NCBI GenBank assembly: GCA_029218425.1
Contig: JAQXRH010000072.1
Span: forward strand, 43,294 to 107,293
Direction of reading: 5' to 3'
DNA: 64,000 nt
From: Bacteroidales bacterium
Lineage (GTDB): Bacteria; Bacteroidota; Bacteroidia; Bacteroidales; Muribaculaceae
This document shows positions 1 to 64,000 of this stretch, one piece after another. Each line of letters begins with the position of its first letter. Positions within the stretch are counted from its first letter, which is position 1. The notes below the pieces were generated by a model that made no database searches, had not been told where the DNA came from, and was given only the letters and a program-made list of their open reading frames with translations. Made by a program: the position numbers and the translations under genes.

Positions 1-1079
1 CCTTGAGCGGCGAGGATTACGAAGAATTGCGCGAGGCGAATTTGCCAAGAAGGGTGTAGGTGGTTTTCCGGTTCGTCCCATATCAAAGGGCGTTCGGGGC
101 TTACCATCTTGTTGTCGAGCAAAATTTGGAGCAGCCCGAGGCTTTTGACCCCCGACGCGACGTTGAGCGGGACGATGTCGTTGTCGCCTTGTCGGAACAT
201 GACGGCATGCCGGACGGTATCGTAGAAGAAAGTGCCGCCAGCAATTTGCGCTAAGGTGGAGGAAGAAATGGAGTCGCGCGCATACTGCATGTCGCAGCTA
301 TAACGCAGGGATTCAATTTTTTCCACGATGTCGGCGACGTGGGCGGGCAGCATCAATGCTGTGGCAGTGTTGTCGTTGTCGAAAAATTGGGCGCCCGACA
401 CTTTGCCGAGGATGTCGAGGAGGTGGAGATAAAGGGGGGACTCTATGTAGGTGACATCGCGCAGGAGCGACTTGCCGGAGCATGACGTTACGGCGACGTT
501 GTTGTGGTTGATGGAGTAGGCAAGCGACATATCGGCGGCCGTATCGGCAAACGAGACGCATGAGGGGCCGGCGGCATCGGATGATATGTTGCCGAGAAAT
601 TCGCTGCGAAGCAATCGGTTGAGTGCAACGGCAATGGCGTCGTTGGTGTCGGGCGGCAAAGCTATGTAAGCGGCAATTGCATCGATGTCGCGAGCGAGGA
701 GAGAGGCAATGTCGCGGTCGGCGACGGCCTCGAGGATGGGAGCGAAGTAATTACGCACGGCGCTTTCGGATGTCATGGCGCATAACTCGTTGATGAAATG
801 CGCGCGCGAAGCGGGCACAAATTCGTCGAAAGCGGGATTGTTGTCGGTGAGGCGCAATTTGAAAAGGCGGCTGAACACAGGGTCGGCAAGGTCGCCCACG
901 GCCTTTTTGCGGGAAGCCGCGATGTTGTTGCGCGATGACGCTATGGCTTTGAGGGTGGCGAAGATAGTTTTGCCTACGGTGCTTTTACCGGAACCGTTTT
1001 CGCCGGCAATCACGGCGAGCCCATTGATGGAGATGTCGGCCTGTCCTACGATGTTTAGTCCTGTAATGCTTATTTTCAT
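1..1079 (-). CDS. AAA family ATPase (ABC/SMC-like P-loop), 3' end outside the window
   Basis: Absent from the ORF track because it runs off the left edge. Reverse-strand translation from ATG at 1079: MKISITGLNIVGQADISINGLAVIAGENGSGKSTVGKTIFATLKAIASSR...; Walker A GENGSGKST, and near position 1 a Walker B-like LIWDEPENHLHPSWQ. Confidence 0.85.
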   Translation of the reverse strand, partial: MKISITGLNIVGQADISINGLAVIAGENGSGKSTVGKTIFATLKAIASSRNNIAASRKKAVGDLADPVFSRLFKLRLTDNNPAFDEFVPASRAHFINELCAMTSESAVRNYFAPILEAVADRDIASLLARDIDAIAAYIALPPDTNDAIAVALNRLLRSEFLGNISSDAAGPSCVSFADTAADMSLAYSINHNNVAVTSCSGKSLLRDVTYIESPLYLHLLDILGKVSGAQFFDNDNTATALMLPAHVADIVEKIESLRYSCDMQYARDSISSSTLAQIAGGTFFYDTVRHAVMFRQGDNDIVPLNVASGVKSLGLLQILLDNKMVSPERPLIWDEPENHLHPSWQIRLAQFFVILAAQ

Positions 1080-1356
1080 GGTTGCTGATATTGATATACA
1101 AATATAAGGAAAGGGATGGAGAAAATCAATAGCAAGAGCGACCGATACTCGCTGATGAGGAGAATTTTCCTATCATTGGCGATAAAAAGCCCACCTAATA
1201 AGCGCTTTTTCCGCTGGTGGAAAGGAAATGTATAAAAGGAGATTTGCCAAGCCTGTTACGAGGCTCGAAAAGGTGGGCCGATGAAAGAAAAATCATGATA
1301 TTAATGCAAAAAACAATCTAAAAAACTAATATCGGGTAAAAAATAGCTAAAAAATA

Positions 1357-1387
1357 TTGCTAATTAAAAACAAATAGCTAACTTTGC
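1357..1387 (+). promoter_or_regulatory. Bacteroidetes-type promoter for the pheA leader/operon (-33 TTG, 19-nt spacer, -7 TAACTTTG)
   Basis: TTG 1357-1359 and TAACTTTG 1379-1386 match the TTTG/TAnnTTTG consensus at 19 nt spacing. Confidence 0.6.
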
Positions 1388-1416
1388 AACATCAAAACCC
1401 AACAATTGATTAAATA

Positions 1417-1473
1417 ATGACTCGATTTAGCTCATATTATTCATTTTTTTATTTTTATTTTGACAAAAGATAA
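1417..1473 (+). CDS. Attenuator leader peptide MTRFSSYYSFFYFYFDKR (5 Phe + 4 Tyr of 18)
   Basis: Short ORF just after the promoter and before a mutually exclusive antiterminator/terminator pair and pheA. Confidence 0.8.
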   Translation: MTRFSSYYSFFYFYFDKR

Positions 1474-1478
1474 AAAGA

Positions 1479-1541
1479 GGGATTTTATGGCATAAGGCTT
1501 AATTGAACGTTTAGATGATTAACAAAAAAATATAAAATCCC
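1479..1541 (+). promoter_or_regulatory. Antiterminator: GGGATTTTAT (1479-1488) pairs perfectly with ATAAAATCCC (1532-1541)
   Basis: 10-bp exact complement. The 3' arm overlaps the 5' arm of the terminator at 1534-1561. Confidence 0.75.
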
Positions 1542-1566
1542 GTTGTAACAAGCGGGATTTTTTTTT
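1534..1566 (+). terminator. Attenuator terminator upstream of pheA
   Basis: AAAATCCCG (1534-1542) / CGGGATTTT (1553-1561) followed by a T run, 13 nt before the pheA ATG. Confidence 0.8.
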
Positions 1567-1578
1567 GAGCAAAAAAAT

Positions 1579-2424
1579 ATGAAACGTAGAGTGACAATAC
1601 AAGGTGTGGCTGGGTGCTACCACGATGCAGCGGCAAGGCTTTATTTCGCTGGCGAAGATATAGAGACGGTGCCATGCGACACGTTTAACGACATGTTTGA
1701 CGTGCTGTCGTCAGATGCTTCGATGTATGGCATATTAGCAATCGAAAATACCATAGCCGGGTCGTTGCTCCAAAACCATGAATTGTTGCGACAGAGCAAT
1801 TTGCGAGTCATAGGGGAGCAAAAGATGCGCATCACCCACATGCTTGCCGCCCTCCCTGGACAGTCAATCGACGAGCTTACTGAGGTCAATTCCCATCCCA
1901 TAGCGTTGATGCAGTGTGAAAACTATCTTCGCCGTCACCCCAATCTCAAGATGATTGAGAAATTTGATACGGCGGGGTCGGCCCGTGAGATAGCCGAGAA
2001 CAATCTTGTAGGGCATGCGGCAGTGTGCGGCGAATATGCCGCACAGCTTTACGGCTTGAATATCCTCGAACGTAGTATTGAAACCAACAAGCGCAATTTC
2101 ACACGTTTTCTCATCCTTGCCGACCCGTTGCAAGCCGACGAGGCAACCCGTAAAAACCCCATTGACAAGGCCTCATTGGTGTTCACTTTGCCGCACACCA
2201 ATGGCGCACTATCGAAAGTGTTGACCATATTCTCGTTCTACGATATGAACCTGTCGAAGATACAATCGTTGCCCATATTGGGCCGCGAGTGGGAATACCG
2301 TTTCTATGTCGATTTGACGTTTGACAACTATACTCGTTATCGCCAGGCTATTGATGCCGCCCGTCCGTTGACCAACGATTTCAAGATACTTGGTGAATAT
2401 GCCCATTGTGAAACCCAGCTGTGA
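1579..2424 (+). CDS. pheA: Prephenate dehydratase
   Basis: VTIQGVAGCYHDAAARLYF... with C-terminal ACT-like region (SLVFTLPHTNGALSKVLTIFSFYDMNLSKIQSLP); operon context. Confidence 0.92.
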   Translation: MKRRVTIQGVAGCYHDAAARLYFAGEDIETVPCDTFNDMFDVLSSDASMYGILAIENTIAGSLLQNHELLRQSNLRVIGEQKMRITHMLAALPGQSIDELTEVNSHPIALMQCENYLRRHPNLKMIEKFDTAGSAREIAENNLVGHAAVCGEYAAQLYGLNILERSIETNKRNFTRFLILADPLQADEATRKNPIDKASLVFTLPHTNGALSKVLTIFSFYDMNLSKIQSLPILGREWEYRFYVDLTFDNYTRYRQAIDAARPLTNDFKILGEYAHCETQL

Positions 2425-3608
2425 TTAAATACAAAAATATGATACCATCCGACATACGCCCGGCATCGCGTGTAGATGCCATAGAAGAATACTATTTTTC
2501 GCGAAAGCTAAAAGAGGTGGCAGCGCTTAATGCTGCCGGCGCCGACATCATATCGCTCGGTATCGGCGGCCCCGACCGCATGCCGCATGCCGATGTGATA
2601 TCCACATTGGCAACTGAAGCGGCCACACCCGGCAATCACTCCTACCAGCCATATACCGGTATCCCGGCATTACGCAAAGCCTATGCCGATTGGTATCACC
2701 GTTACTATGGCGTAGACCTAAATCCCGATAATGAGATATTGCCGCTTATAGGTTCGAAAGAGGGTGTGCTGCACATCTCGCTGGCATTTCTCAATCCCGG
2801 CGATGGCGTCCTGGTGCCCAACCCCGGTTATCCCACCTATTCATCGGTGAGCAAACTCGTGGGCGCCCGTATCATCAGCTACGACCTTGATGAAAACCAC
2901 GGGTGGCAACCCGACTTCGACGCATTGGAAAATACCGACCTTAGCGGGGTCAAGCTGATGTGGGTCAACTATCCCAATATGCCCACCGGAGCCCGTGCGT
3001 CGGCAGCCCTTTATGAACGACTTGTCGACTTCGGACGCCGCCATTCCATCGTCATTGTCAACGACAACCCTTATAGCTTCATTCTCAACGATAATCCACA
3101 GTCGATATTGTCGGTGCCCGGGGCAAAGGATACTGTCATAGAGATGAATTCGTTAAGCAAGAGCCACAATATGGCAGGTTGGCGATTGGGCATGGCAGCT
3201 TCCAACCCCACCTTTATCAACTGGGTGCTCAAGGTGAAATCCAATATTGACTCCGGGCAGTTCAAGCCAGTTATGCTTGCTGCTGCCAAGGCGTTGAGCT
3301 TGGGCGATGACTGGTATGCCGAAGTCAACAAGGTATACGCCGAGCGGCGCAAGGTGGCCGAACAGATTATGCAGGCCCTTGGTTGCTCATTCGATCCGTC
3401 GCAGCAAGGCCTCTTTGTGTGGGGCAAGATACCGGCCGAAGCATTGTCGGCTGAAGCCGTTGCCGACAAGGTGCTCTCCGATGCGCGCGTCTTTATTACT
3501 CCCGGATTTATATTCGGGTCGAATGGTGAGCGATACATACGAGTGTCGCTATGCACTCCTGTCGAGCGCATGAAAGAGGCCCTTGAACGTATTAAAAACA
3601 TGAAATAA
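2421..3608 (+). CDS. PLP-dependent aminotransferase class I/II (probable aromatic aminotransferase); start may be ATG at 2439
   Basis: Fold type I motifs: NPGYPTYSS, NYPNMPTGA, and SLSKSHNMAGWRLG containing the PLP lysine; overlaps the pheA stop. Confidence 0.88.
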   Translation: MIKYKNMIPSDIRPASRVDAIEEYYFSRKLKEVAALNAAGADIISLGIGGPDRMPHADVISTLATEAATPGNHSYQPYTGIPALRKAYADWYHRYYGVDLNPDNEILPLIGSKEGVLHISLAFLNPGDGVLVPNPGYPTYSSVSKLVGARIISYDLDENHGWQPDFDALENTDLSGVKLMWVNYPNMPTGARASAALYERLVDFGRRHSIVIVNDNPYSFILNDNPQSILSVPGAKDTVIEMNSLSKSHNMAGWRLGMAASNPTFINWVLKVKSNIDSGQFKPVMLAAAKALSLGDDWYAEVNKVYAERRKVAEQIMQALGCSFDPSQQGLFVWGKIPAEALSAEAVADKVLSDARVFITPGFIFGSNGERYIRVSLCTPVERMKEALERIKNMK

Positions 3609-3630
3609 TACAAATAAACTATATAAAACG

Positions 3631-4704
3631 ATGAAAGATTTACAACCTATAAGATTGGACGGCATTGATGCCAATGCCCCGATGATTATAGCCGGACCAT
3701 GCTCAGCCGAGACACGCGAGCAAGTGTTGGACACAGCACGCCAATTGGCAGCCAATGGTATTAAGATATTTAGAGCCGGGATATGGAAGCCGCGCACCAA
3801 GCCGGGCGGTTTTGAAGGCGTAGGCGTGGAAGGCCTCGAATGGCTTAAAGAAGTGAAGGCTGAGACCGGCATGTACACCGCTACCGAAGTGGCCACTAAG
3901 CAGCATGTCGAAGCCGCCCTTGCCGCAGGTGTCGACATACTATGGATAGGTGCGCGCACCTCAGCCAACCCGTTCGCAATGCAGGAGATAGCCGATGCTC
4001 TCGCCGAATCGGGCGCCGATGTGCCGGTATTGGTGAAAAATCCGGTAAATCCCGACCTTGAGCTGTGGATTGGAGCTATGGAGCGTATCTACAATGCCGG
4101 CATACGTCGCATCGGTGCGATACATCGTGGCTTCAGCGCCTACGGCAAGCACCTCTACCGCAACCTCCCTCAATGGCACATACCCATCGAGTTGCGTCGT
4201 CGCCTCCCCGAAATACCTATCTTCAGCGACCCGTCGCATATCGGTGGTAAGCGCGAACTTGTAGCGCCCTTGGCCCAGCAAGCTCTTGACATGGGCTTCG
4301 ACGGACTTATCATTGAAAGCCATTGCGACCCCGATTGCGCTTGGAGCGATAAAGCTCAGCAAGTCAACCCAGATGTGCTCAACTTCATCCTCAACACCCT
4401 CGTAATACGCGATGCCAAGACTTCAACCGAAAGCCTCACACTGCTTCGCCAGCAAATCGACCAGATAGACAACGAGATACTTGAAAGCCTGAACAAACGT
4501 ATGCGAGTGTCGCGCGAAATCGGCCAATACAAGAAGGAACACCGCATGCCCGTGCTACAGGCCGGCCGTTACGACTCTATCATGAAATCGCGTGTCAAGC
4601 TCGCCACTGAGATGGGCATGTCGGCCGAGTTTATGACTTCGGTGCTGTCGGCCATCCATGAAGAATCGGTTCGTCAGCAGATTGAAATCCTCAACCGCCG
4701 TTAA
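3631..4704 (+). CDS. Bifunctional 3-deoxy-7-phosphoheptulonate synthase / chorismate mutase
   Basis: N-terminal DAHP synthase (IIAGPCSAETREQ...FRAGIWKPRTKPGGFEG) and C-terminal AroQ-like mutase (LRQQIDQIDNEILESLNKRMRVSREIGQYK). Confidence 0.93.
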   Translation: MKDLQPIRLDGIDANAPMIIAGPCSAETREQVLDTARQLAANGIKIFRAGIWKPRTKPGGFEGVGVEGLEWLKEVKAETGMYTATEVATKQHVEAALAAGVDILWIGARTSANPFAMQEIADALAESGADVPVLVKNPVNPDLELWIGAMERIYNAGIRRIGAIHRGFSAYGKHLYRNLPQWHIPIELRRRLPEIPIFSDPSHIGGKRELVAPLAQQALDMGFDGLIIESHCDPDCAWSDKAQQVNPDVLNFILNTLVIRDAKTSTESLTLLRQQIDQIDNEILESLNKRMRVSREIGQYKKEHRMPVLQAGRYDSIMKSRVKLATEMGMSAEFMTSVLSAIHEESVRQQIEILNRR

Positions 4705-4718
4705 TCATTAGCCCAGAT

Positions 4719-5492
4719 ATGAAAATACTGATATTGGGAGCCGGGAAGATGGGCTCATTTTTCTCCGATGTGCTCTCGCGCGACCACCAGGTGGCTATCT
4801 ATGATGTCGACCCCGAACGTTTGCGCTTCACATTCAATGTGCTACGTTTCACCACCCTCGACGAAATCAAAGAATTTGCCCCCGAACTCGTCATCAATGC
4901 AGCTACGGTGAAATATACGTTGTCGGCATTTGAATCGGTGATGCCGGCCCTGCCTTCCACCGCTATTCTCAGCGATATAGCTTCGGTAAAAACCGGACTG
5001 CCTGAGTTTTATGCTTCTTGCGGGCATCCGTTTGTGTCGACCCACCCCATGTTTGGCCCCACTTTCGCCTCCTTGAGCAACCTTGCCAACGAGAATGCCA
5101 TCATCATTACCGAAAGTGACCACCTCGGGAAAACATTCTTCCGCGACCTCTACAATTCGCTTCATCTTCACATTGAAGAATACAGCTTTGAAGAGCACGA
5201 CCTCACCATCGCCTACTCATTGTCGATACCTTTCGCGTCGACTTTGGTGTTTGCCGGAGTGATGGAACACCAGGACGCTCCCGGCACTACGTTCAAGCGC
5301 CACATGGCAATAGCTCGCGGACTGATGTCGGAGGACGATTATCTTCTCAGTGAAATACTCTTCAACCCTAATACTCCGGCTCAGCTCGCAAAGATTCAGG
5401 ACAAGCTTGCCCAGCTGCAGCAGATTGTGGCCAATCGCGACTCTAAAGCTATGGCGCAATTCCTCCACGACACTCGCGAGAGGTTGAAGTAG
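4719..5492 (+). CDS. tyrA: Prephenate dehydrogenase
   Basis: ILILGAGKMGSFFSDVLSRDHQVAIYDVD Rossmann motif, STHPMFGPT; last gene of the aromatic operon. Confidence 0.88.
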   Translation: MKILILGAGKMGSFFSDVLSRDHQVAIYDVDPERLRFTFNVLRFTTLDEIKEFAPELVINAATVKYTLSAFESVMPALPSTAILSDIASVKTGLPEFYASCGHPFVSTHPMFGPTFASLSNLANENAIIITESDHLGKTFFRDLYNSLHLHIEEYSFEEHDLTIAYSLSIPFASTLVFAGVMEHQDAPGTTFKRHMAIARGLMSEDDYLLSEILFNPNTPAQLAKIQDKLAQLQQIVANRDSKAMAQFLHDTRERLK

Positions 5493-5534
5493 TAGCGTCG
5501 CGGCATATTCGTCATTGCGATATCTCATAAGCAT

Positions 5535-5568
5535 AACGCCGGTGTATCAATGCTGATATGCCGGCGTT
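5535..5568 (+). terminator. Hairpin downstream of tyrA
   Basis: AACGCCGG-TG-TATCA / TGATA-TG-CCGGCGTT, 15-bp stem including two wobbles, ATGC loop. Confidence 0.5.
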
Positions 5569-5638
5569 GCCGTATGTTCTAATACATAGGAGATTGACCG
5601 GCTTCAGCATGACGATAATGTGGGCGGAGAGGAGCGAA

Positions 5639-5676
5639 AAAAGCCGACTCGATTTTGGATAATCAAGTCGGCTTTT
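5639..5676. terminator. Bidirectional terminator between tyrA (+) and the OmpA-family gene (-)
   Basis: AAAAGCCGACT ... AGTCGGCTTTT stem with A/T flanks. Confidence 0.7.
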
Positions 5677-5743
5677 CCGATTGTATGCGTATGCTTTCTT
5701 TACAGGATGCAGTGGGCATCCGTTTAAGCGATAATCCTGTGGA

Positions 5744-6445
5744 TTACTGCAATGTGCCGGCGTTGGCTTTGTCGATCATTGCCTGGTTGGCAGTGATGTA
5801 GATTTCAACGCGGCGGTTTTGTGCGCGACCTTCAGCGGTGGCGTTTGATGCGACATAGTCCTGCATCGGCAAACCTTCGGCGTAAAGGCGGTAGGATGCC
5901 ACGCCCGAGTTGAGCAGATAAGTGCGAACGGCTTCGGCGCGACCAGTAGATACGCGTTGGTTTACCTCAAGGCCGCCGGTGTTGTCGGTGAACCCGTAGA
6001 TTTGCACGTCGGTGTCGGGGTTGGAGTTGAGCGACTGTGCGAAGCGAGTGAGTTCGGCCTTAGCCGACGAGCTGAGCGATGTGCCATTTGTGGGGAAGAG
6101 GATGCCGCCGTTGAAAGTCACCTTGATGGCGCGGAGACCGTTCTGGTCGGTAGTTTCCTCTACGGTTGCTGCTTGAGCGAGTTCTTCTTCAAGCTGCTTC
6201 TGCTGCTTGTCCATCTTGTTGCCGATGAGGGCACCTGCGCCGGTTCCAACTGCAGCACCGATACTGGCACCGATGGCAGCACCTTTGCCGCCGCCAATGA
6301 TAGCACCCAAAGCTGCGCCTATTCCGGCACCGCTACCGCCACCTATCAAGGCGCCTTTGCCGGTGTTGCTCATTGATGAACAGCCTATCTGCACCAACAT
6401 GCAACCAGTCAGCGCAAAAATCGTTGTAATTTTCAAAAGTTTCAT
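5744..6445 (-). CDS. OmpA-family lipoprotein with glycine-zipper segment
   Basis: Lipobox LVQIGCSS; GGGSGAGIGAALGAIIGGGKGAAIGA glycine zipper; OmpA-like YGFTDNTGGLEVNQRVSTGRAEAVRTYL and AQNRRVEIYI. Confidence 0.9.
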   Translation of the reverse strand: MKLLKITTIFALTGCMLVQIGCSSMSNTGKGALIGGGSGAGIGAALGAIIGGGKGAAIGASIGAAVGTGAGALIGNKMDKQQKQLEEELAQAATVEETTDQNGLRAIKVTFNGGILFPTNGTSLSSSAKAELTRFAQSLNSNPDTDVQIYGFTDNTGGLEVNQRVSTGRAEAVRTYLLNSGVASYRLYAEGLPMQDYVASNATAEGRAQNRRVEIYITANQAMIDKANAGTLQ

Positions 6446-6732
6446 TGTGGTAAATAATTAAATTGTTATTTGTTTCAATTTTTTGCAAAGTTAAAAAACT
6501 AAATGGTTTTATTCTACTTTTTATCAAATTTTTGCAATATTTATTCACATTTTCCAATTGTCGAATAATCATTGGCGGGAGCCAATATTGATAGTTATAC
6601 AATTTTTTTTGGCAATTTGTTTTTGACAGTTTGGTAAAAATGCCTAAATTTGGGGTATAAATTTGACAAATTGAACTGTGTTCTTTGCCGCAGCGATAAG
6701 ATTCTGATAGTTAACCTGATTAGTATTTCAAG

Positions 6733-7653
6733 ATGGCTCAGTCAATAACGGGAAGCGAGCGTAAATCATCGACAATGTTATTCCACTTAGCGGCATTGTT
6801 CGTGATAGCAGTGTGGGGCACGTCGTTTGTGTCAACTAAGGTGTTGCTCGATGCCGGATTGCATGCCGTGGAAATCTACATTTATCGTTTTTTTGTGGCC
6901 TATCTCATTGTGCTGGCTGTGTGTCATAAGAGGTTGTGGTCCAATTCGCTGGTTGATGAATTGCTCTTTGCCGTGTGCGGATTGTGCGGCGGGTCAATCT
7001 ATTTTATTGCTGAGAATACGGCCCTTAATTACACGTTGACTTCCAATGTGTCGCTGATTACCACCCTTTCGCCATTGCTCACTACGCTGCTCATAGGCGC
7101 AATCTATAAGAATGAGCGCCCCGGAGCATGGATCTACGTCGGTTCGGTGGTGGCCATAGTGGGTGTGGCGTGCATAATATTCAAGTCGGGATTTCATCTT
7201 GAGGTCATGCCGTTGGGCGATTTGTTGGCCCTATCGGCAGCCTTTTCATGGGCCATATATAGCATTGTGCTTCGAAAGGTCAATGCCAACTATTCTGCGC
7301 TGTTCATCACCCGCAAGACGTTTTTCTACGGCTTGCTTACTGCGTTGCCTTTCATGGCATTCGAGCCTGAGATTGCTCCGTTGTCGGCATTGGGCGAGCC
7401 TATAGTGCTCTTAAACTTGCTCTTCCTTAGCCTCACGGCATCGCTTATTGCCTATGTCATCTGGTCGCAGACGGTGAAACGCCTCGGTGCGATTAAGGCG
7501 TCAAACTACCTGTATTTCCAGCCGGTAGTTACCATGATAGTTTCGGCTATTATGCTCCCCGACGACCCGCTTACGCTCGTAGGGTGCTTAGGATGCGTAT
7601 TGATTATCGGCGGTGTGTGGTTCGGCGATTTCATGACGCGGAAGAGAGGGTAG
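6733..7653 (+). CDS. DMT-superfamily (EamA) transporter
   Basis: About ten hydrophobic segments in two EamA-like halves. Confidence 0.85.
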   Translation: MAQSITGSERKSSTMLFHLAALFVIAVWGTSFVSTKVLLDAGLHAVEIYIYRFFVAYLIVLAVCHKRLWSNSLVDELLFAVCGLCGGSIYFIAENTALNYTLTSNVSLITTLSPLLTTLLIGAIYKNERPGAWIYVGSVVAIVGVACIIFKSGFHLEVMPLGDLLALSAAFSWAIYSIVLRKVNANYSALFITRKTFFYGLLTALPFMAFEPEIAPLSALGEPIVLLNLLFLSLTASLIAYVIWSQTVKRLGAIKASNYLYFQPVVTMIVSAIMLPDDPLTLVGCLGCVLIIGGVWFGDFMTRKRG

Positions 7654-7734
7654 TGGTTGCGCTGCTTCTCGGTATGCGGCGCTGCCCCTTGGCATGTCGC
7701 GTTGCTTCTCGGTATGCGGCGCAACTCTGTGGCG

Positions 7735-8301
7735 TCAATCCTCCTCCATCATATATTCAGCCTCCGATTTCACCATAGTGGCAAGCGACTTGGTCAATGG
7801 CGACGCTTTGGCTAATTCGTTTTCGGCCATTGCAACTGCTTTTGGAGCGTCGACTTTCGACCCTATAAGTGGCAGCATGAGTCGCAACGCTGCGTATCTC
7901 ATCAATGGAGATTCGTCGGCATAAAGCGCATCTACAATGGCCCCGGCATCGTCCCTCTTTTTTAGAAGCGCATGGCATACCATATCAGCGACTTCGGTGT
8001 CGGGTATCTCGCCGCACAATTTCAATGCCTGCGCATAGCTGAAATCGTCCTGGCGCCACAGCATCGGAGCCAGGAGCATGCTCTCGCGCGTAGTGCGATT
8101 GCGCCACAATTCAGCCGCCAATGAGGTATCATGCCCGTACTCCTGCGCTATCTCTTTCAACTGTATGATATTCAGCCCGAAAATGATGCGGAAACTTGAC
8201 CCGGCGCGCCGCATCTGATCGGCAAGAAGCCCATTGCGCATTGCGAAAAAACGGCGCTTTACTGTCTGCATTTTGTTGAATTGTGATGTCATGTCCTTCA
8301 A
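7735..8301 (-). CDS. DNA alkylation repair (AlkD-like, HEAT-repeat) family protein
   Basis: Helical repeats with IIQLKEIAQEYGHDTSLAAELWRNRTTRESMLLAPML resembling AlkD-type proteins. Confidence 0.6.
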   Translation of the reverse strand: MKDMTSQFNKMQTVKRRFFAMRNGLLADQMRRAGSSFRIIFGLNIIQLKEIAQEYGHDTSLAAELWRNRTTRESMLLAPMLWRQDDFSYAQALKLCGEIPDTEVADMVCHALLKKRDDAGAIVDALYADESPLMRYAALRLMLPLIGSKVDAPKAVAMAENELAKASPLTKSLATMVKSEAEYMMEED

Positions 8302-8476
8302 ATTTCCACAAAATTAGTAATTATTATATTATCAAACTAAGAGCCATTGGTGAAAAATATTTATCTTTGTAAATTAATGCCAATAATCTATGGGCTGAAT
8401 GCCATTCTGAAGTGCACCCCTTGGTTACGGTTTTCAACATCAGTATGGCTTGTAAAACAATGATAATTAAAGAAAT

Positions 8477-10945
8477 ATGAGCGATAATTTGATTAAGATA
8501 GTTGATGATGATGCCCCTGTTCACAATCTCGGCAACCGCAATGTGAATACTCCCGGCAACGATAAAGATGAATACGGCAAGACGCCTCGTCGTCGCAAAA
8601 TCAATCGCATAGTCATCCGCTCTATGTGGTGGACTTTTGGTATCATAACCGTTTTGTCACTCGGCTTCTTCGTGCTTTCCTACAACAACGTTATTGGAGA
8701 TATGCCGAAAATTGACGACCTTAAGAACCCTATCGACCAGTATGCTACCGTTATTTACTCGGCTGATGGAAAGGAGATGGGGCGCTTCTATAATAGCAAC
8801 AGCAACCGTTTGTATGCCGATTATCAGGATATTGCACCCTGCCTCGTCGACGCTCTTATTGCCACTGAAGATTCGCGTTTCATCGAGCACTCCGGTGTCG
8901 ATATCCGCGCACTGATGCGTGTGGTATTCAAGACCGGTATGGGCGGCGACAAGAGTTCGGGCGGCGGTTCTACTATCACTCAGCAGCTTGCCAAACTGCT
9001 CTACACCGACCATCCCGCGCGCAATACTCGCGCCCGTGCCCGTCAGAAACTTGACGAATGGGTCATGGCGGTTAAACTTGAACGTTACTACTCCAAGGAG
9101 GAGATTATTAAGTTATACCTCAACCAGTTCGACTTCTTGTACAACGCTAAAGGAATACGTTCGGCCGCCAATATCTACTTCAGCAAGGAAGCCAGCGAGC
9201 TGCAACTCCACGAAGCCGCTGTGTTGGTAGGAATGCTGAAAAATCCGTCGCTCTACAACCCCGTACGTAATCCCAAGAACGCCACATCACGCCGTAATGT
9301 CGTTTTCGACCAAATGGTTAAAGCCGAAAAAATCACCCAGGCTCAGGCCGACTCTCTCAAGGAACTGCCTTTGGGCCTTAAATTCCACCGCATCGACCAC
9401 CGCACCGGCATCGCGCCCTATTTCCGTGAAGAGCTGCGACGAATAATGACCGCTAAACGGCCTAATCGTTCCGACTATCATGCGTGGGAGCAGCAAAAGT
9501 TTGTCGACGACTCTATAGCCTGGGAAATCAATCCGCTATTCGGGTGGATTGAGAAGAACCCCAAGCCCGATGGCTCGAAATACAATCTCTACACCGACGG
9601 GCTCCGCATCTACACCACCATCAACTCCCGCATGCAGCAATATGCCGAAGAGGCCGTCCATGAACACATGTCGGACCTCCAGGCCCGTTTCTTCAAAGAG
9701 AAAAAAGGCGTGAAGGGCGCTCCATATACCACCAATCGCTCGGAACTTTCTGAAAGTCAGCTCAACCGACTCATCGACAACGCCATTAAGAACACCGAGC
9801 GAATGCGCATCCTCAAGCTCAACAAAGCCTCCAAAGAACAGATTGAGAAAGAGTTTAACACTCCCATCCCCATGACAGTCTTTGCCTACAACGACAAGGG
9901 CTTCGTCGATACCATCATGTCGCCGCGCGATTCGGTGCTTTACCACAAGCACATACTCCGCACCGGCTTCATGTCGATGGACCCCGTCAATGGCTACGTC
10001 AAGGCCTACGTCGGAGGCCCCGACTTCCACTTCTTCCAATACGACATGGTGTCGACAGGTCGCCGTCAAGTCGGTTCTACCATCAAGCCGTTCCTTTATG
10101 CCTACGCCATGGATGAAGGCTACACTCCCTGCGACGAGTTCCTCAACGAGCAGCCTACCATCTACGATGAAACCGGTAGGCCTTGGTCGCCACGCAACTC
10201 CGGCAACTCCCACGTAGGCGAAATGGTGACACTGCGCTGGGCGCTCACCAACTCCAACAACTGGATTTCGGCTCGACTAATGGCAGCCCTAAAGCCCGCC
10301 ACCCTCGTGCGCTACATGCACAATTTCGGCATCACTAACCATATCGATCCCGTGCTCGCGCTCTGTCTCGGTCCATGCGACATTTCGGTGCGCGAGATGG
10401 TAGGCGCTTACTCCGCTTTTGCCAACAAGGGTATGCACGTCGAACCGATGTTCGTTACCGCTATTGCCGATGCCAACGGTAACATCATCTCCGAATTCCA
10501 TTCTCGGCAGAATCAAGTGCTCTCCGAAAAAGGGTACTACAAAATCCTATCCATTCTTCTCAACGTTGTCGACTCCGGTACGGGTAACCGTCTGCGCCGT
10601 GCGCCTTTCAATCTCACTGCGCAGATGGGCGGTAAAACGGGTACCACCAACTCCAACTCCGACGGTTGGTTCATGAGCTTCACCCCCGAGCTCGTCTCCG
10701 GCGTATGGGTCGGCGGCGAAGAACGTTACATCCACTTCAACTCCATGGCTAATGGGCAAGGTGCTGCTATGGCGTTGCCTATCTATGGCAAGTACATACG
10801 CAAAGTCTACGACGACCCCGAGCTGCCCTATACCCAGTCAAGCCGCTTCTCGTTCCCCAACATCGACCTGTGCGAGCAAGAATACTTTGGCGAATATGAA
10901 GAGGAAGAAGTCGTAGAAGAAAGCTTCGAAGGCGTCTTCGATTAA
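8477..10945 (+). CDS. Class A penicillin-binding protein (transglycosylase/transpeptidase)
   Basis: GT51 motifs TEDSRFIEHSGVD and GGSTITQQLAKLLY; transpeptidase STGRRQVGSTIKPFLY and GKTGTTNSNSDGWFMSFTPE. Confidence 0.93.
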   Translation: MSDNLIKIVDDDAPVHNLGNRNVNTPGNDKDEYGKTPRRRKINRIVIRSMWWTFGIITVLSLGFFVLSYNNVIGDMPKIDDLKNPIDQYATVIYSADGKEMGRFYNSNSNRLYADYQDIAPCLVDALIATEDSRFIEHSGVDIRALMRVVFKTGMGGDKSSGGGSTITQQLAKLLYTDHPARNTRARARQKLDEWVMAVKLERYYSKEEIIKLYLNQFDFLYNAKGIRSAANIYFSKEASELQLHEAAVLVGMLKNPSLYNPVRNPKNATSRRNVVFDQMVKAEKITQAQADSLKELPLGLKFHRIDHRTGIAPYFREELRRIMTAKRPNRSDYHAWEQQKFVDDSIAWEINPLFGWIEKNPKPDGSKYNLYTDGLRIYTTINSRMQQYAEEAVHEHMSDLQARFFKEKKGVKGAPYTTNRSELSESQLNRLIDNAIKNTERMRILKLNKASKEQIEKEFNTPIPMTVFAYNDKGFVDTIMSPRDSVLYHKHILRTGFMSMDPVNGYVKAYVGGPDFHFFQYDMVSTGRRQVGSTIKPFLYAYAMDEGYTPCDEFLNEQPTIYDETGRPWSPRNSGNSHVGEMVTLRWALTNSNNWISARLMAALKPATLVRYMHNFGITNHIDPVLALCLGPCDISVREMVGAYSAFANKGMHVEPMFVTAIADANGNIISEFHSRQNQVLSEKGYYKILSILLNVVDSGTGNRLRRAPFNLTAQMGGKTGTTNSNSDGWFMSFTPELVSGVWVGGEERYIHFNSMANGQGAAMALPIYGKYIRKVYDDPELPYTQSSRFSFPNIDLCEQEYFGEYEEEEVVEESFEGVFD

Positions 10946-11157
10946 CACCTACGGCCGCATCTGTTTGCCGCTACTGTTAGCCGCTACTGTTAGATCGTTA
11001 GCCGCTACGCCGCATCCGTAAGCCCTACGATTACATCGGTTAGCCGCTACGGTTACATCGGTTGTTACTGCATCCGTCAGTCATTGCGCCGACACTGCCG
11101 CCCTCATGGCCTTATTGCGCCGACCATCCCACTTGGGGATGTGAATGATATAAAGAC

Positions 11158-11198
11158 GATATGGCACAGCTCCGCTATCACGCAAGCTGTGCCATATC
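11158..11198. terminator. 14-bp perfect hairpin between convergent genes
   Basis: GATATGGCACAGCT ... AGCTGTGCCATATC. Confidence 0.55.
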
Positions 11199-11222
11199 TG
11201 CTCGTTGTAGCAATTGGCGCTA

Positions 11223-13532
11223 CTATTTCTTCTTGGCTACCCGACGTTCCGCATCGTTGCTGAATGAGTAAGGCCGTGCCGACACCTCCGTGCCTCGCTC
11301 TTTGACCGGGGCGCCAACCATGTCGAAATCGATTACAGCACCGTTGCGCAATTCCTCGTAGCTCACATAGTTGCGCTCGTCTAAACGGCCGTTGATGCGC
11401 ATTGCTTTGATGTAGCGGTTGGTGTCGCTATTGTCGGGCGCATTGATAGTCACCGTGTTGCCGTTCTCCAGATGCAACTTCAGTTTCTTGAAATATGGAG
11501 TGCCGAGCGCATACTCCCCGCCGGCGGGATTTACCGGATAAAAGCCCATCGACGAGAATATATACCATGCCGACGTCTGCCCATTGTCCTCGTCGCCGCA
11601 GTATCCGTCAGGATTGGCAGAATACAACCTATTCATCACTTCGCGTATCCAATATTGCGCTTTCCACGGCTCCCCGGAGTAGTCGTAGAGGTAAATCATG
11701 TGCTGGATAGGCTGATTGCCATGGGCATAATTTCCCATATTCATTATCTGCATCTCGCGTATCTCGTGGATGACGATGCCGTAGTAGCTCGCGTCGAACA
11801 CCGGCGGTAGCACGAACACCGAGTCCATCATGGCATTGAACTGCTTGTCGCCTCCCATTAGGTCGATGAGGCCTTGCGGGTCATGAAATACCGACCACGT
11901 ATAGTGCCACGAATTGCCCTCAGTGAACGCGTCTCCCCATTTCAACGGATTAAACGGACTTTGGAACGTCCCGTCGTCATTGCGCCCGCGCATCAGATTG
12001 TGCTCCTTGTCGAACACGTTGGCATAGTTCATGGCTCGTTTCCCATACACCTCTATTTCTTTAGCCGGGCGGCCTAACGCTTTGCCAAAACGATAGATGC
12101 ACCAATCATCGTAGGCATACTCCAACGTACGAGCCGCACTCTCGTTTATCCCTACGTTGTAGGGCACATATCCAAGCTTATTATAATACTCATAGCCCAT
12201 GCGCCCCGTTGAACTTATCTGAGGATGCACGCTGTTGGCGCCATGCGTCACTGCCTCCCACAACACTGCCGCATCTTCATCGGTGGTCAATCCTTTAAAA
12301 TACGCATCGGCCACTACCGACGCTGAGTTGTTGCCTATCATGCAATCTCTGTGCCCCGGGCTCGACCACTCCGGCAAAAAACCGCTCTCACGGTACACAT
12401 TTGCCCAACCAGCCTGCATCTTAGCGCCCATCGACGGATACATCAGATTTATCAACGGAAACAGCGACCGGAACGTGTCCCAGAACCCTGTCCCCGTAAA
12501 CAGGTATCCATCGTGCACTTTGCCGTCGTAAGGACTATAATGCTTCACTTCGTTATCGGCATCATATTCATAGAACTTATGCGGGAACAGCAGCGCTCGG
12601 TACAAGCAGGAATAAAACGTGCGTATATGGTCGATGTTGTCATCCTCTATCTCAAATCGCCCCAACAATTCATTCCACGCTTCGCGCCCTTCTGCCTTAA
12701 CCTCCTCGAAGCTCCGGCCGCCCACTTCGCGCAGGTTGATAAGCGCCTGCTCTGCTGATATGAATGATGATGCCACCCGCACATTCACTTGCTCCCCTCT
12801 GCGCATCTTGAAGCCTACCAGCCCTGCGGCGTGCTCCCCGTCGACGCCCGTGCGGCTCTCGTCAAGCTTGTTGCTCTCCGCTACCGCCGTATAGATGAAC
12901 GGTTTGTCAAATTCCACCACGAAATAATTGCGGAAATTCTCTGGCACTCCGCCGTTGTTCTTGGTCGTATATCCTACGATACGTCGCTCGTCGGCCTGTA
13001 TCTCTATCGCCGACCCGTCGTCGAGCGCGTCGACTACAATATATGCCTCGTCGGTCTCAGGAAACGTGAATCGGAATATAGCGGCACGCTCTGTCGGAGC
13101 AAGCTCCGCTGTCACATCATAATCGGCGAGGTAGATACTATAATAATAGGGCGTGGCGGTCTCGGCCTTGTGCGACACCCAGCTTGCTCGCTCGTTCTCG
13201 TCAACGGTCTTTTTCCCTGTCAACGCTGTCACCACAAACTGGCCGTAGTCATTAATCCACGGGCTCGGCTGATGCGTCTGCTTGAACCCACGCAGCTTCG
13301 TGGCATTGTAATTATAGGTCCAACCATTGCCCATCTCACCTGACACCGGCGTCCAGAAATTCATGCCCCACGGCCGGGCTATCGCCGGATACGTATTTCC
13401 TGTTGATAGCTCAAATACTGAATTTGTCCCGACAAGTATGCTTACATTGTCGACCGGCGTCGTATCGTCTGCTTCAGCCGCTGGCGCTAAGCTTATCATA
13501 GCGGCTAACATCGTCAAAATAGGTTTGTTCAT
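11223..13532 (-). CDS. GH92-family alpha-mannosidase (secreted)
   Basis: Signal peptide; GH92-like VGTNSVFELSTGNTYPAIARPWGMNFWTP and GYCGDEDNGQTSAWYIFSSMGFYPVNP. Confidence 0.9.
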   Translation of the reverse strand: MNKPILTMLAAMISLAPAAEADDTTPVDNVSILVGTNSVFELSTGNTYPAIARPWGMNFWTPVSGEMGNGWTYNYNATKLRGFKQTHQPSPWINDYGQFVVTALTGKKTVDENERASWVSHKAETATPYYYSIYLADYDVTAELAPTERAAIFRFTFPETDEAYIVVDALDDGSAIEIQADERRIVGYTTKNNGGVPENFRNYFVVEFDKPFIYTAVAESNKLDESRTGVDGEHAAGLVGFKMRRGEQVNVRVASSFISAEQALINLREVGGRSFEEVKAEGREAWNELLGRFEIEDDNIDHIRTFYSCLYRALLFPHKFYEYDADNEVKHYSPYDGKVHDGYLFTGTGFWDTFRSLFPLINLMYPSMGAKMQAGWANVYRESGFLPEWSSPGHRDCMIGNNSASVVADAYFKGLTTDEDAAVLWEAVTHGANSVHPQISSTGRMGYEYYNKLGYVPYNVGINESAARTLEYAYDDWCIYRFGKALGRPAKEIEVYGKRAMNYANVFDKEHNLMRGRNDDGTFQSPFNPLKWGDAFTEGNSWHYTWSVFHDPQGLIDLMGGDKQFNAMMDSVFVLPPVFDASYYGIVIHEIREMQIMNMGNYAHGNQPIQHMIYLYDYSGEPWKAQYWIREVMNRLYSANPDGYCGDEDNGQTSAWYIFSSMGFYPVNPAGGEYALGTPYFKKLKLHLENGNTVTINAPDNSDTNRYIKAMRINGRLDERNYVSYEELRNGAVIDFDMVGAPVKERGTEVSARPYSFSNDAERRVAKKK

Positions 13533-13566
13533 ATCGTGTTTTGTATTATTTGGTTTACTGTGCCGT

Positions 13567-15135
13567 TTACTTGCTCTCGTGATACTTGCTCTCGGTATTC
13601 ACATCCCATATATTTCCCTTCCCTTCCACTTGGTTGAGTATGTTGTCGGCCGCCTCTATTGCCGTAAGCATCGAGTGGTCCATGTTGTTGTAGCGATGCT
13701 GGCCATTCCTGCCTATGCAATATAGATTTGGTATACTGTCCAAAAACTCACGCACTTTCCCCAGCTTGTAATAGCTCCCGAAATATGCCGGATATGCCTT
13801 CTTGACTCGTATCCTCACCGCGTCTTTCACCGACTGCGCTTTGATTATGCCAATATGCTCCAGCTCCCCGACGGCCATTTTGATAAATTCGTCATCGCCC
13901 ATCTCCCATAGCTCATCTCCCTCGCTGCAGAAATACTCCAATCCCATCCACACCGTGTTTTCATAATCCTTCACCATATATGGCGACCAATTGTTGAATA
14001 TCTGCAATCTTCCCAACTTGACATCTCGCTCCTGGATGTAAATCCACGTGTCGGGCACCCTGTCCCTATATGTCCTCAATTTTGTCTCATTCGATATCTC
14101 CAACTTGTCGACTAATAGCCCTACGGTGATGAAATCGCGATACGGAAGCGTCGTGGCCACTTCCATCACTTCATCCGGCACTTCAATGCCACGCAGCGAC
14201 GGCACCAACTCTGCTATTGGCATCGACGATATGAAACAGTCACACGCCACTTCTTCACGCTTTCCATCGCTATTAGTGACCTCTACCGACTTCACTCTCC
14301 CGTCTGCCCCAATGTTTATCCCGGTTACACTTCGCCCCATCACCACTGCCTGCTCCCCCGACATACGGTCGATATCGCCGGCTACATACTCCCACAACTG
14401 CCCCGGACCATACTTCGGATAGATGAACTCCTCTATCAGCGACGTCTCGACAACGCTTTTATCGCGCCTGAACGGCCGTGACACCACATCCTTCAATATC
14501 CCCGACAACGACAGCCCTTTCACTCGCTGTGCTCCCCAGTCAGCCCCCAATCGCGATGGATGCTCTCCCCACACTTTCTCCGTGTAATCCTCAAAAAACA
14601 TCTCATACAACGGTCTGCCGAAGCGGTTGATATAAAAATCCTCGAGCGACCGCTCTTCTCGCTTTTTCAACATCGCCCTGATATATCCACATCCCGCCTT
14701 TACCGTACGCCCCATTCCCATATTTGCAAACGTTCGCCATTTCAGCGATATAGGATAGTCAAAAAACTTGCGCAAATAGAATATACGGCTCACACGGTCA
14801 CGCCTTAGCATCACGCGGTCGTCGACCTCGGGATCCGGCCCCCCTTCGGCTACTTCTCGAGCTTTGCCGAGCAACCTGTCATCCTTTGCCTCCGCTCCCT
14901 GCATCGGCGATATATCCGTCCACCATTTCATGATGCGCTCATCCTTGCTGAAAAAGCGATGGCCTCCGATATCCATCCGGTTCCCATGGTATTTTACCGT
15001 TCGCGAGATGCCCCCGACTTCTTCCGTCTGCTCATACACTATCGCACGCACATCTCCCTTGCCTCGCTTAAGCAACTCATACGCTGCTGTCAAACCGGCC
15101 GGCCCCGCACCGGCTATCACTACAACTTTGCTCAT
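13567..15135 (-). CDS. FAD/NAD(P)-dependent oxidoreductase (protoporphyrinogen oxidase/UDP-galactopyranose mutase-like fold)
   Basis: [23 protein letters not shown] dinucleotide fold; [34 protein letters not shown]. Confidence 0.8.
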
Positions 15136-15253
15136 AGATCCTTTTGTCTAAATCCCAACTTTTTTAATCATAATCACAAAGATAACAAAAATCCGCCAAC
15201 GTCCCAAAATTCACCCAAGCAATAAGAAGAGGATGATGAAGGCTTATAAAACT

Positions 15254-15293
15254 ATCGACCTCCGTCATGCCGCCAGGCATGGCAGAGGTCGAT
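15254..15293. terminator. Hairpin terminator 3' of the large secreted protein gene
   Basis: ATCGACCTC-CGT-CATGCC-GCCA-GGCATG-GCA-GAGGTCGAT. Confidence 0.55.
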
Positions 15294-15319
15294 GTCATTC
15301 TTTATGGTACTCGCGTCAG

Positions 15320-18300
15320 TTACTTGACGGTCACTTTGGCTGCTTTATTGCCAGCTACGCGAATGTATACCCCCGGCGTAATGGTCCCGGCTTCTACTCG
15401 CATGCCTTGCAGATTGTAGTACACTGCATTGTCGGCTTCGGCATCGGCTACGGTGAGGGCTGCATCACTGTGGCTCAGTGTCACTGTGGCGGCATTGCTT
15501 ATAGCGGCAACTCCGTAGTTGTACACGGGCACCACGGTGTAGGTCAGCTCATAGTCGCCGTTGGGTTCTTCGGCGTCTATCGGGGTGTCGGTATAGGTCA
15601 GCTCCGATATGGCTTCGGCGGTAATCTGCTCGCCGTTGCGGAACACGTAGTAACCTGTCACGGCAAGGTCCTCGGGTACTGACGGCATTGCTTCATACGT
15701 CACGTCGTCAACGAAGAGCGCCAACGTGTCATCGCTGTTATGGTTTATTGCAAAATAGGTGGCTCCTTCGGGGAGGCTGAATGTGAAAAGTGTCCACGTC
15801 TCGGGAGCATATCCATCTGCCGTAAATCCGGTCACGTCCTCTACCTGGGTGGTGAACGACTCTACGCTGTTGTCGCCGGTAGAGTAGTGCACGGTGAATG
15901 TCTCGGGCCATGCATTTGAGAAGCTCTTAGCATAGAATGTCACTGTCTGGGCGGCTCCCGACAATCGGGGCGATATGAGCCAGTTGTCATTTGTGCTCTG
16001 TGCGCTGGGTGCCATCATGAATCGCTGCCCGCTATGAGCCTCGGCATCAGGTGCGTAGATATCGGGTACTTCGGCCACTACATTGTCGAAAAGCTGGAAC
16101 GCGATGGGCATGGTCTGGTACGGATTGTAGTACTCGCGGAATATATTGTATGTACTTTGGCCGTCGCCGTCATAGACAGTCCAATCGCCGGCTCCGCTTA
16201 TCGCCATCGGGGTATATGCCTCGCTTTCGAAGTCCTCGGTAACGGTCTCAGGTGTTGATGCGTCGTTGACGGGTTCGCTCCAGCTGAGTTCTACATTCTC
16301 GCCGTTGACGGTGGCTGTAAGGTCGGACACGGTGGCATAGCTTGCGCGTATCACTTCCACGTTGGCTTCCGCAATATTGTCGGCGGGCACGGCGTCGCCC
16401 TCAAGCTCTATGCTGAGTTTCACATCAAGGGTTTCGGGGGCATTGATTGCCACGTTGTGCTTGAATTCAACGTCGGCAAAACCGTTAGGCTCTATTGCCG
16501 GGATTTCTTCGCTGGCTACTGCGGCGCCGTTTATGGTGAGCACGGCTGTGGGTGATGCGGCTGCGGTGCCCCGGTTCTCAATATGTGCCTTGAATGTAAT
16601 CTCTTCGCCCGGTTTGGCTTTCGCTTTTCCACTGAATGTGACGATGTCGACATCCACCTCGTCGAGATTGCGCACGCGAATGTTGTCCAAAGGCACGCTC
16701 CATATCTGGTCATCGGTGTTGTGTGCGGCTACGAAACGTATCTCATACATCACTGCGCCCTTCTCTTTGAAGGCGTCGAGCGAGATACGTGCCTGGGTCC
16801 ATCCCGTGGTGGGGGTCTCCTTTAGGTCGATGACGTGTATCATGTCCATCTCTCCGATTTCGTCGCCGGCGAACACTTCAATCATGCTGCCCTGTCCCTG
16901 GTACCAGAATTCAAGTACAGGATTGGAAGCCTTCGATATGTCGGCGCGTGTCGATATCAATCCGTATGCCGCGCCATTGTCTACCGGCATCCAGAAGTAG
17001 AACCCGCCGTCGCCGTCCTGCGAACTGATAGGCTCGCCTGCGTCGGGGTCGACCATCGATGCGAAGTATTCGTCGGTGATGGTGCCATATTGCATCATGC
17101 CGTCTACTGCGGTGTTCCCCAACCAGTAGTCCTCGTAGTTGCCGGCTGCAAACGATTCGCTCTTCGGCAATGCGTCGGGACGCCCGGCGGTGATGATATT
17201 CGATGTCGTGTGAAGCGAGTAGTAATCGTCTACTCCGGCGGTTACCTGGTAGGCATAGAAGTCTTGAGATTCGGCTTTGCTGTAGTCGAAGGTATACGAT
17301 GTCTCGCTGGTCGTGGCAATGGCCGGGTCATAGTAGGTGCCGAATGCGTCGAAGATATAGTAAGTCACTTTTTCAGTGTCGACGTATCCGCCATTCTCGC
17401 CCACTTCGCCTACTGCATCCCACGTCAGTGTCGCCGTATTATAGCCTTCGTTGACTGTAAGATGCACGTTGGCTGGCGCTAACGGAGTGTCGACGCCGCA
17501 CCATATGCTCTTGTACTCTACCATCTCGCCTGCCACGTCGCCCACGTAAGCCACGCCGGTGAAGCGGTTGTTGATACCCTGGTACATTTCCACGTCGTTG
17601 ATGGTGATCACCTGGCCTGGCTCTACGTTGTCGTAGGTGAATTTGTCCACACCCCAGCGTGATGTTATTTCTACTTTGGTGATTTCGGTCAACGGTTCGC
17701 CACCCTTGGTGAGGGTCGGTGCGGTATAGGTGATGTTGGCCTTTAGCTCCCCTTTGGGTGCCAATTCCCATGTCAGAGTGCCGGCTGCCGGCGGGTCTAC
17801 AGCTGTACCGCTGCGCATCCCGACATTGGTGAGCTTGAGTGTGCCTTTCGTCTCTTTGCTTGTGGTGCAATGAAATCCGAGATAGTAGTAGCCCTCTTCT
17901 GTAATATTGCAGTTGTGCTCGTATTTCGTAAAGTCTTTTACAGTATATTGAGTAGTCGGGCTAATAACTGTGGTTGCTGCCTCTACGGTCGGGGCAGTGG
18001 CGAGCGCGACATTCATCTCGACGGCTGTCGCACCGGATCCCATCATGCCTACTTCAAACGATACCACATAATCGCCGGGAACCAAATGTATAGGCACGGT
18101 GAACAACCAGTCGTCGTTTCGATCGACATCGGCGGCGTTTGGCACCATGCAGGCCGCATAGGTGACGTTGACAGTGCCGTATTGCCATTTGCGGTTATCC
18201 TCATTGACGTTGATACTGGTGTAGTTCTTCACTTCTGTGCCATTCTTACCAAGATCGTGGGTGAATGGCACTTCTACGGCATTGGCTGGCGCTTCGCCCT

Positions 18301-18469
18301 CTATGCGTAGCCGTGTGGCACGCTCCACGCGAGGCGTCGCTGCATGGCGCTTGGTGTTAATCTCTTTAAGTCCGGTTTGACTTCGCATGCCCGGATGTCG
18401 TTCGGCAGTGCCGGCCCCGGCTATCAGCGTGCCGGCAAGTGCCAAAGTGACGAGTAAATACTTCCTCAT
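15320..18469 (-). CDS. Large secreted multidomain protein (fibronectin III/choice-of-anchor-like domains, C-terminal sorting-like tail)
   Basis: Signal peptide; repeated WDAVGEVGENGGYVDTEKVTYYIF-type Fn3 segments; C-terminus YYNLQGMRVEAGTITPGVYIRVAGNKAAKVTVK. Confidence 0.75.
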   Translation of the reverse strand: MRKYLLVTLALAGTLIAGAGTAERHPGMRSQTGLKEINTKRHAATPRVERATRLRIEGEAPANAVEVPFTHDLGKNGTEVKNYTSINVNEDNRKWQYGTVNVTYAACMVPNAADVDRNDDWLFTVPIHLVPGDYVVSFEVGMMGSGATAVEMNVALATAPTVEAATTVISPTTQYTVKDFTKYEHNCNITEEGYYYLGFHCTTSKETKGTLKLTNVGMRSGTAVDPPAAGTLTWELAPKGELKANITYTAPTLTKGGEPLTEITKVEITSRWGVDKFTYDNVEPGQVITINDVEMYQGINNRFTGVAYVGDVAGEMVEYKSIWCGVDTPLAPANVHLTVNEGYNTATLTWDAVGEVGENGGYVDTEKVTYYIFDAFGTYYDPAIATTSETSYTFDYSKAESQDFYAYQVTAGVDDYYSLHTTSNIITAGRPDALPKSESFAAGNYEDYWLGNTAVDGMMQYGTITDEYFASMVDPDAGEPISSQDGDGGFYFWMPVDNGAAYGLISTRADISKASNPVLEFWYQGQGSMIEVFAGDEIGEMDMIHVIDLKETPTTGWTQARISLDAFKEKGAVMYEIRFVAAHNTDDQIWSVPLDNIRVRNLDEVDVDIVTFSGKAKAKPGEEITFKAHIENRGTAAASPTAVLTINGAAVASEEIPAIEPNGFADVEFKHNVAINAPETLDVKLSIELEGDAVPADNIAEANVEVIRASYATVSDLTATVNGENVELSWSEPVNDASTPETVTEDFESEAYTPMAISGAGDWTVYDGDGQSTYNIFREYYNPYQTMPIAFQLFDNVVAEVPDIYAPDAEAHSGQRFMMAPSAQSTNDNWLISPRLSGAAQTVTFYAKSFSNAWPETFTVHYSTGDNSVESFTTQVEDVTGFTADGYAPETWTLFTFSLPEGATYFAINHNSDDTLALFVDDVTYEAMPSVPEDLAVTGYYVFRNGEQITAEAISELTYTDTPIDAEEPNGDYELTYTVVPVYNYGVAAISNAATVTLSHSDAALTVADAEADNAVYYNLQGMRVEAGTITPGVYIRVAGNKAAKVTVK

Positions 18470-18919
18470 AATGTAAATATTTTGTGTTTTGGTTAATAAA
18501 TGCCTTTGCTTTGCTACGGCTCGCCTTGGTTGCCGGCTTGCCGTTTTGTGTCTATAATACTCTGCTTGTGTGCGTAAGGCATCACGCCTTTACGCCATCA
18601 GCATCCCACCATCTTCTTGTATAAGCTACTCTCTCCCTCCGGAATCAGCTACTACAGCTGTATGGTGGATATTTGTCAATATTTTCTTTTGTTTTGCAAA
18701 TATATGCAATATTTTTTGATATATTTATAAAAATTGTCTCAATATTTGCATATTTAGTAAAAATGTGACAATTTGTGGCGGCCCATTGCCCTTATTCGGA
18801 TTTTTTTTGCGGCGTAATGTAATTGTAATATGTGAAATGTTTGCTATTTAATTAATAATGCATATCTTTACGGGATATTATTAACAATTATTAATTATTA
18901 ATCAATTATCGTTTCCATT

Positions 18920-19666
18920 ATGAAAAGATTCCTATCGTTATTAGCTGCCGCGCTATTGTGCGTCGGTGCTTCCCACGCTCAGTTTGGCATCAACCACCTT
19001 GCAGTAAGCGGGTCGGTAAGTACCAATGGTATCGGCGTCGAACTGGCCACTCAGGTCACCCAATGGGGCGCTTTGCGTGCCGGTGTATCGTTCATGCCCA
19101 ATTTCAAATTCGGATTTGATGCCGATGTCGACGCTAATATCGCCGGTTCGGGTGTCAATACCTATCCCATTGATATCGACCTTGCTACCGGGCGTACGCA
19201 AGGCGACGTGATCCTAAACATTTATCCTTTCACCCAGCGTATCCCAGTCTATGTGGCTGCCGGTGTCTACTTTGGCGGTAGCAAAATATTGGACATCAAA
19301 GGTCATAGCGACGAACTTGAACAAGGCTTGAAATCTGGTGCCATCCAATCGGCCGATTTGCAAATCGGTGATTACCAAGTGCCTGTCGACAAGAATGGTA
19401 ATGTGACAGGATATTTCAAAACTAAATCCGTGCGCCCCTATTTCGGCCTCGGTTATGGTAGTGCTATCCCGGGCCGCCTCCTCAGCTTCAACGTGGAGTT
19501 GGGCGTTCAAGTGATGGGCAAAATGAAAATCTACGATGGCACAACCGATAAGGAAGTGCCCCAGTCCGTAGGTGTGGAAGATGTAAACGACGACCTCCGC
19601 AAGGTGCTCGACAAGCTCACCGTCTACCCGGTTCTCAAATTCACCCTCTCCGGCAAGATTTTCTAA
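18920..19666 (+). CDS. Outer membrane beta-barrel family protein
   Basis: Signal peptide MKRFLSLLAAALLCVGASHAQ; alternating amphipathic strands; final LKFTLSGKIF. Confidence 0.7.
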   Translation: MKRFLSLLAAALLCVGASHAQFGINHLAVSGSVSTNGIGVELATQVTQWGALRAGVSFMPNFKFGFDADVDANIAGSGVNTYPIDIDLATGRTQGDVILNIYPFTQRIPVYVAAGVYFGGSKILDIKGHSDELEQGLKSGAIQSADLQIGDYQVPVDKNGNVTGYFKTKSVRPYFGLGYGSAIPGRLLSFNVELGVQVMGKMKIYDGTTDKEVPQSVGVEDVNDDLRKVLDKLTVYPVLKFTLSGKIF

Positions 19667-19696
19667 TCCCGATAATTCCGACAATAAATACTAACT

Positions 19697-19728
19697 AAGC
19701 ATCCGAAAGTTTTGACTCTCGGATGCTT
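19697..19728 (+). terminator. Hairpin downstream of the beta-barrel gene
   Basis: AAGCATCCGA ... TCGGATGCTT followed by T-rich sequence. Confidence 0.6.
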
Positions 19729-19786
19729 TCTTCGTTTGACTTCGCCAAGCCGACCTATCGGTAAACATTAACATTCAATCATCATA

Positions 19787-19816
19787 ACACAAGGCCTCCA
19801 CCCGGAGACCTTGTGT
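19787..19816. terminator. Hairpin in convergent intergenic cluster
   Basis: ACACAAGG-c-CTCC-ACCC-GGAG-a-CCTTGTGT. Confidence 0.45.
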
Positions 19817-19819
19817 AGT

Positions 19820-19854
19820 AACCATCCGAAAAAGCCGGCCTGTTTCGGATGGTT
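19820..19854. repeat. Hairpin AACCATCCGAAA...TTTCGGATGGTT; member of a dispersed repeat
   Basis: 12-bp perfect stem; CTGTTTCGGATGGTT recurs at 44719 and 44746. Confidence 0.6.
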
Positions 19855-19863
19855 ATTTTATAT

Positions 19864-19907
19864 GTAAAGTCGTTCTACTCGCAAAGTGGAACGCCTTTAC
19901 TTTTTTT
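19864..19907 (+). terminator. Hairpin with T7 tract
   Basis: GTAAAG-t-CGTTC ... GAACG-c-CTTTAC followed by TTTTTTT. Confidence 0.65.
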
Positions 19908-20014
19908 ATTTGTAAGTTGTTAAAAGAAACTCCCTGCATCGCAATGCAAGGAGTTCCTTTAATAGTTATCGTTGATTGTGGGGTGTCGTTATTCTACGAC
20001 TGCACAATTTCAGA

Positions 20015-21007
20015 TTAGTCCTGGTTGAGGTTTACGCGTTTGAATGCAGTGGCTACGAGGCCTTTAGCTACGCTTTCGAGATACTGGCCGATGGTCAGCT
20101 TGGCATCGTTGATAAATTCCTGTTCCATCAAGCATGATTCTTTGCAGAATTTGTTGACACGTCCGTTGGCAATGTTTTCGATCATTGCGGCGGGGAGGTT
20201 GGCACGTTTCTGCTCTGATACTTCAGCCATGATGGCGCGGCCTTTGGCTGCTTCCTCTTCGCTGATCCAACCTTTAGCCATGTTTGACTCGATGTGGTCT
20301 TCAGAGTCGAAGTGGTTGGGGTTGAGGCCTGCTTTCTTGAGGGCTGCTTCTACGGCTTTGCGTACTTGCTCGTCCTTGGTCTTTTCGATGGCGATTGCCT
20401 TCTCCGACTCAAGAACAGATGCGGGCACGCTTGCGCGGTCAACAGCGAGGGGGTTCATCGATGCTACCTGCATTGCTACGTTGCGTCCTGCCTGGTAGTC
20501 AACGTTTTCCAAGTTGAAGCCTACGATAGTGGCGAGCTTGTTGCCGAAGTGGGTATAGGAAGTGGTGGAGGGGGCCTCGATTACTTCGTAAGCCGAGATT
20601 TCGGTCTTTTCGCCAGTCTTGCCAGTCTCCTCTACTACGAGGTCGGCAACGGTGCGGCCATCTATTTCGAGAGCCTTGAGCGCGTCGAGGTTGGCAACGC
20701 GGTTGGCGATAGCGGCGTCAAGTATCTTGTTGGTGAGCTCTACGAAACCGGCGTTTTTAGCCACGAAGTCGGTCTCACAGTTGAGTGCGAGCACTGCTGC
20801 GAATCCGCCATCGTTCTTTGCTATAACGCAACCTTCAGCGGCCTGACGGTCTTCGCGTTTTGCAGCCACAGCTTGTCCTTTCTTGCGGAGGATTTCTACT
20901 GCTGCTTCGATGTCGCCATTGGTCTCGGCGAGGGCTTTTTTGCAATCCATCAAGCCGGCGCTTGTCAATGCGCGGAGCTTGGTGATTTCAGCCATTGTTA
21001 CTGCCAT
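20015..21007 (-). CDS. tsf: Translation elongation factor Ts (ORF track start at 21070 is probably over-extended)
   Basis: MAVTMAEITKLRALTSAGLMDCKKALAETNGDIEAAVEILRKKG; paired with rpsB. Confidence 0.95.
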   Translation of the reverse strand: MAVTMAEITKLRALTSAGLMDCKKALAETNGDIEAAVEILRKKGQAVAAKREDRQAAEGCVIAKNDGGFAAVLALNCETDFVAKNAGFVELTNKILDAAIANRVANLDALKALEIDGRTVADLVVEETGKTGEKTEISAYEVIEAPSTTSYTHFGNKLATIVGFNLENVDYQAGRNVAMQVASMNPLAVDRASVPASVLESEKAIAIEKTKDEQVRKAVEAALKKAGLNPNHFDSEDHIESNMAKGWISEEEAAKGRAIMAEVSEQKRANLPAAMIENIANGRVNKFCKESCLMEQEFINDAKLTIGQYLESVAKGLVATAFKRVNLNQD

Positions 21008-21118
21008 ATTATCTGATATTATATGTGTTGGATTTTTATTATTTGTTGTTTTAAAAATATAGACCGACATTCATGCGTGTGAGTGCCGGTCTATTAGATG
21101 AATATACCGGTTACGATA

Positions 21119-21952
21119 TTATTCTTCTGTGGCTTCGGGTGCTTCCTCAGCGGCTTCGGTAGCTTCGGTAGCCTCGGCTGCTTCTGCTACTTCTTCCTTG
21201 CGAACGCGACGACGTTCGCGCTTGGGGGCGCCTTCTGCTTCAGCGGCTGCGTTGTCGGCCTTCTCGGCTTTGTGCTCCTGCAAGCCTTCGTTGATTGCTG
21301 CGCACACGTTGGTGAGGATCAAGTCGATTGACTTGCTTGCGTCATCGTTGGCGGGAATTACGAAGTCGATGTCGGAGGGGTCGGAGTTGGTGTCGACGAT
21401 TGCGAATACGGGGATACCGAGACGCACTGCCTCTGCTACTGCGATGTGCTCTTTCATTACGTCAACTACGAAGAGAGCCGAGGGGAGACGGTTCAAGTCG
21501 GCGATTGAGCCGAGTGTCTTCTCCAATTTGGCGCGCTGACGTGAGATTTGGAGCTTCTCGCGCTTTGAAAGGTTGTCAAATGTGCCGTCTTTCGACATTT
21601 TGTCGATAGCCGCCATCTTTTTGACTGCTTTGCGGATTGTGGGGAAGTTGGTGAGCATACCACCCGGCCAGCGCTCGATGACGTAGGGCATTCCTACCGA
21701 CTGAGCCTTCTCTGCAATCACTTGTTTGGCCTGTTTTTTGGTAGCTACGAAGAGTATCTTCTTGCCACCTTTTGCTATACTCTTAAGTGCTGCGGCTGCC
21801 TCGTCGAGTTTTGCTGCAGTCTTGTAGAGGTCTATGATGTGGATACCGTTGCGCTCCATGAAGATGTAGGGCGCCATTGCAGGATTCCATTTACGTTTGA
21901 GGTGACCGAAATGGCAACCTGCTTCTAATAGTTGTTCAAATGTTGCTGACAT
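21119..21952 (-). CDS. rpsB: 30S ribosomal protein S2 with Ala/Glu-rich C-terminal tail
   Basis: TFEQLLEAGCHFGHLKRKWNPAMAPYIFMERNGIHIIDLYKT. Confidence 0.96.
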   Translation of the reverse strand: MSATFEQLLEAGCHFGHLKRKWNPAMAPYIFMERNGIHIIDLYKTAAKLDEAAAALKSIAKGGKKILFVATKKQAKQVIAEKAQSVGMPYVIERWPGGMLTNFPTIRKAVKKMAAIDKMSKDGTFDNLSKREKLQISRQRAKLEKTLGSIADLNRLPSALFVVDVMKEHIAVAEAVRLGIPVFAIVDTNSDPSDIDFVIPANDDASKSIDLILTNVCAAINEGLQEHKAEKADNAAAEAEGAPKRERRRVRKEEVAEAAEATEATEAAEEAPEATEE

Positions 21953-22123
21953 TTTCTTTTTGTATTTGTTTACGTTCTGTGAAATTTAACTACCTGGTAG
22001 GGAACGTGTCCATCCTGGAAGTTTAGATACTAAACAGTTTGGAGAGCGAGAGTGGTTTGATTTTTTTACGCTACGGACCGATAATAAGCTATCATGCCCG
22101 TTGGCTTCCTATCGCGACTACGA

Positions 22124-22510
22124 TTAACGTTTTGAGAACTGGAAGCGTTTGCGTGCTTTGGGCTGACCGGGTTTCTTACGCTCAACCGAACGCGGGTCGC
22201 GAGTCATGAAGCCTTCTTTGCGGAGGGCTGACTTGTCCTCGGGATTGATTTTCACGAGGGCGCGTGCGATTGCAAGACGAAGAGCTTCGGCTTGTCCTTT
22301 GTAACCACCGCCATCAAGATTTACCTTGATGTCATATTTCTCGGCTACATCAAGCAAGGTCAGGGGCTGACGAACGATGTATTGAAGAATTGACGAGGGG
22401 AAATAAACCTCAATGGGGCGCTTGTTGATTGTGATGACGCCGTTGCCTTCCGAAAGGATTACGCGCGCGATGGCGGCTTTACGACGGCCTACTGAATTAA
22501 CTGTTTCCAT
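22124..22510 (-). CDS. rpsI: 30S ribosomal protein S9
   Basis: [21 protein letters not shown] ... [29 protein letters not shown]-type C-terminus. Confidence 0.96.
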   Translation of the reverse strand: [128 protein letters not shown]

Positions 22511-22519
22511 ACTTTGAGA

Positions 22520-22999
22520 TTATTTCAATTTGTTGATGTCGATGACTTTGGGGTTTTGTGCTTCGTGGGGATGTGTCGGCCCATTGTATACGTGCATGTT
22601 TTCGATGATGCGACGGCCGATACGGTTCTTGGGAAGCATACCTTTCATTACATGGATGAAAAGGGGATGCATGCCCGGCTTGATGTGCTTGTTGAATGAT
22701 TTCTTCATGAGCACTTCGGGGGTCGAAACACGCTGTCCACCAGGATATCCAGTGTAGCTGAGGTATTCGCGGTCGGTCCACTTTGCGCCGGTAAGTTTTA
22801 CTTTGTCGGCGTTGATGATGATTACATTGTCGCCACATTCTACAAACGGAGTGTAGCAAGCTTTGTACTTGCCACGCAACAATTTGGCGACTTTCGCACA
22901 AAGACGGCCGAGTACTTGGTCGGTGGCATCTACCACTACCCATTCCTTTTCGACGCTCTGCGCGTTTGGCATTGAGGTTTTGTAACTTAAAGTATCCAC
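22520..22999 (-). CDS. rplM: 50S ribosomal protein L13
   Basis: EWVVVDATDQVLGRLCAKVAKLLRGK ... GMLPKNRIGRRIIENMHVYNGPTHPHEAQNP. Confidence 0.96.
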   Translation of the reverse strand: MDTLSYKTSMPNAQSVEKEWVVVDATDQVLGRLCAKVAKLLRGKYKACYTPFVECGDNVIIINADKVKLTGAKWTDREYLSYTGYPGGQRVSTPEVLMKKSFNKHIKPGMHPLFIHVMKGMLPKNRIGRRIIENMHVYNGPTHPHEAQNPKVIDINKLK

Positions 23000-23111
23000 T
23001 CTTTAAATGTTTAAAAATTAATTAATTACACATAGCCCATTATCGCGTTGCGCCCGGCCAAAGACGCTCCCCGACATGTGGCTTCCTGATTTTTTGGATA
23101 TAATCGGACTG

Positions 23112-23142
23112 CAAAGGTAGTGATTTTCTTTTAATTATCCAA
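23112..23142 (-). promoter_or_regulatory. Promoter of the rplM-rpsI operon (TACCTTTG -7, 20-nt spacer, TTG -33)
   Basis: Reverse strand TTG-GATAATTAAAAGAAAATCAC-TACCTTTGC. Confidence 0.6.
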
Positions 23143-23363
23143 TAGTTGGCGCCTATATTTTTTGCCTATTTTGCGATGTGCACGATGCTGCGATGCTTGC
23201 ATCGCTTGCATCGCGATTCTCTTATTCTCTTATTCTCTTATTCTGCTTATATTGCTGATAGTCGCTCGTTGCGCTGATATTGGCCAGGGCCAACGTGATA
23301 TCTACGAAGAAGATGGAACGCTGGCTTAACATTCCGTTGGTGTAGTTGGCCGTCGCGTCGGCT

Positions 23364-23417
23364 TATCGCTGGTATGTGTCATATAAGTTGGCCTATCGCT
23401 GGTATGTGTCATATAAT
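23364..23417. repeat. Direct repeat TATCGCTGGTATGTGTCATATAA, 2 copies, 30-bp period
   Basis: Copies begin at 23364 and 23394. Confidence 0.85.
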
Positions 23418-23420
23418 AAG

Positions 23421-23452
23421 AAAAAGGGGCGCACATGCCGTGCGCCTCTTTT
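23421..23452. terminator. Hairpin GGCGCAC/GTGCGCC with flanking A/T tracts
   Basis: AAAAAGGGGCGCAC-ATGCC-GTGCGCCTCTTTT. Confidence 0.55.
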
Positions 23453-23517
23453 GGTTGTATCTGTGATTAGTAGATGTGGTAGCCATGCTACCCCTATGCA
23501 ATCTGCAAGATTCGGGG

Positions 23518-25269
23518 TTAGCGGATGACTTTCTTGTAAGTGCGAGAGCCTTGGCGCACGATGTAGAGGCCGTGGCTGGGATTGGCTACGCGCACGCCGT
23601 CTATGCTATAGTATTCGGCGGGAGATTCTGTGTCGGCCGGGATTTCGATTACAGAGTCCGATATTTTGCCTCCGATGCGGGCGTGTCGGCTGGTGAAGAT
23701 GTCGGTATCTTCCTTTTCGGCGCTTGTCGAGGGGTCTTTGGAGTAAGCCGTTGATGCGTTGTCAAACACGGTGGGGTCGTAGGGGGTTGACCCGATTGCG
23801 CCCTGTCCGTAGGTGTCGATTACCATCACGCCGATGCCGTTCTCCTTGATATGCTGTTCGGTGATGCCGAGTTTCGACAACGGGAATTTCCATTCGTAGA
23901 ACGAATGTTTTTCGCGGGCCACTTCGTCGATGAGGTCTACGAACCCGTCGTTGGTGAGCAGCTCTTCGGGGTCATAGCTGAATTCCCCTTGTCCCCATAT
24001 ATGGTCGATGCTGGGTAGGAGCCCGTCGGCAACGCCGTAGTAGGGCTCGCTGCCTAATTTCACGCAGGTGGCGGGATCCTCGTAGTTCACGGTGCCGTTG
24101 GCTCCCGGGAAGAAAAGCGCGGGGGTGCCCACCATAGGCTTGGTATTACCGAGCCATATGCAGTCGGTGCCGTTGCGCATCACGTTGTATTTCCCGTCGG
24201 CGTCCCATATCGTGTTGCCGTTGTCAAGAAGGCCTTCGAATTCTTTGTCGGCGAACAGGTCGAAGGCGATCATGATACGGCCGTCCATCATCCAGGGACG
24301 GTGGCGGTCGTTGTCCGACTTCCCGTCGCCCGCAGCATCCCACACTTCATATACGTATTGTACGCCGAGATAGAGATTATCGGCATCGTAGGCGGCATAG
24401 ATGGCATAGGAGTCAATCACGGGATACTCATGTTTGCCTTTGAACGCCGATGCGATGTCGCGGGCCACTCCCTGGCATATGAGGTCGTCGTCGGTCCAGT
24501 TCGACAGCGCATTGTCGGCGCGACATTGGTAGTTGGTGTTGGGGTGTTTTGTGAATTTGGTGTTCACGGTGCGGTTGCTGCCGTTCTTGCCGTCGGGGTT
24601 GACACGGTAGTAATCGGTGGTGAGCGTGCCGTCAACCATGGGAATGACTTCGCGCTTGGTGTAGATGAATGTCTGAGCCTTCTCGACACCTTCGTTGGTT
24701 ACGGTAAGCGTGCGCAGCTCTGTCGTCTCGGTAAAGGTAAGTGGTGATGTGTACACTGCTGATGCTATGGTCGGCGTTGTGCCGTCGGTGGTGTAGTGGA
24801 TGTCGACGACAGGATTGACCGTCAGTGTCACTGTGATTTCGTCGGAGAAGCGGGTCCCGGTTCGTGGCGATGCTATGACGGTGGCAGTCGTAGGTGCGGG
24901 CGCTCCGCTGTATTCCCCCTCGTCGCTTATTTTGCCTTTCTTGCCGCCTGCTCCTTTATAGATATGGCCTACTTTGGGCGCACCGCTGTAGTCGGCGGTC
25001 TGGTAGCTGTCGCCTGCAAGGGTGGCGTGTTTAAAGAGGAACCCATCAATCCCCGCTGGACTCGTGGAGAATGTGTATGCCCAAATATCGCCTTCGACAT
25101 GGTCGATTTCAACTCCCGGCCAAGTGGTCGAGATATCTCCCCAATAGTGGATGCCGACGCTTTCCCATTGCGTAGCCGAGTTGTCGTAATAGATTGTGTA
25201 ACTCGCGGCTACAGCTGACATTGCCGGCAGTAAAAGTGCCAGTAGTGCATTAAGTAATCTTGATTTCAT
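23518..25269 (-). CDS. Secreted protein with starch-binding-like N-terminus, chitobiase-C-like repeat, CBM9-like domain and C-terminal sorting-like tail
   Basis: SYTIYYDNSATQWESVGIHYWGDISTTWPGVEI; VDIHYTTDGTTPTIASAVYTSPLTF; YYSIDGVRVANPSHGLYIVRQGSRTYKKVIR. Confidence 0.7.
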   Translation of the reverse strand: MKSRLLNALLALLLPAMSAVAASYTIYYDNSATQWESVGIHYWGDISTTWPGVEIDHVEGDIWAYTFSTSPAGIDGFLFKHATLAGDSYQTADYSGAPKVGHIYKGAGGKKGKISDEGEYSGAPAPTTATVIASPRTGTRFSDEITVTLTVNPVVDIHYTTDGTTPTIASAVYTSPLTFTETTELRTLTVTNEGVEKAQTFIYTKREVIPMVDGTLTTDYYRVNPDGKNGSNRTVNTKFTKHPNTNYQCRADNALSNWTDDDLICQGVARDIASAFKGKHEYPVIDSYAIYAAYDADNLYLGVQYVYEVWDAAGDGKSDNDRHRPWMMDGRIMIAFDLFADKEFEGLLDNGNTIWDADGKYNVMRNGTDCIWLGNTKPMVGTPALFFPGANGTVNYEDPATCVKLGSEPYYGVADGLLPSIDHIWGQGEFSYDPEELLTNDGFVDLIDEVAREKHSFYEWKFPLSKLGITEQHIKENGIGVMVIDTYGQGAIGSTPYDPTVFDNASTAYSKDPSTSAEKEDTDIFTSRHARIGGKISDSVIEIPADTESPAEYYSIDGVRVANPSHGLYIVRQGSRTYKKVIR

Positions 25270-25489
25270 GGATGTGTAAATGTTTGAAATAGTGAACTAT
25301 GAATATGTAAGTATATGTTGCTTTCATGGAAATGATGCGCAAAGTTATAAATTTATTTGGAAATATGAAATCATCAGCTTTCAGGCTTTTTTCTGTGTGG
25401 TTTAACTTTTTGACGCATTGCAATGAGTGGCGAGTGGTTACTTCGCAGTCGAGAGGAGATTGATATTTTGAAGTGACCCCAAAAGTTTT

Positions 25490-28588
<3,099 letters not shown>

Positions 28589-28616
28589 TTATAATAAGGT
28601 ATGTGGCGCCGTCGGC

Positions 28617-29171
28617 TTATTCTATCGCGGTCATGTGGTATCCCAGGCGTTTGAGCCAAATTGCTGCGCCGAAGTAATAGAGCTGGTGCAGGCAGCGTAC
28701 GTAGGCATTGAAAGCGTCGGGCGTGCCGGGCTCAAAGCCTTCGTGAATCAGCGCATTATGCACCATTTCGGCCACGTTGCCTACGAGGTCGGATATCTCG
28801 CTGGCTACTTGCTCGTCGACTTTGAGAAAGTCGGTGCATATATATTCGTCCATGTTGTCATAGCCGCGGCCTTTGACAAGGATGGCGTAAAGGTCGTTGA
28901 ACTGCGAATACATCGCCCAGTCCTCGTCCCACATCTGCGCCACCGCCATGCCAATGAACATCATCCAGCCGAGCGATGCCGTAGGGTAGTGCTGAAACTC
29001 GCGAACGCCGTCGGGAAGGTAAGCCATGCATATCTTTTCCCAACGCTCCTCTATGTCGGGGGCTTCGGGCAGCCGGTTGTCGATAGCATCGCGGCGCAAC
29101 AGGTAGTTGGCGATGCAGGAGTGGACGTTGCTTTCAAATTTTTCCAGGTGAATAGAATCCATAATGTGCAA
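28617..29171 (-). CDS. Conserved hypothetical protein
   Basis: Good length and codon pattern; immediately downstream of the IMPase gene on the same strand. Confidence 0.65.
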   Translation of the reverse strand: MHIMDSIHLEKFESNVHSCIANYLLRRDAIDNRLPEAPDIEERWEKICMAYLPDGVREFQHYPTASLGWMMFIGMAVAQMWDEDWAMYSQFNDLYAILVKGRGYDNMDEYICTDFLKVDEQVASEISDLVGNVAEMVHNALIHEGFEPGTPDAFNAYVRCLHQLYYFGAAIWLKRLGYHMTAIE

Positions 29172-29954
29172 TTATTGTTTTGCGGCCGGGTTATGGCTGT
29201 TGATGATGCCGGCGAGGCGTTGTAGGTTGGCTTGGTTGTTGGCGGCAATCACCCCGCTCCCTGCCATGGGGTTGAGCGGCTTGCCATAGATGTCGCAAAG
29301 CATGCCCCCGGCTTCTTCCACTATCAGTGACGCGGCGGCAAAATCCCATGCGCCGAGCCGGTATTCAAAGTACATGTCAAAGCGGCCCATTGCCATATAG
29401 CAAAGCTCGGGTGCTGCGGCCCCCAACCTGCGTATGTCGTTGCATTGCATGAACACGTCGCATATCGCTTTGCTGCACCACTCAGCTTGGTCCTTGTAGT
29501 AGACGGGAAAGGCGGTGCACATGATGGCATCGTCAAACGGCCGCTCGGATACGTGGATACGCTGCCCGTTGCGCCATGCACCCTTGCCACGCCATGCGCT
29601 GAACATCTCATCGGTGCGTGGCAGATACACCACGCTCATCTCCATGGCGCCGTCGTGGCACAACCCTACGCATATAGCGCACTGGTCAACGCCGCGTGCA
29701 TAGTTGGCGGTGCCGTCGATGGGGTCGATTATCCACACCCATTCGTGGCCTACGTCGGCGATATCCCCCTCCTCGCATATGAACCCGCTGCCGGGAAGCA
29801 GCTCCGATAGCTGTTGGCGCAAATATTCTTGCACTGCCAAGTCGGCGGTGGTGACAATGTTCTCATTGCCTCCCTTCTGCATGATGCCTATATTGTCGGG
29901 AGAGGCCATCAACGGCGATGCTGCCCTTACTATTGCTATGATTTTGTCAATCAT
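29172..29954 (-). CDS. Inositol monophosphatase family protein
   Basis: ICEEGDIADVGHEWVWIIDPIDGTANYARGVDQCAICVGL and LGAWDFAAASLIVEEAGG. Confidence 0.92.
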   Translation of the reverse strand: MIDKIIAIVRAASPLMASPDNIGIMQKGGNENIVTTADLAVQEYLRQQLSELLPGSGFICEEGDIADVGHEWVWIIDPIDGTANYARGVDQCAICVGLCHDGAMEMSVVYLPRTDEMFSAWRGKGAWRNGQRIHVSERPFDDAIMCTAFPVYYKDQAEWCSKAICDVFMQCNDIRRLGAAAPELCYMAMGRFDMYFEYRLGAWDFAAASLIVEEAGGMLCDIYGKPLNPMAGSGVIAANNQANLQRLAGIINSHNPAAKQ

Positions 29955-30045
29955 CGATGCCTATTTTTATCTCTACAAAGGTAGGTATAATATTCCATTT
30001 TTCCAATTCACGAATTTTCTGTATCTTTGTCACAAATTATTGATA

Positions 30046-30930
30046 ATGGAAAATACGGAAAGCAGTATAGAAAACAAGGAACCGATAAAACGTGTGGTCC
30101 TTGATATGGACGATGTCAAAAAGGCATCCCCATGGCTCGGTCGCCATCCCAAGTTGGTGCGCCGGTTGTTCAAATTCTTGTCGTTCGACAAAGTTAACGA
30201 TTTGCATGAGCATAATATCGACAATCCCGGAGGCGGACCCGGCTTCGTGCGCGGCATGCTCGACGAGCTTGATATTAAGCTGAAAATCGACAACGAGCAG
30301 GTGCTCGACAATCTGCCCGAAGGAGCTTTCGTCACGGTCAGCAACCACCATTTCGGCGCCTTAGATGGCATCATCCTGATTGATTTGGTAGCTTCTCGCC
30401 GCCCGAAATACAAGGTGATGGTCAACATGGTGCTCAATCACATATCGGGAATGCGCCCCAACTTCATTGCCGTCGACGCCATGGCCTCCGACGACCCCAA
30501 GAAGAAGGCTGTGTCGATGAAGGGTATCAAAGATGCTATACGCCAAGTCAGAGATGGCGAGCCGGTGGGCTTCTTCCCCGCAGGTGCCGTGGCTAAGGTC
30601 AACTGGCGATTGCGATTGACCGACCGCGAATGGCAGCCCAATATCATCCGCCTGATACAGCAACTTAAAGTGCCCGTAGTGCCCATATTCTTCCACGGCA
30701 GCCAAAGCTGGTGGTTCAACTTCCTTGGCGTCGTGGCTTGGCAATTGCGCACGTTGCGCCATCCGGCCGAAGTGTTCCGCAAACGCCACAAGACGTTCCA
30801 TATCACCGTCGGCAACCCCATCTCGGTTGAGGAGCAACTCAAGCATTGCGGTTCGCAGAAAGAATTTGGCGACTTCTTGCGCAACGAGACCTATCGGCTG
30901 CGCGAAGTAGGGCGGAAGGCTTCGCGATAG
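30046..30930 (+). CDS. Lysophospholipid acyltransferase family protein (ORF track start at 29704 over-extended)
   Basis: Starts MENTESSIENKEPIKRVV after a TATCTTTG promoter; VSNHHFGALDGIIL (HX4D) and GEPVGFFPAGAVAK. Confidence 0.82.
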   Translation: MENTESSIENKEPIKRVVLDMDDVKKASPWLGRHPKLVRRLFKFLSFDKVNDLHEHNIDNPGGGPGFVRGMLDELDIKLKIDNEQVLDNLPEGAFVTVSNHHFGALDGIILIDLVASRRPKYKVMVNMVLNHISGMRPNFIAVDAMASDDPKKKAVSMKGIKDAIRQVRDGEPVGFFPAGAVAKVNWRLRLTDREWQPNIIRLIQQLKVPVVPIFFHGSQSWWFNFLGVVAWQLRTLRHPAEVFRKRHKTFHITVGNPISVEEQLKHCGSQKEFGDFLRNETYRLREVGRKASR

Positions 30931-31064
30931 CTCTTGCAACGATGGCTTTGCCAACGGACGCAATGGCTGGCTTGAAGCGTCGCAATGGCTTTGTCGGTGG
31001 CCGCAATGGCCTGTCGGCAGTCTTTTAAACATAGTAATAAACAAATAATATAGACGACATATAA

Positions 31065-32321
31065 ATGGCTAATGAATCGGAAATATCGCCGCAAGCGGTG
31101 GCAATGAAGCAACGTCTCGGCATCGTGGGCAATGCATCTGCTCTCAACAATGCCGTGGAGCGTGCTTTGCGTGTGGCTCCGATTGATTTGTCGGTATTGG
31201 TGACCGGCGAAAGTGGCACGGGTAAAGAATTTTTCCCGCAGATTATCCACCTCAACAGCGCCCGCAAGCATGGCAAATATATCGCCGTCAACTGCGGCGC
31301 TATCCCCGAGGGCACTATCGACTCCGAGCTTTTCGGCCACGAAAAAGGTGCCTTCACCGGCGCTGTGGCTTCAAGAAAAGGCTATTTTGAAGAAGCCAAC
31401 GGCGGCACTATTTTCCTCGACGAGGTAGCCGAACTGCCGCTTACCACTCAGGCACGACTGCTGCGTGTGCTCGAAAGCGGCGAATTTATCAAAGTAGGCT
31501 CCTCCGATGTTCAGAAAACCAATATTCGTATCGTTGCCGCCACCAATGTCGATATGTCACGGGCCGTGGCCGAAGGCAAATTCCGCGAAGATTTGTATTA
31601 TCGCCTATCCACTGTGCAGATTTCTGTCCCGGCTTTGCGCGACCGTGGCAATGACATCCTGCTTCTCACTCGAAAATTTGCCGCCGACTTCGCCGAGAGG
31701 TATCGCACGCCTCAGGTGTCGTTCGACGACGATGCCCGGCATGCCCTTGCCCACTACCGCTGGCCTGGTAATGTGCGTCAACTTAAGAATGTCATCGAGC
31801 AGATTGCCCTCTTTGAGGCCGGCCGAACGATATCGGCCTCCGACATCATGTCATATCTTCCCGAGGGCATGAACAGTTTTGTCCCCACAGTTGCGCCATC
31901 GGCTTCGATGCATTCCTACGAGCGCGAACGCGAGATGCTCTTCAACATGATTTTCAAACTCCAACACGAAATCGAAGAGCTGCGACAGCAGGTCCCTACA
32001 GTCAACACCTCGGCCGGAATGGCGCGTCTGTCGCTCACCGGCGATATGCCCGACATAGCACACAGCGCCCCTGTCACCTCCATGGTGAAATACGGCAACG
32101 CCTCCGACTCCCTTTTCGCTCGCAATGCCGACCGCGATGCACGGCGCGACGTGGTCGACGTCACAGCTACCGCCCCGGTCACCACTCTCGAAGAAACGGA
32201 GAAAGAGCTGATACGCAGGTCGCTCGAACGCAACCAAGGCCGCCGAAAGGTAGTTGCCGCCGAGCTCAATATCTCCGAACGCACACTCTACCGCAAGATT
32301 AAAGAATATGGACTCGAATAA
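31065..32321 (+). CDS. Sigma54-dependent Fis-type activator without receiver domain
   Basis: AAA+ with GESGTGKE, GAFTGA (HEKGAFTGAVASRKGYFEEANGGTIFLDEVAELPL) and C-terminal HTH ERNQGRRKVVAAELNISERTLYRKIKEYGL. Confidence 0.93.
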   Translation: MANESEISPQAVAMKQRLGIVGNASALNNAVERALRVAPIDLSVLVTGESGTGKEFFPQIIHLNSARKHGKYIAVNCGAIPEGTIDSELFGHEKGAFTGAVASRKGYFEEANGGTIFLDEVAELPLTTQARLLRVLESGEFIKVGSSDVQKTNIRIVAATNVDMSRAVAEGKFREDLYYRLSTVQISVPALRDRGNDILLLTRKFAADFAERYRTPQVSFDDDARHALAHYRWPGNVRQLKNVIEQIALFEAGRTISASDIMSYLPEGMNSFVPTVAPSASMHSYEREREMLFNMIFKLQHEIEELRQQVPTVNTSAGMARLSLTGDMPDIAHSAPVTSMVKYGNASDSLFARNADRDARRDVVDVTATAPVTTLEETEKELIRRSLERNQGRRKVVAAELNISERTLYRKIKEYGLE

Positions 32322-32865
32322 TCACAATGCCGTTCATCGCATAAAACATATCTCAGCAAGAGCCATGACCCTTTCGCTAATCTTGCTGGCTTCGCTCTTT
32401 TGGCAAGGGTGCATGGTGAGCTATAAGTTTAATGGCGCCGCCATCGATTACAATGTCTACAAGACCATCTCGATTGGCCAGTTCCCCATACGAGCTGCCT
32501 TGGTGTATCCTCCGTTGCAGCAAACTTTTGAAAACGAATTGCTCGACTATGTGACACGTAACACCCGCCTGCGCACCACCGACGGCGCCGCCGATATTAC
32601 CATGGAGGGCGAAATCACCAACTATGCCCTCTCTCCTCAGGCTGTTACCGAGGACGCTTACGCTTCCAAAACGCGACTTACCATCACCGTGCGCGTAAAA
32701 TACTCCGACTCCAAAAACGAGAAAAACGACATCGACCAGTCTTTCTCGGCCTATCGCGACTTCGACGCCACCGAAATGCTCACCGATGTGCAGGACGAAC
32801 TTTGCGAACAGATATCCAAAGAACTCGTCGACCTCATTTTTAACGCCACCCTCGGCAACTGGTAA
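32308..32865 (+). CDS. lptE: LptE-like LPS-assembly lipoprotein (overlaps end of the activator)
   Basis: Lipobox LLASLFWQGCMVSYKFNGAAIDYNVYKTISIGQFPIRA; ORF track start (TTG 32254) is probably too early. Confidence 0.75.
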   Translation: MDSNNHNAVHRIKHISARAMTLSLILLASLFWQGCMVSYKFNGAAIDYNVYKTISIGQFPIRAALVYPPLQQTFENELLDYVTRNTRLRTTDGAADITMEGEITNYALSPQAVTEDAYASKTRLTITVRVKYSDSKNEKNDIDQSFSAYRDFDATEMLTDVQDELCEQISKELVDLIFNATLGNW

Positions 32866-33660
32866 TTGACTGACACTATGGCTGACGCAAATATTATAGC
32901 TTCAATCAACCGGCTCATCTCGGCCGACTCGCCCGCATCTGCCACTTTGTCGGCCGACACCGTAGATGCAATCATAGAGCGCTACCCCTATTTCGCCCTC
33001 CCGGCGGCTATGGCTTTGCGCGACAATGCCACCGATATTCCCGCCGACTTACGGCGCAAATTCTTGCGGCATCTCGCTCGTAGCGCATCTTCCCCCGTAG
33101 TGCTTTCCACTCTCCTCAACGAAGACGATACCCCCTTCTATCCCGAAGAAAAAGCGGCTACCCCTTCCACCGTCAACGCCATCGACACCTTCCTTTCCAC
33201 CTACGGCAACGGCGGCGAAGATGACGAAGTGCTCAACCGTCTCATCTTCAACCCAACCCCCGACTATGCCCAGCTTTTGGCCCAGGAAGAGCAGCAAAAC
33301 CTTCCTTCGCTTGACAATAACTCCGGCGATAGCCACGACGACCTCCTCAACCGCTTTATCCTCCGACAAAAACAACAAGAGGGCAGTGCTCCGCAAGACA
33401 AGCCCGAGCGTATCCCCGCCGCTACCGTCGAAAACCGTCATAGCGACGATGCCGTCGCTCAGCCTGCCGACTCGTCGCTCCTGAGCGAAAGCCTTGCTAA
33501 AATTTTCATTCGCCAGCACCAATATGAACGCGCTTTTGAAATATTAAGCCAATTAAGTTTGAATTATCCGGAAAAAAGTGTTTACTTTGCAGACCAAATG
33601 CGCTTCTTGCGCAAAGTAATCAACAACCGTAGGCATAATTCAGCCCCTAACAAGGTTTAG
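32866..33660 (+). CDS. Hypothetical protein of the lptE-secG cluster (C-terminal TPR-like segment)
   Basis: Co-oriented; IFIRQHQYERAFEILSQLSLNYPEKSVYFADQMRFLRKVI. Confidence 0.65.
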   Translation: MTDTMADANIIASINRLISADSPASATLSADTVDAIIERYPYFALPAAMALRDNATDIPADLRRKFLRHLARSASSPVVLSTLLNEDDTPFYPEEKAATPSTVNAIDTFLSTYGNGGEDDEVLNRLIFNPTPDYAQLLAQEEQQNLPSLDNNSGDSHDDLLNRFILRQKQQEGSAPQDKPERIPAATVENRHSDDAVAQPADSSLLSESLAKIFIRQHQYERAFEILSQLSLNYPEKSVYFADQMRFLRKVINNRRHNSAPNKV

Positions 33661-33746
33661 CCAACAGCGACAATAACGCAGTAGGCAATATGCCATGCCA
33701 GCTATAACCCATTGAAAGTAAAACAAATAAATCATATATATTAAAA

Positions 33747-34079
33747 ATGCAAACATTATTAATCGTTCTCACAGTGATTGTGTCGGTACTCCTTATCGGC
33801 GTAGTGCTTATCCAAAAATCTAAAGGTGGCGGTTTGGCTTCCAACTTCGCCGGCTCTAACCAGATTATGGGTGTGCGTCGCACTAACAGCTTCATCGAGA
33901 AAGCCACATGGTCGCTCGCCATCGTTATCCTTTTCCTCTCCATCGTTTCATCTATGGTAACACCCGAAATCTCAGGTGGCAAATACGATAACATTGGCAA
34001 GCAGAATCAACAGCAAACTGTCACCGACTTCAACACTGTTCCCGTAGCTGACGAGGCTCCCGCCGCTCCCACCAAATAA
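33747..34079 (+). CDS. secG: Preprotein translocase subunit SecG
   Basis: MQTLLIVLTVIVSVLLIGVVLIQKSKGGGLASNFAGSNQIMGVRRTNSFIEKATW. Confidence 0.93.
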   Translation: MQTLLIVLTVIVSVLLIGVVLIQKSKGGGLASNFAGSNQIMGVRRTNSFIEKATWSLAIVILFLSIVSSMVTPEISGGKYDNIGKQNQQQTVTDFNTVPVADEAPAAPTK

Positions 34080-34276
34080 TCAGGCAACACCGCCCACTAT
34101 TAAGGCAACATTGCCAAACCTTCAGGCAACAGCTTAGCTACTTACAGCAAACAGATACCAATAGGGTGCGCCATAACGGTGCGCCCTTCACTCGTTATAC
34201 ACTATCACTCTATTGCCGCCTGCCTTTCGCACCGCTCCACCGCCTGCGTTGCGCCCCGCTCCATCGCTTGTCTTTC

Positions 34277-34563
34277 GGGTCAGCTGCAAAAGACAGTTGA
34301 TTGTTAAAAGTTAGAGATGGTGGTTGGTGGCTGCGAGAGGGGCGCAATAATGGGAATAACGGGTCAGTTGCAAAAGACGGTTGATTGTTAAAAGATAGAG
34401 ATGGTGGTTGGTGGCTGCGAGAGGGGCGCAATAATGGGAATAACGGGTCAGCTGCAAAAGACGGTTGATTGTTAAAAGATAGAGATGGTGGTTGGTGGCA
34501 GCGAGAGGGGCGCAATAATGGGAATAACGGGTCAGTTGCAAAAGACAGTTGAACTGTTAAAAG
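34277..34563. repeat. 84-bp tandem repeat, about 3.4 copies
   Basis: GGGTCAG(C/T)TGCAAAAGAC starts at 34277, 34361, 34445 and 34529 (exact 84-bp period). Confidence 0.95.
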
Positions 34564-34683
34564 TAACGGAAATTAACGTTTTAGGCGTATGAATTTGGCG
34601 CACTATCGTCATGGCGTCGATGTAACTTTGCGGAAAAGAGGACATTGACATTTTGGAATATTTGATTTTTACGACCTAAGCCC

Positions 34684-36408
34684 TTAACCATGCACTGCTA
34701 TCTTTCTCGGAGCAAATGCCGTAGCCGTGGCATCGGCTATCGCTACGATGTATATGCCCGGCGAAGGTAGCTTCACCGGCACGTTGCCGCACGTCGCAGC
34801 TACGCATCGTCCGTCGGGCTGGTAGATGAGGATGTCGCTATCATCGCCTTCGGTAGTGGTGGCCACGGTAACAGTGAGCCCGTCAACCACTATCTGCACT
34901 TCGTCGCTGTCATTACTGACATTGCTGACACCGTTTATCTCCGCCGACGTGGTGGTGAACCGGCTCGGGGCAAACGACTGGTCAAGTGTCTGAACGCCTA
35001 TGGTGTGCATGCCGTTGCCCAATGGCCGTATGCGCCACGTCTTTCGCGCCGCGCTTATCGATGTGGCAAGGTCGGTGCCCACCTTGAGGGTGCCGCTCTC
35101 GGTGTCGGCAGGTATCATGCAATATGTCTCGCCGGTTGTTTCGTTGCGCACGAATATGTTGTATCGCAACGCTTTAGCAGGAGTCACATCGTCGCTGCCG
35201 TCGCTCCAGCTAATCTCTATGTAGTCGTCAACTTGGCGTGCGGTGACCGTAGCCGGGGCTTCCGGACGGTTGTTGCTCTCCGATGTGTTGCGGTATATGC
35301 GCAACGGTGTCGAGTAGCATCCTTCGGGAGCATTGCTTCCTACATATCCTCCTACTACTATATCCATGTTGCCGTCGCCATCCCAGTCGCCCATGTTGAT
35401 GCCGCCGTCGGTGTTGACCGACACGATAGGGTAGCTGCTGTCGATGCTGAATGTGCCGTCGCCGTTCTGGTAGAATAGCCGCACTCCCGTAGCGCTGCCG
35501 TCGTTGCCGCACTCCACTATGTCGGGTAGGCCATCGCCATTGAAGTCGGCCACGAGGATGTCGCCTAAGTTGACTGCGGCAAGCCCGGTCTTCTCCTCGT
35601 CGACCTGCTCAAACTGCATCGCACCCTCCGCATCGGGCGTGTTGAGGAATATCTTGGCGTGGCGCGACCAATTGTCGCCATGGCCTGTCATGATGATGTC
35701 GAGGTTGCCGTCGCCGTTGATGTCGGCAAGCGTTGAGTGCCCCTCGAAGGTGCCCCATAGCGGCTCTACCGACGTCTTGGTGAACGTGCCGTCGCCGCTG
35801 CCGCGGTATATGGCCATCCCTTTTACGGCGGAGTCGGCGCTCCATCCGTTGGCCAATATGTCAAGGTTGCCGTCGTTGTCGACGTCGCCCAAGGTCACTG
35901 CCCCATTGGTCATGGCCGAGTCGTCGACGACATGGTGGCTGAAGCTGCCATCGCCCCCGTTGTTGAGGTATAAGTCTATGCACCTGTTGCCGCGGTAGGT
36001 CATCGTCACTATGTCGGTGTGTCCGTCGCCGTTTACATCGCCCACGCTTATGGGATTGAGCCATGCTTCGTCGGCGGCCTGTACGAATCCTGTCACTTGG
36101 TCGGGCACTCGCTGCATAGCATAGCCGGCTTCCTCCCCTAAGTTCTTATAGAGTAATAAGAATTTCGTATCGCGAGGCGTACGCCAGTCGGCTCCCGACC
36201 CCATGATGAGTAGGTCAAGGTTGCCGTCGTTGTTGTAATCGAAGAATAGCGCATTGGTAAATGCCGTGCGCTGTATGAGGTTGTCGTAGTCGTAGGTCAT
36301 GCCCCCGTTGCCGTCGGGACGGGCTAATATCGCCATCTCGTTCCACCCTTCGCCGCTCGCCGCTATGGCGCTGGCTACGCATATTGTTAGTACTGACAAT
36401 TTTTTCAT
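34684..36408 (-). CDS. Secreted VCBS/FG-GAP repeat protein
   Basis: Repeated VGDVNGDGHTDIVTM, LGDVDNDGNLDILANG, VADFNGDGLPDIVECG, MGDWDGDGNMDIVVGG. Confidence 0.85.
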   Translation of the reverse strand: MKKLSVLTICVASAIAASGEGWNEMAILARPDGNGGMTYDYDNLIQRTAFTNALFFDYNNDGNLDLLIMGSGADWRTPRDTKFLLLYKNLGEEAGYAMQRVPDQVTGFVQAADEAWLNPISVGDVNGDGHTDIVTMTYRGNRCIDLYLNNGGDGSFSHHVVDDSAMTNGAVTLGDVDNDGNLDILANGWSADSAVKGMAIYRGSGDGTFTKTSVEPLWGTFEGHSTLADINGDGNLDIIMTGHGDNWSRHAKIFLNTPDAEGAMQFEQVDEEKTGLAAVNLGDILVADFNGDGLPDIVECGNDGSATGVRLFYQNGDGTFSIDSSYPIVSVNTDGGINMGDWDGDGNMDIVVGGYVGSNAPEGCYSTPLRIYRNTSESNNRPEAPATVTARQVDDYIEISWSDGSDDVTPAKALRYNIFVRNETTGETYCMIPADTESGTLKVGTDLATSISAARKTWRIRPLGNGMHTIGVQTLDQSFAPSRFTTTSAEINGVSNVSNDSDEVQIVVDGLTVTVATTTEGDDSDILIYQPDGRCVAATCGNVPVKLPSPGIYIVAIADATATAFAPRKIAVHG

Positions 36409-36420
36409 GGCGCGTAAGTT

Positions 36421-38130
36421 TTATTTGTGGGAAATATGGTCGGTGATATACTCGAAGTCGTCGAAAATTGCCACGGTGCTTTCTTCGGTAGACGACTTGG
36501 TAAATGCGTACAAGCCAAATCGGGCCCCTTTCCAATCGCCATCGCTCATCTCAAACGCATCTCCGGCTTTCTTATACTCCTCCCCGTCAAGGCTATACCA
36601 CGGCTGAACCGTCGATGTGGTCATGTCGTAGGTAAATCGCAACCACACGGTGTTCTCGCCGCGGGCTATCGCCTTGATGGTGTTATTGGTGTCGGTGCAT
36701 ATCAGCATGGTGCCGTAGGTGTTGCGTATGCCGAACCCTACCGTCTTGTTGCCTATGCAGAGCAATCCGGCACGCCCGTCGTGGGCAAGATTGGATACGT
36801 CGACCTTCACTGTCACCGTGCCGCTATATCCCATTATCTTCTGAGTCAGCATATTGGGGGCATTGCGCAGCATTGTTGCCGTCGAAAGGGTGATGGCGAG
36901 ATGCCCGTCGGACACTGCTATGCGCGACATGTCGGGGTTGTGGTTGAATTGCCACTGCTTGCCCAGCCCGTTGTCGAAATTGTCTGACGTGGCCACTGTG
37001 TGCGGCTCGGTGCCCGATGCTATTGCCGGCTTGGCTACTATCTTCATCGGCTCGCCTATGCCATTGCCGTCGTAGTCTTCTCCTATCACCGGAAATCCGT
37101 CGACCCAGCTTACGGGTTGCAGATGCGTCACTCGCCCCAACGCTCCGGTGCTTTGGAAATGGTAGAACCACCATTCCCCATCTGGCGTGTCGACAAGCGC
37201 GCCCTGGTGCGGACCATTTACTCGCGTCGCTCCCTGTTCAAGGACGCGGCGGGTGTCATACGGCCCGTAGATGTCCTTGGCTCGGCCTACCGTCTGCCAG
37301 CCTGTGCCCACGCCCCCTTCCGGTATGCTCAGATAAAAATACCCGTCTTTGATAAACAGTTTCGTGCCCTCGGCGGTGGGCCCGTTGTACACTTCTTTGC
37401 CGTCGTCAAGCAATGTCTTGCCGTCGGCGCTCATGCGGTGGATGATTATCGGACCGCCGCCAAGCTGGCTGCGTCCCAACCACGCATTCCCCTCATTGTC
37501 CCATATAGGGCAGGGGTCTTCCCAGCCGCCCACTTCCTTTACCTTATATAGCGGCTCCCACGGCCCGCCCGCATCGGCTGCCGTGGTCATGAACAAACCG
37601 TCGTTGGGCGTACAGAAATAGAGATAGAACCGCCCGTCGTGGTATCGCAACGCCGGCGCCCACGACCCTTCGCCATATCGGTTCATGCTGTCATAGCCGT
37701 CGATTGATGTGTAGACCTGCGTAAGTATCTCCCAGTTCACCATGTCGTCCGACACCAATATCGGTATGCCCATATAGTGGAACTCCGAACAGGTCATGTA
37801 GTACTTGTCGCCTACGCGTATCACATCGGGGTCGGAATAGTCGGCGGCAAGCACCGGATTGGCAAACGTACCGTCGCCCATGTCGCCCCAGCGGGTATCG
37901 AATGGGGTGAACTTGTCGGTCGACGAGCCTATATCCTGGCCGCCGGCAAATAGCCCCATCTCTGTATCGTTGGTATATGCCCCCAACACCGGACGTGCTC
38001 GGTGGGTGCCGGGGAAAAATTCTTGTTCCGACTCTGTTGCATTCCCTACTCTGGCAAATGTGGCCGGCGTTGTCGCCGATGCTGTCGCGGCTATTCCCGC
38101 AAGCACCATGGCCATGGTTAAGTGTCTCAT
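36421..38130 (-). CDS. GH43-family glycoside hydrolase
   Basis: FANPVLAADYSDPDVIRVGDKYYMTCSEFHYMGIPILVSDDMVNWEIL and SWAPALRYHDGRFYLYFCTP. Confidence 0.9.
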   Translation of the reverse strand: MRHLTMAMVLAGIAATASATTPATFARVGNATESEQEFFPGTHRARPVLGAYTNDTEMGLFAGGQDIGSSTDKFTPFDTRWGDMGDGTFANPVLAADYSDPDVIRVGDKYYMTCSEFHYMGIPILVSDDMVNWEILTQVYTSIDGYDSMNRYGEGSWAPALRYHDGRFYLYFCTPNDGLFMTTAADAGGPWEPLYKVKEVGGWEDPCPIWDNEGNAWLGRSQLGGGPIIIHRMSADGKTLLDDGKEVYNGPTAEGTKLFIKDGYFYLSIPEGGVGTGWQTVGRAKDIYGPYDTRRVLEQGATRVNGPHQGALVDTPDGEWWFYHFQSTGALGRVTHLQPVSWVDGFPVIGEDYDGNGIGEPMKIVAKPAIASGTEPHTVATSDNFDNGLGKQWQFNHNPDMSRIAVSDGHLAITLSTATMLRNAPNMLTQKIMGYSGTVTVKVDVSNLAHDGRAGLLCIGNKTVGFGIRNTYGTMLICTDTNNTIKAIARGENTVWLRFTYDMTTSTVQPWYSLDGEEYKKAGDAFEMSDGDWKGARFGLYAFTKSSTEESTVAIFDDFEYITDHISHK

Positions 38131-38398
38131 GATGGTATTTGTTTGTTTAATTAATTGTCAATACTTTTTGGGATGGACGGTGCGCAAATTGTCATGTCAC
38201 ACAGTGGGCAATGACATCCCCCCTCATCTATATACAAAATTAAGCATCATAGCTCGTAAAATCAATCTCAAATTGACCAATATTTTACAATAATACACCA
38301 TTTGCATCAAATGTTGCATTTTTCCTATTCTCGATATTAAACTTTTCCTCCCGAAAATTGTCTATAATATTATAATCTTAATTAATAATCTCAACATC

Positions 38399-39106
38399 AT
38401 GAAACTTCCTAAAAATTTTATCCCGGCGTTGCTCGTATCTCTTGGATTGCTCGCCGTTGGGCTCGGCATTCGGTCGGGTTTTGGTATGATGTCTAAGAGC
38501 GATCGTACGGTGTCGGTGCGTGGCCTTTCCGAACGCGAAGTGGAAGCCGACAAGGTCACTTGGCCGTTGGTCTACCAGATACAAGGCAACGACCTACCTG
38601 ATCTTTACGAACGCACAAGCCTTACCAACAACAAGATTGTCGCTTTCCTCAACAGTGCCGGTATCGTCGAGTCCGAAATCAGCATCAATGCCCCTGAAGT
38701 TTACGACCGCGCTTCCAACAATTACTCCGACAGCAAATTCCAGTACCGTTACAACATTTCGCAAGTCATTGTCGTCACTTCTTCGCAAGTCGACCAAGTC
38801 AACGAACTCATCCGTCGCCAGGGCGAACTCCTCAAAGAGGGCATTGCTCTGTCGAGCGACAATTACCAATACCCCATTTCCTACGAATTTACCGGCTTGA
38901 ACAACATCAAACCGATAATGATTGCCGAAGCCACCAAAAATGCTCGTGAAGCTGCTCAGAAATTTGCCGACGACTCCGAAAGCAAACTCGGCAAAATCCA
39001 AAGTGCTTCACAAGGCCAATTCTCCATCGAAAACCGCGACCAGTACACTCCCTTTATCAAAAACGTACGCATAGTCACCTACCTCACCTACTACATCGAA
39101 GACTAA
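38399..39106 (+). CDS. SIMPL (DUF541) domain protein
   Basis: TVSVRGLSEREVEADKVTWPLVYQIQGNDLPDLYERT...AREAAQKFADDSESKLGKIQSASQG. Confidence 0.85.
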   Translation: MKLPKNFIPALLVSLGLLAVGLGIRSGFGMMSKSDRTVSVRGLSEREVEADKVTWPLVYQIQGNDLPDLYERTSLTNNKIVAFLNSAGIVESEISINAPEVYDRASNNYSDSKFQYRYNISQVIVVTSSQVDQVNELIRRQGELLKEGIALSSDNYQYPISYEFTGLNNIKPIMIAEATKNAREAAQKFADDSESKLGKIQSASQGQFSIENRDQYTPFIKNVRIVTYLTYYIED

Positions 39107-39372
39107 TCCCTCAATCCCTCTCTCCCTCTCTCTCCACCAACTCTTTCTCCAATTCTCTCTCATCCATCCTCGAAGGCCAACCATTCTCGCCATCCTCATC
39201 TCGCCGATAGCCGCCCAGTAGGTTAGCCCTCGTAGCCGATAGTCCCCCCTTATGGCCGCCCGGTAGGTCGCTGGCCAGTCTATCTTTTTTTTGCGCTTTT
39301 TTTGCTCCATTTTCCACTGTTTCTTCAAAAAATGTTTAATTTTGCATATTTAACCAACGAAGTGCAGTCATT

Positions 39373-40125
39373 ATGTTAAGCGAAGAAAAAATCTATGGGC
39401 TTATCGGTTTCCCCTTGACCCACTCTTTCTCCCGTAATTATTTTAACCAAAAATTTGAGGCTGAAGGCATCAATGCACAATATCTTAATTTTGAACTCCC
39501 TGATATAGGCGACTTTATGGAAGTCATCAGTGAGTATCCCACTCTTTCAGGCCTCAACGTCACTATCCCTTACAAGGAGCAAGTAATCCCTTATCTCAAC
39601 GAAATCGACGACGACGCAGCCAAAATAGGCGCCGTCAACGTCATCAAAATCATCCGCGACAAGGGCGACATCCGCTTCAAAGGCTACAACTCCGACATCA
39701 TAGGCTTCTCCGACTCTATAGCCCCGCTTCTCAATGACCGACGCACGAGCGCTCTCGTCCTCGGTACGGGCGGCGCTTCCAAAGCCGTGGTGCGTGGCCT
39801 TCAAAACCTCGGTGTTAACACTACTCTCGTGTCACGCGCAAGCCGTCCGGGTGTCATCACCTACAACGACCTTACTCCCGACATTATAGCCCAAAACCTC
39901 ATTATAGTCAACACCACTCCGCTCGGCATGTACCCCCATGTCGACGAGTGCCCCGACATCCCCTATCAATATCTCACAAAGGAGCACCTTTGCTACGACC
40001 TGCTCTACAACCCCGACGTCACTCTATTCATGCGCAAAGCCGCTCAACAGGGCGCCGAAACCAAAAACGGGCTTGAAATGCTTCTACTTCAGGCTTTTGC
40101 CGCTTGGAATATTTGGAACGAATAA
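39373..40125 (+). CDS. aroE: Shikimate dehydrogenase
   Basis: YGLIGFPLTHSFSRNYFNQKF, GLNVTIPYKEQVIPYL, ALVLGTGGASKAVVRGL. Confidence 0.94.
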   Translation: MLSEEKIYGLIGFPLTHSFSRNYFNQKFEAEGINAQYLNFELPDIGDFMEVISEYPTLSGLNVTIPYKEQVIPYLNEIDDDAAKIGAVNVIKIIRDKGDIRFKGYNSDIIGFSDSIAPLLNDRRTSALVLGTGGASKAVVRGLQNLGVNTTLVSRASRPGVITYNDLTPDIIAQNLIIVNTTPLGMYPHVDECPDIPYQYLTKEHLCYDLLYNPDVTLFMRKAAQQGAETKNGLEMLLLQAFAAWNIWNE

Positions 40126-40143
40126 TCATCTCTTATTTTTACA

Positions 40144-41130
40144 ATGAACAATAATGTTGTTAATGCGTCACGCCCCTCTTTGAAATCGGCTCTCGCCAAA
40201 TGGGTGTATATTGCCATTGTCTTTCTTATCATCTTCCCGTTCGACCGTTTCGGCTTGCCCGCCATTACGGCGCCTATTGCCCTGTTCATCGGTCTGCTCT
40301 TCGCTTTTATTTTCCCTATGCCTTTCCCCAAATTCAACAAGAAAGGCTCTAAATACCTCCTGCAAGCCTCGGTAGTAGGCCTCGGTTTCGGCATGAGCGT
40401 CACTGAAGCTCTGAAATCGGGCGGGTCGGGCATGATGTTTACCATCGTATCGGTCTTCTCGGTAATGGTATTTGGCGTGCTGATTGGCTACTGGCTTCAC
40501 CTCAACCGCAAAACGAGCTACCTCATATCGGCCGGTACTGCCATTTGCGGCGGTAGCGCCATAGCTGCCGTCGGCCCGGTTTTGCGCGCCAACGATGAGG
40601 AAATGGCGGTGTCGCTCGGCGTCATTTTCATCCTCAATGCCATCGCGCTATTCATCTTTCCTCCAATGGGCAAGGCTTTCGACATGACCGACCAGCAGTT
40701 TGGCACATGGGCGGCTATCGCCATCCACGACACTTCGTCGGTGGTGGGCGCCGGCGATGCTTTCAGCGCTTCGGCTTGCGAGATTGCTACCGTCATCAAG
40801 TGCACCCGTGCGCTCTGGATTATCCCGCTGGCCCTCGTCACCATGTTCCTGTTCCGCGACAAAAACTCCGCTAAGATTTCCATCCCCTGGTTCATCCTCC
40901 TGTTTGTCGTCGCTATGATTGTCAACACCTACTTGGGCCTGCCGCAGGGGGTAAGCGAAGCCATAGTTTATGTAGCCAAGAAATTGCTCGTTGTGACGCT
41001 GTTCTTCATCGGCGCGAGCTTGTCGTTGGCCACGGTCAAGAAGGTGGGGGTTCGTCCGCTTGTGCTTGCCGTTCTTTTGTGGATCGTTATCGGCGTGTCG
41101 AGTTTCGCTGTCGTGATGCTCACTCTGTAG
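40144..41130 (+). CDS. YeiH-family putative sulfate exporter
   Basis: Polytopic membrane protein with GTAICGGSAIAAVGPVL and IHDTSSVVGAGDAF. Confidence 0.88.
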   Translation: MNNNVVNASRPSLKSALAKWVYIAIVFLIIFPFDRFGLPAITAPIALFIGLLFAFIFPMPFPKFNKKGSKYLLQASVVGLGFGMSVTEALKSGGSGMMFTIVSVFSVMVFGVLIGYWLHLNRKTSYLISAGTAICGGSAIAAVGPVLRANDEEMAVSLGVIFILNAIALFIFPPMGKAFDMTDQQFGTWAAIAIHDTSSVVGAGDAFSASACEIATVIKCTRALWIIPLALVTMFLFRDKNSAKISIPWFILLFVVAMIVNTYLGLPQGVSEAIVYVAKKLLVVTLFFIGASLSLATVKKVGVRPLVLAVLLWIVIGVSSFAVVMLTL

Positions 41131-41142
41131 CCATCCCGCCGT

Positions 41143-43158
41143 ATGCGTCTTTCGCAACCGCCTTTGTCCTACGTTCCCCTGCTACCTGTCCTCTTAGGCA
41201 TGGTGGCAGGGGTTCTGCTTTTGCGCTTTGTGTCCGTCGATATTTGGTGTGTCGTGGGTGGCGCATTGCTATTGGCCGTTGCAGCGGCGTTGCTCCACTT
41301 CCGCCTGTTTGTCGAAATCGCGCTTGCTTTCTCCATCGGTGCGGTGGCCACCTCGGTATCGCTCCCTCGCCAGTTCGACACCCCGCCCGACCACGATACC
41401 TTCATGCACGGTTGCGTGGTCGATGCGGTGCAATTGCCCGAACAGCAACGCTTATCTGTCGACGTATGCCCCGACTCTGGCTCCCCTTTCCGCGTGATGC
41501 TCACCTATCCGGCTTTCGATGCCATTCCTCTGCCGGGCGACTCGGTGAGCTTCTCCGGCTCTTTTTCACTCCCTTGTCGCGATGTAGACATCCCGCTCCA
41601 GGACGACATGGCCGACTACTACTTCAATAATGGCATCTCGCTGCTATGCTTCGTCCCCAAAGGCAACTTGTCGGTGGTAGGGCGTAGCGGCAACCCTTTC
41701 TACGCTTTCAAACGGTGGCGCACACGCCTTGCCGACCTTATCATAGCCTCCGACCTCGACGAGAAAGCTGCGGTATTCCTCGCCGCTATCCTCTCGGGCG
41801 ACGCTTCGGCCGTGCCGTCCCAACTGCGTAGCGACTATGCTGCTGCCGGTGTGGCTCATATCCTCGCTCTCAGCGGTGCTCACGTTGCTGTCATTGCCAT
41901 GGTGATTTCTATTATCTTCGCCCCTCTTGCCATTGCCGGCCATCGCCGTATGCGTTGGTGGCTCACTATCATCTCTTTGTGGCTCTTTGCATTATTCACC
42001 GGCATGTCCCCATCGGTTTGCAGGGCTGTTATCATGGCTTCGGCCGTCATGCTGGCGCTGATTTTCGACCGGCCGCGCTCGTCGCTCAATGCGCTGTGTC
42101 TCGCCGCTATCGTGATATTGCTATTCTCGCCTCTGTCGTTGATGCAGGCGGGGTTCCAGCTCTCGTTTGTCGCCACTCTCTCTATCATACTGATTTCGCC
42201 GGCATTGTCGCCGAAGTCGCCTCTACGCTTCATCCCTTCCAAATTGTGCGAAACGGGCGCCGCTACGCTTGCCGCCACCATGGGCACTTTCCCTCTTGTC
42301 GCTTGGCATTTCCATAGCGTGCCGGTCTACTTCTTCATCGCCAATATAGTGGCTATGATTGTGATGCCGGTCATGATTGCCGCCGGCATCCTTTTGGTCG
42401 TACTCCTGCTATTTGGCTCCCAACCGCATTGGCTCCTCTGGTTGCTCAACACGGCCTATACTCTTTTCGACGGCGTCGCTGCATTTGTGGCGCATCTGCC
42501 AGGTGCCACTCTCGACAATATTTATCCCGAAGGGTGGATGCTCATTCCCATGTTCCTCACCCTCGCCTTCGCCACTGCCTATATCTACCTGCGTCATCGC
42601 TGGTACGCCGTTCTTTCTGTGGCTACGTTGCTGTTTACTGTCGCTGCCTACGCCGCTCGCTCTCCTATCTACGACGAGGGCGAGGCCTACATCGTGCGTT
42701 CGCGCGACGCTGTCGCTATCGCTTCGCATCAGGGCGACACCTTGCGTATGCTTACTCTCGCCCCTGCTCACGAATATCGCTTCGACTCGCTCCGTTGGGC
42801 CGATGACTATCGCGACTACACCGCCACTCGTGGCATCTCATGCATCGACATCCGTCCGCTCGACTCGGTTGCTGCCTGCTCCGGCGGTGTCGTCGACTTC
42901 GGTAGCCGTAGTATCCTCGTAGCCACGTCGCTCCACACCGATAGCATTGCGGCGTCTACGCCGCTCCACACCGACTATTGCCTCGTCTCTTCCAAATGGT
43001 ATGGCGACCCGGTGGACCTCTTTCACAATGCCAATACCGACACCATCGTGCTCTCCACCGATATAAACCGTCGCCGCCGTCGTCGCTACTACCGCGAACT
43101 GCAACAAGCCTCCATCCCCGCTATCGACCTCGGCACCCGGCCGTTATCGTCGCGTTGA
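41143..43158 (+). CDS. ComEC/Rec2-family DNA uptake channel-like protein
   Basis: Competence domain HILALSGAHVAVIAMVISIIF and QAGFQLSFVATLSIIL; DUF4131-like N-terminus. Confidence 0.88.
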   Translation: MRLSQPPLSYVPLLPVLLGMVAGVLLLRFVSVDIWCVVGGALLLAVAAALLHFRLFVEIALAFSIGAVATSVSLPRQFDTPPDHDTFMHGCVVDAVQLPEQQRLSVDVCPDSGSPFRVMLTYPAFDAIPLPGDSVSFSGSFSLPCRDVDIPLQDDMADYYFNNGISLLCFVPKGNLSVVGRSGNPFYAFKRWRTRLADLIIASDLDEKAAVFLAAILSGDASAVPSQLRSDYAAAGVAHILALSGAHVAVIAMVISIIFAPLAIAGHRRMRWWLTIISLWLFALFTGMSPSVCRAVIMASAVMLALIFDRPRSSLNALCLAAIVILLFSPLSLMQAGFQLSFVATLSIILISPALSPKSPLRFIPSKLCETGAATLAATMGTFPLVAWHFHSVPVYFFIANIVAMIVMPVMIAAGILLVVLLLFGSQPHWLLWLLNTAYTLFDGVAAFVAHLPGATLDNIYPEGWMLIPMFLTLAFATAYIYLRHRWYAVLSVATLLFTVAAYAARSPIYDEGEAYIVRSRDAVAIASHQGDTLRMLTLAPAHEYRFDSLRWADDYRDYTATRGISCIDIRPLDSVAACSGGVVDFGSRSILVATSLHTDSIAASTPLHTDYCLVSSKWYGDPVDLFHNANTDTIVLSTDINRRRRRRYYRELQQASIPAIDLGTRPLSSR

Positions 43159-43205
43159 CGGTGGCAGGGTAGTGGCGCTGGCACCGGCAGGGTAGTGGCG
43201 TCCCA

Positions 43206-44525
43206 CTATTGTATCGCTATTGATGCCCCGAGCGCATTAAGGCGCATGTCGATATCCTCATAGCCGCGCTGTATCTGCTCTATATTGCCTATCACCGATG
43301 TCCCTTTGGCCGACATCGCCGCTATCAGCAACGCTATGCCGGCGCGTATGTCGGGCGACGACATGCTGTGGGCACGCAACTGATACCGATGGTCTAACCC
43401 TATCACCACGGCCCGGTGGGGGTCGCATAATATTATTTGCGCTCCCATGTCGATAAGCCGGTCTACGAAAAACAGACGGCTCTCAAACATCTTCTGGTGT
43501 ATCAACAGGCTGCCGCGGCACTGCGTTGCCGCTACCAATATCACGCTTAGCAAGTCGGGCGTCAGTCCCGGCCACGGCGCATCGGCTATCGTTGGTATCG
43601 ACCCGTCAAGCCCTGACTCTATCTCGTAGGTGTCCTGCTCGGGTATGTATAAATCATCGCCCTGCTGCTGCACGTCGATGCCTAATCGGCGGAAGCTGTG
43701 GGGTATGATACCAAGATTGTCGATCGACACGTTGCGTATCGTAAGCGACGATTGCGTCATCGCCGTCAGCCCTATGAACGACCCCACTTCTATCATGTCG
43801 GGAAGTATGCGGTGGCGCGTGCCTCGCAATTCGTCGCATCCTACCACGGTGACCAAGTTCGACCCTACTCCGCGTATCTCCACTCCCATCGACGTGAGCA
43901 TGCGGCACAACTGCTGTAGATACGGTTCGCAAGCGGCATTGTAGATGATGGTCTCTCCTTTGGAAAGCGCCGCGGCCATGATGATGTTGGCGGTGCCGGT
44001 CACCGATGCTTCGTCAAGCAGCATATACGTCCCTTTAAGCCCGCCCGACGGCGCCTCAAGCCTGAACGACGACATGTCGTGGTCAAACTCGGCCGTCGCG
44101 CCAAGCGCCATCAACCCAAGTATGTGGGTGTCGACCTTGCGGCGTCCTATCTGGTCACCTCCTGGCTTTGGGAAATATGCGCGGCCAAATCGCGCCAACA
44201 ACGGTCCTATCAACAGCACCGACCCGCGCAACTTTGCCGCCCGGCGTATGAAGTCCAACGAATTGACATACTCCGTGTCGATTGTCGCCGCACAAAAAGT
44301 GTAGCAATGCTTCGAATTGCGCGTCACTACCACTCCCATTGCCTCAAGCAATCCTATCAGGTTGCGTACGTCGATGATATCGGGGATGTTCTCTATCGTA
44401 ACCTCCTCGTTGGTAAGCAGACATGCGCTTATCACTTGCAACGCTTCATTCTTTGCTCCTTGCGGCTCTATGCTCCCGGAAAGCTTCTTACCTCCTTCTA
44501 TGATAAATGAACTCATATCGGTCAA
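43206..44525 (-). CDS. murA: UDP-N-acetylglucosamine 1-carboxyvinyltransferase
   Basis: GGKKLSGSIEPQGAKNEALQVISACLLT, FPKPGGDQIGRRKVDTHILGLMALGA. Confidence 0.94.
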   Translation of the reverse strand: MTDMSSFIIEGGKKLSGSIEPQGAKNEALQVISACLLTNEEVTIENIPDIIDVRNLIGLLEAMGVVVTRNSKHCYTFCAATIDTEYVNSLDFIRRAAKLRGSVLLIGPLLARFGRAYFPKPGGDQIGRRKVDTHILGLMALGATAEFDHDMSSFRLEAPSGGLKGTYMLLDEASVTGTANIIMAAALSKGETIIYNAACEPYLQQLCRMLTSMGVEIRGVGSNLVTVVGCDELRGTRHRILPDMIEVGSFIGLTAMTQSSLTIRNVSIDNLGIIPHSFRRLGIDVQQQGDDLYIPEQDTYEIESGLDGSIPTIADAPWPGLTPDLLSVILVAATQCRGSLLIHQKMFESRLFFVDRLIDMGAQIILCDPHRAVVIGLDHRYQLRAHSMSSPDIRAGIALLIAAMSAKGTSVIGNIEQIQRGYEDIDMRLNALGASIAIQ

Positions 44526-44718
44526 TACTGTTGTTTAGCTAAATGCAAATATACAAAATAAATATCATATCACCAACCCCCTCCCATTCGTCACGTGTTT
44601 TCCTCGCATTTTCTTGCATCAAAATGCACACCCACTCACACGCCCCTTCCCCCACACAACTAAAAAAATAATCTCGCGATTAACCGCCGCAAGATTTTTT
44701 TATACCATAAAAGCCGGT

Positions 44719-44760
44719 CTGTTTCGGATGGTTACAAAGTAGGCCCTGTTTCGGATGGTT
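44719..44760. repeat. Two copies of CTGTTTCGGATGGTT (27-bp period), same element as at 19820-19854
   Basis: Exact 15-mer at 44719 and 44746. Confidence 0.85.
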
Positions 44761-44856
44761 GCGCTTTGTCGGCGCCTCTGCGCATCAATAGCGAAGTCCC
44801 GGCTCTGTAGGGGAGTCGGGACTTCGGGGAATTATCAATTATTATTATGACAGCTA

Positions 44857-46524
<1,668 letters not shown>

Positions 46525-46627
46525 TTATTTCGCCGGGATGCCTCGGCCCTTTTGTGCCTCCGTGCCCCGGGCTTTATTATCTCTTTGCGTGATTGTTTTG
46601 AGCGGGTCTATTCACACACTATGCTGA

Positions 46628-46900
46628 TTATTCACACACTGCGAGGATGTCGCTCTGGCGCATGATGAGGTATTTGTTGCCTTCTACCTCTATCTCGGTG
46701 CCGGCATATTTGCCATATAGCACTGTGTCGCCTTCCTTCACTACCATCTCTTCGTCTTTCGTTCCGTTGCCAGTGGCAAGTACTGTGCCTTTGAGTGGTT
46801 TCTCTTTTGCTGAATCGGGAATGATGATGCCTGATACGGTCACTTCTTCTGCCGCGCATGGATTGATGAGAACGCGGTCGGCTAAGGGTTTAATCTTCAT
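46628..46900 (-). CDS. groES: Co-chaperonin GroES
   Basis: [74 protein letters not shown]. Confidence 0.97.
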
Positions 46901-46978
46901 TGTTGTATGTTTTTTAATTGTTTTGTTATTATGTTGGGAGGGTGGCGGCTTTTATTTGCGGTCGCCGACTATTAATAT

Positions 46979-46994
46979 AGCATATTCCGTGCCA
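46979..46994 (-). promoter_or_regulatory. Sigma54-like -24/-12 promoter of groES
   Basis: Reverse strand TGGCAC-GGAAT-ATGCT versus TGGCAC-N5-TTGCT; 79 nt upstream of the groES ATG. Confidence 0.5.
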
Positions 46995-47001
46995 AACTCA
47001 T

Positions 47002-47059
47002 TTTTGTCAGTAAAAATGACAAAATGGCAACATTCGTGTCAGAATGTATGCCATTTTGT
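47002..47059. promoter_or_regulatory. Two overlapping inverted repeats upstream of groES
   Basis: TTTTGTCA (47002-47009)/TGACAAAA (47017-47024); ACAAAATGGCA-ACATTC (47019-47035)/GAATGT-a-TGCCATTTTGT (47042-47059). Confidence 0.7.
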
Positions 47060-47173
47060 GTGTGGTAATCGGAGTGGCGACTACTCGCCGCCTTTCCCCT
47101 TATGCTATGTCGGTACGCACCGCGGCCTCCGGTCCTGCGTCATGCTACCGGCCCGATGCCTCCGGACCCTGCG

Positions 47174-47911
47174 TCATGCCACCGGCTCGCGGCTGTCGGG
47201 CAATGCCGACTCTATTGCCTTGCGTGTCAGCTCTATCACTTCGCCGCGCGCCGCCTCGTCGGTGGGCGCCGCTATCTGGGGGTGGATTGTCAGCTCTATA
47301 TGCCCCGGACGTGGCAGCAACCGTGTCCTCGGCAGCACGGCAAACGATCCGTCGATTGTCACTGGCACCAACGGCAGGTTGAACTCCAATGCCAACTGAT
47401 AAGCACCCTTCTTGAATGGCCCCATCTTGCCGGTGAACGTGCGTGCCCCCTCGGGAAACACCACCAACGACATGCCGTCGCGCAACCGCTCCTCGGCGGT
47501 CGATATCGTACGTCGTATCGCCGTCGGCGAGCTGCGATCCACAAAGATGTGTCCGCACTTGGCACATGTATACCCCACGAGCAATATCTTGCGCAGACTC
47601 TTCTTCATCATCCACTTGAAATTATGCCCTAAGTATCCATACACCGAGAAGATGTCGTAGGCGCCTTGATGGTTGGCAACGAACACATACGAGGTGCGCT
47701 TGTCTATATGCTCTCTCCCTCTTACTGTCACTCTCACCAACGACAGCAGGCAGAACACTCTTGCCCACACCATCGCTGGATAATAGCCCCACCACGAGCC
47801 ATTGCCTACTGCCGTACCGATTATTATGATGATACATGATACCACGGTCAGTGTCAGCAGCAACGGTATCGCTATCAGAAAGAAATATAGATAATATAAT
47901 GCAAGCATCAT
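47174..47911 (-). CDS. 1-acyl-sn-glycerol-3-phosphate acyltransferase (PlsC-like)
   Basis: FVANHQGAYDIFSVYGYL and VVFPEGARTFTGKMGPFKKGAYQLA. Confidence 0.9.
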   Translation of the reverse strand: MMLALYYLYFFLIAIPLLLTLTVVSCIIIIIGTAVGNGSWWGYYPAMVWARVFCLLSLVRVTVRGREHIDKRTSYVFVANHQGAYDIFSVYGYLGHNFKWMMKKSLRKILLVGYTCAKCGHIFVDRSSPTAIRRTISTAEERLRDGMSLVVFPEGARTFTGKMGPFKKGAYQLALEFNLPLVPVTIDGSFAVLPRTRLLPRPGHIELTIHPQIAAPTDEAARGEVIELTRKAIESALPDSREPVA

Positions 47912-47950
47912 CCTCTTCTGTGCCTCTTTCGTTTTATTTACTATTAGTGC

Positions 47951-48035
47951 TATCAGTTAGTGCTATAACCGGTTATAGCTTATCAGTTAATTCTATCAGT
48001 TAGAGCTATAACCGGTTATGGCTTATCAGTTAATA
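47951..48035. repeat. Two 43-bp repeats each centred on palindrome GCTATAACCGGTTATAGC
   Basis: Perfect 18-bp palindrome 47962-47979; near-perfect copy 48005-48022; flanked by TATCAGTTA units. Confidence 0.85.
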
Positions 48036-48062
48036 CTGCGTCGGTAGTGTTTACACCTATCC

Positions 48063-49343
48063 TTAGTAGGCGAACATCGGATAGTCCTTCATAGTGGCGT
48101 TGACTTTCTCGCGCACTGCGGCTATCACCTTCTCGCTCTCGGGGTTGGACAATACGGTGTCGATCATCTCGACGATTTCGCCCATCAGCTCTTCTTTAGC
48201 GCCGCGGGTGGTGATGGCTGCAGTGCCAAGACGTATACCCGAGGTCTGGAACGGTGAGCGGCTGTCAAACGGCACCATATTCTTGTTGGCGGTGATGTCG
48301 GCATCTACAAGCACTTTCTCAGCCACCTTGCCTGTCAGCTCGGGGAACTTGGTGCGCAAGTCAACAAGCATGCAGTGGTTGTCGGTGCCGCCCGATATGA
48401 TTTTGTAGCCTTTGTCGGCAAGCGCCTGTGCCATCACTGCGGCATTCTTCTTAACCTGTGCCTGATACTCTTTGTAGGAGGGTTGTAGTGCCTCGCCAAA
48501 TGCCACTGCCTTTGCTGCTACGACATGCTCCAACGGACCGCCTTGCACTCCGGGGAACACTGCCGAGTCGATAAGCGACGACATCTTGCGTACCACGCCC
48601 TTGGGTGTGGTCTTCCCCCAGGGATTGTCGAAGTCCTTGCCAAGAAGGATGATACCGCCGCGCGGCCCGCGAAGTGTCTTGTGGGTAGTCGATGTCACGA
48701 TGTGGGCGTATTTTACCGGGTTGTCGAGCAATCCCGCTGCTATGAGGCCTGCCGGGTGTGCCATGTCTATCATCAAGATGGCGCCTATCTCATCGGCAAG
48801 TCTGCGCATACGGGCGTAGTCCCATTCGCGGGAATAGGCGCTCGCTCCGCCTATGATGAGGCGCGGACGCTCGCGGCGTGCCACTTCCTCCATCTGGTCG
48901 TAGTCGATAAGTCCCGTGTCCTCTTTTACATTATATTCCAATGCTTGGAACATCAAGCCGGAGAAGTTGACTGGGCTCCCGTGCGACAGGTGTCCGCCAT
49001 GCGCAAGGTTCAATCCTAAGAACTTGTCGCCCGGTCGGAGCACCGACATGAACACTGCCATGTTGGCTTGCGCTCCAGAGTGGGGCTGTACGTTGGCATA
49101 TTCGGCACCAAATATCTCCTTGATACGGTCGATGGCCAGCAGTTCGGCCTCGTCGACTACCTGGCATCCGCCATAGTAACGGTGTCCGGGATAGCCTTCA
49201 GCGTACTTGTTGGTGAGGCACGACCCCATCGCCTCCATTACCTGGTCGCTGACGAAGTTCTCCGATGCAATGAGTTCGATTCCTTTCTTTTGACGGTCAT
49301 GCTCGCGCGCAATGATGTCGAAAATAGCATTGTCTCTTTCCAT
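48063..49343 (-). CDS. glyA: Serine hydroxymethyltransferase
   Basis: [63 protein letters not shown]. Confidence 0.97.
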
Positions 49344-49556
49344 ATATATTTGATTTGAAAAATTTTTATTCTTTGATTTTTAATGTTTTATTGTCCGACC
49401 TTTAATGCCGTATTATTTAAATCCCTAATCTGTTATTCTTTGAGCTCGGAATGCTTTATTCTGTGATTTTTGGATATTTATACTTCGGCTTTGAAAAAAT
49501 CGTAGCATAATCGGTTGATATATAGTCGCATATCGCCTTTGTTGGCCGAAGATGGA

Positions 49557-50126
49557 CTATTTCTTCTTTACTGTCCACCCGAAGCGGCCTATATGCTCGC
49601 CTTGGCGGTAGTAGTTGCCATGGCTGTAGTTGATAAGTCCGGCGCTACCCAGGTCGAAGGCTCCGGTCTCCTCGTCGATAAGGCTCTCGTCGGCTATCAC
49701 GTTGACCACTTCGGCAATAAACATGTCATGGCTGCCAAGCGGCATGATGCTCTTCACCCTGCATTCGATGCTTAGCGGCGACTCCTCGATGTAGGGACAG
49801 CACACTGCCACTCCGGGCGCCGGCGTAAGCCCTGTCTCTTTCCACTTGTCGATATCTTTGCCCGATTTGACCCCCACGAAGTCGGTGGCTCGTGCCATGG
49901 CTTCGGTGGTGAGGTTGATGGTAAACTGCATCGTCTCCTTTATCATTGGATAGCTGTGGCGTTCAGGCCTCACCGATATATAACACATCGCCGGATTGGT
50001 GCATATAGTCCCGGTCCACGATACGGTCAACATATTGCTATGCTCTACGTCGCTGCCGCTTGTCACTATCACTGCAGGCAACGGATATATCATTGTCCCC
50101 GGTTTCCAATTCTGTTTTTTTGCCAT
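49557..50126 (-). CDS. Flavin reductase-like domain protein
   Basis: NMLTVSWTGTICTNPAMCYISVRPERHSYPMIKETMQFTINLTTE. Confidence 0.85.
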   Translation of the reverse strand: MAKKQNWKPGTMIYPLPAVIVTSGSDVEHSNMLTVSWTGTICTNPAMCYISVRPERHSYPMIKETMQFTINLTTEAMARATDFVGVKSGKDIDKWKETGLTPAPGVAVCCPYIEESPLSIECRVKSIMPLGSHDMFIAEVVNVIADESLIDEETGAFDLGSAGLINYSHGNYYRQGEHIGRFGWTVKKK

Positions 50127-50214
50127 TCTTTCTTATTGTGATTTCACATTTAGTAGTTGATTGCCTGGGTAGCATGATGGTCGTAAGCTCCGGGCCGCGC
50201 TATGCTGCTTATTT

Positions 50215-50676
50215 TCAAATAATATCGGCCTTGTCGCCGGTAGTGGCATGGTTGCAATAGTGGCAACGTATGGTGCGTGTCTGTGTGTCGACCACCTCAA
50301 AGCGCGTTGCCATCGGCTCGTTGTTGGTGATGCACTTGGGATTGGAGCACCTCACTATCCCTATCACCGTGTTGGGCAATACGACGGGACGCTTCTCCAC
50401 CACCTGGTAGTCGCGTATGATATTGACTACGGCTGTAGGAGCAACAAGCGCCACTCGGTTGAGCACCTTCTCGGGGAAGGTGACGTCGGCTATCTTGATG
50501 ATGCCTTTCGCTCCAAGTTTGTGGCTCATCAGATTGTTGCCTATGGTAAGCTGGTTGGACAGATTTTCCACGCCCAATATCTTGACGCATTTAAACAGCT
50601 GGTCGGCAGGTATATGGTCTATCACCGTGCCGTTGCACAATGCCGCTACTGCGAGCGATGTCTTATTGGTAGTCAT
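50215..50676 (-). CDS. pyrI: Aspartate carbamoyltransferase regulatory chain
   Basis: NGTVIDHIPADQLFKCVKILG; zinc-ligand pattern CSNPKCITNNEP...CHYCNH. Confidence 0.94.
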   Translation of the reverse strand: MTTNKTSLAVAALCNGTVIDHIPADQLFKCVKILGVENLSNQLTIGNNLMSHKLGAKGIIKIADVTFPEKVLNRVALVAPTAVVNIIRDYQVVEKRPVVLPNTVIGIVRCSNPKCITNNEPMATRFEVVDTQTRTIRCHYCNHATTGDKADII

Positions 50677-50735
50677 ATTGTTCTATCTTTTTCTTTACCG
50701 TTATGTCCTATGTGTCATGTAGTTGCGTATGGCTC

Positions 50736-51656
50736 TTATTCGCCGGGCTTTATCTGCAACGCATCGCATATAAGTGCCTGGCGCATAAACAGGCCGTTGC
50801 GTGCCTGGTTGAAATAGTAGGCCTTGGGGTTGTCGTCGACGTCGGCGGCTATCTCGTTGACGCGTGGCAGCGGGTGAAGGATTCGCAGATTGTCGCGCGA
50901 GTTGTCCAACATCGCATTGCGCAGCGTGTAAAGGTCCTTCACGCGCTCATATTCGGCAAGGTCGGTAAATCGCTCGCGCTGCACTCGCGTCATGTATATG
51001 ATGTCGGAGGTGTTGATTACCTCGGGCGAGAAGTCGGTGTGGATGCTATATTTGATGCCCTGCTCGTCGCAATATTTGAGATACTCTTTGGGCATCTGAA
51101 GCTCGTCGCATGCCACGAAGCGGAACGTCGGGTCGAAATATTTCATTGCCATAATCAACGAGTGCACCGTGCGGCCATATTTGAGGTCGCCTACTAAGGT
51201 TATCGTCAATCCTTGCAATGTGCCCTGGGTCTTGTAGATGGAATACAAGTCGAGCATCGTCTGCGACGGGTGCTGATTGGCGCCGTCGCCGGCATTGATT
51301 ACCGGGATGTCGGTAACCTCGGCGGCATAGCGTGCTGCGCCCTCAAGATAGTGGCGCATGATAATCAAATCCACATAGTTTGACACCATCTTTATCGTGT
51401 CCTTCAACGTCTCGCCCTTCGACGACGAGGTGGTGTTGGCGTCGGCAAAGCCTATGATGCGGCCGCCGAGCCGATTTACTGCCGTCTCAAAACTAAGTCG
51501 CGTGCGGGTAGATGGTTCAAAAAAAAGCGTCCCCACAACTTTCCCGTCAAGGATTTTGTGATTGGGATGCTCTTCAAAATAGCGGGCCTGCTCCAGAAGA
51601 TGGAGCATCTTCTCTTTGTTCAAGTCGGCGATTGATACCAAGCTATGCTGATTCAT
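50736..51656 (-). CDS. pyrB: Aspartate carbamoyltransferase catalytic chain
   Basis: [54 protein letters not shown]. Confidence 0.96.
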
Positions 51657-51696
51657 TGCTGTTTATGTTTTACCCCTGGAATGCCTTGTCGACCCT

Positions 51697-51840
51697 CCAT
51701 GGCTGTTAGATTTCTACCGTTGGATAAGCCTTTCGGACTGTCCCATGGCTGTTGGATTTTTGCCGTTGGTTAAGCCTTTCAGACTGCCCCATGGCTGTTG
51801 GATTTTTGCCGTTAGATTAGTCTTGTCGGCCCCCTATGGC
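51697..51840 (-). repeat. 46-bp tandem repeat (3 copies plus a truncated one) in the pyrB 5' leader
   Basis: CCATGGCTGTT(A/G)GATTT(C/T)T(A/G)CCGTT starts at 51697, 51743 and 51789, degenerate copy at 51834. Confidence 0.85.
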
Positions 51841-51850
51841 TCTTCGACCG

Positions 51851-51882
51851 CAAAATTACAAAAATCCCACCGCAATTGCAAA
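51851..51882 (-). promoter_or_regulatory. Promoter of pyrBI (TTTG -33, 20-nt spacer, TAATTTTG -7)
   Basis: Reverse strand TTTG-CAATTGCGGTGGGATTTTTG-TAATTTTGC just upstream of the repeat block. Confidence 0.6.
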
Positions 51883-52037
51883 CCACTTCTCCAGAAAATA
51901 TCTTCACAAATTATTACCGCATCTTCCCTTGCATATTCCCGCGGCGGGGTAAAAAAGGCGGTATGCCAAAACCGGGAGTTTTGGCATACCGCTGTGTGGG
52001 TATATGATTGCCGGCTGTAGGGCGGCAACGGTGGCGT

Positions 52038-53198
52038 TTAGGCGAGGAAGCCGAGGAGCACACCAGCAGCGACGGCCGAACCGATGACACCTGAGACGTT
52101 GGGGCCCATGGCATGCATCAGCAGGTAGTTGCTGGGGTCGTACTGCAAGCCAAGGTTGTTGGAGATACGCGCCGACATGGGCACGGCTGATACGCCGGCG
52201 TTGCCGATGAGCGGGTTGATCTTCTTTGACTTGGGCAATACGAGGTTGAAGAGTTTGACGAAGCAAACACCTGATGCCGAAGCGATAATAAATGCCATGA
52301 AACCGAGGCAGAAGATGAATATGGTCTCCTTGGTGAGGAATGTGGTGGCCTGAGTGGAGGCGCCTACAGTCATGCCGAGGAGGATGGTGACGATGTCGGT
52401 AAGGGCGTTTGACGCGGTCTTGGCAAGACGGGTGGTCACGCCGCACTCACGCAACAGGTTGCCGAAGAAGAGCATGCCGAGCAATGGCAGGCCCGAGGGA
52501 ACGACGAAGCAGGTGAGAAGCATGCCGACGATGGGGAAGATGATTTTCTCGTTTTGAGAGACGGCGCGGGCCGGTTTCATCTTTATCAGGCGCTCTTTGC
52601 GTGTGGTGAGGAGCTTCATGATAGGCGGCTGTATCACAGGCACGAGTGCCATGTAGGAGTAGGCCGACACGGCGATAGCTCCCATGAGGTTGGGTGCGAG
52701 TTTCGACGACAGGAAGATAGCGGTAGGACCGTCGGCACCGCCGATGATGGCGATAGCACCTGCCTGGTCGGGCAAGAAGCCGAGGGCGCAAGCTACCATG
52801 TATGCGCCAAAGATACCGAATTGGGCGGCCGCACCGATGAGCATCAACTTGGGATTGGCGATGAGCGACGAGAAGTCGGTCATTGCACCGATGCCGAGGA
52901 AGATGAGCGGGGGAGACCATCCGGCGCTTACACCATTGTAAAGGATATTGAGCACAGAGCCTTGTTCGTAGATGCCTATTTCAAGGCCGGCAGTGGTATT
53001 GAAGGGTACGTTTCCGATAAGGATACCGAAACCGATTGGGACGAGCAGCATAGGTTCGAAATTCTTCTTTATCGCGAGATAAATGAAGAACAGACCGACA
53101 GCGAGCATGACGAAATGCTGCCAAGTGGCGTTGTAGAAGCCTGTCAGATGCCAGAATTGCTCCAAGTTGCCGGTTAGGAAATCACTAAATGTATCCAT
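52038..53198 (-). CDS. Sodium-translocating decarboxylase beta subunit
   Basis: Polytopic OadB/GcdB/MmdB-type: FLGIGAMTDFSSLIANPKLMLIGAAAQFGIF, AIIGGADGPTAIFLSSKLAP, GNAGVSAVPMSARI. Confidence 0.93.
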   Translation of the reverse strand: MDTFSDFLTGNLEQFWHLTGFYNATWQHFVMLAVGLFFIYLAIKKNFEPMLLVPIGFGILIGNVPFNTTAGLEIGIYEQGSVLNILYNGVSAGWSPPLIFLGIGAMTDFSSLIANPKLMLIGAAAQFGIFGAYMVACALGFLPDQAGAIAIIGGADGPTAIFLSSKLAPNLMGAIAVSAYSYMALVPVIQPPIMKLLTTRKERLIKMKPARAVSQNEKIIFPIVGMLLTCFVVPSGLPLLGMLFFGNLLRECGVTTRLAKTASNALTDIVTILLGMTVGASTQATTFLTKETIFIFCLGFMAFIIASASGVCFVKLFNLVLPKSKKINPLIGNAGVSAVPMSARISNNLGLQYDPSNYLLMHAMGPNVSGVIGSAVAAGVLLGFLA

Positions 53199-53235
53199 TT
53201 GATATGTGGTTTATTCAAAAGTGATGCTGATTGAC

Positions 53236-53670
53236 TTATTCGAGGGTAATGATAGCAGAGCCTTCGAGTACAGAGTCGCCGGGGTTGACGTTGATGGTGG
53301 CCACTTTGCCGTCGCGACCGGCGTGGATGGCATTTTCCATCTTCATTGCTTCGAGGATTGCTACGGTGTCGGAAGCTTTGACGGTGTCGCCCACTTTGAC
53401 AGAGATTTGCACAACAACGCCGGGCAGGGGAGCGGTGACGGCAGAAGTGCCGGCCGATACTGTCGGTTTGTTGATGATTTTCTCGCCGGTGGTGGTGCGA
53501 GGAGCAGCCGAGGGACGAGCGGCTTTAACTACGGTGACGGGAGCGCCTTTTTGCTCCAATTCCACTTTGTAAGGGATGCCGTTGACTTCAACCTGAGCTA
53601 TGCCGTTGTCGATGTCGCCGATGCCTACTTTGTAGGTATTTCCGTTGATTTTATAATTGTAATTTTTCAT
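53236..53670 (-). CDS. Biotin carboxyl-carrier subunit of the decarboxylase
   Basis: Biotinylation motif VAILEAMKMENAIHAGRDGKVATI; Ala/Thr/Pro-rich linker. Confidence 0.92.
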   Translation of the reverse strand: MKNYNYKINGNTYKVGIGDIDNGIAQVEVNGIPYKVELEQKGAPVTVVKAARPSAAPRTTTGEKIINKPTVSAGTSAVTAPLPGVVVQISVKVGDTVKASDTVAILEAMKMENAIHAGRDGKVATINVNPGDSVLEGSAIITLE

Positions 53671-53691
53671 TGTTGCTTGAATGTGAGGTGA

Positions 53692-54639
53692 TTAGCGTTT
53701 GGGCGTTTGACGCATTGAATAAATTTTGGAGCTCCAGGGAGAGTAGGCTTTCTTCACTTTGTTGATGGTGAGGATAGTCTTCTCGGTGTCGTGGGCATCA
53801 AGGTGCTCATGGAGAGCCATGGCTATAGCGGCGATTACTTCGCCGGAGTCGTGGTCGGGACGGTCTTCTCGAGCCACTTCCTTGGGAGCCAAGCCTTGTG
53901 ATTTCATCTTGTTGATGCGGTTGATTCGAGCGCCGATTTTGCTGATGAGCATGAAGCATAGGCAAAGGATGAGCAATGCGGAGAATACGATACCCATAGC
54001 CATGAGAGTCAGGGCGAAACCATGAGGGTCTTTATCGTGGAATGTATCGACTTTATCGTTGGTGTCCTCGATTACGTTGTTGCTTGACGGGGTAATGTAT
54101 TTATTACCTAAGCCGTTGCGTACTTCCCAGTCTTTGAGGTTATTGATACCACCCTCGCCATCCTTGATGCGGGCGAATGACTGCCCGGGCTTTATGGAGT
54201 CGGCGGGAATGACGATCTCGTCAATCAGGGTCTTGCAGTCGGCATCGTAGATGGCGATGTAGTTGTCAACGCCCTCTTGGAGGGTGAAGTTGGTGTGGAA
54301 AGTGCCGCGTGTGGGCATTCCGTCGGCCCAGAAGATGACATGCTGGCGCTTGGGCATGCGTGTGTTGACGTCGCCTAAAGGCACTGCATACATTTTGGAC
54401 TTGTCGGGGGTGGCGCCTTCTTCCACTTTTTCGGTGGTCAGATACACGCTCGATATTTCGAGGGGTCCGAAAGTGGAGTTGAAGAGTTCGATCCAAGCAC
54501 CTCTTTCGCCGTAGTCGTCGACAATGGAGTTGGTGTTGCTGACCATCACTTCGTTGATGCGCAACCCTCCACGGCTTTGAGCGGCGGCTGAGAAGCAACC
54601 CATCACACCGACAAGAAGCAATAATAATGATTTTTTCAT
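53692..54639 (-). CDS. OadG-family gamma subunit with N-terminal lamin-tail-like domain
   Basis: Signal peptide; RINEVMVSNTNSIVDDYGERGAWIELFNSTFGPLEISSVYLTTE (LTD-like) then TM helix ALTLMAMGIVFSALLILCLCFMLISKIG (OadG). Confidence 0.8.
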   Translation of the reverse strand: MKKSLLLLLVGVMGCFSAAAQSRGGLRINEVMVSNTNSIVDDYGERGAWIELFNSTFGPLEISSVYLTTEKVEEGATPDKSKMYAVPLGDVNTRMPKRQHVIFWADGMPTRGTFHTNFTLQEGVDNYIAIYDADCKTLIDEIVIPADSIKPGQSFARIKDGEGGINNLKDWEVRNGLGNKYITPSSNNVIEDTNDKVDTFHDKDPHGFALTLMAMGIVFSALLILCLCFMLISKIGARINRINKMKSQGLAPKEVAREDRPDHDSGEVIAAIAMALHEHLDAHDTEKTILTINKVKKAYSPWSSKIYSMRQTPKR

Positions 54640-54677
54640 AAAAATAAGACGCTTTTTTCGGTCAGTGATGAGAATAA

Positions 54678-56231
54678 TTACAGAGGAATGTTGCCATGTT
54701 TCTTGGCGGGGTTGGTCACTTTCTTAGTGGCGAGCTGCTGGAGCGCGCGGATTACGCGGAAGCGAGTGTTGCGCGGCTCGATGACGTCGTCGATGTAGCC
54801 GTATTTAGCAGCGTTGTAGGGGTTGCAGAAGAGCTTGTTGTATTCGGCTTCTTTTTCGGCGAGTACGGCTTTGGGGTCTTCGGCAGCCTTGGCTTCCTTG
54901 GCGTAGAGCACTTCGACGGCGCCGGCGCCACCCATTACGGCGATTTCGGCGGTAGGCCAAGCATAGTTCATGTCGCCGCGGAGTTGCTTACAGCTCATCA
55001 CGATATGAGATCCGCCGTAGCTCTTGCGCAATGTGACTGTCACTTTGGGCACGGTGGCTTCGCCGTAGGCGTATAGCAGTTTTGCGCCGTGGAGTATGAC
55101 GCCGTTGTATTCCTGGCCGGTGCCGGGGAGGAATCCGGGCACGTCGACGAGAGTCACCAACGGAATGTTGAAGGCGTCGCAGAAGCGAACGAAGCGTGCG
55201 CCTTTGCGCGAAGCGTTGGAGTCGAGCACGCCGGCGAGGTATTTGGGCTGGTTGGCTACGATGCCGACGGCCTGGCCGTTGAAGCGGGCGAAGCCGATGA
55301 TGAGGTTCTTAGCGTAGTCGCGTTGCACTTCGAGGAATTCGCCGTTGTCGATGATAGCGCCGATCACCTGGTACATGTCGTAGGGACGGTTGGCAGAATC
55401 GGGGATGATGTCGTTGAGGGAGTCCTCGAGGCGGTCGATGGGGTCGGTGCATTCCACAAGGGGAGCTTCTTCGAGGTTGTTCTGCGGCATGAAGCTGAGA
55501 AGCTGACGAGTGATTTTGAGGGCTTCTTCGCCATCTTCGGTAGCGAAGTGTGCCACGCCGCTCTTGGCAGAGTGCACTTCGGCGCCGCCGAGAGCTTCCT
55601 GTGTCACGTCTTCGCCGGTCACTGTCTTAACCACTTTGGGGCCGGTGAGGAACATGTAAGATATGCCTTTGGCCATGATGGTGAAGTCGGTGAGGGCGGG
55701 GGAGTAGACAGCACCGCCGGCGCAAGGACCTAGGATACAAGATATCTGAGGGATGACGCCTGAAGCGAGGATGTTACGCTGGAAAATTTCGGCATATCCG
55801 GCGAGGGCGTTGATGCCTTCTTGGATACGAGCGCCGCCCGAGTCGTTGAGGCCGATGACGGGAGCGCCCATCTTCATGGCCATATCCATGATTTTGCATA
55901 TTTTCAATGCCATTGTTTCCGACAGTGAGCCACCGAAAACGGTGAAGTCCTGAGCGAAGACGTAGACGAGACGGCCGTCGATGGTGCCATAACCGGTAAC
56001 GACGCCGTCGCCGAGGTAGGATTTCTTTTCTTGGCCGAAGTTGGTGCAACGGTGGCGCACGAACATGTCGAGCTCTTCAAAAGAGCCTTCGTCGAGGAGT
56101 TGTGCGATACGTTCGCGGGCGGTGTATTTGCCGCGTTCGTGTTGTTTCTGGATTGCTTTTTCGCCGCCGCCGATACGTGCTTCGGCGCGCATGTCGATAA
56201 GCTCTTTTACTTTTTCGAGTTGGTTACTCAT
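54678..56231 (-). CDS. Acyl-CoA carboxylase/methylmalonyl-CoA decarboxylase carboxyltransferase subunit
   Basis: [68 protein letters not shown]. Confidence 0.95.
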
Positions 56232-56267
56232 AAATATAAAAATTAGAGGAAATGAAATGTCGAGGTA

Positions 56268-56687
56268 TTATTTGTTGGGGTCTTCGCAGAGCTCGATAAG
56301 AGTGCCGCAAGTCGATTTGGGGTGAAGGAAAGCGATGTTGAGGCCTTCGGCTCCTTTGCGGGGGGCTTTGTCGATGAGGCGGCAACCTTTGCCTTCGGCT
56401 TCGGCGAGGGCGTTGGCTACGCCGTCTTCGATAGCGAACGCGATGTGCTGGATGCCACCACGGCCGCCGTTGTTGGCTATGAATTTGCAGATTGCGCTGT
56501 CGTCGGCGGTGCCTTCGAGGAGCTCAAGCTTGGTTTGGCCCACTTTAAAGAAAGCGGTGCGTACCTTTTGGTCGGCTACTTCTTCGATGGCGAAGCATTT
56601 GACGCCGAGGATGTTTTCGTAGAAAGGAATTGCCTCGTCGAGCGAGGTGACGGCGATGCCGACATGTTCGATGTGAGAAATGTTCAT
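56268..56687 (-). CDS. mce: Methylmalonyl-CoA epimerase (ORF track start at 56750 over-extended)
   Basis: ISHIEHVGIAVTSLDEAIPFYENILG...GGRGGIQHIAFAIED...STCGTLIELCED. Confidence 0.92.
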   Translation of the reverse strand: MNISHIEHVGIAVTSLDEAIPFYENILGVKCFAIEEVADQKVRTAFFKVGQTKLELLEGTADDSAICKFIANNGGRGGIQHIAFAIEDGVANALAEAEGKGCRLIDKAPRKGAEGLNIAFLHPKSTCGTLIELCEDPNK

Positions 56688-56917
56688 GACTATATGAAAT
56701 TTAAGAGTTATACATAGGTATAGAGCCGTAAAAAGCGAGGCAGAAGCCACACTCTTCGGCTAACAAAGTGCAAATTTAGCAAATAATTCGACACAATGAT
56801 TAGAAAATGCAAAAAAGTGGTAAAATTATGAAATATAAAATATGAAATATGAAAGGCTGGCACCTTTGGGTGGGTAATGGGGGGCGGGTGGCGCTGCGGG
56901 CCGAGGTGGGCGAGAAA

Positions 56918-56954
56918 CTGACAAAATTGCGTGGGCGATGCGTCATTTTGGCAG
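56918..56954. promoter_or_regulatory. Imperfect inverted repeat upstream of dnaK sharing the groES motif
   Basis: CTGACAAAATTGCG (56918-56931) / CGTCATTTTGGCAG (56941-56954). Confidence 0.55.
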
Positions 56955-57029
56955 AAAATGGGGTTTGGTATGGCATAAATGCCGTGAGGAGCGGCGGTTG
57001 GCGGCGGTTGAGGAGCGGTGGAAACATTT

Positions 57030-57045
57030 TGGCACAGGATTTGTT
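57030..57045 (+). promoter_or_regulatory. Sigma54-like promoter of dnaK
   Basis: TGGCAC-AGGAT-TTGTT versus TGGCAC-N5-TTGCT; 125 nt upstream of ATG; no clear TAnnTTTG box seen nearby. Confidence 0.45.
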
Positions 57046-57169
57046 GAATAAGTAAGTGCAAGCGCCTGAAAAGGTGGGCAAGGCCCGGGTGGCCGAGCAT
57101 ATCAGTTAGGGCGGTGCGACAGAGAACAACAACATAAATCGAATAAAAACAATAAAAAACATAATAATT

Positions 57170-59095
57170 ATGGGAAAGATAATTGGTATCGACTTAGGTA
57201 CAACTAACTCATGTGTATCAGTATTGGAGGGCAACGACCCTGTAGTAATTCCTAACAGCGAAGGCCGCAACACTACCCCGTCGGTAGTGGCATTCGTAGA
57301 CGGAGGCGAACGTAAGGTGGGCGATCCGGCTAAGCGTCAGGCAATCACCAACCCCAAGCGTACGGTATATTCAATCAAACGTTTCATGGGCGAGACCTAC
57401 GACCAGGTGGCCGGCGAAATAGAGCGCGTGCCCTACAAGGTGGTGCGCTCCGACAACAATACGCCTCGAGTAGACATCGACGGCCGACAGTACACTCCGC
57501 AGGAGATTTCGGCCATGATACTTCAGAAGATGAAGAAGACAGCCGAGGACTATTTGGGACAGACGGTCACCGACGCCGTAATCACCGTTCCGGCTTACTT
57601 CAACGATGCACAGCGCAAGGCAACCAAAGAGGCCGGCGAGATAGCAGGTCTTAACGTGCAGCGTATCGTCAATGAGCCTACAGCGGCAGCGTTGGCCTAC
57701 GGACTTGACAAGAGCGACAAGGACCAGAAAATCGCAGTGTTCGACCTCGGTGGCGGTACATTCGATATCTCCATCTTGGAATTGGGCGATGGCGTGTTTG
57801 AGGTGAAATCGACCAACGGTGATACCCACCTTGGCGGTGACGACTTCGACCATGTGATAATCGACTGGCTCGCCGACGAGTTCCAAAGCGAGTATAAAGT
57901 GGACTTGCGCCAGGATCCTATGGCATTGCAGCGACTCAAAGAAGCTGCCGAGAAGGCCAAGATAGAGTTGTCGTCGACCACATCGACCGAAATCAACCTG
58001 CCCTACATCATGCCCGTCAATGGTATACCACAGCACTTGGTAAAGACCTTGACACGTGCGAAATTCGAGCAACTTGCCGACAACCTTATAGAGCGTACGC
58101 TTATACCGTGCCAGCAGGCCCTCAAGGACGCAGGCATGCAAGCGAGCGATATCGACGAAGTGATACTCGTGGGCGGTTCGACCCGTATCCCCGCCATCCA
58201 GGCCCTCGTGGAGAAATTCTTTGGCAAAGTGCCTTCAAAGGGCGTCAACCCCGATGAAGTAGTGGCAGTGGGAGCAGCCATCCAGGGCGCCGTCATCTCG
58301 GGCGATGTCAAAGACGTATTGCTGCTCGATGTAGTCCCCTTGTCGGTGGGTATCGAGACACTCGGCGGCGTGATGACCAAACTTATTGAGGCCAACACCA
58401 CCATACCTACTCGCAAGAGCGAGGTATTCTCCACGGCAGCCGACAACCAGCCGTCGGTAGAAATCCATGTGCTCCAGGGCGAACGTCCTATGGCAAAGGA
58501 TGACAAGACGCTGGGTAAGTTCCACCTCGACGGCATCATGCCTGCGCCCCGTGGCATACCTCAGATTGAAGTGACCTTTGAAATCGACAAGAACGGTATC
58601 CTCAACGTGTCGGCCAAGGATAAAGCTACCGGCAAAGAGCAGAGCATACGTATCGAGGCATCATCGGGCTTGACCGATGCTGAAATCAAACGTATGAAAG
58701 ATGAGGCAGCGGCCAACGCCGCCAGCGACGCCAAAGAGAAGGAACGCATCGACAAGCTCAACCAAGCCGACGCTATCATCTTCCAGACCGAGAAACAGCT
58801 TGCCGACCTCGGCGACAAATTGCCCGCCGACAAGAAAGCAGCTATCGAAGGCGCAGTGGCACAGCTGAAAGAGGCCCACAAAGCTCAGAATATCGAAGGA
58901 ATTGATGCCGCCATCAAGAATATCGAGGCACAGTTCCAGGCAGCCCAGCAGGATATCCTCAATGCCCAGGCACAGGCCCAGGGCGGAGCCAACCCCGGCG
59001 CCGGCTTTAACCCTGGAGCAGGAGCCAACCCCGGAGCCAACAACGGCGGCGACGACGGCCATGTCGACGACGTAGACTTCGAAGAAGTGAAGTAA
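57170..59095 (+). CDS. dnaK: Molecular chaperone DnaK
   Basis: [42 protein letters not shown] ... DDVDFEEVK. Confidence 0.98.
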
Positions 59096-59125
59096 GACTT
59101 GTAAATTAGCGTTATACAATATGCG

Positions 59126-59162
59126 AAATCCGTGTAGCTCATTGAGTTACACGGATTTTTTA
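59126..59162 (+). terminator. dnaK terminator
   Basis: AAATCCGTGTA ... TACACGGATTT followed by TTT. Confidence 0.8.
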
Positions 59163-59182
59163 TGCGTGGCTAACACTGATGC

Positions 59183-59392
59183 CACCGCATCATGAAGCTG
59201 CTTCATTGGGAACGCGGTGGCTATGCCATGTACTACAAGCGGCTGGAATGGTGGCGATTCCATCCGCACATTTCCCTGCGCGCGGGCTTCGGTTTTCGCT
59301 CGATGAGCTGAGACGAGCTGGTCCTGCTGATGGAGGGAATATCTCCGAAAGTGGCCGCCGCCGGCGCTTTGAAATGGGTGATAATTCGTTGA
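59183..59392 (+). pseudogene. IS66-family TnpB (orf2) C-terminal remnant with in-frame TGA
   Basis: MKLLHWERGGYAMYYKRLEWWRFHPHISLRAGFGFRSMS*DELVLLMEGISPKVAAAGALKW; typical TnpB text, TGA at 59309-59311 where Trp is expected; N-terminus missing. Confidence 0.75.
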
Positions 59393-59535
59393 TTATTTGT
59401 CATGCAATGCAGAAACCTACACCTCACTTGGTGGCTCCAATGGCTGCGCAGACCAGCTCACCAATTGGGATGGAACAAAGAAGCTTGGTTTGGGCTCACA
59501 AACAAAGAAGAAAGGACAATCTTGAAGCAATCAAA

Positions 59536-59599
59536 GCAGTATGGTTGGAGTGATTTGCAGCAAATTGTGTCTGCAAGTCGCTCTCAACTGTTAAACTGC
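59536..59599 (+). ncRNA. Candidate structured RNA (about 25-bp hairpin) upstream of the reverse transcriptase
   Basis: GCAGT-ATG-GTTG-GAGTGATTTGCAG (59536-59560), loop CAAATTGTGT, CTGCAAGTCGCTC-u-CAAC-TGT-uaa-ACTGC (59571-59599). Four G.U pairs are valid only in a + strand transcript. Confidence 0.55.
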
Positions 59600-59630
59600 A
59601 ACAAAATCGAAGGATTTTAGGTGTTTTGGG

Positions 59631-59659
59631 TTGTGTTCCTAATTTTATTACTATCTTTA
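59631..59659 (+). promoter_or_regulatory. Possible promoter of the RT gene (TTG, 18-nt spacer, TATCTTTA)
   Basis: One mismatch to TAnnTTTG; ends about 50 nt before the RT ATG. Confidence 0.35.
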
Positions 59660-59708
59660 TAGTCAAAATTTGACAATTCAACCGTTGAATAGTAAATAGT
59701 TCGTAGTC

Positions 59709-61280
59709 ATGAATGGATCCCCACAACAGCTAATAATTGACTTGTCGGCAGAAGACGCTAGGCGATTCTTTATGAAAAAGGAGTCATTTTGTAATATTAG
59801 CCTACCACAGTACTTTGACTTTCAGAAGTTGCTTGATGCAATTAGCACAGAGATTAACAATAACTCCAGTAAATTCACTACCATCTATGATAAAAAGCCA
59901 CATTGGGAATCAGATGTGAACTACACATTCTTTCAGAATAAAGATGGTCGTTTTTCATGGCGTCCCTTGCAATTAATCAATCCTGTTATTTACGCCTATT
60001 TGGTTAATGAAATAACAGAGAGCGAGAATTGGGAGTTAATTGTTAATCGCTTTAAGGAATTTGATGCGAACCCGCAAATTGCATGTTATAGTTTACCACG
60101 GGTAAATAACTCCAAAAAAACAGAAACGACTGATACTATTCTTGATTGGTGGGATAATATTGAGCAGCAATCAATAAGGCTTGCCATGGATTATAATTAT
60201 CTGATGATTACAGATATAACCGATTGCTATAGTTCTATCTATACACATTCTATCACATGGGCCATGTGCGGAATAGACAAAGCGAAAGAGAGGACACAAA
60301 ACAAAAAGGCGATATTATCAGAAGCTGATGAAAAGCGATATGAATTGGGTGATGCTATCGATGATAAATTGAGAGCAATGTCTTTTAATCAAACAAATGG
60401 CATTCCCCAAGGAAGTATATTAATGGACTTCATCGCTGAGATTATACTTGGATATGTTGACCTAGAACTATCAGAAAGATTAAAAAACGAGTTTACTATT
60501 AAAAAGTATAGGATACTTCGCTACCGTGATGATTACAGGATATTCGGGAGCACTCAAGAAGATGTTATAAAAATAGCAAAGATTCTTACAGAGGAACTTG
60601 CCAGATTAAATTTCAAGTTAAATGCAAAAAAGACTATTTTGACTCAAGACTTAGTATGTGATACTATTAAAGCAGATAAGTTGTATTACATAACACGAGA
60701 TTACAGACGTTTGGAAGAACCAGACAATCATTATTCGTTGCAAAAACATCTTTTGAGAATTAATCAATTAGCTCAAAAACATCCAAATTCAGGTTCTTTG
60801 CAAAAGGCAATGGATATTTTCTTTAAACGAATATGTGAATGGAAAGACCTTGGTCTGTTCAAAGAGGCAGAATCTTCAGAAGTTTTAATAAGTATAGCTA
60901 CAAACATAGCATATAATAACCCCAAGGTTTATAAACAATATGTCGGAATTGTTGGAAAGATCCTGTCATATGAGACTGACATAAATGAGAAGAATAAGAT
61001 AATAAACAAGATATTAAATAAGTTCCAACAATTGCCAAATGTTGGATACTTAGAATTATGGCTTCAGCGATTGACCATCAAGGAAGACAGGAAAAAAGAG
61101 TTTTCTGAAGATTTGTGCAAATATGCTGCAGGAGAAAAAGCAACCATTTGGAATGTGGGCTGGTTGAAAACCAAATTAAAGGAGATTTTTACAAATGTTT
61201 CTTTTGTTGACGAAGAGGCTATTTCTCAATTGCCAGAAGCTATAGAATATGAGGAATTCGAAAGCTTTAATAAGTATTAA
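59709..61280 (+). CDS. Reverse transcriptase of the Unknown-Group/Abi-like (defence-type) lineage
   Basis: RT motifs: MITDITDCYSSIYTHSITWAM (A), NQTNGIPQGSILMDFIAEIILGYVDLEL (B), YRILRYRDDYRIFGS (C, YRDD at 60522-60533), LNAKKT (D); about 170-residue helical C-terminal extension; no maturase/HNH intron features seen. Confidence 0.85.
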   Translation: MNGSPQQLIIDLSAEDARRFFMKKESFCNISLPQYFDFQKLLDAISTEINNNSSKFTTIYDKKPHWESDVNYTFFQNKDGRFSWRPLQLINPVIYAYLVNEITESENWELIVNRFKEFDANPQIACYSLPRVNNSKKTETTDTILDWWDNIEQQSIRLAMDYNYLMITDITDCYSSIYTHSITWAMCGIDKAKERTQNKKAILSEADEKRYELGDAIDDKLRAMSFNQTNGIPQGSILMDFIAEIILGYVDLELSERLKNEFTIKKYRILRYRDDYRIFGSTQEDVIKIAKILTEELARLNFKLNAKKTILTQDLVCDTIKADKLYYITRDYRRLEEPDNHYSLQKHLLRINQLAQKHPNSGSLQKAMDIFFKRICEWKDLGLFKEAESSEVLISIATNIAYNNPKVYKQYVGIVGKILSYETDINEKNKIINKILNKFQQLPNVGYLELWLQRLTIKEDRKKEFSEDLCKYAAGEKATIWNVGWLKTKLKEIFTNVSFVDEEAISQLPEAIEYEEFESFNKY

Positions 61281-61345
61281 TTTCAACAACAAAGTATGAT
61301 GCAACGAAGGTTTTGAGACAGCTCCTTTTCTATGACATTCAGATT

Positions 61346-61369
61346 TGATTCCACTTCAAAGTGGAATCA
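61346..61369. promoter_or_regulatory. 24-nt inverted repeat TGATTCCACT-TCAA-AGTGGAATCA between RT and exonuclease-LRR genes
   Basis: Perfect 10-bp arms, tetraloop, no following T-tract. Confidence 0.7.
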
Positions 61370-61415
61370 GTGACTTCATCAACTATATGATTCTAATTAT
61401 ATACTTTTAGGAAAA

Positions 61416-63905
61416 ATGACAATAATTTTTTTTGATACAGAAACCACGGGTCTTCCTCGGGATTACAATGCACCAAGTTCTAAACTTGATAATTGGCCTA
61501 GGTTAGTCCAACTTGCATGGATTGTTTCGGATTGTGATGGGAATGTTATATCTAGTGAGAACCATATTATCATTCCAAATGGTTTCGAAATACCCTCAAT
61601 ATCTGCTTCAATACATGGAATTACAACAGAGATTGCAAAATCTAAAGGTGAAAAGCTTGTTGATGTCATTGATAAGTTTCTTGGTGTACTTCAAAATGCA
61701 ACAGCGATTGCAGGACACAATATATCCTTTGACCAACACATTGTTGAAGCCGAGATTCTCAGATGTGGGCGATCTAATATTTTAAAGAGTTTGCCAGCAT
61801 ATTGCACGATGAAAATGTCGGCAAATTACTGTAACATTTTGAATTCGAACAAAGAGGTTAAATGGCCTACTTTACAGGAATTATTTTTTAAACTTTACGG
61901 GGAAAAGTTTGAAGGTGCTCATAATGCAATGGCTGACATAAAAGCAACTTATAGATGTTTTTTCACGTTGGTCAAACTTGGCGTTATTAAGTTGGAAGAT
62001 GAGTGTGCTGATTATTATAGAGGTTGGAAAGTAACAAATAAACGACCATTCACTGACGAAGAGATAAAACTGGTTAAAACAGCTTTAGTTGTTCAAACAA
62101 AAGCAGGATATTCTGTCAAATTCATTTTCAATGATGCTTGGAGTAAGAAATATTTACCTGTAGATGAAAAAAGTCATGTTAGTGTCTGTGAAATTATTGA
62201 TCTCGAAAAAGCGATGTTACTAACATTAAGTAAGCCTGGTCATAATGACATCTATCGAGTACAGCCTAAACAGAGAGATACAGAGAGTATAAAATATGAT
62301 ACGACATGGTCTTCCCTTTATGATTGTTCAGATGATAATGGAGGCTTTTCTTATGATGGTTATATCATGTTAAAATACAATGATGCTTTAGATGTCAAGG
62401 GATATAAAATACCTAAAGGTTGTAAAGTGTTAGCGGATAGTTGCTTTAGCCTATATGACCCTTATGGGCCATGGGAAAACCCTCATTTTTCGAGTCTCAT
62501 AATTCCTAATAGTTTAGAGATTATCGGAGATTATGCTTTTGGCGGTTGCGCAGAATTAGAAACCTTGCATATTCCTGCGTCTGTGAAACATATCCAAGGG
62601 AATCCATTTCCTAGTATGCTGCGAATAACAACAGATAGCCCTTCGTATGTTGTTAAGGATGATATTTTATATGATAAGGAGTGTTCTAGATTAATACACG
62701 CGTTTTCTGATTTAAAAACAATTGTAATTGACTCTTCTGTAAAAAAGATTGAACATAGTGCTTTTAGTGGGAGTGATAATCTAACCAATATTATAGTTCA
62801 TTCTGAAATAAATGAAATAGGCGGATATGCTTTTTCGTATTGCCAAAATCTCAACAATGTTATCATAAACGCCAAAATGGAAATTATACCTGATGGTCTG
62901 TTTCGTGGTTCAGGCATTTATGAATTTGACATTCCCGCTGAAACTAAAAAGATAGGTTTGGGTAGTTTTAAAGATTGTAAACGCCTTCAGAAAGTTGACA
63001 TTCCAGAAAATGTAACAATGATTGATGCATTCGCTTTTGAAAATGACGAATCTCTAAAATATATAAATATCAATGCGAACATTCAAGCAATAGAGCAGGG
63101 AACGTTCCGAGGATGCTCCTCTTTAAAGGAAATTATAATTCCGGAAGGTGTAAAGTCAATCGGAGAAGAGGCATTTAAGGATTGTACAGGTTTAGAAACT
63201 ATACGACTTCCATACAGTATAGAGGAAATTGGAAATGCCGTATTTGAAGGTTGTACAAATTTAAAACTAATTGAGTTACCCCGTGGTATAAAGGTATTAA
63301 GCCGCAAATTGTTCCACAATTGTAAAACCCTAAGGGAAGTTGTTATGCCTTCCACTATAGAGATTATTGGGAGTGAAGCGTTTGAAGGTTGTGATAACCT
63401 TTATTCAATCTTTATGCCAACTGGAGTTAAAGAAATATGGAGCCGCGCTTTTAGTTATAGCGGATTGCGTGAAGTCATTATTCCAGACACAGTAACAAAA
63501 CTTGGAGAGTCTGCTTTCCTCGAGTGTAGGCATTTGCATTCTACTTTAGTTCCTGGCTCAATAAAAACAATTCCGGAATTTTGTTTTCATGGATGCAGGT
63601 CATTAAGTCAAATAACTATTTGTGAAGGAGTAGAGAGTATCGAAAATTTGGCTTTTAGTGTATGTCCATCTCTGAAGAAACTCATCCTGCCTGAAGGAAT
63701 GAAGAGATTTGGAGAAGTTGATACCTTGGAACATTCCTTAATCAATGATTTATATGTGCCCTCAACATTAGAGGAGATTGTTCCTTTTAACAGCGGATTA
63801 GGCTCTGGTTACGTTAATTTACATGTTCCTTTTGATATGAAAACAATAGCAGAAAAACACATAGAAAACACTAAAAAAAGCCTTGAGGAATATGGAGGGC
63901 ACTGA
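61416..63905 (+). CDS. DEDDh (DnaQ-like) 3'-5' exonuclease fused to a BspA-type leucine-rich-repeat array
   Basis: ExoI FFDTETTG (D7,E9), ExoII GHNISFD (D106), ExoIII AHNAMAD (H169,D174); from about residue 340 repeated LxxIxIPxxVxxIGxxAFxxCxxL units; no signal peptide. Confidence 0.88.
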   Translation: MTIIFFDTETTGLPRDYNAPSSKLDNWPRLVQLAWIVSDCDGNVISSENHIIIPNGFEIPSISASIHGITTEIAKSKGEKLVDVIDKFLGVLQNATAIAGHNISFDQHIVEAEILRCGRSNILKSLPAYCTMKMSANYCNILNSNKEVKWPTLQELFFKLYGEKFEGAHNAMADIKATYRCFFTLVKLGVIKLEDECADYYRGWKVTNKRPFTDEEIKLVKTALVVQTKAGYSVKFIFNDAWSKKYLPVDEKSHVSVCEIIDLEKAMLLTLSKPGHNDIYRVQPKQRDTESIKYDTTWSSLYDCSDDNGGFSYDGYIMLKYNDALDVKGYKIPKGCKVLADSCFSLYDPYGPWENPHFSSLIIPNSLEIIGDYAFGGCAELETLHIPASVKHIQGNPFPSMLRITTDSPSYVVKDDILYDKECSRLIHAFSDLKTIVIDSSVKKIEHSAFSGSDNLTNIIVHSEINEIGGYAFSYCQNLNNVIINAKMEIIPDGLFRGSGIYEFDIPAETKKIGLGSFKDCKRLQKVDIPENVTMIDAFAFENDESLKYININANIQAIEQGTFRGCSSLKEIIIPEGVKSIGEEAFKDCTGLETIRLPYSIEEIGNAVFEGCTNLKLIELPRGIKVLSRKLFHNCKTLREVVMPSTIEIIGSEAFEGCDNLYSIFMPTGVKEIWSRAFSYSGLREVIIPDTVTKLGESAFLECRHLHSTLVPGSIKTIPEFCFHGCRSLSQITICEGVESIENLAFSVCPSLKKLILPEGMKRFGEVDTLEHSLINDLYVPSTLEEIVPFNSGLGSGYVNLHVPFDMKTIAEKHIENTKKSLEEYGGH

Positions 63906-63952
63906 AAAAGTGTTGACTTTTCAGGTTGCCCCCTCCGCAGGCTAAAATTAAG

Positions 63953-63993
63953 AACTCGCCAAGTCATCAACCGATGATTTGGCGAGTTTTATT
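63953..63993 (+). terminator. Strong terminator after the exonuclease-LRR gene
   Basis: AACTCGCCAA-G-TCATC / GATGA-T-TTGGCGAGTT, 16-bp stem, AACC loop, then TTATTATTT. Confidence 0.8.
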
Positions 63994-64000
63994 ATTTGGG

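Follow-up and report, generated by a model that had tools for sequence, protein, structure and literature searches.

A predicted ribosome-mediated attenuator with a mixed phenylalanine/tyrosine sensor upstream of pheA in Muribaculaceae, and its counterparts across Bacteroidales

What controls an operon of Bacteroidales that carries both pheA and tyrA? The question arises from a stretch of 64,000 nucleotides (hereafter the window), which comes from a draft genome of 98 contigs and 87% completeness and encodes a PheA with 92% identity to its nearest named relatives, which are Muribaculaceae. An initial annotation had proposed that the DNA in front of pheA holds a ribosome-mediated attenuator with the logic of the enterobacterial pheA and trp systems, and this proposal is supported here by conservation, codon specificity, co-variation, spacing and a promoter box. 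The operon of pheA, an aminotransferase gene, a DAHP synthase/chorismate mutase gene and tyrA is thus very probably controlled by a ribosome-mediated transcription attenuator with a mixed Phe/Tyr sensor (Table 1). That the leader is translated, that ribosomes stall on it, that transcription terminates and that charged tRNA sets the outcome are inferences from the sequence.

Table 1. Coordinates of the predicted regulatory features and of the genes downstream, numbered from the first base of the window.
Feature	Coordinates	Strand	Details
Bacteroidota-type promoter	1357..1386	+	TTG 1357-1359; -7 box TAACTTTG 1379-1386; predicted start near 1393
Leader peptide ORF	1417..1473	+	MTRFSSYYSFFYFYFDKR; ATG 1417-1419, stop TAA 1471-1473 included; 18 codons
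Sensor codons of MTRFSSYYSFFYFYFDKR	Phe4 (1426) to Phe15 (1459-1461)	+	
Antiterminator 5' arm (arm 2)	1479..1488	+	GGGATTTTAT; pairs with 1532-1541 without mismatch; conserved in relatives, with co-variation
Shared arm (arm 3)	1532..1544	+	antiterminator 3' arm ATAAAATCCC 1532-1541; terminator 5' arm AAAATCCCGTT 1534-1544
Terminator 3' arm (arm 4) and T run	1551..1566	+	AGCGGGATTTT 1551-1561; T run 1558-1566; predicted end of short transcript
pheA, prephenate dehydratase	1579..2424	+	PF00800, E 1.8e-52
Aminotransferase class I/II	2421..3608	+	PF00155, E 1.6e-58
DAHP synthase fused to chorismate mutase	3631..4704	+	PF00793 and PF01817
tyrA, prephenate dehydrogenase	4719..5492	+	PF02153, E 9.9e-10

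The Phe/Tyr-rich leader that the initial annotation had called is present as described, with Phe or Tyr at 9 of its 18 residues and at eight of ten in its densest stretch. The intergenic region that holds it has a G+C content of 24%, and among 2000 dinucleotide shuffles of this AT-rich DNA an ATG-initiated ORF with at least six Phe/Tyr per ten residues arises in 0.3%, with none reaching the observed density of eight in ten. When the window was scanned as 426 tiles of 300 nt on both strands, the pheA leader was the sole match for an ORF with at least six Phe/Tyr in ten. It is preceded by a match to TAnnTTTG, which we take to be the -7 element of Bacteroidota promoters; of 124 loci, 108 have this box 8-80 nt 5' of the leader ATG, where shuffles would give 6.6, and 92 of the 108 also have a TTG at a spacing of N17-22. 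Given the predicted start site, the transcript would carry about 20-25 nt ahead of the leader ORF.

Past the leader, the perfect 10-bp pairing claimed between arms 2 and 3 is confirmed, as is the position of arm 2, which starts at the sixth base after the stop so that five bases intervene. The claimed terminator and T run also stand, but the length of 9 bp does not: the hairpin at 1534-1561 (AAAATCCCGTT-GTAACA-AGCGGGATTTT) is of 11 bp with A-U extensions and a loop at 1545-1550. Its run of nine T (1558-1566) is separated by 12 bases from the pheA ATG at 1579. The terminator hairpin stands 4.1 SD above shuffles (z -4.05) and the antiterminator 2.5 SD above, and the pairing of arms 2 and 3 is stronger than in 200 of 200 shuffles of the spacer. 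Classic attenuators use a protector (1:2) helix when translation fails; the window is predicted to form such a helix, in which the U-rich sensor codons pair with an A/G-rich segment ahead of arm 2, but across the loci it is not conserved as a feature of the class (median z about -1). Another structured region (minus strand, 1180-1290, z -3.3) was dropped as a candidate, being absent from the pheA loci and from 20 relatives; it occupies intergenic DNA that separates the leader from the divergent gene upstream, with a closing helix GGCCCACCT/AGGTGGGCT and then a U run.

In the switch that these features suggest, a ribosome supplied with plentiful Phe-tRNA and Tyr-tRNA would get to the leader stop and cover most of arm 2; with arm 2 masked, arm 3 would pair with arm 4 and transcription would terminate near 1566. 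Where either Phe-tRNA or Tyr-tRNA is scarce, the ribosome would stall at one of the nine Phe/Tyr codons, and even at the last of them (1459) its leading edge would fall short of arm 2, which, left free, would pair with arm 3, block the terminator and allow the operon to be transcribed. This mechanism would need coupling of transcription to translation, which is assumed for Bacteroidota.

The leader could instead act chiefly through translational coupling and reinitiation, or through Rho, without the intrinsic terminator. Reinitiation has been proposed for leader ORFs near genes (PMC4833913), but in the window the pheA ATG lies 105 nt beyond the end of the leader, with the strong terminator (z -4.05) and a conserved competing helix in the gap, and the same source ties distances of at least 40 nt to attenuation; we consider this alternative very unlikely.

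The spacing of the elements is as expected of a ribosome that controls the fold of the RNA. Measured from its first base, the last aromatic codon lies a median of 15 nt from arm 2 (9-20 nt in nearly all loci), roughly as far as a ribosome extends beyond its A site. The position of the stop codon varies, from about 25 nt inside arm 2 to 9 nt before it, and a ribosome at the stop, as computed from these positions, overlaps arm 2 by at least 4 nt in 91% of loci. In many relatives the ORF extends through arm 2, yielding the recurrent C-terminus NGILCA (GGG ATT TTA TGT GCA). The leader of the window differs from this type in that its stop lies ahead of arm 2; the distance from its last Phe codon to arm 2 is 20 nt, and a ribosome at the stop covers seven of the ten nucleotides of the arm.

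Were Phe or Tyr sensed by a leader RNA of another class (T-box, riboswitch or protein-bound antiterminator), with the ORF incidental, that RNA would share the terminator/antiterminator logic, which is common to all such classes, but it would have no need for Phe/Tyr codons or for a fixed 15-nt spacing to arm 2. Furthermore, no Rfam family exceeds its gathering threshold in the window, and none does so in the leader, relaxed cut-offs included; sub-threshold leader families there are Trp_leader at 23.8 bits (threshold 41) and Thr_leader at 19.4 (threshold 55), and T-box gives no match in the leader at either gathering or relaxed thresholds. Such an RNA is an extremely unlikely explanation of the locus.

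Conservation of the leader ORF and hairpins in relatives had been named in advance as the comparison on which the ribosome-mediated attenuator should stand or fall; it was run, and both are conserved across Bacteroidales. An aromatic leader ORF precedes pheA in 61 of 76 loci from named Muribaculaceae whose upstream sequence is long enough. Among the other Bacteroidales families the count is 65 of 72 loci (two with GTG starts), and in the rest of the class, beyond the order, it is 15 of 26. Most Muribaculaceae leaders begin M(T/K/N)RF.. and continue into a Phe/Tyr block. Phe and Tyr are readily interchanged at the core positions (26 Phe and 24 Tyr at one position, for example), and synonymous codons vary among relatives, a pattern that fits codons read for tRNA supply and not the requirement for a particular peptide.

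No leader was found at 15 Muribaculaceae and seven other Bacteroidales pheA loci. Six of these 15 Muribaculaceae genes (L040, L058, L063, L066, L069 and L072) lie directly behind an ORF ending GKEYVVQDGDIMHFRFNV, presumably the end of ychF, and in such leaderless loci the attenuator is lost with the relocation of pheA under the control region of another gene. In a family-level search prephenate dehydratase itself was not found in 49 of 149 Muribaculaceae genomes (40 of the 110 of good quality); these genomes may belong to phenylalanine auxotrophs, or the search may have missed the gene.

If these leaders gauge the supply of charged tRNA, their codons should follow the pathway that lies downstream. 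The scan was run upstream of four genes in Bacteroidales, with 73 loci for pheA and 30 each for trpE (L184-L213), hisG (L214-L243) and ilvD (L244-L273). Phe/Tyr leaders precede 63 of the 73 pheA genes but 3 of the 90 others; Trp leaders precede 19 of 30 trpE genes and His leaders 18 of 30 hisG genes, in each case with none before the other three genes; and Ile/Leu/Val leaders precede 21 of 30 ilvD genes and 3 of 73 pheA genes. Examples are MNNTLHHHHHHCNSSR upstream of hisG and MKNLLNIVLVVVVVISEMK upstream of ilvD. Known there from the ORFs, these Trp-, His- and Ile/Leu/Val-rich leaders across Bacteroidales suggest that attenuation is a general mode of control. The source genome of the window itself contains MQNICINIQNWRWWRTSLRHHCHSVCLYENLELDNK (MQNICINIQNWRWWRTS...; L320:739-849, about G000:C10:103538) upstream of trpE and the gene preceding it, a probable Trp leader of the trp genes, but no His leader was found there before hisG and no Ile/Leu/Val leader before ilvD. 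General threonine leaders upstream of thrA were considered and rejected: there is one clear Thr/Ile case, MKHQLHTIITITTTRPQTS at L306, and most other thrA genes are without one.

The initial annotation had further remarked that a mixed Phe and Tyr content suits an operon with both pheA and tyrA, and the leader codons do track operon content as well as pathway. At four loci (L084, L088, L128 and L153) pheA occurs without tyrA or other aromatic genes, and the leaders there are almost purely Phe, with Tyr shares of 0, 0.14, 0.18 and 0; MTRFFTHFFFFFTQQ and MITINNSFFFFFFRSDPEKGL are examples. The median Tyr share in the 59 other leaders is 0.40 (Mann-Whitney p=6e-4, against n=4 and with lineages partly dependent). 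The drop in Tyr codons where tyrA is absent is in the direction that attenuation would predict.

A Trp codon also occurs within the Phe/Tyr block of some leaders (L082, L097, L105, L108, L111, L112 and others), in 9 of 21 with aroB/C/D in the operon and 5 of 42 without (p=0.009). Because the lineages are not independent, this tracking of aroB/C/D by Trp codons is suggestive only.

These patterns also bear on the idea that the leader peptide acts as a finished product, or as an arrest peptide during its own synthesis, and that its codons do not gauge tRNA supply. Muribaculaceae leaders do keep an N-terminal M(T/K)RF motif, but the Phe/Tyr interchange in the core, the varied C-terminus, a stop that shifts by more than 25 nt and the Phe-only leaders that accompany a lone pheA all argue against peptide action, to which we assign next to no likelihood.

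The arms of the attenuator have also changed in concert. The pairing of arm 2 with arm 3 was compared with that in dinucleotide shuffles at 104 loci that have a leader and a downstream terminator, and reached p<=0.05 at 93 and p<=0.01 at 75 of the 104. Triplets of positions in arms 2, 3 and 4 change in step, G:C:G for example giving way to C:G:C or to A:T:A while the two alternative pairings are preserved, although this listing is illustrative in that the arms had been picked by pairing. A swap test in which each locus's own arms were compared with arms exchanged between loci needs no alignment and no picked columns; own pairs were 4.9 kcal/mol better after removal of row and column means, about 14 times the permutation SD of 0.34. 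In a structure-blind MAFFT alignment the excess is modest (paired cells make up 73.1%, and 69.9 +/- 0.8 when partners are shuffled), and the RNAalifold consensus of the MAFFT alignment recovers the terminator but not the antiterminator; misalignment of arm 2 in some rows accounts for both the modest co-variation and the missing consensus antiterminator. Mutual exclusion of the predicted antiterminator and terminator is supported by this co-variation of the arms.

That the short ORF is a product of chance in AT-rich DNA, where 24% G+C makes TTT and TAT codons frequent, and the terminator an ordinary one or one that closes a small RNA before pheA (a weak likeness to the Bacteroides sRNA GibS scores 30 bits, below the cut-off of 115), is hardly credible and is contradicted by the comparative data, in which the aromatic ORF is conserved order-wide with Phe/Tyr exchange, such ORFs are found at just 3 of 90 other biosynthetic genes, and the arms co-vary.

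A subset of the order-level pheA loci contains two aromatic leader-terminator modules in series, an arrangement seen at 12 of 73 loci from nine GTDB families (L086, L096, L099, L106, L111, L114, L125, L133, L134, L139, L145 and L150). An antiterminator is present at p<=0.05 in 23 of the 24 modules, the exception being the second module of L099. The TAnnTTTG box was found between the modules at none of the 12 loci, and a single transcript therefore probably traverses both. Arms pair with a mean of -17.1 kcal/mol within a module, against -10.0 across modules. To our knowledge, tandem leader-peptide attenuators have no earlier description. We think it reasonably likely that attenuation generally governs amino acid biosynthesis in Bacteroidales, and that the aromatic operon has a stackable sensor with multiple inputs, an OR gate for Phe and Tyr (and sometimes Trp) that in some lineages would comprise two complete attenuators with orthogonal arms on one transcript.

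Textbook attenuation is based mostly on Proteobacteria, with some Actinobacteria, and the loci described here provide a strong comparative case for it in a gut-dominant phylum where it was previously just hinted at. The match of leader codons to operon content, with Tyr mainly where tyrA is present, offers a readable code from which regulation could be predicted in uncultured gut bacteria. Attenuation works only if a ribosome follows RNA polymerase closely, so with these leaders a small reporter would also suffice to test directly whether transcription and translation are coupled in Bacteroidota.

Attenuators are known in Proteobacteria for pheL-pheA (in Enterobacteriaceae) and for trp, his, ilv, leu and thr. 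Like pheL-pheA, the Bacteroidales system has codons for the end product crowded in a short leader, an exclusive antiterminator and terminator, and the structural genes next downstream. It differs in that pheL reads Phe, whereas here Phe and Tyr are mixed, matching an operon of pheA and tyrA, and it differs from the proteobacterial leaders in matching no Rfam leader family and in lacking a conserved protector helix. Bacteroidota also have no Shine-Dalgarno requirement, unlike the enterobacterial pheL-pheA system. The sensing of several amino acids of the same operon by one leader resembles the multivalent attenuators of ilvGMEDA and ilvB, but the amino acids are others and the share of Tyr codons depends on whether tyrA is present. 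Lopatovskaya et al. 2010 (Mol Biol 44:128), cited in PMC4833913, reportedly surveyed attenuation comparatively. Our literature search found no study devoted to attenuators of Bacteroidales. The 5' elements of pheA and hisG in Flavobacterium psychrophilum come from the same phylum and stand in front of the same genes: a 2021 transcriptome gives strong clues of leader-peptide attenuation upstream of amino acid operons, and its pheA element is conserved in Flavobacteriaceae and has no Rfam hits (PMC9723704). In the available portions of that report these elements concern one flavobacterium and its family and come without order-wide co-variation, a test of codons against operon content, or tandems (PMC9723704). 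A transcript map of Bacteroides thetaiotaomicron similarly describes long 5' UTRs holding short ORFs that resemble attenuation leaders; the example is the hypothetical gene BT_4401, and the main text does not mention pheA (PMC7366714). With the Flavobacterium and B. thetaiotaomicron reports, this kind of switch is therefore already known, but its order-wide extent appears to be undescribed in the literature searched, and to these earlier systems the present analysis adds that extent, the specificity, the co-variation, the match of leader codons to the genes in the operon, and the attenuators in tandem.
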